Shown in pieces: positions 1 through 29,905 of a stretch of DNA of 29,905 nt (position 1 is its first letter; each line of letters opens with the position of its first letter). The stretch is from the IMG/VR virus record IMGVR_UViG_3300037189_030413, positions 1 through 29,905 of that record. The stretch is one strand, 5' to 3'. The translations under genes and the position numbers were made by a program. Below the pieces are notes generated by a model. The model had not been told where the DNA came from. It searched no databases and was given only the letters and a program-made list of their open reading frames with translations. This stretch comes from a virus.

Positions 1-87
1 GGCGACCATGGTGGCCTCCTTGAAAGTGACTGAGGCGAGCACTGCCGCGGTGTCGAGTTTCGCCCTCAGCTCAACGGCCTTGATACC
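1..87. repeat. Terminal direct repeat, left copy (circular overlap)
   Basis: These 87 bases are identical to 29819-29905. Bases 29801-29818 followed by base 1 continue one minus-strand reading frame without interruption. The repeat is therefore most simply an assembly overlap from a circular or circularly permuted genome, not a biological terminal repeat. The unique genome length would be 29,818 bp. A true short terminal repeat cannot be excluded from sequence alone. Confidence 0.93.
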
Positions 88-711
88 GTTTGCCACAGGT
101 CCGAGGAATCCAGTGATGGAGCATCTCATCCTGTGACGAGTGTGGTTGCTGCAGTAGTTCTTCAGGACAGTCGAGTAGTCATGGGCAGGTTGAGTTGGGA
201 ACGTGACATTGGTGACATCGAACTCAGTGTAGTTGCTGACCGAGTGTCCCCACTCGCAAGGGAACGCGATCCAGTTGTTGGCGTTGTCCTGGTAGTAGAG
301 CTGGAGGAAGAAGCAGTCCTGATTGGAACCGAGGATGCTAGGAAGTGTGAGCTGACCGATTGAGTCAACGTTGATATCGGCATGGATCCTGAGCATCTCG
401 TATGCCCGATCCCAGACAAGGTTGGGAGACCAGTTGAGCCTGACAGGTGTCGTACCACCGAGGTTGATGGTGACATAGTTCTCCGACGTCAGAGTGTAGG
501 TCAGACTGGAATTGCAGAACGTCGCCATGTCAGTGTTGAAGACTGCATCCTTCGCAGTAGTGTCGATGTGAAATGCTGAGCACCACTCGGTCTGAGTGTT
601 TGTGCTATCGATGGCAGTTGTGCCAGTTGCGATGTTACTGTAGTTCAAGTTGGCGAGAGCCGCGGTTGCGACATCACCTGCTTCAACTGGAGTGATTGTG
701 ATTGTGCTCAT
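1..711 (-). CDS. Fibre-like structural protein, join-spanning (main part)
   Basis: The gene starts with ATG at 711-709 (MSTITITPVEAGD) and reads through base 1. It finishes at 29801 after crossing the circular join, ending YMLRN-stop, for 242 residues in all. An N-terminal stretch (about residues 10-45) of alternating Ala/Asn/Thr looks like a short linker or trimer-forming segment. The rest is beta-rich, with a late G-x-K-x-V-E-L strand pattern. The proteins on both sides (245 and 254 residues) have the same overall layout, which suggests three related tail or fibre subunits. The start lies 6 bases after the upstream gene's stop (718), and the stop overlaps the next start as TAATG. No enzymatic motif is visible. 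The structural role is inferred from position next to tail genes. Confidence 0.75.
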   Translation of the reverse strand, partial: MSTITITPVEAGDVATAALANLNYSNIATGTTAIDSTNTQTEWCSAFHIDTTAKDAVFNTDMATFCNSSLTYTLTSENYVTINLGGTTPVRLNWSPNLVWDRAYEMLRIHADINVDSIGQLTLPSILGSNQDCFFLQLYYQDNANNWIAFPCEWGHSVSNYTEFDVTNVTFPTQPAHDYSTVLKNYCSNHTRHRMRCSITGFLGPVANGIKAVELRAKLDTAAVLASVTFKEATMVA

Positions 712-717
712 GTTCTC

Positions 718-1455
718 CTACCTGTACTGGTTGCGACACCAGAGGATCCTGCTTGCGACCTGAACTGGATAAGTCTGGTTAAGACCTGTCTCATAGACTC
801 CTGTCACTGAGTAATTCTTCTTCACGTTCTTGTAGTCGATGAGCCAGCGCACATCGATGTGACATGGACCGCTCTTGACAGGAGTTGCCCATGGGATGGT
901 GTAAGTATGGCGACCGCATGCGATCCACAGCGGTCCTGTCCTGCCCACCAACACGTCATTGACGAAGACTCCCAGCTCTCCGGTGTGCTTGTCCTTGATG
1001 AGTGAGCCGTATGATGCGACACCGTCAAGTTGAATGTGATACAGGAAGTATGACTGGCGGTGCTCAAAGTCAATGATCGCCTCGCCCTTCAGCATGCCCT
1101 CTTTCGCGTTGATGTCAAGGACAAATCCTGTCCTGTCACTGGCGTTCGCTGATGCCTCGAACTTGTTCCATCCCATTGACCAGGTTCCGACTGGAAGCGA
1201 GACGACAGAATCACACTTCTCGGCAATGTAGAGGTCCTGCGACTGGTAGTGGTACTCCTCCCAGGCAGGTGCTGTTGACTGGTTAACGTATGTCGGTGCG
1301 ATGAACTTGGTGCGACTGACCGAGTCCAAGGGCATGTTGTTCTGGTCCAGCCCACCGTTGAGCTCGCTGACAGACTGGTTGATCTCATCGTTCTGAGGAT
1401 CGGTGAGGATGATGTCACCGGAGACCTGAGGTCCTATCTGGTACTGACGTGCCAT
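718..1455 (-). CDS. Fibre-like structural protein (245 aa)
   Basis: The reading frame is open further upstream to 1644. The ATG at 1455-1453 (MARQYQIGPQ) is chosen because it overlaps the tail-nozzle stop as TAATG, the junction also used at the genome join. The product is 245 residues. Residues ~15-50 form an Asn/Ser/Gln-rich segment of the kind seen near fibre N-termini. The remainder is beta-rich with many aromatic residues. Near residues 185-230 is a pattern (G-R-H-T-Y-T-I, then H-I-D-V-R-W) resembling the end of the two following proteins. No catalytic motif is seen. It is most likely a virion tail appendage subunit, inferred from location directly after the nozzle gene. The exact role is unknown. 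Confidence 0.75.
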   Translation of the reverse strand: MARQYQIGPQVSGDIILTDPQNDEINQSVSELNGGLDQNNMPLDSVSRTKFIAPTYVNQSTAPAWEEYHYQSQDLYIAEKCDSVVSLPVGTWSMGWNKFEASANASDRTGFVLDINAKEGMLKGEAIIDFEHRQSYFLYHIQLDGVASYGSLIKDKHTGELGVFVNDVLVGRTGPLWIACGRHTYTIPWATPVKSGPCHIDVRWLIDYKNVKKNYSVTGVYETGLNQTYPVQVASRILWCRNQYR

Positions 1456-3695
1456 TACTTCTGCGCTCCTGGCATCTTCGTATTCTGCGTCTTCAGCTGT
1501 CCGCCGATAAAATTGAGCATGTACTTGATGACCGTGAATTTGTTGGTCGAGACAACTCTGAATGCGAAGTGTGAGACGAGTCCGGTGTTGACGTCCCAGC
1601 GGAGTCGCGTCACCTTGTGGTCCTGCCACTTGCTGGTGTCCCATGTCGCTAGGTTTGTACCTGTCGTGAACGTCGCATCATCTGCAGGACCTATCGCATC
1701 GAGGTAGTCACCGACCTGAGGTGCCACAGTTCCAGCAGACTTCCACTCAGATGAGTAGTCAGATGCCCACTGGAGCTCGATCTCGTTGTCTCCCTCTGTC
1801 AGTGTCTCAAGCTCGACTGTCAGGATGCGCTTCTTGATGGAGTCATCGCCGAAGTCGAGCCAGACAGACTGCCATGTCGCATTAGGAGCTGGACGTGGTG
1901 CATAGTTGACAGTCGTCGATCCGAGCAGCGTGATGTAGGGCATGTTGTCACCGGCCGCACCGCGTGCTGACCAGACCTGGAGGCCCATGCCTGGATACAG
2001 GTTGTTACTGTTTGGATTGGGCAGAGTGCCGATGATAATGTAACCGCTGCCGTCGGTGGCAAGCTGAGTGAATCGCCAGTCGTAGTTGGTGCCCTCGATG
2101 TCTGATGACCTGAACGACCACTCGTTGGTGACAGTGTTGAAGACGACACCGTGCGTGTTCTCAGTCTGACCGTCGACTGGGAAGTGGCACCAGTACTCTT
2201 TCTCACGGTCTGAGTAGGTGGCAGTTGCCCTGGGAAGTGCGTTCTTGGAGAGTCGTCCCATCTCCTTCTCGAACCGCATGGAGACCTGCTCGACAGTGAT
2301 AGTCGCACCGCCCCTCATACCTCCCGTGATCATGAAGAATCCGTCGAGGTTGAGGAACATGACACCGACACCGGGAATCAACTTGATGCTTCCTGATGCG
2401 GTGGTGCCGATCGTCTGGTTTATGGTCGTGCAGGTGTATCCATCGCCGTTGCCGTTGGTGAACACCGCATCGATTGAGCGCTCCCTGAAGACCAGGAGCA
2501 CGTCGTAGTAAGGGAATAGGGCAGTAATGTGACCACCATCCCGGACTCCAACATCGAAGGTGTTGAAGGCGGGAAACTGCTCAGGAAGTCCCTGGGCGGA
2601 GTATATGATCTGAGTGGGAGCGGTGTCACCTCCAGCAATCCACATCGATCCGTTCCAGGCAGCGCCATACTTGTAGGCTGAGGAGATGGGAACGGAGTCG
2701 GACATTGAAGGAGCAACGGTGACAAGCTCATTGTCAGGAATGCAGTCAAGGTACTGGCGTGAAGTGTTATCATTGATCTGAGTGACAAGGTAGTAGATAT
2801 CTCCTGCTCCGCTGAGTCCGTCCTTCTTGTTCTTTGTCCTGTAGATACGACGGGCGACAGTGCCATCAGGTCCGGGCTCGAGTCCCTGGACCATGACACC
2901 GTACTTACGGGCATTGGCTTTGACTAGATCTGGATCTGTTGATGTTGCATCAGACAGAAGAGTCCAGGAGACATTGCCTGCACCTGAGAGCGGTGATTCA
3001 GATCCAGTGTCTGTGATGTATGTCACTTTGTAGGAGTAGAAGTTGATGGATCCAGCCGTCGGATCTCCGAGTCCCAGGTAGTCACCAGCAGCAAACTGGA
3101 CAGCCATCGCGTTGAGGTCGTTGTTGACAGGATCTCCGTCCGCCTGTCCGTTCTTCTGGTTGTAGTCGACCTGGACACCGACGATGTAGGGGGACGGAGG
3201 TGCGAGGATGAAGCCGAAAGGATAGACGACATCGCGTCCCCACCACTTCAGCATCGGATCGTGTCCGTTCATGACGAGGGCAAAGCGACCGTATGGCACG
3301 AGCTGAGTGCCAGGCTCATCGGTCCTGGGCAGGTGACGACCTGTCGCCAGAGTGTGCTTCCTGGTTGACGCTGTGCCCTGGTTGCCGAACTCGTAGAAGA
3401 GGTTTCCGTTCCTCTCCTGGACGTAGTACTCCTCGGATCCACCGTGACGCTGCCAGACTGTCAGGAACCTGCAGGGAGCCTTCGCATCTGCGAGCTCGGT
3501 GGCACTGAGACCGAAAGTGGGCAGTCCGACATTGTTGACAGGATACTTGATCAGAGGTTCCCAGCCACGGTCATTGCGCCAGCCACCATCAGGTGAGTAC
3601 CTGAAGTTTCTGACGACGGCACCTGTGTTGTTGGATGGATAGTATCTCTGGTCTACGCCACCTGCAATGAGGTCGGGAAGTGAGGTAGTCTGCAT
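1455..3695 (-). CDS. Tail nozzle / tubular protein B-like (T7 gp12 / P22 gp10 type)
   Basis: This 746-residue protein opens with an L-I-A-G-G-V-D-Q-R segment and a W-R-N-D-R-G-W-E-P-L stretch, as in short-tailed phage nozzle and DNA-stabilisation proteins. Residues ~340-470 carry the beta-propeller signature of that group: a W-N-G-S-M-W-I-A-G-G strand, a conversion to F-D-V-G-V-R-D-G-G-H-I-T-A-L-F-P, then L-L-V-F-R-E-R-S-I-D. In characterised relatives this protein sits below the adaptor, forms the distal tail tube and holds the packaged DNA. The gene starts one base after the adaptor gene ends (3696). The assignment rests on recognisable motifs and synteny. Whether it is closer to gp12 or gp10 cannot be settled by eye. 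Confidence 0.82.
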   Translation of the reverse strand: MQTTSLPDLIAGGVDQRYYPSNNTGAVVRNFRYSPDGGWRNDRGWEPLIKYPVNNVGLPTFGLSATELADAKAPCRFLTVWQRHGGSEEYYVQERNGNLFYEFGNQGTASTRKHTLATGRHLPRTDEPGTQLVPYGRFALVMNGHDPMLKWWGRDVVYPFGFILAPPSPYIVGVQVDYNQKNGQADGDPVNNDLNAMAVQFAAGDYLGLGDPTAGSINFYSYKVTYITDTGSESPLSGAGNVSWTLLSDATSTDPDLVKANARKYGVMVQGLEPGPDGTVARRIYRTKNKKDGLSGAGDIYYLVTQINDNTSRQYLDCIPDNELVTVAPSMSDSVPISSAYKYGAAWNGSMWIAGGDTAPTQIIYSAQGLPEQFPAFNTFDVGVRDGGHITALFPYYDVLLVFRERSIDAVFTNGNGDGYTCTTINQTIGTTASGSIKLIPGVGVMFLNLDGFFMITGGMRGGATITVEQVSMRFEKEMGRLSKNALPRATATYSDREKEYWCHFPVDGQTENTHGVVFNTVTNEWSFRSSDIEGTNYDWRFTQLATDGSGYIIIGTLPNPNSNNLYPGMGLQVWSARGAAGDNMPYITLLGSTTVNYAPRPAPNATWQSVWLDFGDDSIKKRILTVELETLTEGDNEIELQWASDYSSEWKSAGTVAPQVGDYLDAIGPADDATFTTGTNLATWDTSKWQDHKVTRLRWDVNTGLVSHFAFRVVSTNKFTVIKYMLNFIGGQLKTQNTKMPGAQK

Positions 3696-5222
3696 TTAGT
3701 TGAGCCTTCTCAGTGAGCTGGGATCGAACGGTGCGTAGACGCGCGACGTGATACCAAACTGCTGGCGGACGACTGTGTTGTCGACCGAGTCGACGTAGCG
3801 CTTCTCCAACCGGTCAAGCTCCTTGTTGTAGCGTGACGTGTAGTTCTGGACCTGACTGAAGTTGTCGTGCTTCGAGTAGATGTCAGCCAGCACCTTATAG
3901 ACGATCAACTGGTGGAACTCCACCGGCATCTCGGGAGTGTCAGTCTGGAGACCGAGGTAGTGCGGACGCCTGTAGTACCTGAACTCCCAGCGCCTGAACT
4001 GGCGCTCGGTGGCTGAGTTGACAGGACTCTCACCACCAGTTCCCAGGGAGTAGAGGTAGACGAAGTCAGAGCCGATGGGCCTGGGATAGGGACGGAACTT
4101 GTAGTGTGAGCCGTCCCACTCGATGTAGCGCTTGTTGCCGCTGTTGACCTGATCGGGAGCCACGATGGTGTAGGTGCCTGCAGTGTCGGCGACTCTGACA
4201 GGATCCTCTGAGGTGTTGAGGCCTGGGATGGCAGGTGCCACGGCGGTGGATCCGAGCGTCACCTCACGCCAGACTGGGAGACCAGCGAGCCTGACGCCCG
4301 TGGTCCTGTTGAAGTTCTGGTTGAAGTAGAGGCGCTTGCGAAGTCCCTCGAACTGGTTGGGAATCTGGTCGATGCCGTCGACGTATGCATTGGCAGCGAC
4401 GGTCTGGCCATCCCAGGTGAGGAACTTGACCTGAATGCCAGCGGTGGCTCCCTGAGTTGTGACGACCTTATGGATCAGGGGCGAGCTGAGGGGACCGACC
4501 TTCTTGCTGCCGTCGTACTCGAATGCCCAGCAGAACTCCAGGTATGTGCCGTTGCTGAAGGATCCCACGATGCCGGTGGAGTCGGTGCTGAGAGTCTCAG
4601 CCGGAGGGATAACGTTGGGAGGAGTCGGGATGTAGGCTTCAGAGTAGAAGTTCTGGAAGTCCTCACGGAGGTTGAGGTCCTCCTCACGGCGGGCAAGCAG
4701 ACCGCGGATCGCACCGTAGGGCGGGATCTTGCCGACCGAGGGAGTGTCGCGGTGTCCGAGATAGAGGATCTCGATCGTGTCCTCAGGTATGTCGTAGAAC
4801 CTGTGCTTGATCTTCCACGATGTGTTGTCTGAGTTGGTGGTGCCACGGAACGGCTCACGAAGTCGGATCTCAGTGTCCGACACCACCTGGTCGATGAAGT
4901 AGTCGCGCCCGTCGACCTGAAAGATCTGTCCCTCCCACATGTAGGGATAGGATGTGAGGGCACGGACAGGACCGCTGAAGGTGACGCGACGCCTGTTGTT
5001 GATGACATTGGCGTTCTTCGTCGTGCCGTCTGGCTGGGCAGGGACGAGGTCGGGCCAGATGTCCATGTATATCGTCTTCATTGCCCACTTCCAGCGCTTC
5101 TCAGTCCAGAGCGCCATGTAGGCATCGTTGATAAGGATGTCCAACTGCTCGTTGTAGACGGTCAGGTCGGGGCTGTAGTCCGTGATTGACTTGACCTTGT
5201 TTCTGATCTCGTTTAGGTTCAC
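3696..5222 (-). CDS. Head-to-tail adaptor, tubular protein A-like (gp11-type N-terminus)
   Basis: The 508-residue product begins with a helical segment (residues ~1-50, including ILINDAYMALWTEKRWKWA). This is the hallmark of the T7 gp11/P22 gp4 adaptor class: an Asn-Asp-Ala-Tyr helix followed by a Trp-rich helix. Adaptors of this class normally have about 200 residues, so the remaining ~300 residues are an extra beta-rich insertion or C-terminal domain. The adaptor joins the portal ring to the nozzle, matching its place between the capsid genes and the nozzle gene. The start ATG (5222) has AAGGAG about 10 bases upstream. A long stable hairpin at 5264-5297 separates it from the decoration-like gene. 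Confidence 0.8.
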   Translation of the reverse strand: MNLNEIRNKVKSITDYSPDLTVYNEQLDILINDAYMALWTEKRWKWAMKTIYMDIWPDLVPAQPDGTTKNANVINNRRRVTFSGPVRALTSYPYMWEGQIFQVDGRDYFIDQVVSDTEIRLREPFRGTTNSDNTSWKIKHRFYDIPEDTIEILYLGHRDTPSVGKIPPYGAIRGLLARREEDLNLREDFQNFYSEAYIPTPPNVIPPAETLSTDSTGIVGSFSNGTYLEFCWAFEYDGSKKVGPLSSPLIHKVVTTQGATAGIQVKFLTWDGQTVAANAYVDGIDQIPNQFEGLRKRLYFNQNFNRTTGVRLAGLPVWREVTLGSTAVAPAIPGLNTSEDPVRVADTAGTYTIVAPDQVNSGNKRYIEWDGSHYKFRPYPRPIGSDFVYLYSLGTGGESPVNSATERQFRRWEFRYYRRPHYLGLQTDTPEMPVEFHQLIVYKVLADIYSKHDNFSQVQNYTSRYNKELDRLEKRYVDSVDNTVVRQQFGITSRVYAPFDPSSLRRLN

Positions 5223-5263
5223 TGCAGGCTCCTTATCTAAATATCATGTAACAATTGGAAATG

Positions 5264-5297
5264 CGGGCAGCCCTCCCAATAAAGGAAGAGCTGCCCG
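5264..5297 (-). terminator. Stem-loop between head and tail genes
   Basis: CGGGCAGC (5264-5271) and GCTGCCCG (5290-5297) pair perfectly. The inner segments 5272-5277 and 5284-5289 extend this to a 14-bp stem (two G-U pairs on the minus transcript) with a 6-base AT-rich loop. It lies in the 88-bp gap between the decoration-like gene stop (5311) and the adaptor start (5222), so late transcripts cross it. No long U-run follows (CATTTCCAATTG). It may therefore be a partial terminator or an mRNA processing/stability element lowering tail relative to capsid expression. Confidence 0.65.
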
Positions 5298-5310
5298 ACT
5301 TGTGGCAGGA

Positions 5311-5826
5311 CTAGATGCCCGTACCGAGGACGTAGACGCGGATGTTACCAGCCGCAGCCACGGTCTCCAGAGCGTAGCCAAAGACGTGAAGAGTCGTCGC
5401 GGCGGTGTTCACCATGCAGGAACCGGTAGCACCAGCGGTGTCAAGTACCAGCGGATCGCCGACACCACAGCCAACGGTGACCAGAGGAACCGAGGCGGCA
5501 GGACCGCGAACAATGACCTTGACAGGCTGGGGCGAGGTTGCGGTGCCAGTCACTGATTCGGCAGCAACACCGACCACAATCTTCTGCACGGTGGCAGAGT
5601 TGTAGTCGGCGGCGATGACGGTGACAGCGGTGTAACCACCGGTTGAATCGGTCGACATCTTGGTGACATCGACCGCAACGAGCTGGCCCTTGACGACAGC
5701 AGTCTCGGTGAGGAACGTCTCGTACTGGATACGATCCAGAGGGGAGACGCCGAGCTCGACAGATCCACCAGTGGTGACTGACTTGCCAGTGTGGTTGAGG
5801 TACTGAACGATATTGGTAGTTGCCAT
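5311..5826 (-). CDS. Putative capsid decoration/head stabilising protein (171 aa)
   Basis: The frame is open beyond 5826, but the ATG at 5826 (MATTNIVQYLNHTGKS) directly follows the capsid gene stop (5828), so I use that start. The 171-residue product is small, Ala/Val/Thr/Gly-rich, Cys-poor and predicted mostly beta. It has repeated V-x-V/I strands (for example VKVIVRGPAASVPLV) around a G-D-P-L-V turn. Phage decoration proteins are often of this size, composition and position immediately after the major capsid gene. No specific family motif was recognised. An alternative is a minor head or tail protein. Confidence 0.6.
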   Translation of the reverse strand: MATTNIVQYLNHTGKSVTTGGSVELGVSPLDRIQYETFLTETAVVKGQLVAVDVTKMSTDSTGGYTAVTVIAADYNSATVQKIVVGVAAESVTGTATSPQPVKVIVRGPAASVPLVTVGCGVGDPLVLDTAGATGSCMVNTAATTLHVFGYALETVAAAGNIRVYVLGTGI

Positions 5827-5827
5827 T

Positions 5828-6859
5828 TTAGTAAGTCTCCCCGTCAAAGAGAACTGCGCAGCTGGCGAGGTTGTCAGCGATGAGCTGGCCCTTCCAGTAG
5901 ATCTGAGCGGAACGAGCGGTCGTGCCAGGGATGTACTCGAAGGGAGAGACCGCGAGGTCGCCATCGGAGTGCATGACCAGCTTGATGCCGTCGAAGTTGA
6001 TGAAGTACATGGTGTTCGCCTTCGACGTATCGGTGTCAGCAGCGAGCGGCATGAACACGTCCTGGACGACCGCGGCGTTGCCGAAGGCGAGGGACATGTA
6101 ACCAGCGTTGAGCTGCTTCTCATCGATGTAGCGCTCCTGGACGAAGAGCTGACGACGATAGTTGGCGTAGCCGGCCTCAGAAGCGAGGACGAGCTTCACC
6201 TCGCCCATCGGGGCGCGGGCCGAGGTCTCAGCCGCGATCTGCTGCATGCCGCGGATACCGTTCGTGGAGAACGATGCGGCGCAGTCAAAGCGACGGTTGA
6301 AGAGGCCGTAGCCGTCTGGGACGAGCGAACGAGCGAGACCGCCCACGGTGTTGGTCTGACCAGCCGACGTGGGGGCGCCCTGCTGCAGGAAGCCAGCGGT
6401 GCCACCGGAGACCTGGTCGCCGTTGAGCGTGCCGAGGGCGGTGAGCACGGTGCTGTTACCAGCCACGAGCTGCTTGTTGATCTCCCTGCGGAGGAGTCCC
6501 ATCACGTTGCGCATACGAGCCTCGACGATCTTGACGATCGCCTTCTCGCCGGCGTTCTCGAGCTCTTCCTTCTTGGTGATCACGATGGGAGCCACGAAGT
6601 CCGACCACTCATAGAGGGCGGGCTGCATGACGTCCTGGACAGCCAGGGAAACGGGCTCGTAGCCGGTGGCGAGCTGAGTGATGCTCGAGTGGTTGCTGAC
6701 GGCGAGGGGACGCTGGATCTTGATGCCGCCATCCTCATACTCGATGCCGCCCAGGCGCTTCGCGAAGTCGAGGAACGGAACTCTCTGGAAGAGTTCATCG
6801 ACCTCACCGTCACGAATGCTGAACAGCGTCGAGCTGAGGAGTTCATTTGAAATTGCCAT
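5828..6859 (-). CDS. Major capsid protein (HK97-fold type)
   Basis: The 343-residue product has the size and features of an HK97-fold capsid subunit. There is an N-terminal arm (residues 1-40), a charged helix with K-K-E-E-L-E-N-A-G-E-K-A-I (~residues 95-125, spine-helix-like) and a Gly-rich loop around 150-175. The C-terminal half carries alternating strands such as MYFINFDGIKLVMHSDGD and ends LASCAVLFDGETY. It follows the scaffold-like gene and precedes a decoration-like gene, the usual capsid order. The start has AAGGAG 7 bases upstream. It has the longest leader in the late block (6860-7075), which suggests separate control of capsid output. The capsid-fold assignment is by pattern and position. 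Confidence 0.85.
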   Translation of the reverse strand: MAISNELLSSTLFSIRDGEVDELFQRVPFLDFAKRLGGIEYEDGGIKIQRPLAVSNHSSITQLATGYEPVSLAVQDVMQPALYEWSDFVAPIVITKKEELENAGEKAIVKIVEARMRNVMGLLRREINKQLVAGNSTVLTALGTLNGDQVSGGTAGFLQQGAPTSAGQTNTVGGLARSLVPDGYGLFNRRFDCAASFSTNGIRGMQQIAAETSARAPMGEVKLVLASEAGYANYRRQLFVQERYIDEKQLNAGYMSLAFGNAAVVQDVFMPLAADTDTSKANTMYFINFDGIKLVMHSDGDLAVSPFEYIPGTTARSAQIYWKGQLIADNLASCAVLFDGETY

Positions 6860-7075
6860 TTGAAATACTCCTTAGTTGACTTGATTGACGATGTGCCCAG
6901 TCGGCGGAATTGTCGAGTTGGGCGGTTTGATTGACGGTTCGGTTGGCCTGTCGGCTCCGCTATCACCAGTTTCGTTCCTGAGGTTGACCTCTCGGTTCCT
7001 CAGGGCGCAGTCGGGAGTAGTTGCACTGTTATTACTATACATATATCGCTCGAGAGAATTTATTCCTCGAAGTCA
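6860..7075 (-). promoter_or_regulatory. Leader region of the capsid gene with hairpins
   Basis: These 216 bases are non-coding inside an otherwise tightly packed block. CCTGAGG (6977-6983) pairs with CCTCAGG (6998-7004), with an inner ACC/GGT pairing, giving a stable stem-loop in the capsid transcript leader. Nearer the scaffold stop, TATATGTATAGT on the minus strand (around 7034-7045) resembles a -10 region but has no good -35. A small CGAG/CTCG stem lies at about 7050-7069. Between 6885 and 6945 the minus strand carries GTCAATCAA twice. Likely roles are a separate capsid promoter and/or an mRNA-stabilising leader; neither is proved. Confidence 0.45.
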
Positions 7076-7921
7076 TTATTTCCCACCATTAGCCTTGTGC
7101 CACTGGTAAGCTTGCCAAGCATCCTTGAACTTGGGAGGAGCTGCATTGCGGACAGCATTGCCAGTGCTCGTCTTGAGAAGAGCTTCTTTCTGTATCTTTC
7201 TTGCTTGCTCATTCTCTTGCTTTGTTATTTGACCACGAACTATGTAGTACGCATCCTCCAGCTTCAGCTCAGGACGGCTCATCAGGAGCTGGGCGACAGG
7301 CATGCGGATCTCGTCCGAGGTGAGGTCAGGATGCTGGGACTTGAAGGTGTCCAGTGAGACCTGACGGCGCTGGGCCTCGAGGTCCTGCTGGAGCGGTGTC
7401 AGCATCTCCTGCATCATCTTGGCGGCCTGAAGGTTGATGCGCTCCTGGAGTCCCTCATCGGACCAGGCATCGTGCTCGGGCTGCTTGGTGGCAAGCTCAC
7501 GGACGTTGCGGGCAAAGTCACTCTCTGACAGGAGGGCACGCTGACGTGCGAGCTCCGCCTTCTCAGCCTCCAGCTCCCTGCGGACCTGGGCGATCTCCTG
7601 CGTCTTCTGAGTGTAGCTCGACCTCAGGTTCTGGACGAGCTTCTTGCCGTTCTCCGGAATGTGCTCCAGGATCTTGCGGTAGTCTGGGATTCCCTTGTGC
7701 GTGCCGTTCATGATGGGATCGTCGCCAAAGTCGGCACCGATCAGCTCATCCAGTGACACATCCAAATCGTCTGTGCCACCTCCCGTGCTCTCTGTTGCAT
7801 TCAGATTGGAGAGACCAGTATTACCTTGGCTCCCAGCTCCCCGTGTCTCCTGCACATTCCCAGATGGCTCTGCTGCGGTCTGTGCAGGTGCCGTTCCCGG
7901 CGTGGCTGCGTTGATATCCAT
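7076..7921 (-). CDS. Scaffolding protein-like
   Basis: The 281-residue protein has a low-complexity Ala/Thr/Gly/Pro N-terminus (1-50) and an acidic patch (D-D-L-D-V-S-L-D-E-L). Residues ~90-180 form a long charged alpha-helical, coiled-coil-like stretch (RRELEAEKAELARQRALL; QQDLEAQRRQVSLD). The C-terminus is basic and ends FKDAWQAYQWHKANGGK. Phage scaffolds are helical, charged, lack catalytic motifs, carry a basic capsid-binding tail and sit just before the capsid gene, as here. The start ATG at 7921 follows the preceding stop (7930) by 8 bases, with AAGGAAC as ribosome site. Assignment is by architecture and synteny. Confidence 0.72.
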   Translation of the reverse strand: MDINAATPGTAPAQTAAEPSGNVQETRGAGSQGNTGLSNLNATESTGGGTDDLDVSLDELIGADFGDDPIMNGTHKGIPDYRKILEHIPENGKKLVQNLRSSYTQKTQEIAQVRRELEAEKAELARQRALLSESDFARNVRELATKQPEHDAWSDEGLQERINLQAAKMMQEMLTPLQQDLEAQRRQVSLDTFKSQHPDLTSDEIRMPVAQLLMSRPELKLEDAYYIVRGQITKQENEQARKIQKEALLKTSTGNAVRNAAPPKFKDAWQAYQWHKANGGK

Positions 7922-7929
7922 GTTGTTCC

Positions 7930-8484
7930 TTACATCCTGTTCTTGAAAAGTTTGTCCGTACCTGACTCTGACATCTCCTCAGCGTTGCCCGCCTCGGTTC
8001 CTTCGGTGCCCTTCGACTCGTAGCTCGTGTCCTCCTCTGGATTCTCGGGGACGGCGTTCTCCACCTTGCGCATCAGGAAGCGCTTGAACTGGGAGGACTT
8101 GGAGGCGAGACCGACGCGGCCAGCCAGGGACTGGAGACCGCTATCATCGGTGATCAGACCAAGATCAACCTCAGTGCCCTCTGGCAGGACGCCCGCATCG
8201 ACAGCGTCGTCGATCGCCTTGGCGAACATGGTCAGGATCCTGACGAACTCGGGAGGGAGCGTCGTCTGGGGACCGGGACCGAAGCGGTCGTAGCTGTCCT
8301 TGATGCCAAACAGCGGCAGCAGGCGATTGGTGGCGTCGACAAGGGCGTTGAGGGCCTTGCCGCTGAACTTGCCCTTCGGGGATGCACCGCTGTACATCTC
8401 ATCCTCCTTGGCCTCGATGTCCCCCTGGCGTGCGATGGCGGTCGCCCTGAGATCATCCAACTTCTTCTTCTCTTCTGGTGTCAT
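7930..8484 (-). CDS. Unknown head-region protein (184 aa)
   Basis: The start is placed at the ATG at 8484 (MTPEEKKKLDDLRATAIARQ), which has AAGGAG about 8 bases upstream. The frame stays open to 8781 but would then overlap the NUMOD3 gene heavily. The 184-residue product has a charged helical N-terminus. A central region holds a F-G-P-G-P-Q-T-T-L-P-P-E-F segment and helices, and an acidic Glu/Ser-rich tail (~residues 145-175) ends KLFKNRM. No known family was recognised. Its place between the zinc-ribbon gene and the scaffold suggests a role in head assembly or packaging. The upstream NUMOD3 gene overlaps its first 32 bases. Confidence 0.7.
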   Translation of the reverse strand: MTPEEKKKLDDLRATAIARQGDIEAKEDEMYSGASPKGKFSGKALNALVDATNRLLPLFGIKDSYDRFGPGPQTTLPPEFVRILTMFAKAIDDAVDAGVLPEGTEVDLGLITDDSGLQSLAGRVGLASKSSQFKRFLMRKVENAVPENPEEDTSYESKGTEGTEAGNAEEMSESGTDKLFKNRM

Positions 8485-8851
8485 TATGCAGCTCCTTGTT
8501 ATATCTATTCTTAGCCGCCTCAGAGAGACGTGCACGGTGTTCTGTGCTGAGAGGCCGGCCCTTGTTTCTCTGAGTCTTACCTGTCTTTGATGCTGCACTT
8601 TTGATGTGTTGCTCTTCAGTGGCAGGCTTGACAGCAAATCCAATCTTGTGACCGCAGTCCTTGACGTTCTGAGAGATTGTGTCCCACACAGTGTGGATGA
8701 TACAGGTGAAACCATTCGGTGCCTGACTGTCATTCTCACATGTATGTCTACAAACTGCTCCTTTGAAAGGAGCAGGTCCATCTCTCTTGATCAACTCTTT
8801 GCGTGCGTAATACTTCCCTGATTTACCTGGTGCCGGAACACATTCAGTCAT
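8453..8851 (-). CDS. NUMOD3-containing putative homing-nuclease-type protein
   Basis: The ATG at 8851 (MTECVPAPGK) is preceded by ACAGGAGGTCAA, a near-perfect ribosome site; an upstream in-frame start at 8899 lacks one. The 132-residue product carries two NUMOD3-like repeats. A degenerate one is at residues 79-92 (TEEQHIKSAASKTG) and a clear one at ~96-118 (N-K-G-R-P-L-S-T-E-H-R-A-R-L-S-E-A-A-K). NUMOD3 is a DNA-binding module of free-standing homing endonucleases. The N-terminal half has Cys 34, 38, 50, 66 and His 36, 53, 68, possibly a zinc site. No GIY-YIG motif or complete HNH motif is visible, so nuclease activity is uncertain. It sits between two head-region genes and overlaps the next start, as an inserted mobile gene might. 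Confidence 0.68.
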   Translation of the reverse strand: MTECVPAPGKSGKYYARKELIKRDGPAPFKGAVCRHTCENDSQAPNGFTCIIHTVWDTISQNVKDCGHKIGFAVKPATEEQHIKSAASKTGKTQRNKGRPLSTEHRARLSEAAKNRYNKELHNDTRREEEVG

Positions 8852-8901
8852 TTGACCTCCTGTGCTAACTATACCAAGCAACTCGTGGAAGGAAAACATT
8901 T

Positions 8902-9384
8902 CTATGAACCTACCTTGGCATCATGCACTGCTGCTTGTTCCAACATGGCATGCGCTGGGAACGTCTCGGTGACGGCTCGCACCTTGTCACCATCGAACTT
9001 CTTGAGGTTGTCACGGTAGGTCTGTGCCGTGGCATCCATCTCCTTCATCTCATCGCGCTTCTTGGATGTGTAGCTCTCGTAGAAGCTGTCACCACCGAGA
9101 TCCTTCTCGTTGATGTAGCCGCGGGAGTTCATGATCTTCTCCTCCTCGCGCTTGGAAGAGACGAAGTCGCCGACTGAGGCGGAGAAGAATCCACCGGCGG
9201 CGAGGCCCTTGTTCCAGCCACCGTTCCAGAGTGTGGCGGTCTTGGCTGGGAGGGAGACGATCTTGCGCTTCGGGACCTCGCAGTCGGCGCAGATGACGAT
9301 GTCTGGGATCTCGCTCTTCTCGTAGCTCATCATGTGCTCACTGCGTCCCCTGCATGTCGGGCACTTCCACTCAAAGATGGGCAT
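8902..9384 (-). CDS. FmdB-type zinc-ribbon protein (160 aa)
   Basis: The N-terminus MPIFEWKCPTC has the classic FmdB/CxxC zinc-ribbon layout. Cys 8 and Cys 11 form the first knuckle, Cys 32 and Cys 35 (ICADC) the second. The remaining ~120 residues are charged and probably helical (EKIMNSRGYINEKDLGGDSF; KKRDEMKEMDATAQTY), with no recognised domain. Its start overlaps the portal stop as TGATG, implying coupled translation. Small proteins with this zinc ribbon are found next to portal and terminase genes in many phages, with unknown function. A DNA-contacting or assembly role is plausible, not shown. Confidence 0.78.
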   Translation of the reverse strand: MPIFEWKCPTCRGRSEHMMSYEKSEIPDIVICADCEVPKRKIVSLPAKTATLWNGGWNKGLAAGGFFSASVGDFVSSKREEEKIMNSRGYINEKDLGGDSFYESYTSKKRDEMKEMDATAQTYRDNLKKFDGDKVRAVTETFPAHAMLEQAAVHDAKVGS

Positions 9385-11012
9385 CAGACACCTCCGATGA
9401 CGTCAGATGTGGGCACTGTGCCCCCGTCAGGTGTCGGTGCAGGGGGAGTGACGGGCTCTGCGATCGGTGCGGCTGCAGGTTGTGGCATCGCCTCGAGGAA
9501 CTCCTCAGGAAGGTCGAAGAGTCGGACGATCTCGGCCTTGATCTTGTCGACCGGGATGCCCACCTGGCCCAGGATCGGGAAGAGCTGGATCATCTGCTGC
9601 TTCTTCAGGACGTCGGTCATCGGTGTGCCGCCCCCGTCGGTGGCGTAGAACTCCCAGTCGGCATCGATCTTGGAGACGGTGCCCACCTTGGCCCCCTCCT
9701 CGGTGGCGACGATGACGGACTCGCCCTCGTCGATGAGGGGAATCAGCATGCGGATGTAGAGTGAGACGGCCTGCTCGATGGTGGAGTCACGATCACGTGC
9801 CATCTTACCAAGTTCTGAGGCCGTGTACTGCATGAGGGCAGTGACCTCGGTGGCTGTTGCCTTGGAGGCGTCACCACGTGTGAAGCCTGCGGTCAGTGAG
9901 CCCTTCTGGATGTCCTGCTCGATGTAGTTCAGGTACTGGGCGTGGTTGCTGCTGATGGGGGCGTTGGGAACGATGTCGATCAGGCCGCTGAGTGAGTCTG
10001 AATCGGTGGGCACCATGGCACCGTCGACGCCGGCTGTGATCTTGGCGAGCACCTCCTCGTCGAAGGCGCCCTCCTTGTAGATGTACTGGCGGCTGTCACG
10101 GCGGACGGCGTTGGCCCAGAAGGTCCTGAGGATGTTCTTCTCGAAGATCTGATCGTAGACACGGGCCATCGCTGAGTATCCCTCCATGGGACGGTCAGGA
10201 CGACGACTGAAGTAGAAGGGGACGATGTTGCTGAGGGGACGACCGTCGAATGTCATGACAGGGATGGCGGTCCTGTCGAGGACCTCACCGCCCGACTTCC
10301 AGTGGGACGACCAGAAGACGAGCTCATTGTTGATGAAGTCGTACATCTCCACGATCTCGATGTAGAGGTACTCGTTCGGGAGATCGGGAGAGTCGCCGTA
10401 GGAGCGGTAGCTGCGGTCAGTGGCCCGCTCGTAGTCGGTGAAGTAGTCTTTCTGCGCGGTGCCTGTCCACTTCTTGTAGCCAAACTTCTGGTTCGCCTCA
10501 TCGACTGAGATGTAGTAGACGTGGCCGATGAAGCGACTGTCCTCCCAGGCTGCAGCATCGCGGTCCAGGATCACCTGCCAGGGAGGGACGGCACGCATGG
10601 CGACCTTGCCTAGCAGCGTGGTGCTCTCACGGGGCGCCAGCTTCAGGAAGGAGTGCGTGTAGATGAGGGCCATGCGGGAGGCGTTCTCGACCTGGGCACG
10701 GGCTGACTTGATCCAGTTGTTGGCGACGGCCTTGGTGAAGGCGACATCGCCCTTGCCGGTGATGTCAGGTGCGACCTCGACGGCTGGATACTTGGTGAAG
10801 AGGGATCCCATCAGGGACTCGATCGCAGCGTATCCATCGGCGGTCTCAACGCGGAGCTGAGTGTCATCGACAAGGTCGACGTCCTCGTAGAACTGCGTCA
10901 TGTAGGCGTTGCGGTAGCGGCGCATCTGTGGGCGCTGCTCGTCCCAGTAGTCAGTGTGCCCCTGGAGGGCAGCCCTGATGAACTGGATTCTGTCCTTGTC
11001 TGATCTTGCCAT
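9384..11012 (-). CDS. Portal protein
   Basis: The 542-residue product starts MARSDKDRIQFIRAALQG. It shows the usual portal profile: a helical N-terminal wing (RPQMRRYRNAYMTQFYEDVD), a P-P-W-Q-V-I-L-D segment at ~145, and a clip/stem region in the middle. A long helix around 385-420 (KATATEVTALMQYTASELGKMAR) is followed by a Pro/Ala-rich C-terminal tail ending DVIGGV. Portals form a 12-subunit ring at one capsid vertex through which DNA enters. It lies directly after the terminase large subunit, 36 bp downstream, with a sigma70-like promoter in between. Size and order fit T7-like portals, though motif support is by general pattern. Confidence 0.87.
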   Translation of the reverse strand: MARSDKDRIQFIRAALQGHTDYWDEQRPQMRRYRNAYMTQFYEDVDLVDDTQLRVETADGYAAIESLMGSLFTKYPAVEVAPDITGKGDVAFTKAVANNWIKSARAQVENASRMALIYTHSFLKLAPRESTTLLGKVAMRAVPPWQVILDRDAAAWEDSRFIGHVYYISVDEANQKFGYKKWTGTAQKDYFTDYERATDRSYRSYGDSPDLPNEYLYIEIVEMYDFINNELVFWSSHWKSGGEVLDRTAIPVMTFDGRPLSNIVPFYFSRRPDRPMEGYSAMARVYDQIFEKNILRTFWANAVRRDSRQYIYKEGAFDEEVLAKITAGVDGAMVPTDSDSLSGLIDIVPNAPISSNHAQYLNYIEQDIQKGSLTAGFTRGDASKATATEVTALMQYTASELGKMARDRDSTIEQAVSLYIRMLIPLIDEGESVIVATEEGAKVGTVSKIDADWEFYATDGGGTPMTDVLKKQQMIQLFPILGQVGIPVDKIKAEIVRLFDLPEEFLEAMPQPAAAPIAEPVTPPAPTPDGGTVPTSDVIGGV

Positions 11013-11023
11013 GCTATCTCCTA

Positions 11024-11052
11024 AATATACCTATCGTTTCATTCTTGCTCAA
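11024..11052 (-). promoter_or_regulatory. Promoter for portal and downstream head genes
   Basis: On the minus strand TTGAGC (11052-11047) and TATATT (11029-11024) are separated by exactly 17 bases, with GG directly before the -10. The same GGTATATTTA string occurs at 15378-15387, 20345-20354 (minus) and 13250-13259 (plus). The -35 overlaps the terminase stop codon. The ribosome site AGGAG follows immediately, so any leader would be very short, with transcription starting at or near the ribosome site. Confidence 0.6.
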
Positions 11053-12533
11053 TATCTTCGCAATTCTTCCTTGGCGCCACTGCGGTAGGCCTGGGCACGC
11101 TTGCGCTGGATGATCCAGTCAGGAAGGTAGGGCTTGTTCGGGACCTGAACCTTCTGGGCGCACTGGAGTGCCAGGGCAAGGGCAATGACGGTGTCACCGT
11201 GGTGTGTCCCGCCACGGGGGCAGAAGGGATTGCCGCGGTCGTCGACCTGAAAGGCACGGAGCTCACCGATCGTCCAGGTGTCAAGGACGGTGATACCACC
11301 GCGGAGGAGCGTGTCCTTCAGGTGCTCCAGCATGCGGGGCTTGGTGGCGGCGTTGGTGATCCAGTCACCGCCCTCACCGTCCTTCCAGAGGGGAATGCCC
11401 ATGTGCTTCAGCTCGGTGATGACGACACCGCCCCAGGTGCCGTTCGATTCTGTCAGGACCTTGGCATCCTTCCACCTGCGTGAGGCGTCTGCCACCACCT
11501 CGGCCCACTCGGTCGGCGTGTGGCGGTTGCTGCGACGGACCTCGACTGGCATGCCCGAGCCCGCGCTGACGACGACAAGGGCTGAGTAGTCACCACCTGT
11601 GCCGGCGCCTGTGTCGACGCCGATGGCATAGCGGTCGTTGTGGTCCACCTTGGCGAACTGCCCGCCCTCGGTCTCAAACTTGCACTGCTGGATGTCCTTC
11701 AGCAGGTCCATGTCGATCCATGCACCGTCGGTCTGGGCGTAGGCGTCATCGACTGTGAGGGGATACTCACGGCGGAACTTCGTCTCGCCCAGCTTGCCCA
11801 TCATCCGCTCCATCCAGTACTGCTGTCCCGGAGACATGTCAATGTCCTCGTCAGGTTCCCATCCTGCAGGTGGCTCCTCACTGTACTCGGCGTGCTCTGT
11901 CCATGGGAAGAAGAGGAAATTCCAGTCCACCTCCTCAGATTCCCAGAGGCCGATCTCCCGGTGGAGCGGATCGCCCCAGTGGTTGGCCGTCGATTCGATG
12001 CAGAGCTGGCCACCGTTGAGGGCTGAGATCGCTGTTGCCTTCAGCTCATCGGCGTCAGGGGAGAAGGCGAACTCTGAGATGTGGAGGGCTGTGGCTGTGA
12101 AGGATCGCAGGCCGCCCTTGCCCTCGGCTGAGACGGCCATCAGCTTGGCGCCTGTGTCAGCGAGCACCATGGTGGTGGAGTTGTCGTCTGCCAGTGGACG
12201 CTGGAGGGCTGGAGGTAAGCTCTTGTAGAAGCGCTTGTGTATGTCCAGGATGTGGCGCGCTGAGGCAAGCTTGTGGCTGAGGACCACATAGGTCTCAGGT
12301 CCCTTCGACGTGTACCAGCGCCAGAAGAAGTATGCTGCTACCACGGTGGTGCTGCCTATCTGTCGTGGCTTCAGCACAAGCGTATCGTCGCCTGCATGCA
12401 GCGCCTCGATGATGGCGATCTGCTCTGCACGCGGCACCAGCTTGACGGGCCTGCCCCTCTTGTCGACAACAGTCAGGCGACTGATGAACTGGAGGGGATC
12501 GTCAAGGACAGAGCGGAGCTTGTCCCCCTTCAA
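11049..12533 (-). CDS. terL: Terminase large subunit
   Basis: The 494-residue packaging motor has an N-terminal ATPase. The Walker A-type loop is L-K-P-R-Q-I-G-S-T (residues ~54-62), the Walker B-type strand is A-L-H-I-S-E-F (149-155, catalytic Glu 154), and a coupling motif C-I-E-S-T-A-N lies near 178. The C-terminal RNase H-like nuclease has acidic residues in order: Asp 307 (G-V-D-T-G), Glu 362 (T-E-S-N-G) and Asp 447 (H-H-G-D-T-V-I-A). The enzyme cuts concatemeric DNA and pumps it through the portal. Its start overlaps the preceding gene's stop by four bases (ATGA). All key residues appear present. Confidence 0.95.
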   Translation of the reverse strand: MKGDKLRSVLDDPLQFISRLTVVDKRGRPVKLVPRAEQIAIIEALHAGDDTLVLKPRQIGSTTVVAAYFFWRWYTSKGPETYVVLSHKLASARHILDIHKRFYKSLPPALQRPLADDNSTTMVLADTGAKLMAVSAEGKGGLRSFTATALHISEFAFSPDADELKATAISALNGGQLCIESTANHWGDPLHREIGLWESEEVDWNFLFFPWTEHAEYSEEPPAGWEPDEDIDMSPGQQYWMERMMGKLGETKFRREYPLTVDDAYAQTDGAWIDMDLLKDIQQCKFETEGGQFAKVDHNDRYAIGVDTGAGTGGDYSALVVVSAGSGMPVEVRRSNRHTPTEWAEVVADASRRWKDAKVLTESNGTWGGVVITELKHMGIPLWKDGEGGDWITNAATKPRMLEHLKDTLLRGGITVLDTWTIGELRAFQVDDRGNPFCPRGGTHHGDTVIALALALQCAQKVQVPNKPYLPDWIIQRKRAQAYRSGAKEELRRY

Positions 12534-12817
12534 TGGGCGTTCTCACCGAGCCATGCAGCGACAGCATCGACTCCAGGCACCTCTTCCTGATTGCCCATCT
12601 GCTTCTTGCCCGCCTGACCAATGACGTCAAGGCACTTGTCGAAGGTCTTCTGCGAGACATCCGGCTTGCGTCCCTCGGCGACGTCCTCCATGTACAGGTC
12701 CAGCAGGCACCAGATGAGACCTGCCGCGTCACGCTTACGGATGGCTGCCCTCGCTGCCCTGAAGCGTAGGAACTTCTCCTCCTCCTCAGGTGTCCGGCCC
12801 TTGTCGTACTGTGGCAT
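12530..12817 (-). CDS. Putative terminase small subunit (95 aa)
   Basis: The small, mainly helical protein starts MPQYDKGRTPEEEEKF. It has a basic segment around residues 19-30 (FRAARAAIRKRDAAG), a hydrophobic helix (LIWCLLDLYMEDV) and a second helical part ending AAWLGENAH. Small terminases are small helical DNA-recognition subunits encoded directly before terL, and here the stop overlaps the terL start (ATGA). No helix-turn-helix could be assigned confidently, so the call rests on synteny. AGCTGAGGAGC supplies the ribosome site, and a promoter lies about 20-50 bp upstream. Confidence 0.65.
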   Translation of the reverse strand: MPQYDKGRTPEEEEKFLRFRAARAAIRKRDAAGLIWCLLDLYMEDVAEGRKPDVSQKTFDKCLDVIGQAGKKQMGNQEEVPGVDAVAAWLGENAH

Positions 12818-12837
12818 GTGTGTGCTCCTCAGCTCTA

Positions 12838-12866
12838 AGTATACAACACATCATGATTTATTCTAC
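12838..12866 (-). promoter_or_regulatory. Promoter-like site for terminase genes
   Basis: On the minus strand GTAGAA (12866-12861), a 17-base spacer and TATACT (12843-12838) give the same 31-base frame as the other phage promoters. TGTATACTTA matches the GGTATATTTA box at 8 of 10 positions. The -35 is weak, so this late promoter may need an activator. Confidence 0.45.
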
Positions 12867-12953
12867 TCCCGCAGCAAATTGTTTATAAGAAGAATCTTAT
12901 CATGCTCCCGCCCGCGTTGCACGGTTTCGGTCGGAGACGAAACCTTCCCTCAC

Positions 12954-12982
12954 TTGTAAAAGATTCCATTCATGGATATTAT
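12954..12982 (+). promoter_or_regulatory. Promoter P1 with CCA-N4-TGG in spacer
   Basis: TTGTAA (12954-12959), a 17-base spacer and TATTAT (12977-12982). The spacer holds the inverted repeat CCATTCATGG at 12966-12975. It drives the 70-aa gene at 13008. It is the best match to the consensus of the plus-strand promoter set (13229, 13607, 13831, 14127). Confidence 0.72.
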
Positions 12983-13007
12983 TCTATCATAAGGAAGGAG
13001 TGAAGGA

Positions 13008-13220
13008 ATGGAGACGAAGACTGAACTGAAGAGTGGCGACCTGATTTGGTCCAAGAACTGGAAGGGCGGTGAGCGCCTTGGATATATCGTTGAATCCCAG
13101 TTTGTCTATCCCGCTTTCGGTGGGACCTGGGATTGCACGGTGGTTGTCGGTGGTCTCAAGTTCTACGCCGAGGTGAATGGCCCGGTCTGGTCCGAGGAGT
13201 TGGGGGCCTGGACTTTTTGA
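13008..13220 (+). CDS. Small SH3-like unknown protein (70 aa)
   Basis: The ATG at 13008 follows AAGGAGTGAAGGA. The 70-residue product has an L-K-S-G-D-L-I-W start, a G-Y-I-V-E-S turn and V-V-V-G-G-L-K-F-Y strands, which together suggest a small SH3/KOW-like beta barrel. Similar G-D-L/V plus G-x-I/V patterns appear in proteins at 13656, 14628 and 16714. It has its own upstream promoter and is followed by another promoter (13229), so it is a single-gene unit. It is unusually Trp-rich (four Trp). No known family was recognised; an early, host-interacting role is speculation. Confidence 0.75.
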   Translation: METKTELKSGDLIWSKNWKGGERLGYIVESQFVYPAFGGTWDCTVVVGGLKFYAEVNGPVWSEELGAWTF

Positions 13221-13228
13221 GGGATCCC

Positions 13229-13257
13229 TTATAAAAGATGCCAAACATTGGTATATT
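13229..13257 (+). promoter_or_regulatory. Promoter P2 with CCA-N5-TGG in spacer
   Basis: TTATAA (13229-13234), a 17-base spacer and TATATT (13252-13257). The spacer contains CCAAACATTGG (13241-13251). It begins 8 bases after the stop of the preceding gene and serves the 104-aa gene at 13282. Confidence 0.7.
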
Positions 13258-13281
13258 TATTCATCATCAAGGAAGGACATC

Positions 13282-13596
13282 ATGAACAACGTCAATCACA
13301 TCAACGTCAATCTCTTCAATGATCTCTTCGAGGAACTGATGGATGCCGAAGAGAACCTCCTCATGGAGGAAAGGGATGGAACTCCTGAGGGAGTTGACGA
13401 GTTCGGGGATATTGTTGATGGGCTCATCGAGAAGGTGATCTCTCTTCTCGGACCGGCCGGAACTCTCAACATCATCGAAGGTTATCGTCCAATCCTATCC
13501 CTCGGAGATGGGACCTTCATGGTCGATGGGAATGAGATCGAGGTCGAGGATTATGTGACGGCCTTCGAGGTCAAGGAATCGGCCGAGATTGCCTAA
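13282..13596 (+). CDS. Acidic unknown protein (104 aa)
   Basis: The ATG at 13282 has AAGGAAGG 5-8 bases upstream. The frame is open back to 13177, but that would overlap the previous gene and the promoter at 13229. The 104-residue product is strongly acidic. An N-terminal helix (NVNLFNDLFEELMDAEENLL) and a second helix (GDIVDGLIEKVISLLG) precede a beta-like second half (RPILSLGDGTFMVDGNEIEV). Acidic small early proteins are common phage inhibitors of host DNA-binding enzymes, but nothing here identifies a target. It has its own promoter and is a one-gene unit. Confidence 0.75.
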   Translation: MNNVNHINVNLFNDLFEELMDAEENLLMEERDGTPEGVDEFGDIVDGLIEKVISLLGPAGTLNIIEGYRPILSLGDGTFMVDGNEIEVEDYVTAFEVKESAEIA

Positions 13597-13606
13597 GACG
13601 AAAACG

Positions 13607-13635
13607 GTGTAAATACCGCCAGTGTGTGGTATTAT
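13607..13635 (+). promoter_or_regulatory. Promoter P3 with CCA-N5-TGG in spacer
   Basis: GTGTAA (13607-13612), a 17-base spacer and TATTAT (13630-13635), with CCAGTGTGTGG (13619-13629) in the spacer. It lies in the 59-bp gap before the 56-aa gene at 13656. The downstream TATTATTC string is shared with P1. Confidence 0.68.
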
Positions 13636-13655
13636 TCTAATATGGAGGAAGGAAC

Positions 13656-13826
13656 ATGAATGATCTCGACTTTGGCATCGGTGACCTGGTTCGGATCTCT
13701 GCGGACGACATCCTCGGAATCGTCATCGGCATCGAGGAGGATCCTGAGGGGGACAACCACGACGTGTTTGTTCTCGCAGGTGGCGCGATCTACCAGGAGT
13801 TCCACCACGGCGTGATGCCCGCCTGA
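13656..13826 (+). CDS. Very small SH3-like unknown protein (56 aa)
   Basis: The ATG at 13656 follows ATGGAGGAAGGAAC, a strong ribosome site. The 56-residue product begins MNDLDFGIGDLVRISADDIL. It has the G-D-L-V start, a G-I-V-I-G-I-E-E turn and V-F-V-L-A-G-G-A strands of a minimal SH3/KOW-like barrel, resembling the 70-aa protein at 13008. The promoter at 13607, strong ribosome site and clean stop before the next promoter support a real gene despite its size. Function unknown. Confidence 0.7.
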   Translation: MNDLDFGIGDLVRISADDILGIVIGIEEDPEGDNHDVFVLAGGAIYQEFHHGVMPA

Positions 13827-13830
13827 AACG

Positions 13831-13859
13831 GTGCAACTGGCCGGGCACTATGGTACAGT
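13831..13859 (+). promoter_or_regulatory. Promoter P4 (divergent member of the set)
   Basis: GTGCAA (13831-13836), a 17-base spacer ending TATGG and TACAGT (13854-13859). The left CCA half-site is not kept (GCC only), so this is the weakest of the plus-strand set. It begins five bases after the preceding stop. It overlaps an upstream in-frame ATG of the next gene, which supports the later start at 13877. Confidence 0.5.
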
Positions 13860-13876
13860 CTGATTACGAGGTGCAA

Positions 13877-14113
13877 ATGATCGATTCGGTTATCTATGAG
13901 GGCCGAGTGCTCTCAGTTCTGGGATGTTACACGGGGGCGGACCTGTTAGTGAGCCCGCAGTTCAGCGAGTTCTGCGATGATCCCGATGACTCGAGCTGGG
14001 GCGACGGGCTCGCGACTGAGTGGTGTCGGGATCACAGCGATGACACGATCTATCATGTTATCGATTTCAGCACTGGTGAGCACCAATGGCTGACTGCGGG
14101 CGAGCTCGACTGA
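13877..14113 (+). CDS. Acidic unknown protein (78 aa)
   Basis: The start at 13877 (MIDSVIYEGRVLSV) is preferred over the in-frame ATG at 13850. A GAGG ribosome site lies about 5 bases upstream, and 13850 falls within the promoter at 13831. The 78-residue product has a beta-like first part, an acidic Ser/Asp-rich middle (FSEFCDDPDDSSWGDG) and a last part with CRDHSDDTIYHVIDFS and HQWLTAGELD. There are three Cys and three His but no clear zinc spacing. Not assigned to any family. Confidence 0.7.
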   Translation: MIDSVIYEGRVLSVLGCYTGADLLVSPQFSEFCDDPDDSSWGDGLATEWCRDHSDDTIYHVIDFSTGEHQWLTAGELD

Positions 14114-14126
14114 TTCACAACTTGTT

Positions 14127-14155
14127 CTGTAAATGTTGCCAATCAATGTTACTAT
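14127..14155 (+). promoter_or_regulatory. Promoter P5 with degenerate CCA-N5-TG in spacer
   Basis: CTGTAA (14127-14132), a 17-base spacer and TACTAT (14150-14155). The spacer holds CCAATCAATGT at 14139-14149. It serves the 82-aa gene at 14178. It keeps spacing and half-site position but is weaker at both boxes than P1 and P2. Confidence 0.6.
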
Positions 14156-14177
14156 TCAATATAACAAAGGAGCTCAA

Positions 14178-14426
14178 ATGAACGCAATCATCGAACCTAC
14201 TGCGGCCGAGATCGAGGCCATTCACTACACCGCTGCGCAGATCGACCTGTTCGGCAGCGACACCTTCAGCAAGCACGTCGGCGAGCATGTTCTGACTGAG
14301 GCGCAATGCGATCAGATCTGGGATGCCGCAATTCCGCAGTATCCGCAGATCATCGGTTTCGCTCAGTTCATGCGTGACTACGTTGCATACGAAGAATCGA
14401 AGATCGGGGCGATCGGGGGGCGCTGA
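14178..14426 (+). CDS. Helical unknown protein (82 aa)
   Basis: The ATG at 14178 follows AAAGGAGCTCAA. The 82-residue product (MNAIIEPTAAEIEAIHYTAA...) looks all-helical, with three or four short amphipathic segments and a C-terminal FAQFMRDYVAYEES helix. It is mildly acidic and carries one Cys. It is the last gene of the plus-strand small-gene block and is followed by a hairpin-rich convergent region. No known family recognised. Confidence 0.72.
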   Translation: MNAIIEPTAAEIEAIHYTAAQIDLFGSDTFSKHVGEHVLTEAQCDQIWDAAIPQYPQIIGFAQFMRDYVAYEESKIGAIGGR

Positions 14427-14627
14427 GCGCTCGTACCGCGAGCATGTCGGGGAGTCGGCAGTACTACATGTTGTGGTGCTCGCTGCTCCCCGATACCACA
14501 TGTTGTATCCGTCATATTGAAAGTGACTTTCACTATCGGGGGCCGGCAGCGAGAGCCCCCTTCCAGTGAGTGACTGCGTGGCATTTCAGTCCCAGATTGT
14601 TCATTTCTGTGCCCAAACTTTTTCAAC
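14427..14627. terminator. Convergent intergenic region with two hairpins and a repeat
   Basis: Plus and minus genes end facing each other across 201 non-coding bases. TCGGGGAG (14447-14454) pairs with CTCCCCGA (14486-14493) around a 31-base loop. GGGGGC (14539-14544) pairs with GCCCCC (14556-14561) around an 11-base loop. ACATGTTGT occurs twice (14466-14474 and 14498-14506), 32 bases apart, in the similar contexts CTACATGTTGTGG and CCACATGTTGTAT. The second hairpin is the likely terminator for the plus block. The repeat could be a protein-binding site. Confidence 0.55.
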
Positions 14628-15179
14628 TTATTGGGAGGCGAGCCGAACTGGGACGAGCCATGCCTGAGGTATCCAGACTTGTCCCTGAACGGGATGTAGG
14701 ACGCGGGCGAGCAGTGTCCCATCGCCCATGTAGTCTGTCCATTCCAGACCTGTCTCGCTGTGAACGTAGCAGTGATTGACTAAGCCCAATGGTCCCTGTT
14801 CAAAGTACTTGCACGCTTCGCTATCGGGACAGACATCCATGATCAGCACGACCGAGTCATCGACATCATCATGGAACATGTCTGAATCGATGCTAGCAAG
14901 CGTTCCTATCTCTCTATTGGGAGTCTCTTCTTCCTCTAGCACTTCTTCTTTTTGGCCGTCCTCGATGCAGTCTTCTACTTTCCTGACTTCCTCGAAAGAG
15001 ATCTTGATCGTCTCCCCGTTTACCAGTGCCTCTATCTGGGGGATCTGAAGGCTACCTGGAGGTGGATACTCGGCCTTGATTATCATGCCGAGGTTCTTCT
15101 CTGTGTGCCGCCCGAACTTGAAGACGTAGACGAGGTCTCCAGGCTTGAACGGCATCTCCCAATGGTGTCCAGCGTTCAT
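14628..15179 (-). CDS. Two-part unknown protein with SH3-like N-terminus (183 aa)
   Basis: The ATG at 15179 directly follows the stop of the preceding gene (TAG at 15182-15180), so translation is probably coupled; an alternative Met lies nine codons in. Residues ~10-70 have the P-G-D-L-V-Y-V-F and G-M-I-I-K-A-E pattern of a small SH3-like barrel. Then come a very acidic linker (CIEDGQKEEVLEEEE) and a C-terminal part with two Cys (DVCPDSEACKYF) and a W-I-P-Q-A-W-L-V-P-V end that may be a second barrel. No family recognised. It is the distal gene of a two-gene unit. Confidence 0.7.
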   Translation of the reverse strand: MNAGHHWEMPFKPGDLVYVFKFGRHTEKNLGMIIKAEYPPPGSLQIPQIEALVNGETIKISFEEVRKVEDCIEDGQKEEVLEEEETPNREIGTLASIDSDMFHDDVDDSVVLIMDVCPDSEACKYFEQGPLGLVNHCYVHSETGLEWTDYMGDGTLLARVLHPVQGQVWIPQAWLVPVRLASQ

Positions 15180-15359
15180 CTAGTTTATTGCCGCGCCGGA
15201 ATCATCATCCATCCTGCCTTCCCAGGGGGCCAGAGTCATCTTCAGGAAGGAGACGATGTCATCCACGTCTGCCTGATTGCACTTGCCGGACTTGATCTCC
15301 AGCTGGATCATGGCCCGAATCTTCTCCAACTTCTTCTTCTTAGCGCTGATGTACTTCAT
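15180..15359 (-). CDS. Small basic/helical unknown protein (59 aa)
   Basis: The ATG at 15359 has ACAGGAG about 8 bases upstream and a promoter at 15380-15409. The 59-residue product starts MKYISAKKKKLEKIRAMIQL. It has a Lys-rich N-terminal helix, a second helix (NQADVDDIVSFLKMTLAPW) and a Gly/Asp-rich tail. The charge split and size resemble many phage regulators, but no helix-turn-helix can be assigned. It is followed without a gap by the 183-aa gene. Confidence 0.68.
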   Translation of the reverse strand: MKYISAKKKKLEKIRAMIQLEIKSGKCNQADVDDIVSFLKMTLAPWEGRMDDDSGAAIN

Positions 15360-15379
15360 GATTGATCTCCTGTGTAGTA

Positions 15380-15409
15380 AATATACCTCATCCGCCGGAC
15401 TTATTACAA
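15380..15409 (-). promoter_or_regulatory. Promoter for the 59-aa/183-aa unit, proximal
   Basis: On the minus strand TTGTAA (15409-15404), an 18-base spacer and TATATT (15385-15380) in the shared GGTATATTTA box. No CCA/TGG repeat occurs in its spacer, unlike the distal promoter at 15461. Confidence 0.6.
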
Positions 15410-15460
15410 ATCTTTAGCACTATTTTTTTGACAGATCTGCGAATTTTCTCAGTGATCAGC

Positions 15461-15489
15461 ATAGTTACCAATGTGTGGCAATTTTACAA
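15461..15489 (-). promoter_or_regulatory. Distal promoter with CCA-N5-TGG, overlapping nuclease 5' region
   Basis: On the minus strand TTGTAA (15489-15484), a 17-base spacer and AACTAT (15466-15461). The spacer carries CCACACATTGG, the same operator-like repeat as the plus-strand promoters. It points toward the 59-aa gene. It covers an upstream in-frame ATG (15471) of the plus-strand nuclease gene, which argues for the nuclease start at 15507. Confidence 0.55.
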
Positions 15490-15506
15490 CCACACTGGAG
15501 CTAAAG

Positions 15507-15962
15507 ATGCTGAGGGACCTGAACACTGAGGACGGTAGGAGAGCGATGGAAGTTGGTGAGGCCTGGGAGGAGAGACTGTGGACTCTCTTCAGGTCCATGG
15601 ATCCAGACACACGTTGGATCTCCAAGGGAGAGGGAGACTGGCTCGCTGGTCATGACTTCATCTTCAAGGGCAAGCGTGTGGAGGTGAAGACCAATGAGGG
15701 AGTCTCATCCTCAGGCACTCCTTATGACACCTGCTGCCTGGAACTGGAGACCAGAGGTGGCAACACCATAGGATGGAGACAGGGCAAGGCTGATGTCGTT
15801 CTTCTGGTTAACCGCTCACAGTCGATGGGATACTTCTTCAACGCCGCTAAGCTGAGGGATTGGGCAAAGCACCGTCCATTCTTCTGGAAGCATGAGGCCA
15901 AGTGCACCAAGATTAATTGGAATCAGACCGACGCTGGCTTCATGACTGAGGTGGCACTATGA
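15507..15962 (+). CDS. PD-(D/E)XK-type nuclease
   Basis: The start at 15507 (MLRDLNTEDG) has GGAG six bases upstream. An in-frame ATG at 15471 has no ribosome site and lies in a minus promoter; another at 15546 is also possible. In the 151-residue product, Asp 50 (G-H-D-F), Glu 59 and Lys 61 (R-V-E-V-K-T) form the D-X8-E-V-K core of the PD-(D/E)XK fold. An upstream helix contains Glu 18 and Glu 21, and a later strand reads KADVVLLVNRS. Proteins like this cut or resolve DNA; a resolvase or host-DNA nuclease are both possible. It is the only DNA-metabolism enzyme recognised outside packaging. No strong promoter is visible upstream, though TTGACA lies at 15428. Confidence 0.72.
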   Translation: MLRDLNTEDGRRAMEVGEAWEERLWTLFRSMDPDTRWISKGEGDWLAGHDFIFKGKRVEVKTNEGVSSSGTPYDTCCLELETRGGNTIGWRQGKADVVLLVNRSQSMGYFFNAAKLRDWAKHRPFFWKHEAKCTKINWNQTDAGFMTEVAL

Positions 15963-16042
15963 GACCTGTCTATATTCCGCCCTCGAGGTCACCGATCGAT
16001 CCCCTGTGGATTGCAAAAAAAAGATTCAAGTCTGTGATATAA
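15959..16042 (+). CDS. Possible 27-aa peptide overlapping nuclease stop
   Basis: An ATG overlaps the nuclease TGA as ATGA and opens a 27-codon frame (MRPVYIPPSRSPIDPLWIAK...) ending at 16042, just inside the -35 area of the RNA promoter. The overlap type is the one used between real genes here and the peptide is basic and Pro-rich. It is too short for composition to help, so it could be chance. Confidence 0.25.
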   Translation: MRPVYIPPSRSPIDPLWIAKKRFKSVI

Positions 16043-16066
16043 AACGATTCGACGAGTATATTTAGA
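16033..16066 (+). promoter_or_regulatory. Promoter of the structured RNA
   Basis: TATATT at 16057-16062 lies within GAGTATATTTAGA, matching the phage box GGTATATTTA except at its first two bases. The -35 is weak (TGTGAT at 16033-16038 with 18 bases, or GTGATA with 17). Initiation about seven bases after the -10 would fall at 16069, the first base of the first helix. Confidence 0.6.
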
Positions 16067-16556
16067 TATGAGGTCGCCGTTGATGCAGTGGTTCTAATCC
16101 ACACCTCACACTACCAATCAGACCTGACCAATGGACATATGATGTCTGCGAGATGTTCCAGCAGCGGAACTACAACACTCAAAGACTAACCATCCAACTG
16201 GTACCGGTCATTCGAGTAAGTTGTTGGGGGGACACTTCCAACGGAGTATGAAAGGCTGAGGTCTCCATACTGCAAAGCACTGAATGGCGCCGGATGGAAT
16301 GATTGGCACACCTGGAATAGGGATAGAGCTGAAGGGATGATAGGCTCAGTCCGAATACAGGGATAGTAGGATATAACGATCTGAAACCTACTGAATACAA
16401 CTACAGACTAACCATAGTCCTAGTTGTATTTAGAATTAGACACTAACAAACTCTTTAGCTCCGCCTGAGGGGAGAGTGAGTGTCACTCTCAAAAAGTTCT
16501 TACAAACTCCAGAGTGGAGAATATATAATAGAGAGAAAGGAACGAAGCTTCCACTC

Positions 16557-16588
16557 AGTTGAGTTAGAGTCTAGTTGAGTTAGAGTTT
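16557..16588 (+). repeat. Tandem 16-base repeat in the RNA
   Basis: AGTTGAGTTAGAGT occurs at 16557-16570 and again at 16573-16586, giving two adjacent 16-base units (ending CT and TT). It is near the 3' part of the RNA candidate, between the hairpin cluster and the terminator. Confidence 0.85.
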
Positions 16589-16673
16589 GGAGTCTGAACA
16601 GGGGATATTTACTTCAGTGGTCTTCCCACCTCAGACTGAGCGAAATAGGAACTGGCTGCCTCAGAACCTGCTC

Positions 16674-16704
16674 CGCCCCCTAGAGCTTGTCACTCTAGGG
16701 GGCG
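16674..16704. terminator. Strong bidirectional terminator
   Basis: CGCCCCCTAGAG (16674-16685) and CTCTAGGGGGCG (16693-16704) form a perfect 12-bp stem with a 7-base loop. On the plus strand it is followed by TCCTTCTATTC, a pyrimidine-rich tail. It ends the RNA transcript on one side and the last gene of the late block (stop at 16714) on the other. Confidence 0.88.
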
Positions 16705-16713
16705 TCCTTCTAT

Positions 16714-16947
16714 TCAGGCTCTAGCTGCTACCTGAACGTACTCTCTAGGGAGCTGAGTGATCAGTATCTTCTTAGGTACCTCAAACTTCAGCACCAGTTC
16801 CTTAGAGGAACCGTCACTTCTAGAGGTGATGTGGATGACTTCTCCCTCCACTCCCCTCAGCTCCTCTAGGTCCTCGTCAAAGTAACTGAAGGACTCACTC
16901 CTCAGTACTACTACATCTCCTACGTCGATCTTATCTGTCAGGATCAT
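16714..16947 (-). CDS. Small SH3/KOW-like unknown protein (77 aa)
   Basis: The ATG at 16947 follows GTGGAGAAGAGACA. The 77-residue product (MILTDKIDVGDVVVLRSESF...) has a D-V-G-D-V-V-V-L start, an acidic stretch (F-D-E-D-L-E-E-L), then V-E-G-E-V-I-H-I and L-V-L-K-F-E-V strands and a R-E-Y-V-Q-V end, a typical small SH3/KOW-like barrel. It is the last gene of the late block, next to the terminator. Related-looking small proteins occur at 13008, 13656 and 14628. Function unknown. Confidence 0.7.
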   Translation of the reverse strand: MILTDKIDVGDVVVLRSESFSYFDEDLEELRGVEGEVIHITSRSDGSSKELVLKFEVPKKILITQLPREYVQVAARA

Positions 16948-17037
16948 TGTCTCTTCTCCACTTTAGGTACAGTACATATAGACCTAGAGTCAGAGAAAGT
17001 AGAAACGTACTGTAGAAGTTTGCTGTCTGTTCAAGAG
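16948..17037 (-). promoter_or_regulatory. Leader with inverted repeat before the 77-aa gene
   Basis: TACAGTAC (16968-16975) and GTACTGTA (17007-17014) form an 8-bp inverted repeat 31 bases apart in the gap between the endolysin stop and the 77-aa gene. It may be a stem-loop in the transcript or paired operator half-sites. TATATG on the minus strand within the loop is a weak -10 candidate. Confidence 0.4.
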
Positions 17038-17427
17038 TCATCTCTTCCTCAGTTCATAGTGTGGATAGTCTCTAAACTTCTTCCAGTCTCCGCCCCAGGA
17101 CAGTTCGAATCCATCCCTCTCAGACTCTGGTATCCTGTCCCAGGCATCCTTGACCTCATCACTCAGCATGTGGAAGGAAGCTATATTCTCCCAGTCAATT
17201 GGATACGGGACTATATCCACAGCTAGACTGGGAGAGGAGTTGTGCTTTGACTGTGGCCACCTCAGCTTTGAGTGTCCGCTCTGGTAGGCAAGTTCCTGAT
17301 CTTCCTTGCCCCTGTATCCACAGATCACTGAGAAGTCGACAGTCTTTATGACATCATTCATCAGTCTCTGTAGAAGTGGATGGCACTCCTTCAGCTTTCC
17401 CAGACTCTTGGCACTGAACTGAGGCAT
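17038..17427 (-). CDS. Endolysin, M15-family peptidase (VanY/L-Ala-D-Glu type)
   Basis: The ATG at 17427 (MPQFSAKSLG) overlaps the previous stop as TGATG; a TTG one codon upstream is less likely. In the 129-residue product, His 62 (Q-S-K-H-N), Asp 71 (L-A-V-D-I-V-P) and His 123 (Y-P-H-Y-E-L) are the zinc ligands expected of M15 peptidases. Asp 120 precedes the last His as in this family, and W-G-G-D-W lies at 111-115. Such enzymes cut peptide bonds in peptidoglycan at lysis. There is no signal peptide and no separate wall-binding domain, so release would depend on a holin. The length is typical of the short single-domain members. Confidence 0.92.
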   Translation of the reverse strand: MPQFSAKSLGKLKECHPLLQRLMNDVIKTVDFSVICGYRGKEDQELAYQSGHSKLRWPQSKHNSSPSLAVDIVPYPIDWENIASFHMLSDEVKDAWDRIPESERDGFELSWGGDWKKFRDYPHYELRKR

Positions 17428-17579
17428 CAACGCACCTTCAGGTGCATCAGTATCTCCAGTAGATCCTCAGCAAGGATCGCTCCCTCCTCAGGACTGATGC
17501 CGCCCTTGGAGAACTTGATCAGGTCAATGATGACCTTGACGACTCTGTTGAAGGAGAAGGTGTTCTCGTCTAATTTCAT
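17427..17579 (-). CDS. Small unknown protein before endolysin (50 aa)
   Basis: The ATG at 17579 follows GGGAGATATGACAG. The 50-residue product (MKLDENTFSFNRVVKVIIDL...) has one hydrophobic helix (VVKVIIDLIKF) too short and charged for a certain membrane segment. A second helix reads EEGAILAEDLLEILMHL. Its stop overlaps the endolysin start (TGATG), so the two are coupled. It could be a lysis regulator or a small membrane-associated protein; this is inference from position. Confidence 0.6.
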   Translation of the reverse strand: MKLDENTFSFNRVVKVIIDLIKFSKGGISPEEGAILAEDLLEILMHLKVR

Positions 17580-17621
17580 CTGTCATATCTCCCGTTCATT
17601 CTGGGACACTCAGAGCATGAA

Positions 17622-17639
17622 GCCATGGTAATCCATGGC
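17622..17639 (-). terminator. Short stem-loop after the holin candidate
   Basis: GCCATGG (17622-17628) and CCATGGC (17633-17639) form a 7-bp stem with a TAAT loop, starting two bases past the stop of the gene at 17641. No U-run follows, so attenuation or RNA processing is more likely than full termination. Confidence 0.4.
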
Positions 17640-17640
17640 A

Positions 17641-17964
17641 TCACTCATTCCGTGAATCCTGAAGCTTCTGAGTTATCTCTGTGATGGTCCTGTGCAGGGC
17701 TTCCACCGTGTGGCTCATCTCCTCAGTCACCTCACTCATCTTGTCAAGACGATCTGAGATCTTGTCGATGCTCCTCAGCCATGTGTCCCTGTCGGACTGG
17801 TGCTGGCTGAAGATCTCCTTGTAGCGCTCGTTGTTCTCCTTGATCATCGAATCCACACGTGGCACGATGATGTTGTTGAGGAACTGCCAGGCGCCGTAGA
17901 TGATGCAGCCCATGATGACCGTCGCAGCGGCCGGTCCCTGTATCAGTGTGACGAACTGTTCCAT
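17641..17964 (-). CDS. Putative holin-like membrane protein (107 aa)
   Basis: Residues ~10-33 form one clear membrane segment (AAATVIMGCIIYGAWQFLNNIIV). It is followed by a charged helical tail (residues ~35-107) with coiled-coil spacing (IDKISDRLDKMSEVTEEMSHTV). One membrane span with a long coiled-coil tail is seen in some phage holins and in haemolysin XhlA-like lysis proteins. The endolysin lacks a signal peptide and lies two genes on, which fits. A spanin-like or other envelope role is an alternative. The gene overlaps the previous one by 22 bases. Confidence 0.65.
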   Translation of the reverse strand: MEQFVTLIQGPAAATVIMGCIIYGAWQFLNNIIVPRVDSMIKENNERYKEIFSQHQSDRDTWLRSIDKISDRLDKMSEVTEEMSHTVEALHRTITEITQKLQDSRNE

Positions 17965-18143
17965 GTCTCCCCCAGCACTTTGACCTGAGCACGATCGACA
18001 TTCACGTCAATCTTGAACAGTCCTCCAGCCTTCAGGTCAAAGACTGGATTCGACTGCGGAGCAGTCCCCTCAGACACCGCCGGTGCAGAACCTGAGAGTG
18101 GGAATGATCCGTTGATGATGTGGTTGAGTTCAACGATCTTCAT
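17943..18143 (-). CDS. Unknown small protein (66 aa)
   Basis: The ATG at 18143 overlaps the previous stop as ATGA, and its end overlaps the holin candidate by 22 bases. The 66-residue product begins MKIVELNHIINGSFPLSG, has a Ser/Ala/Pro-rich middle and ends with a beta-like stretch (GGLFKIDVNVDRAQVKVLG). It lies between fibre genes and lysis genes. No motif recognised; a small fibre-associated or structural protein is possible. Confidence 0.6.
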   Translation of the reverse strand: MKIVELNHIINGSFPLSGSAPAVSEGTAPQSNPVFDLKAGGLFKIDVNVDRAQVKVLGETWNSSSH

Positions 18144-18343
18144 GTTGTCACCTCAAACTCACCGTCATCCCAGGTCTCAACGATCACCTTGGGCAGAGTC
18201 CAGAACTCCTCCTCAGCCTGGTCTTCCCACTTGGGCGGGATGCCATTGTAGTAGCCACAGGCCTTGTTCTTCCGCATGTGATAGGCGATCTTGGTATCAG
18301 TCGTGTCAGGATCGAAGACGATCCATGTCTGTGACCTGATCAT
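18140..18343 (-). CDS. Unknown small acidic protein (67 aa)
   Basis: Both ends overlap neighbours as ATGA, a strong sign of a real, coupled gene. The 67-residue product (MIRSQTWIVFDPDTTDTKIA...) has a first beta-like strand, a short basic segment (YHMRKNKACGYY) and an acidic Trp-containing second half. Located directly after the glycine-rich fibre gene, it could be a fibre assembly factor, a position such chaperones often take. No family recognised. Confidence 0.65.
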   Translation of the reverse strand: MIRSQTWIVFDPDTTDTKIAYHMRKNKACGYYNGIPPKWEDQAEEEFWTLPKVIVETWDDGEFEVTT

Positions 18344-19266
18344 GACAGCACCATAATGCCAACGCAGCCTGGCTGTGCAGCGCTGGGAGCACCTGATCCA
18401 GTTCCAACTGAGGCACCAGCGACACCACCGCTGGCAGTCACAGATCCGATCAGCGCCTTGTCATTGGTGCCAGTGATGAGAGCGACGAGACCACCGCCAC
18501 CGCCACCGCCACCACCTGCGACACCTAATGCTGAGACGCCATCAGCGCCCTTTCCACCGTTGGCTGAGATCGTGCCGCTGTTGGCAATGTTGGCAGCACA
18601 GATGTAGACGATGCCTGCACCACCACCGCCACCACCTGAGGTTGCAGCTCCACCGGTGATGTCACATCCACCACCTGATCCACCGCCGCCGCCGTTCCAT
18701 GCACCGCCAGAGTAGGTACGACCTGTCAGGAGAGCATTGACATTGTTCCACTTCTGAGTGGGAGAGGGAGCAGCACCTGAGCCAGCAACACCACCGGTGT
18801 TGGCACCACCTGCAGTTCCACCTGTTCCACCTGCTGGGAACAAGTTCGCACTGTTCAGAGATGAGTTACCACCTGAACCACCACCAGCAGATCCAGCACC
18901 AGTCGTGGCACGTCCTGCGCCACCTGATCCACCACCAGCGCCGAGTGAACCACGAGATGAGGAGAGCAGACCACCAGCAGTTGAACCACTCGCATCGTTT
19001 CCGTTGTCATTGATGGTTCCACCGCTGTTGATAGTCAGTGTGCCCTTGACAAAGATGCGATAACCTGCAGACTTCAGGATGCCACCGCTCTGCACCGTCA
19101 GGTTGTTGTAGTTCATGTCACGGGACAGTGTGGTTGTGCCTGAAGAGATCGTCACATCACCGTCAGTTCCGTCACCGAAGAATCCGTTCAGCCAGGAAGC
19201 AGAGAGACCAAGACCACCTGGAAACGCGGAGTTCTGAGAGAATGCGTCAGCGTTATTGGAAGGCAT
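18340..19266 (-). CDS. Glycine-rich tail fibre / adhesin
   Basis: The 308-residue product has an N-terminal domain (1-95) with beta-helix-like repeats (DVTISSGTTTLSRD, LTVQSGGILKSAG, LTINSGGTI). A long Gly/Ala/Ser-rich region (~95-290) follows, with runs of up to nine Gly interrupted by short hydrophobic strands (GIVYICAANIANSG). It ends CVGIMVLS. Gly-rich blocks of this kind form polyglycine sandwiches in receptor-binding phage adhesins such as T4-type gp38. It is the best host-recognition candidate. Low complexity makes it a likely site of rapid variation. Confidence 0.8.
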   Translation of the reverse strand: MPSNNADAFSQNSAFPGGLGLSASWLNGFFGDGTDGDVTISSGTTTLSRDMNYNNLTVQSGGILKSAGYRIFVKGTLTINSGGTINDNGNDASGSTAGGLLSSSRGSLGAGGGSGGAGRATTGAGSAGGGSGGNSSLNSANLFPAGGTGGTAGGANTGGVAGSGAAPSPTQKWNNVNALLTGRTYSGGAWNGGGGGSGGGCDITGGAATSGGGGGGAGIVYICAANIANSGTISANGGKGADGVSALGVAGGGGGGGGGLVALITGTNDKALIGSVTASGGVAGASVGTGSGAPSAAQPGCVGIMVLS

Positions 19267-19269
19267 TGC

Positions 19270-19692
19270 TCACTCCTCCCAGGTGAGTTCGATGCGGTCG
19301 ATGATGGCAGTGCCAAGGTTCGTCTTCGCATGCAGGTACAGGATGTCGTTGGTCGTCTTGATGAAGTCGACACCGAGCTTCACAGTGACAGCGCCCTGAG
19401 TGGCGGTCGTGATGCCTGTCGAGATCGTGGCTGTCGTGTCACCGATCCAGGGATTGTCACCAGCGGTATCAGTGCTGAGACGGAGAGTGAGTGATGTCGC
19501 ACCAGCGGCGATCGTGTTGATGTGGATGTAGACGGCCGAGAGCTGTGCGACGCCACGACTGTTGCCTGTGACACCAGTCTGGTCCTGGTTGAGTGGAATC
19601 GGATGACGGACGGCTGCACCGTACGCATTCGTGAGGTTGATCGACAATCCAGCGTGGATCGACGAGTGGATGTACTTACCTTGAGCTGCCAC
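19270..19692 (-). CDS. Minor fibre/structural protein (140 aa)
   Basis: The 140-residue, beta-rich, Thr/Ala-rich product starts MAAQGKYIHSSIHAGLSINL and contains TLRLSTDTAGDNPWIGDTT and FIKTTNDILYLHAKTNL strands. Composition and lack of catalytic motifs fit a virion surface protein. It ends 3 bases before the glycine-rich fibre start, suggesting a fibre base or partner. Ribosome site AAGGAG is seen upstream. Confidence 0.65.
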   Translation of the reverse strand: MAAQGKYIHSSIHAGLSINLTNAYGAAVRHPIPLNQDQTGVTGNSRGVAQLSAVYIHINTIAAGATSLTLRLSTDTAGDNPWIGDTTATISTGITTATQGAVTVKLGVDFIKTTNDILYLHAKTNLGTAIIDRIELTWEE

Positions 19693-19734
19693 GATGATTC
19701 TCCTTCTTCGACTTCTTCGAGAGTTTGTTGATTG

Positions 19735-19926
19735 TTACTTCTTCTTCTTGCCGAGCGCCTTCTTCATGGCACGGGCAGTGGGCTTCTTATTGCCAGCCTG
19801 ACGAGCCTTGCTGTACTCGACAGCGACGATCTGCTTGATGGCAGCTGCCTTGCTCTTCGGCTTCTTGCTGAGGGGACGTCCCTTGGACGAGACGGCCTTG
19901 TAACCGCCCTTCACTTTCTTGACCAT
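19735..19926 (-). CDS. Lysine-rich small basic protein (63 aa)
   Basis: The ATG at 19926 (MVKKVKGGYKAVSSKGRPLS) is one base after the previous stop. About a third of the 63 residues are Lys or Arg, with Lys clusters at both ends (KKPKSKAAA; KKALGKKKK). The K-G-G-Y-K-x-x-S-S-K-G-R-P-L-S-K-K-P pattern resembles small basic proteins common in tailed-phage structural regions, of unknown function. Probable DNA or nucleoprotein binding in the virion is inferred from charge. Confidence 0.72.
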   Translation of the reverse strand: MVKKVKGGYKAVSSKGRPLSKKPKSKAAAIKQIVAVEYSKARQAGNKKPTARAMKKALGKKKK

Positions 19927-19927
19927 G

Positions 19928-20326
19928 TTACTTCCCCTTCTTCTTCGCAACGGGCTTGCCCTTGCTGGGAGGAGCGGGAGACTTGGGCTTGGTGGGGATG
20001 GGAACAGGTCCAGTCATCTGACCGGGCAGCTCACTGATGGTGGCCTTGCCACCGCCACGAGGAGCCTGGTACTTGACATTCTGTCCTTCAGGAGTCTGAG
20101 TCGAGTTCTCAGGACGGGGACGCCAGCCAGCCTTGTAGCCACCTGAGGTCTTCTGCTTGTTCACCTTCATAGCGGTGTTGTCAGGTGTCTGGTCACCTTC
20201 GTTGATGAGGTTGGGAACGACGTAGGTCTTGGGAGGGACATTGCCCTTCCTGCCGTTGCTCTTCCTCTTGTTCTTGACAGGAGTCTCCGCGAAAGCGGAA
20301 TCCTTCAGGTCGTCATACTCAGCCAT
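19928..20326 (-). CDS. Basic, disordered protein (132 aa)
   Basis: The 132-residue product (MAEYDDLKDSAFAETPVKNK...) is Pro/Lys/Gly-rich, with few hydrophobic stretches and a basic tail (PPSKGKPVAKKKGK), so it is probably disordered. It shares S-G-G-Y-K-A-type and Lys-rich traits with the following 63-aa protein. It is transcribed from its own promoter-like site (20347-20375). A virion DNA-associated role is plausible but unproven. Confidence 0.65.
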   Translation of the reverse strand: MAEYDDLKDSAFAETPVKNKRKSNGRKGNVPPKTYVVPNLINEGDQTPDNTAMKVNKQKTSGGYKAGWRPRPENSTQTPEGQNVKYQAPRGGGKATISELPGQMTGPVPIPTKPKSPAPPSKGKPVAKKKGK

Positions 20327-20346
20327 TTGATACTCTCCTATGTGTA

Positions 20347-20375
20347 AATATACCGATGATTGCGAAACAACTAAA
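20347..20375 (-). promoter_or_regulatory. Promoter before basic protein / fibre / lysis genes
   Basis: On the minus strand TTTAGT (20375-20370), a 17-base spacer and TATATT (20352-20347) in the exact GGTATATTTA box. It lies in the 62-bp gap between the 1791-aa gene and the 132-aa gene. It would restart transcription for fibre and lysis genes after the two long internal-protein genes. Confidence 0.6.
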
Positions 20376-20388
20376 CTAACGCCAACAA

Positions 20389-23300
20389 TTAGAGCGGTTT
20401 CTCCTTCGTTGGCAGGCTCTGTGCCTGGATCTCGTCGGCGAGATCTTTTATCTCCTCCTGCTGTGACCTGATGCCCCTCCTAAGTTGGAGTTCTGGGATA
20501 CCGGCGCCCTGGACAGTGATAACTCCAGGAGCTGAGAGCCACTGTTTCAGTGTGGTGTCTGCATATGCTCCCTTCAGTTGGTCATTGCCAAGCGTTCCAA
20601 AGATCTTGCCCCACTCAGTTGCAGGACGACTAAAGCCTGTTGACTGTGCAGCGATCAACCATCCGCGATAGATGTCAGTCTCTGCATCACTGATGACAAA
20701 GACTTTGCCACGGTAGGAGTTCTCACCAGGTTCAGCAGGTTTTATTTCAGCGTTGAACCATGTCAACAGGTTTGTACCGAGTCCAAAGATGTTGGCGAAT
20801 GCGACATGCTCAGGTGGAATCCTGTTCTTACTGACTTTCACCTCGAGCAACTGTTCCAACTTGACATCTGAGAAGATTGCTTGACCAGCCAGTTTGGTGC
20901 CGGTGCCAACTTTCGAAGCAATGATTCCCTGTTCCCATGCACGACGTCCACTGGCACCGACCATCTCAGGACCGATAAGAGTTCCGAGAGGATCAGCCAT
21001 CATGCCAGCCATTATGTTGAGACCGTCTGCATATGGCATCACTGGTAGCGTGATGGCCTGACCTTCCCTGCTCTTCGCGGCCGTGTCAAGTTTGACGATG
21101 CCACGTGCCACACCGAATTCAGGAGGATAGTAGAAGCTGAGGTCGCGTGCATTCTGGTCACCGATGGCAATGTCACTCAAGTTCTTGGTGAGCCTGAAGA
21201 GCTTGATCATGCGACCAGGATTCTCGACGAAGTTCTTCATGAACTGGACGATGGACTGACGGTAGTAGTTGTAGAAGACGAAGAAGTTTCTACTGACCAC
21301 ACGCTCAGCCTCAGTCAACGTGCCGTAGTCGAAGAGAGAACGACGACCAAAGTCAAGCGCCTCATCGATGGTTGATCCTGTCTCTAGTGCATCACGGATG
21401 GAGTTCATTCGCCAGACGTTATCTGTCCATGCTGCGAGTGGATCACCGAGGAACTCACGCCAAGGTGTGAACACTTTCTTACGATATTTGTTTCCCTTGG
21501 CAACGTACTTGTTCTCAAACTCAGACACTCGTCTCATCACATCATTTGCATCAGCTATGAAGTCACGTGCCACCTCAGTGTTGATGGCACTCCTGAAGAT
21601 TCCGCTCTTGATAGCGAGGTCATAGAGCTGACCACGTGTGTAGATGTTGCCGAACCTGTCAGTGACAACTGGAACCATGCGTGATGCAGCATCAACTGAC
21701 TTCGGTCTACCGAGAAGCATGATGTTTGCCGACTCAGCCCACTTGATTGGATTGACTATCTTGCCAGTCGTGTAGTAGGTGATGAGAGGCGCTGTCAGGT
21801 TGTTGACACCGTGGAACCTGGGATTGACTGAGAGGATGGCATGGTAGTAGAACGCGTTGTATGAGTCCCACAGTTGCCTGAAGAAGTTGGACGCACGGAG
21901 CGCACCTTTGTCTCCTGCATATGCAAGGTCAGACATGCGTGCCAGTTCCGTCAGCATGCCCTTGAACTTGGGAGCAGATCCCAGTTCACTTGCCATCTTC
22001 TGAGCCAGTGCAGGTGATACGAACGCGTCAGCTGAGATCTTATTGCTAATGAGCAGGTCGATCTGAGCTAGGCTCTGTTCCATCTTGAAACCGTTTATCG
22101 TTCTACTGTCTTTGAGAAGTTCAACTGATGCTTCAACGTCACTTAGGAATGGAGCAGGTTCTGCTCCGACAATGTCACTGATGAACTTGGCAACGAATGA
22201 TTTTTGCTGAGCACCAGGCAATGATCTGTTGACGACATCTTCAAAGAATGCACGTCTTTGTGCTTCATCTTTGATAATTTCTTTCACACGACCAGCTTGC
22301 TTGATCTCTTCTTTGATTATCTCATACCAGAGTTTGTCTCCACCTGTCACTGTCTTACTGATTGTGCTGATGAACTGTGGTGTATCAGACAGAGCGATAG
22401 GACGCTCAGCGATAAGTTTCACTGCAGTCTCAGCCATGATGTCAGCAGACTTGACACGACCGTATGCGACGACAAGCGTCTCGGCAGTCAGTGATTTGGG
22501 AATTGACATCACCTTGCCACCTGCAGCATCGATGACAGGATTGATGTTATTCTTAACGATATCTGCAGCACGATCAAAGATCTCATCCAGTCGACCTGAA
22601 AGGTCAGCAGGACTCAGAGATGTAACTTCCTTGATGAGCGCGTTGTACTCGGTCGAAGAAGCAAGAAGAGTATCTCCCCACTTGTAGGCAGGTGAGATGG
22701 CATTGTAGAGAGGTGTACGCTCGGTTCCGTAGATGAGTGACTTGACCAGTTCATCGGCATACTGCTCACGGTTGAGTTTGGAGACAGGACTCTCAAACTC
22801 ACCGACAAGAGGACCTTGTCCAAGTGCGATGAGCTTCTCTTCATCAGGTGCATCAGTTGCCACACCGTACAGTTTGGCAAACTCAGGATCAGTTGAGATC
22901 CTCTTGAACTCATCCCTGAACACCTTGTCAAGAGCGGACACCTTGCTTCTGGCAGACGTGATCATGGCACGCTGATCAGCTGTGATAACTGCCTCGAGTG
23001 GCTTCATGGTGTCATTGATCGCATTCTTCATGCGACTGAAGATGACAGGTGCACCGCTCTTCAGCTCAGCAGCACGACGTGACTGGGCAGCTGACTGACG
23101 AAGGATCTGTTGGGGAACGGTGCGCTCTGCAGGAGTTGACACTTCAGCAAGTGCACGTGATGTGAATCCCTCGCGTGTTGATCCAGCCAGATTATCGACG
23201 ACTGCATGTGTCAGTGTCTGGAGATCTGCAGCTGAGACAGTTCCTTTGGTCACCTCATTCGTGATTCGATCTGCCTCAGATCGTGGCACTAGACCAGCGA

Positions 23301-25764
23301 TCTCAGACTCGTTGACTGCATTGAGGAGCCTATTGCTGAGCTCAGCACGTTGACCTGCAGGAAGCTTGGTGAGGTCGTATCCCTGCACAACCGCCTTGCC
23401 TGAGACGACATCTGAACGCATTCCACGCTGGATGGGCTCGAGGACTGTGGTGTAGAACTTGGTCTTCTTGAACTCGCTGGCAAGCTTTGCTGCTCCCTCA
23501 GGAGTCGTGAATGTGCGAGGAGTTACGGCGACTGTCTTTGCTCCCTTGGAGTATGCACCAGCGAGACCAGTGTCCATGACCTTGACACCGTTGTCGAATG
23601 CAGCGGTTGCCTTGATGGCGTCTGCATATGCTTTCTTTCCATTGGCAAGCTTCTCAAAGATCTGTGCAGCACGGACTCTCTGGCCCCTTTCAACACCTGA
23701 GTAGGCCTGACGGATTGCCTTAGCGATCTTAGTGTCAGCATTGGCAGCAACTGAGAGATAGGGCTTGATCAATCTCTCCTCTGCGGGAGAGATCTCAACA
23801 CCACGCTCTAGCCTGTCGACTGTCTCAGCGATATCGGAGTACTGCCTGAAAGCTTTCTGTCCATCGGTGAAGTAGTCACCTCTCAGGACCTCGCGCATGT
23901 TGGGAGTCTTCTCAACGTCATCGGCAAACTTTGACTCTGGGAACGCTGAGGTGGATGCAGACTTGCCAGCATCGTGAGCTGCGGCATCAGTAGCACCGGC
24001 TGCCAGTGCCTCGTCGAATGCCTTCTCGTACTTGCGTGCGGCTGAGAACTCATCGGCAAGCTTGGCACCGTAGATGAGACGGACGTCACCGGGCACAAGC
24101 TTCTCAGCCAGCTTTGACATGCCAGGAAGAGACTCGACATAGGCACCGACTGCGCCCTTCGCTCCAGCTTTCAAGCCCGTAGCACCTGCCTCGAGCAGTC
24201 CCTCACCTGCAGCACGTGCAGCACGAGTGAACTCGACAGATGCCTTGGCACCGCCGATACCGCTCTCAAGCAGGCTCAGGTCACCGAGACCGAGCATGTC
24301 ACCAGTGAAACCAGCCAGGCGACCGAGCGTCTCGTACTTACGGACCTCAGGATCTGGATTGTACTTGTAGAGATCACCGATCTCCTGAGTGTATCCGCCG
24401 CCCTCAGCGACGTTGGCAAGCACGTTTGAGTAGAGGCCAGGTGCCCTGTATTTCTCCTCACGTCCTGCTTCCTTCTGACTTTGAATCTCAGCAGGCGTGA
24501 ATGCGTATCCAACTGTTCCAGCCAGAAGGTTGGGAACAGTCATGGCGGATCTCATCAGCCATGCGGTGGGACTCTCAACGGTTGCACCTGTCGGATACTT
24601 CTTGGCGAAGAGTGCTCCTCCTGTCGTGTACTTCTCAGGATTCCTGAGGACGTTCTCTTTCTCAGACTCGCTCATCCACCAGGGACGAGCATCGTACTGG
24701 CCGCCCTTCTCCTTCTTGCTGATGATGTCTTCGATCTCAGCAGGAGTGTAGTCAGTGGATCCGACCTTGACCTCGACATCCTCCATGAGGGGCTTGCCAC
24801 CGACGGTGTCACCTGTTGGACGCTTCTCGATCCGAGTGATGGGCTTGGCGCCCTTCTGGCTCAGCATGGCGCGGTCAGCTGCTTTCTGGTCAGGGAGCTC
24901 AGCCTCGTAGATTCCCTGCAGGAATGCAAGTTGACCAGGCTCCAGGTTGGGAACCTTGCCCTCTTTCGTCTGGCGACTGAGTGCCAGGATGGTGGGATCA
25001 TTGGGAATTCCCATCTCGACACGAGGATCCTGCGTGATGAGACGTCCCTTGCCCTCGATGGTGTCAGGCAGTTCCCTTATCTGGCGCTGCAGGTCATTGA
25101 TGATCTCCTCGTGGGAGACATTGGGATTGAGCTCCCTGACTTTCTGGTAACCACGCTTGAATGCCGACCACTGTGCACGCTGCTGCTTCTGCTCATCAGC
25201 AGGCAGATCTTTCAATGAGCGCTCGAAAGCAACATCATCGAATGGACTCTGGTACATGTGGACTTCTGTCTCTGGCACCTTGACCTGGGGACGCATGACA
25301 TCCATCAGTCCTGGAGTCTCGACAGGTTTCACATTGATGGGAGCCGTTGACGGTGATGGACTGAAGATAGCGACTTTCGACGTGAACGGTTTGGTGATGT
25401 TGTAGCCACCGACGGAGATGGGAGTCTTGATGGCACCGATCTGGCGCTCAACTTCCTCACGCACTGCATCATCAGTCCAGAGCATGTTCTCTTTTCTGAT
25501 CTTGTAGGTCAGTTCCTTGCGAAGTCTGTCCTCCTCAGTCTCAGACTCCATGACACCGGTAGTGACAGCTAGAGGACCGGCAGCCGACTGACTGCGCTCC
25601 TCAGGCGTTGACTGTGGCTTGACCTCAACACGAGGTTGTTTGCCACTCTGCAGTGACTTGATGTACTCCTTTCTATCGTACTTTGGCGCAGCAGTCGGGG
25701 CAGCGGCCGGTGTGCTCGGTCCCTGCAGCGACTCAATAAACTTTCTGCGTTCCTCAGGCGTCAT
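20389..25764 (-). CDS. Giant internal virion / ejection-type protein (1791 aa)
   Basis: This is the largest gene, about 18% of the genome. The N-terminus has two similar short motifs (RRKFIESLQGPS at ~7 and RKEYIKSLQSGK at ~31). Near residues 405-430 is a hydrophobic segment (VPNLLAGTVGYAF), then long Ala/Glu/Lys helical regions. Around 1300-1345 is an aromatic stretch (YYHAILSVNPRFHGVNNL). Around 1475-1525 is an R-N-F-F-V-F-Y-N-Y-Y-R-Q segment with E-N-P-G-R-M, resembling LPD38-type regions of large polyvalent or internal phage proteins. No lysozyme, protease or polymerase motif was seen. Size and place after two other internal proteins suggest a T7 gp16-like DNA ejection role. Confidence 0.72.
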   Translation of the reverse strand: MTPEERRKFIESLQGPSTPAAAPTAAPKYDRKEYIKSLQSGKQPRVEVKPQSTPEERSQSAAGPLAVTTGVMESETEEDRLRKELTYKIRKENMLWTDDAVREEVERQIGAIKTPISVGGYNITKPFTSKVAIFSPSPSTAPINVKPVETPGLMDVMRPQVKVPETEVHMYQSPFDDVAFERSLKDLPADEQKQQRAQWSAFKRGYQKVRELNPNVSHEEIINDLQRQIRELPDTIEGKGRLITQDPRVEMGIPNDPTILALSRQTKEGKVPNLEPGQLAFLQGIYEAELPDQKAADRAMLSQKGAKPITRIEKRPTGDTVGGKPLMEDVEVKVGSTDYTPAEIEDIISKKEKGGQYDARPWWMSESEKENVLRNPEKYTTGGALFAKKYPTGATVESPTAWLMRSAMTVPNLLAGTVGYAFTPAEIQSQKEAGREEKYRAPGLYSNVLANVAEGGGYTQEIGDLYKYNPDPEVRKYETLGRLAGFTGDMLGLGDLSLLESGIGGAKASVEFTRAARAAGEGLLEAGATGLKAGAKGAVGAYVESLPGMSKLAEKLVPGDVRLIYGAKLADEFSAARKYEKAFDEALAAGATDAAAHDAGKSASTSAFPESKFADDVEKTPNMREVLRGDYFTDGQKAFRQYSDIAETVDRLERGVEISPAEERLIKPYLSVAANADTKIAKAIRQAYSGVERGQRVRAAQIFEKLANGKKAYADAIKATAAFDNGVKVMDTGLAGAYSKGAKTVAVTPRTFTTPEGAAKLASEFKKTKFYTTVLEPIQRGMRSDVVSGKAVVQGYDLTKLPAGQRAELSNRLLNAVNESEIAGLVPRSEADRITNEVTKGTVSAADLQTLTHAVVDNLAGSTREGFTSRALAEVSTPAERTVPQQILRQSAAQSRRAAELKSGAPVIFSRMKNAINDTMKPLEAVITADQRAMITSARSKVSALDKVFRDEFKRISTDPEFAKLYGVATDAPDEEKLIALGQGPLVGEFESPVSKLNREQYADELVKSLIYGTERTPLYNAISPAYKWGDTLLASSTEYNALIKEVTSLSPADLSGRLDEIFDRAADIVKNNINPVIDAAGGKVMSIPKSLTAETLVVAYGRVKSADIMAETAVKLIAERPIALSDTPQFISTISKTVTGGDKLWYEIIKEEIKQAGRVKEIIKDEAQRRAFFEDVVNRSLPGAQQKSFVAKFISDIVGAEPAPFLSDVEASVELLKDSRTINGFKMEQSLAQIDLLISNKISADAFVSPALAQKMASELGSAPKFKGMLTELARMSDLAYAGDKGALRASNFFRQLWDSYNAFYYHAILSVNPRFHGVNNLTAPLITYYTTGKIVNPIKWAESANIMLLGRPKSVDAASRMVPVVTDRFGNIYTRGQLYDLAIKSGIFRSAINTEVARDFIADANDVMRRVSEFENKYVAKGNKYRKKVFTPWREFLGDPLAAWTDNVWRMNSIRDALETGSTIDEALDFGRRSLFDYGTLTEAERVVSRNFFVFYNYYRQSIVQFMKNFVENPGRMIKLFRLTKNLSDIAIGDQNARDLSFYYPPEFGVARGIVKLDTAAKSREGQAITLPVMPYADGLNIMAGMMADPLGTLIGPEMVGASGRRAWEQGIIASKVGTGTKLAGQAIFSDVKLEQLLEVKVSKNRIPPEHVAFANIFGLGTNLLTWFNAEIKPAEPGENSYRGKVFVISDAETDIYRGWLIAAQSTGFSRPATEWGKIFGTLGNDQLKGAYADTTLKQWLSAPGVITVQGAGIPELQLRRGIRSQQEEIKDLADEIQAQSLPTKEKPL

Positions 25765-25769
25765 TCAAC

Positions 25770-28208
25770 TCACTCCTTCGGTGTCTTCTGATCATTTGCC
25801 TTCATGTCAAGTGCGAGTGCGACTTCGTGTGCCTTCGCCATCGCTTCCTTGTCCTGATTGAAGGTCATGGTGATCTCCTCCCAGGTCCTGTTGAAGGGAA
25901 TGCCCTTCGACTTGTTGGCGATATATAGGTCGTTCGCGATCTTTCCAGGTCCTGAGGCGATGAGGCGACGGAGCTTGTCGTCCTTCTTGCTGAGGTCGAG
26001 TGCAGACTCCATGCGGTAGAACAGGTAGGTCTCTGCCGTCGGATTCTTCTTGGCACCGACACCGGCAGTCTCACCACCGATACCGGCTTTCGCTGCGGCC
26101 TTGATGTCTGCAAGTTTCTTCGCTGCGCCCATCGCATTCTCAGCGCTTCCAACCACATCCTTGGGACCAGCCGGACGAGCCGCACTGAGAGGAGGACGCT
26201 CTGCTGCAGGAGCCATCCCAGAAGCCTCAGGATACACAGGAATCTCGCCGGTTGGTTTCTCCCCAAGCATCTCAGGAGGAGGGACTGGAGACATTCTGGC
26301 AGGGCTTGGAACAGGTTCTGCCTGGATAGCGGGAGCTGTCATCGTCGGCAGACGAGGAGCAGGAGTCACAGGCGGAGGTGCGAGCTTCGCAGCGAACTGG
26401 GGAGGAACTCCCTCGGGGAACATGCTCTCGAGTGCGACACGCTGCTCCTGAAGAGTGCGCTCCCCCTCAGGATTGACCTGAGTCTCAGCGTAACTGAGTG
26501 GCCTGAAGGACTGACCGTTGACCTCACGTGGATAGGGAGGAAGCAGTGACTCTGGGAAGAGACGTGTCTGACGACCTGGGCTCTGCATGTCGATGCCCTG
26601 GATCGCTTCAGCACGCTCAGGTCCAGTCAGGTTGGGAGCGATGAGCTCACCTGTGACGCGGTCATACTCTGGCTTGAAACCGTGGAGGAGGATGTCACCG
26701 AATGTGCGACGCTTGCGCTCTGCCTCGACCTCTGCAGGCTCAGGCTTGGTTCCCATCTGGGGAGGAGGAGGAACGTTGATGCCGATCGGAGGTGCCGCCT
26801 CAGCAGTTCCACCTTGACCGAATGTCGGTGATCGCTCACGGAACATCCTGGAAGCGAGTGACTCTTGGACGACAGGAGGACGAAGCCCCTCAGCGCTGGG
26901 CACAGGAGTTCCAAGCAGTGCATCGAGCTCAGGATTGGGACCGAGGATGCCTGCGCCACGAGCTGCAGCCACATCGGCCTGCTGTTTCTGAAGAGGTGTC
27001 AGAGCAGGAGCAGTAGTAGCAGTAGGAGGTGGAAGAGTCTTCAGGTACTCCTGATATGCGGCCTGGACGACATCCTTCGGCGCTGAGGCGAGGTATGCGA
27101 GAGCGTTGCGCTGGGCATACGCAGGAGCAGGAGAGATGTTGGTGGGACCAAACCTACCTGCCATGATTCCACGGGCACGAGTGATGTAGTCCATGTCAGG
27201 AAGGTTAGGAGGTTGTAGACCTGCACGCTCGGAATCAATTGCCTCGCGCTGCTTCAGGAGTGCAGCAAGGTCAATGACCTCAGGAGAGATGCTGGGCTCT
27301 GGAAGGTCAAGGCCAGGGAGACCAGGAAACTTTGGAACTGCGACTGATCCGCCACCGGTGCGGACAGTCGTTGAGGTTGAACCAGGACGTGTCGTGACAG
27401 TCGTGCGAGGACCACCACCGCCAGTTCCCGGAGTCTCAAGGGCATCCATGTGGGCGCCGTAGTCTGAGACGTACTGACCGAAGCCGCCCTTCTGGAGCTC
27501 AGCGAGTACCTGACGTTCAGCATCATCTCGGTTGACGCCCTTGCCAGCGCGGTCCTCGATCATTGCCTGGACAGCTCCAGCATTGACGGCTACGGCATCA
27601 GGGCCTGTCTTGCCGACGATCTTTCCTGCAGCTTTTCTAGCTTCAATGTCTGAGGCAGTAGCTGTCGCAGATCCGCCACCTGTGCGGACAGCACCACCGA
27701 TCTCAGCCGCATCTGCTGATCCGACCTTCGCAGCCTTTGAGGTGCCACCTCCACCGCCTCCACCACCAGTCGATGTTGATGTCGAAGTTGAGGGAGGCCT
27801 GACAGTTGTAGATGTGCCACCGCCCACGGGCTGGTTCATCACAGCGGAACGAAGCTCGTCACGACGTGCCTCTTCTTTCAGGCGATCAGTCTTCTCACGC
27901 TCAACTGCGATCTTGGCAGCCTGGGCAAGTTTGGCATTGTCACCGCCAGCATCAGCGATAGCAGCCTCGAGAGCCTTTGCACGGGCATCAAGATCCTGCT
28001 GACGCTTCTGGTACAGCTCCATCTCAGCAGCAAATCTCTTCGCACCGAGGTCCATCTCCATCAGGGACTGCTTCTGAGCCATCTCCCACTGGTCAGCACG
28101 GTTCTTCGTGAAGACTGAGGTGTACTGTCCAGCCGCTGTGTCCTGGTAGCGTTTCTGCTGGTCAGGTGAGATGACGAAGACGCCCTTCGTGACCTGTGAA
28201 ATTGCCAT
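25770..28208 (-). CDS. Putative internal virion protein (812 aa, Pro/Gly-rich centre)
   Basis: Residues ~45-130 form a charged helix/coiled coil (ELYQKRQQDLDARAKALEAA). Then comes a Ser/Thr and Gly tract (STSTSTGGGGGGGG near 140-155), a long Pro-rich, probably disordered region (~300-700) and a folded-looking C-terminus with LRRLIASGPGKIANDLYIAN. Such a mix of helices and disorder suits proteins stored inside the head and ejected with DNA. It lies between the 265-aa and 1791-aa proteins, matching the three-gene internal core order of T7-like phages. No enzymatic motif recognised. The start (28208) has AAGTAATCC upstream, a poor ribosome site, but is 3 bases after the preceding stop. Confidence 0.68.
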   Translation of the reverse strand: MAISQVTKGVFVISPDQQKRYQDTAAGQYTSVFTKNRADQWEMAQKQSLMEMDLGAKRFAAEMELYQKRQQDLDARAKALEAAIADAGGDNAKLAQAAKIAVEREKTDRLKEEARRDELRSAVMNQPVGGGTSTTVRPPSTSTSTSTGGGGGGGGTSKAAKVGSADAAEIGGAVRTGGGSATATASDIEARKAAGKIVGKTGPDAVAVNAGAVQAMIEDRAGKGVNRDDAERQVLAELQKGGFGQYVSDYGAHMDALETPGTGGGGPRTTVTTRPGSTSTTVRTGGGSVAVPKFPGLPGLDLPEPSISPEVIDLAALLKQREAIDSERAGLQPPNLPDMDYITRARGIMAGRFGPTNISPAPAYAQRNALAYLASAPKDVVQAAYQEYLKTLPPPTATTAPALTPLQKQQADVAAARGAGILGPNPELDALLGTPVPSAEGLRPPVVQESLASRMFRERSPTFGQGGTAEAAPPIGINVPPPPQMGTKPEPAEVEAERKRRTFGDILLHGFKPEYDRVTGELIAPNLTGPERAEAIQGIDMQSPGRQTRLFPESLLPPYPREVNGQSFRPLSYAETQVNPEGERTLQEQRVALESMFPEGVPPQFAAKLAPPPVTPAPRLPTMTAPAIQAEPVPSPARMSPVPPPEMLGEKPTGEIPVYPEASGMAPAAERPPLSAARPAGPKDVVGSAENAMGAAKKLADIKAAAKAGIGGETAGVGAKKNPTAETYLFYRMESALDLSKKDDKLRRLIASGPGKIANDLYIANKSKGIPFNRTWEEITMTFNQDKEAMAKAHEVALALDMKANDQKTPKE

Positions 28209-28211
28209 GGA

Positions 28212-29009
28212 TTACTTCCCTCCAGGAACGGTTGCTGTCGACGGAGAGCCAGTGCCTCCTGCACCTGATGCCATTGGAGCAGCCTTCTCACCGAGACCTG
28301 CTGGCTTACCGATCAGGCTCATGTACTGGACCATCTCAGGACGCTGGGAGAAGAACTCCAGGAATCCCTGCGCCTGTTCCTCTGGGATGCCGTACATGCG
28401 TGACATTGACTGGACCTCGAGTGACGAGGGCTTCTTGCCCTGGATCGTCTGCTCCAGACCGTAGCGCTCCATTCCACCAGCCAGACCGGCGGTGGCGATG
28501 CTGAGACCAGCCTGCAACCTCTGCTGCTCGTACTGGGCTTTCGCAGCGATGCGTGACTGCTCCTCCTCCTCGAGCTGACGCTTACGCTCCAGGTTCTGTG
28601 CCTCGACATTGCGAGCCACACCGGCTGCGAGGTTGGCATTTGCCTCGGTGGCCTGTGCTGCCCTTAGCTGCTCCTGACCTGCGCCTGTGGCCATACCTGC
28701 GGCGCCTGCCTGACGTGCGACCTGCTGTCCCTGCTGCAACTGGTTAGCGATCTGTGACTGACCGGCACCGTAGAGTGACTGCTTCTCAGCCTCACTGAGA
28801 CCGAGAGTTCCCATCTCTTGCATCCGCTTGAGCTGGGCAAGCCTCTTGGCGTTCTCCTTCTCCGCGTCTGTCTTGACGAGTGCAGGAATAGCCTCGAGCG
28901 TGGCGCCTGCCGCTGCTCCCAGGGCTGAACCTGCAGCTGAACCGAGAGGTCCATAAAGGCTGCCAACTGCACCTCCGAGTGTGCTGCCTATGCTCTTACC
29001 TATTGCCAT
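28212..29009 (-). CDS. Putative internal virion protein with glycine-zipper N-terminus (265 aa)
   Basis: Residues ~5-40 are Gly/Ala/Ser-rich and hydrophobic with small residues every fourth position (GSTLGGAVGSLYGPLGSAAG), a glycine-zipper membrane-active pattern. Residues ~50-175 are a long Gln/Ala/Glu helix (QIANQLQQGQQVARQAGAAG). This layout is frequent in the first ejection protein of short-tailed phages, which inserts in the host envelope. Ribosome site AGGAGG is strong and a TATATATTA -10-like string lies just upstream (29020-29029). Confidence 0.72.
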   Translation of the reverse strand: MAIGKSIGSTLGGAVGSLYGPLGSAAGSALGAAAGATLEAIPALVKTDAEKENAKRLAQLKRMQEMGTLGLSEAEKQSLYGAGQSQIANQLQQGQQVARQAGAAGMATGAGQEQLRAAQATEANANLAAGVARNVEAQNLERKRQLEEEEQSRIAAKAQYEQQRLQAGLSIATAGLAGGMERYGLEQTIQGKKPSSLEVQSMSRMYGIPEEQAQGFLEFFSQRPEMVQYMSLIGKPAGLGEKAAPMASGAGGTGSPSTATVPGGK

Positions 29010-29036
29010 GCTACTCCTCCTAATATATATCTTATT

Positions 29037-29801
29037 CTACTGATTAGATGCCTGCTTCCTGAAGAATACTTCGATCTCGCTCATCAGGACCTTGACGTGT
29101 CCCCTATCGCACCTGGGATTCATGGCGACGTAGAAGTGGTGGACACCTGCTGGAAGGTTTGTGAATCCACTGCGTTGGCAGTACCAGCGACGACTGTAGA
29201 GTCCTGTGCTCGTTGGATTTGTGATCGAGGTGGATGTGTTTCCACTGTTGTCAGCGTCTGTCGTGTACAGTCCGGTGTTGATGACGTCCAACTCATCTTC
29301 CGTGAAGCAGTGACCTGCTGTACAGAGGTCAATGTCAGATGTCCTGATTGTGTCACCTGTCGTGTGCCCAACATAACCGGGATTCCTGAGGCGCTGGGGA
29401 GCAAGCTCGTAGTTCGCGTCACCGACACCGAGGTAGGCAACAGAGTAGAGCACATCAGCTGGATGCTCGAGGACAATCCGCTTGCCACTGTCGGCTATGA
29501 TCTGGTAGGGAGATGCACCGGTAAGATCGTAGGGCTTGATGTGTGATGTGAAGTACTTCTCGTTTGTCCTGAGTAGGTCAACGAACTGTGAGTACATGTC
29601 ACCGCTTGTGAACTGGTGGTCATCTGTCACACCGTAGAACTCACCGCGGACAATGTCGATTGTGCTGACGGTGCCTGTCGCGATGTCAGCATCAACGATA
29701 GCGACATTCATGTATGTCCTGACCGCAGTGTTGTTGGCAGCGACCTCGGCCGCCGTCATCGTCGTACCGGCAGTGAATGTGAACGGTGCTGTGTATGACA
29801 T
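29037..29801 (-). CDS. Fibre-like structural protein (254 aa)
   Basis: The ATG at 29801 overlaps the stop of the join-spanning gene (TAATG). The 254-residue product begins MSYTAPFTFTAGTTMTAAEV and continues with a V-A-A-N-N-T-A-V segment and D-A-D-I-A-T-G-T-V, typical of phage fibre N-terminal attachment regions. The body is beta-rich, with four Cys, and ends G-V-H-H-F-Y-V-A then V-L-M-S-E-I-E-V-F-F. The same closing pattern appears in the two preceding genes (242 and 245 aa). Probably a virion appendage subunit. Confidence 0.75.
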   Translation of the reverse strand: MSYTAPFTFTAGTTMTAAEVAANNTAVRTYMNVAIVDADIATGTVSTIDIVRGEFYGVTDDHQFTSGDMYSQFVDLLRTNEKYFTSHIKPYDLTGASPYQIIADSGKRIVLEHPADVLYSVAYLGVGDANYELAPQRLRNPGYVGHTTGDTIRTSDIDLCTAGHCFTEDELDVINTGLYTTDADNSGNTSTSITNPTSTGLYSRRWYCQRSGFTNLPAGVHHFYVAMNPRCDRGHVKVLMSEIEVFFRKQASNQ

Positions 29802-29905
29802 TAGTTCCTCAACATGTAGGCGACCATGGTGGCCTCCTTGAAAGTGACTGAGGCGAGCACTGCCGCGGTGTCGAGTTTCGCCCTCAGCTCAACGGCCTTG
29901 ATACC
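29801..29905 (-). CDS. Join-spanning fibre-like protein, C-terminal end (second copy of overlap)
   Basis: This is the end of the gene listed at 1-711. Bases 29905-29819 repeat 87-1 and encode the same residues; the new part is 29818-29801, encoding YMLRN and the stop. The stop shares one base with the start of the 254-aa gene (TAATG). Counted once on the circle, the gene is 729 bases including the stop codon. Confidence 0.85.
   Translation of the reverse strand, partial: GIKAVELRAKLDTAAVLASVTFKEATMVAYMLRN
29819..29905. repeat. Terminal direct repeat, right copy (circular overlap)
   Basis: Exact copy of 1-87. See the left copy for interpretation as circular closure. Confidence 0.93.

Follow-up and report, generated by a model that had tools for sequence, protein, structure and literature searches.

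Which element occupies the longest gene-free stretch of a small and otherwise densely coding phage genome? The window analysed here is the whole of a 29,905-base IMG/VR record of a marine phage. The majority of its genes lie on the minus strand, including those for the internal virion, major head, portal and T4-type large terminase proteins, and that for an endolysin. A close isolate was not found, as indicated by the low identity of the terminase to known phages (~23-25%, among the matches listed) and of the head protein (24-29%), and a 1791-aa protein encoded at 20389-25764 had no match in PHROGs. By the gene list of this analysis, the coding density is 0.918 (~92%). The largest gap measures 670 nt (16044-16713) and the runner-up 464 nt (12818-13281). 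A previous reading of the letters, here called the sequence-only reading, had proposed that the larger gap holds an independent, heavily structured RNA gene, which would be either a member of GOLLD or ROOL, or a new analogue of them. With ~640 nt, such an RNA takes up more than 2% of the ~30 kb genome.

The stretch is indeed free of genes, since the longest stop-free frame inside it has only 73 codons. A conserved protein frame, which the sequence-only reading had named as evidence against an RNA, was looked for across the region and found in none of L145, L008 and L205, three of the relatives described below. A protein-coding nature of the region was rejected, because no frame is conserved.

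Site, promoter and terminator

Seven relatives from IMG/VR carry a non-coding RNA at the same site, just 3' of a PD-(D/E)XK nuclease gene. Together with the window they form a set of eight loci (window, L003, L007, L008, L141, L145, L155 and L205), all on metagenomic contigs. L003, L007 and L008 were recovered via the terminase and the upstream PD-(D/E)XK gene, a ten-sequence terminase alignment led to 63 loci, including L141, L145 and L155, and a nuclease profile run over 46 records led to G001/L205. All eight loci have, 3' of the nuclease gene, a non-coding stretch that contains a promoter-like box. Its length from box to terminator reads as ~500-640 nt once inserted open reading frames (ORFs) are subtracted. 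In L206, a distant relative, a nuclease-like gene is retained, with other ORFs after it and the RNA missing.

In the window, the nuclease-like gene lies at 15471-15962 (+), outside the RNA. The encoded protein amounts to a bare domain of 163 aa, in which D62, E71 and K73 are invariant across the alignment; by fold, it matches homing endonucleases and resolvases of the PD-(D/E)XK kind only weakly. The stop codon of its gene is overlapped by a micro-ORF of 27 aa (MRPVYIPPSRSPIDPLWIA...; 15960-16043, +), a further neighbour, whose core IPP...P..P.WIA can be read in the window, L003, L007, L141, L145 and L205, in peptides of 18-27 aa. On the 3' side, a small convergent ORF is followed by an endolysin gene (17038-17430). 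The earlier placement of the RNA, beside the end of the late block and near the lysis genes, was thus right in part only.

The RNA is headed by a phage one-box promoter, TATATTTA, at 16057-16064 (+). Its consensus, TATANTTA, has seven copies in the window, where 0.14 would be expected. The six other copies (8873, 11029, 12843, 15385 and 20352 on the minus strand, and 13252 on the plus strand, the latter a TATATTTA box near the end of the second-largest gap) each lie directly 5' of a ribosome-binding site with its start codon. Ahead of the RNA, the box is identical in L003, L007, L008, L155 and L205, and reads GATAGTTA in L141 and L145. The promoter box of the sequence-only reading is therefore a real element, but not a convincing sigma-70 promoter, as a scan for the latter gave one site against 1.8 expected. 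It is instead an 8-base box specific to the phage, and the copies of TATANTTA look like a one-box promoter system that serves the whole genome of a ~30 kb phage whose terminase is T4-type.

The T4 late promoter, TATAAATA, which spans -13 to -6 (PMC1524935), is likewise a single 8-base box without a -35 element, ahead of structural genes, whereas the box here is TATANTTA. A gp55 homologue was not identified in the window. By the spacing of the T4 late promoter, transcription is predicted to start at 16070, which corrects the earlier start at 16069; the conserved micro-ORF stops upstream, at 16043. The predicted +1 is the first base of an acceptor-like stem in the window, L008 and L205, and lies one base before this stem in L145. 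Beside its RNA gene, L205 encodes a 103-aa protein with a sigma-70 region 4 (1165-1476, +; Pfam above cut-off), a candidate factor for the TATANTTA promoter. Another sigma-70 region 4 protein is encoded in L206, at 297-629. We infer the transcription, start site and length of the RNA, as well as its late timing and its dependence on a phage sigma factor. The label "late" follows from the presence of TATANTTA also ahead of portal and terminase-region genes.

The terminator proposed earlier was found at 16674-16704 (+), as an intrinsic-terminator-like hairpin with a 12-bp stem, nine G-C pairs and a 7-nt loop, though the U-tract after it, TCCTTCTATT, is weak. Terminator-like hairpins can also be read at the end of the gene in L003, L007, L008, L141, L145 and L155.

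Base pairing in two types of 5' domain

Folded as a single sequence, 16069-16710 lies 3.6 s.d. below shuffles (z -3.6), a stability that the reverse strand matches. For this reason, the eight stem-loops of the sequence-only reading, although they belong to a fold more stable than shuffles, are on their own little proof of an RNA. The 15-pair stem pointed out at 16394-16430 is present in the fold (with ~16 pairs), but not evidently conserved. Group-I-like R/S motifs, seen by eye in this stem, were discarded, as there is no room for P3/P8 and no model match. Decisive support comes from comparative folds, in which the RNA alignments lie far below shuffles and the adjoining nuclease gene does not (z -1.5 to 0.1).

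The 5' domains of the eight RNAs belong to two families, type A (L003, L007, L141 and L155) and type B (window, L008, L145 and L205). The type A alignment spans ~400 columns, and its structure consists of ten helices, one of them a pseudoknot (AGCCC/GGGCU) in which five of six pairs are invariant so far. In this structure 95.9% of the pair cells are paired, and both sides have changed in 20 of the 50 pairs, against 9.6 in shuffles, with none of 500 shuffles reaching 20. When the partners were slid, 1-4 double-changed pairs were counted, against 20 unslid, a control that is generous because the structure was partly drawn by RNAalifold from the same alignment. An independent control is the z of the alignment fold, obtained by column shuffles with refolding; type A reached -6.6, whereas the nuclease gene of these four genomes stayed at -0.5. 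Taken one at a time, type A sequences have unremarkable folding energies. The alignment reveals strong compensatory evolution in type A. The covariation check in homologues suggested by the sequence-only reading was run in part; it revealed compensatory base changes that exceed the controls, as expected of a structured non-coding RNA gene, and the neighbouring nuclease gene yields no comparable signal in the alignment folds.

The type B domain of the window (16070-16440, +) is homologous to that of L145 and appears exchangeable. The profile for this type was built from the window, L008 and L145. The alignment folds reached z -5.4 for window/L145 and z -4.9 for L008/L205, compared with -1.5 and +0.1 for the nuclease genes of the same pairs, and the four-way alignment was poorer (z -1.6). 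In both pairs, the plus strand gives a better score than its reverse, which is the orientation that the promoter implies. Four plus four sequences are too few to resolve a large share of the type B body.

At the extreme 5' end, type B carries a tRNA-like element (16070-16107, +), with an architecture common to the window, L145, L008 and L205, and with stems that covary. In the window, it is composed of an acceptor-like stem (16070-16074/16103-16107, GAGGU/ACCUC), a D-loop-like linker (16075-16087), a T-stem (16088-16091/16099-16102, GUGG/CCAC) and a T-loop (16092-16098, UUCUAAU), all on the plus strand. Perfect acceptor-like stems occur in all four members (GAGGU/ACCUC, GGCAU/AUGCC, GAGC/GCUC and GAGACCG/CGGUCUC), each together with a T-arm having U54, C56 and A58. 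The linker has 13-15 nt and a G-rich, D-loop-like core, the T-stem of 4 bp is GUGG/CCAC once and GAGG/CCUC three times, and the T-loops are UUCUAAU, UCCAAAU or UUCCAAU (U[UC]CNAAU). When 1.76 Mb of sequence was searched for this combination, the four type B RNAs and one unrelated site came up. The element has no anticodon arm and no CCA. In real tRNA, residues 19 and 56 make contact at the elbow (PMC4810234), and a similar contact between D-loop and T-loop (G19-C56) may form in type B. The sequence-only reading had missed this 5' end, just as it had missed the specificity of the promoter to the phage, the exchangeable nature of the 5' domain and the homing-endonuclease insertions.

The following searches did not reveal the RNA outside the eight loci. 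Compared with isolated phages, the RNA of the window and that of L008 had no nucleotide match, the L007 RNA had a 30-nt chance match only, and the nuclease had no match; a nucleotide search of 50,697 phage records did not retrieve the RNA either. In IMG/VR, a 15-base T-loop pattern occurred in 114 stretches, of which only L003 and L007 proved to be relatives rather than mere pattern matches, and a long type A pattern matched only the four known contigs, while five sites in GTDB genomes matched it by chance; a copy that has diverged from the exact patterns may escape such scans. The type A model R1 gave no additional copies over 40 loci.

Exchange of domains between close relatives

L007 (type A) and L145 (type B) share 89.6% identity along 3.7 kb, with 86% in a 72-nt block just 5' of the promoter. 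Their 3' domains, together with the terminator, are 79% identical, in contrast to the 5' domains, which do not align. The nuclease genes are mostly different as well. That two phages of ~90% identity differ in the 5' domain while sharing the promoter and the 3' end indicates that the RNA is modular.

The 3' domain of the window (16440-16673, +) has GUUAGAGU repeats, and UGCUCC before the terminator. It resembles those of L007, L141 and L145, and is only partly alignable to relatives. The alignment of L007, L145 and L141 folds with z -3.3. Two direct copies of AGTTGAGTTAGAGT can be read in the window (16557-16570 and 16573-16586, +), and GTTAGAGT is repeated in L007 and L145 too. A common 3' domain is thus found under both 5' types, in L007, L141, L145 and, in part, the window. 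It is not clearly present in L008 and L205, which do not show the GUUAGAGU repeats.

Between the 5' and 3' parts, L003 and L007 carry an ORF for a GIY-YIG homing endonuclease, and at the corresponding place L008 has a 91-aa ORF with no family assigned (6898-7173). Homing-driven co-conversion is a plausible motor of the 5' domain swaps. The type of RNA does not follow the subtype of the nuclease. Subtype 1 accompanies type A in L003 and L007 and type B in the window and L008, and subtype 2 accompanies type A in L141 and type B in L145; the two are, by these pairings, unlinked.

Known RNA families and possible roles

At gathering thresholds, no Rfam family was detected in the whole window, and at E up to 10 only chance-level families appeared, none of them relevant. 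The GOLLD model (RF02032, E<=10) and the ROOL model (RF03087, E up to 10) matched none of the eight records, and the latter none of 14 control genomes either. The group I intron model (RF00028, E<=10) was likewise empty in all eight, while it did match in control genomes. ARAGORN reported no tRNA gene or tmRNA in the window, the tRNA model matched none of the eight records, and lowered ARAGORN thresholds gave only noise. As for tmRNA, there was no model match, no tag reading frame and no CCA end. A weak cobalamin-riboswitch match in L008 (E 0.5) was taken as chance, like the other sub-threshold Rfam matches. The model searches proposed earlier (GOLLD, ROOL, tmRNA and group I) thus gave no relevant match, which leaves membership in GOLLD or ROOL unsupported and a new analogue as the surviving branch.

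This is almost certainly a real structured RNA gene, and in all likelihood it lies outside the described Rfam families. The idea of an independent, heavily structured gene is borne out by the promoter, the terminator, a site kept in eight genomes and the covariation, with transcription deduced from these. The same site in eight phages, the lack of a family match, the own promoter and terminator, and the tRNA-like fold make a new class of large phage RNA very probable. Few large structured phage RNAs have been described, and no function is established for GOLLD or ROOL.

GOLLD is a large RNA of phages and prophages with a conserved 3' region, a less conserved 5' region and sometimes tRNAs in a linker (PMC12286853, PMC6582537). 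GOLLD and ROOL form RNA-only cages, whose role is not known (PMC12286853). The RNA described here resembles GOLLD in being a large phage RNA of similar size, and may also do so, judging by several members, in a kept 3' and a variable 5' part. However, it is shorter, matches GOLLD in neither sequence nor structure, and its variable parts are discrete, exchangeable types. Moreover, its tRNA-related element sits at the extreme 5' end and has no anticodon arm, and the window has no tRNA genes. It can also be likened to ROOL, a phage-encoded separate transcript of ~570 nt with pseudoknots and no known protein partner, but there is no model match, no tRNA island and, as far as the model tells, no shared helices. 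The tRNA-like domains of tmRNA and other tRNA mimics likewise have an acceptor-like stem and T-arm and a stemless D-loop. In contrast to them, the element here lacks CCA, a tag frame and a model match, and the intervening arm is wholly absent.

As a whole, we favour an independently transcribed, modular, structured RNA of ~640 nt that founds a new family and serves as a scaffold, to which we give a probability of roughly 55%. The phage's own sigma-like system would transcribe the RNA along with the structural genes, beginning on the first base of the acceptor-like stem. This would hide the 5' end inside a helix that stacks on the T-arm, and the terminator hairpin would close the 3' end. With both ends closed, the RNA could be long-lived and abundant, and late in infection its body might act, much like GOLLD and ROOL, as a structural scaffold or a platform for assembly. 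The 3' domain would do a common job and the exchangeable 5' domain would set specificity. A stable structural RNA of this kind is suggested by the promoter common to structural genes, the closed ends, the structure, the missing frame and the lack of an obligate protein partner. The scaffold function, taken by itself, is somewhat less likely than not. A further reading, which is rather doubtful, sees in the RNA a late machine or scaffold that acts on the translation or tRNA-handling apparatus of the host. Its 5' recognition domains would be interchangeable (with two or more folds, one of them a mini-tRNA starting at +1) and would be exchanged on the common 3' domain, like specificity cassettes, among close relatives.

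The main function could also be tRNA mimicry, in which the 5' end engages the tRNA-handling machinery (the ribosome, RNase P, modification or CCA enzymes, or tRNA-targeting defences) as a decoy, regulator or tmRNA-like device. Type B, with its acceptor-like stem, canonical T-loop positions and G-rich D-loop-like linker, would suit this role, type A retains a hairpin with a UGUGA T-loop, and the elbow is exploited by tRNA mimics in other systems (PMC4810234). We nevertheless regard it as unlikely, as the anticodon arm and CCA end are missing, the tRNA and tmRNA models are empty, type A has no acceptor stem, and the element makes up only ~40 of 640 nt. The insertion of a GIY-YIG ORF in two copies and the swapping of 5' domains between ~90% identical phages would fit a mobile 5' domain, either a ribozyme akin to an intron or a homing cassette, which would travel with GIY-YIG endonucleases and only borrow the phage promoter. 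This is very unlikely, given the empty group I model and the six of eight copies without a GIY-YIG ORF. Furthermore, the domain starts at the predicted transcription start, which leaves no 5' exon, and the RNA is confined to one locus, with the type A scan of IMG/VR matching only these phages.

The constant position of the nuclease gene directly upstream, in eight of eight loci, could point to an RNA-dependent module in which the RNA is guide or cofactor of the PD-(D/E)XK protein. Yet both RNA types occur with both nuclease subtypes, L206 keeps a nuclease-like gene without the RNA, and the protein is only a bare domain with weak fold matches, which makes such a module highly improbable. A divergent GOLLD or ROOL member has hardly any credibility: size, phage location and the tRNA-related sequence are similar, and so may be the kept 3' and variable 5' parts (as in GOLLD, PMC12286853), but both models are empty in the eight records and no tRNA genes are nearby. 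An equally remote idea is a phi29-like pRNA that packages DNA for the large terminase, whose gene lies ~3.5 kb away, as the size and structure are unlike the ~170-nt pRNA and the terminase is T4-type. Terminases of this type are not known to require an RNA.

The RNA combines selection for base pairing with the swapping of entire domains among closely related phages. A concrete handle is its tRNA-like 5' end, which raises the question of the tRNA-binding factor that it touches. Together with the 5' domain swaps, which are natural chimeras, this handle makes the function of large phage RNAs testable.

In L205 and L155, a second promoter-like box stands ahead of the 3' part, so that two transcripts are possible in these loci. 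In L205, a second TATATTTAGATATGAG promoter on the minus strand (615-530) is directly followed by a short hairpin (GAGCGGUGGUAAGG...CCUUACCACCGCUC) and a U-run, possibly a tiny second RNA with its start base again in a stem. A similar second box occurs in L155 near 5400 (-), and in L148, near 3695, the start of a GIY-YIG-like ORF 3' of the terminase adjoins a GATAGTTA box.
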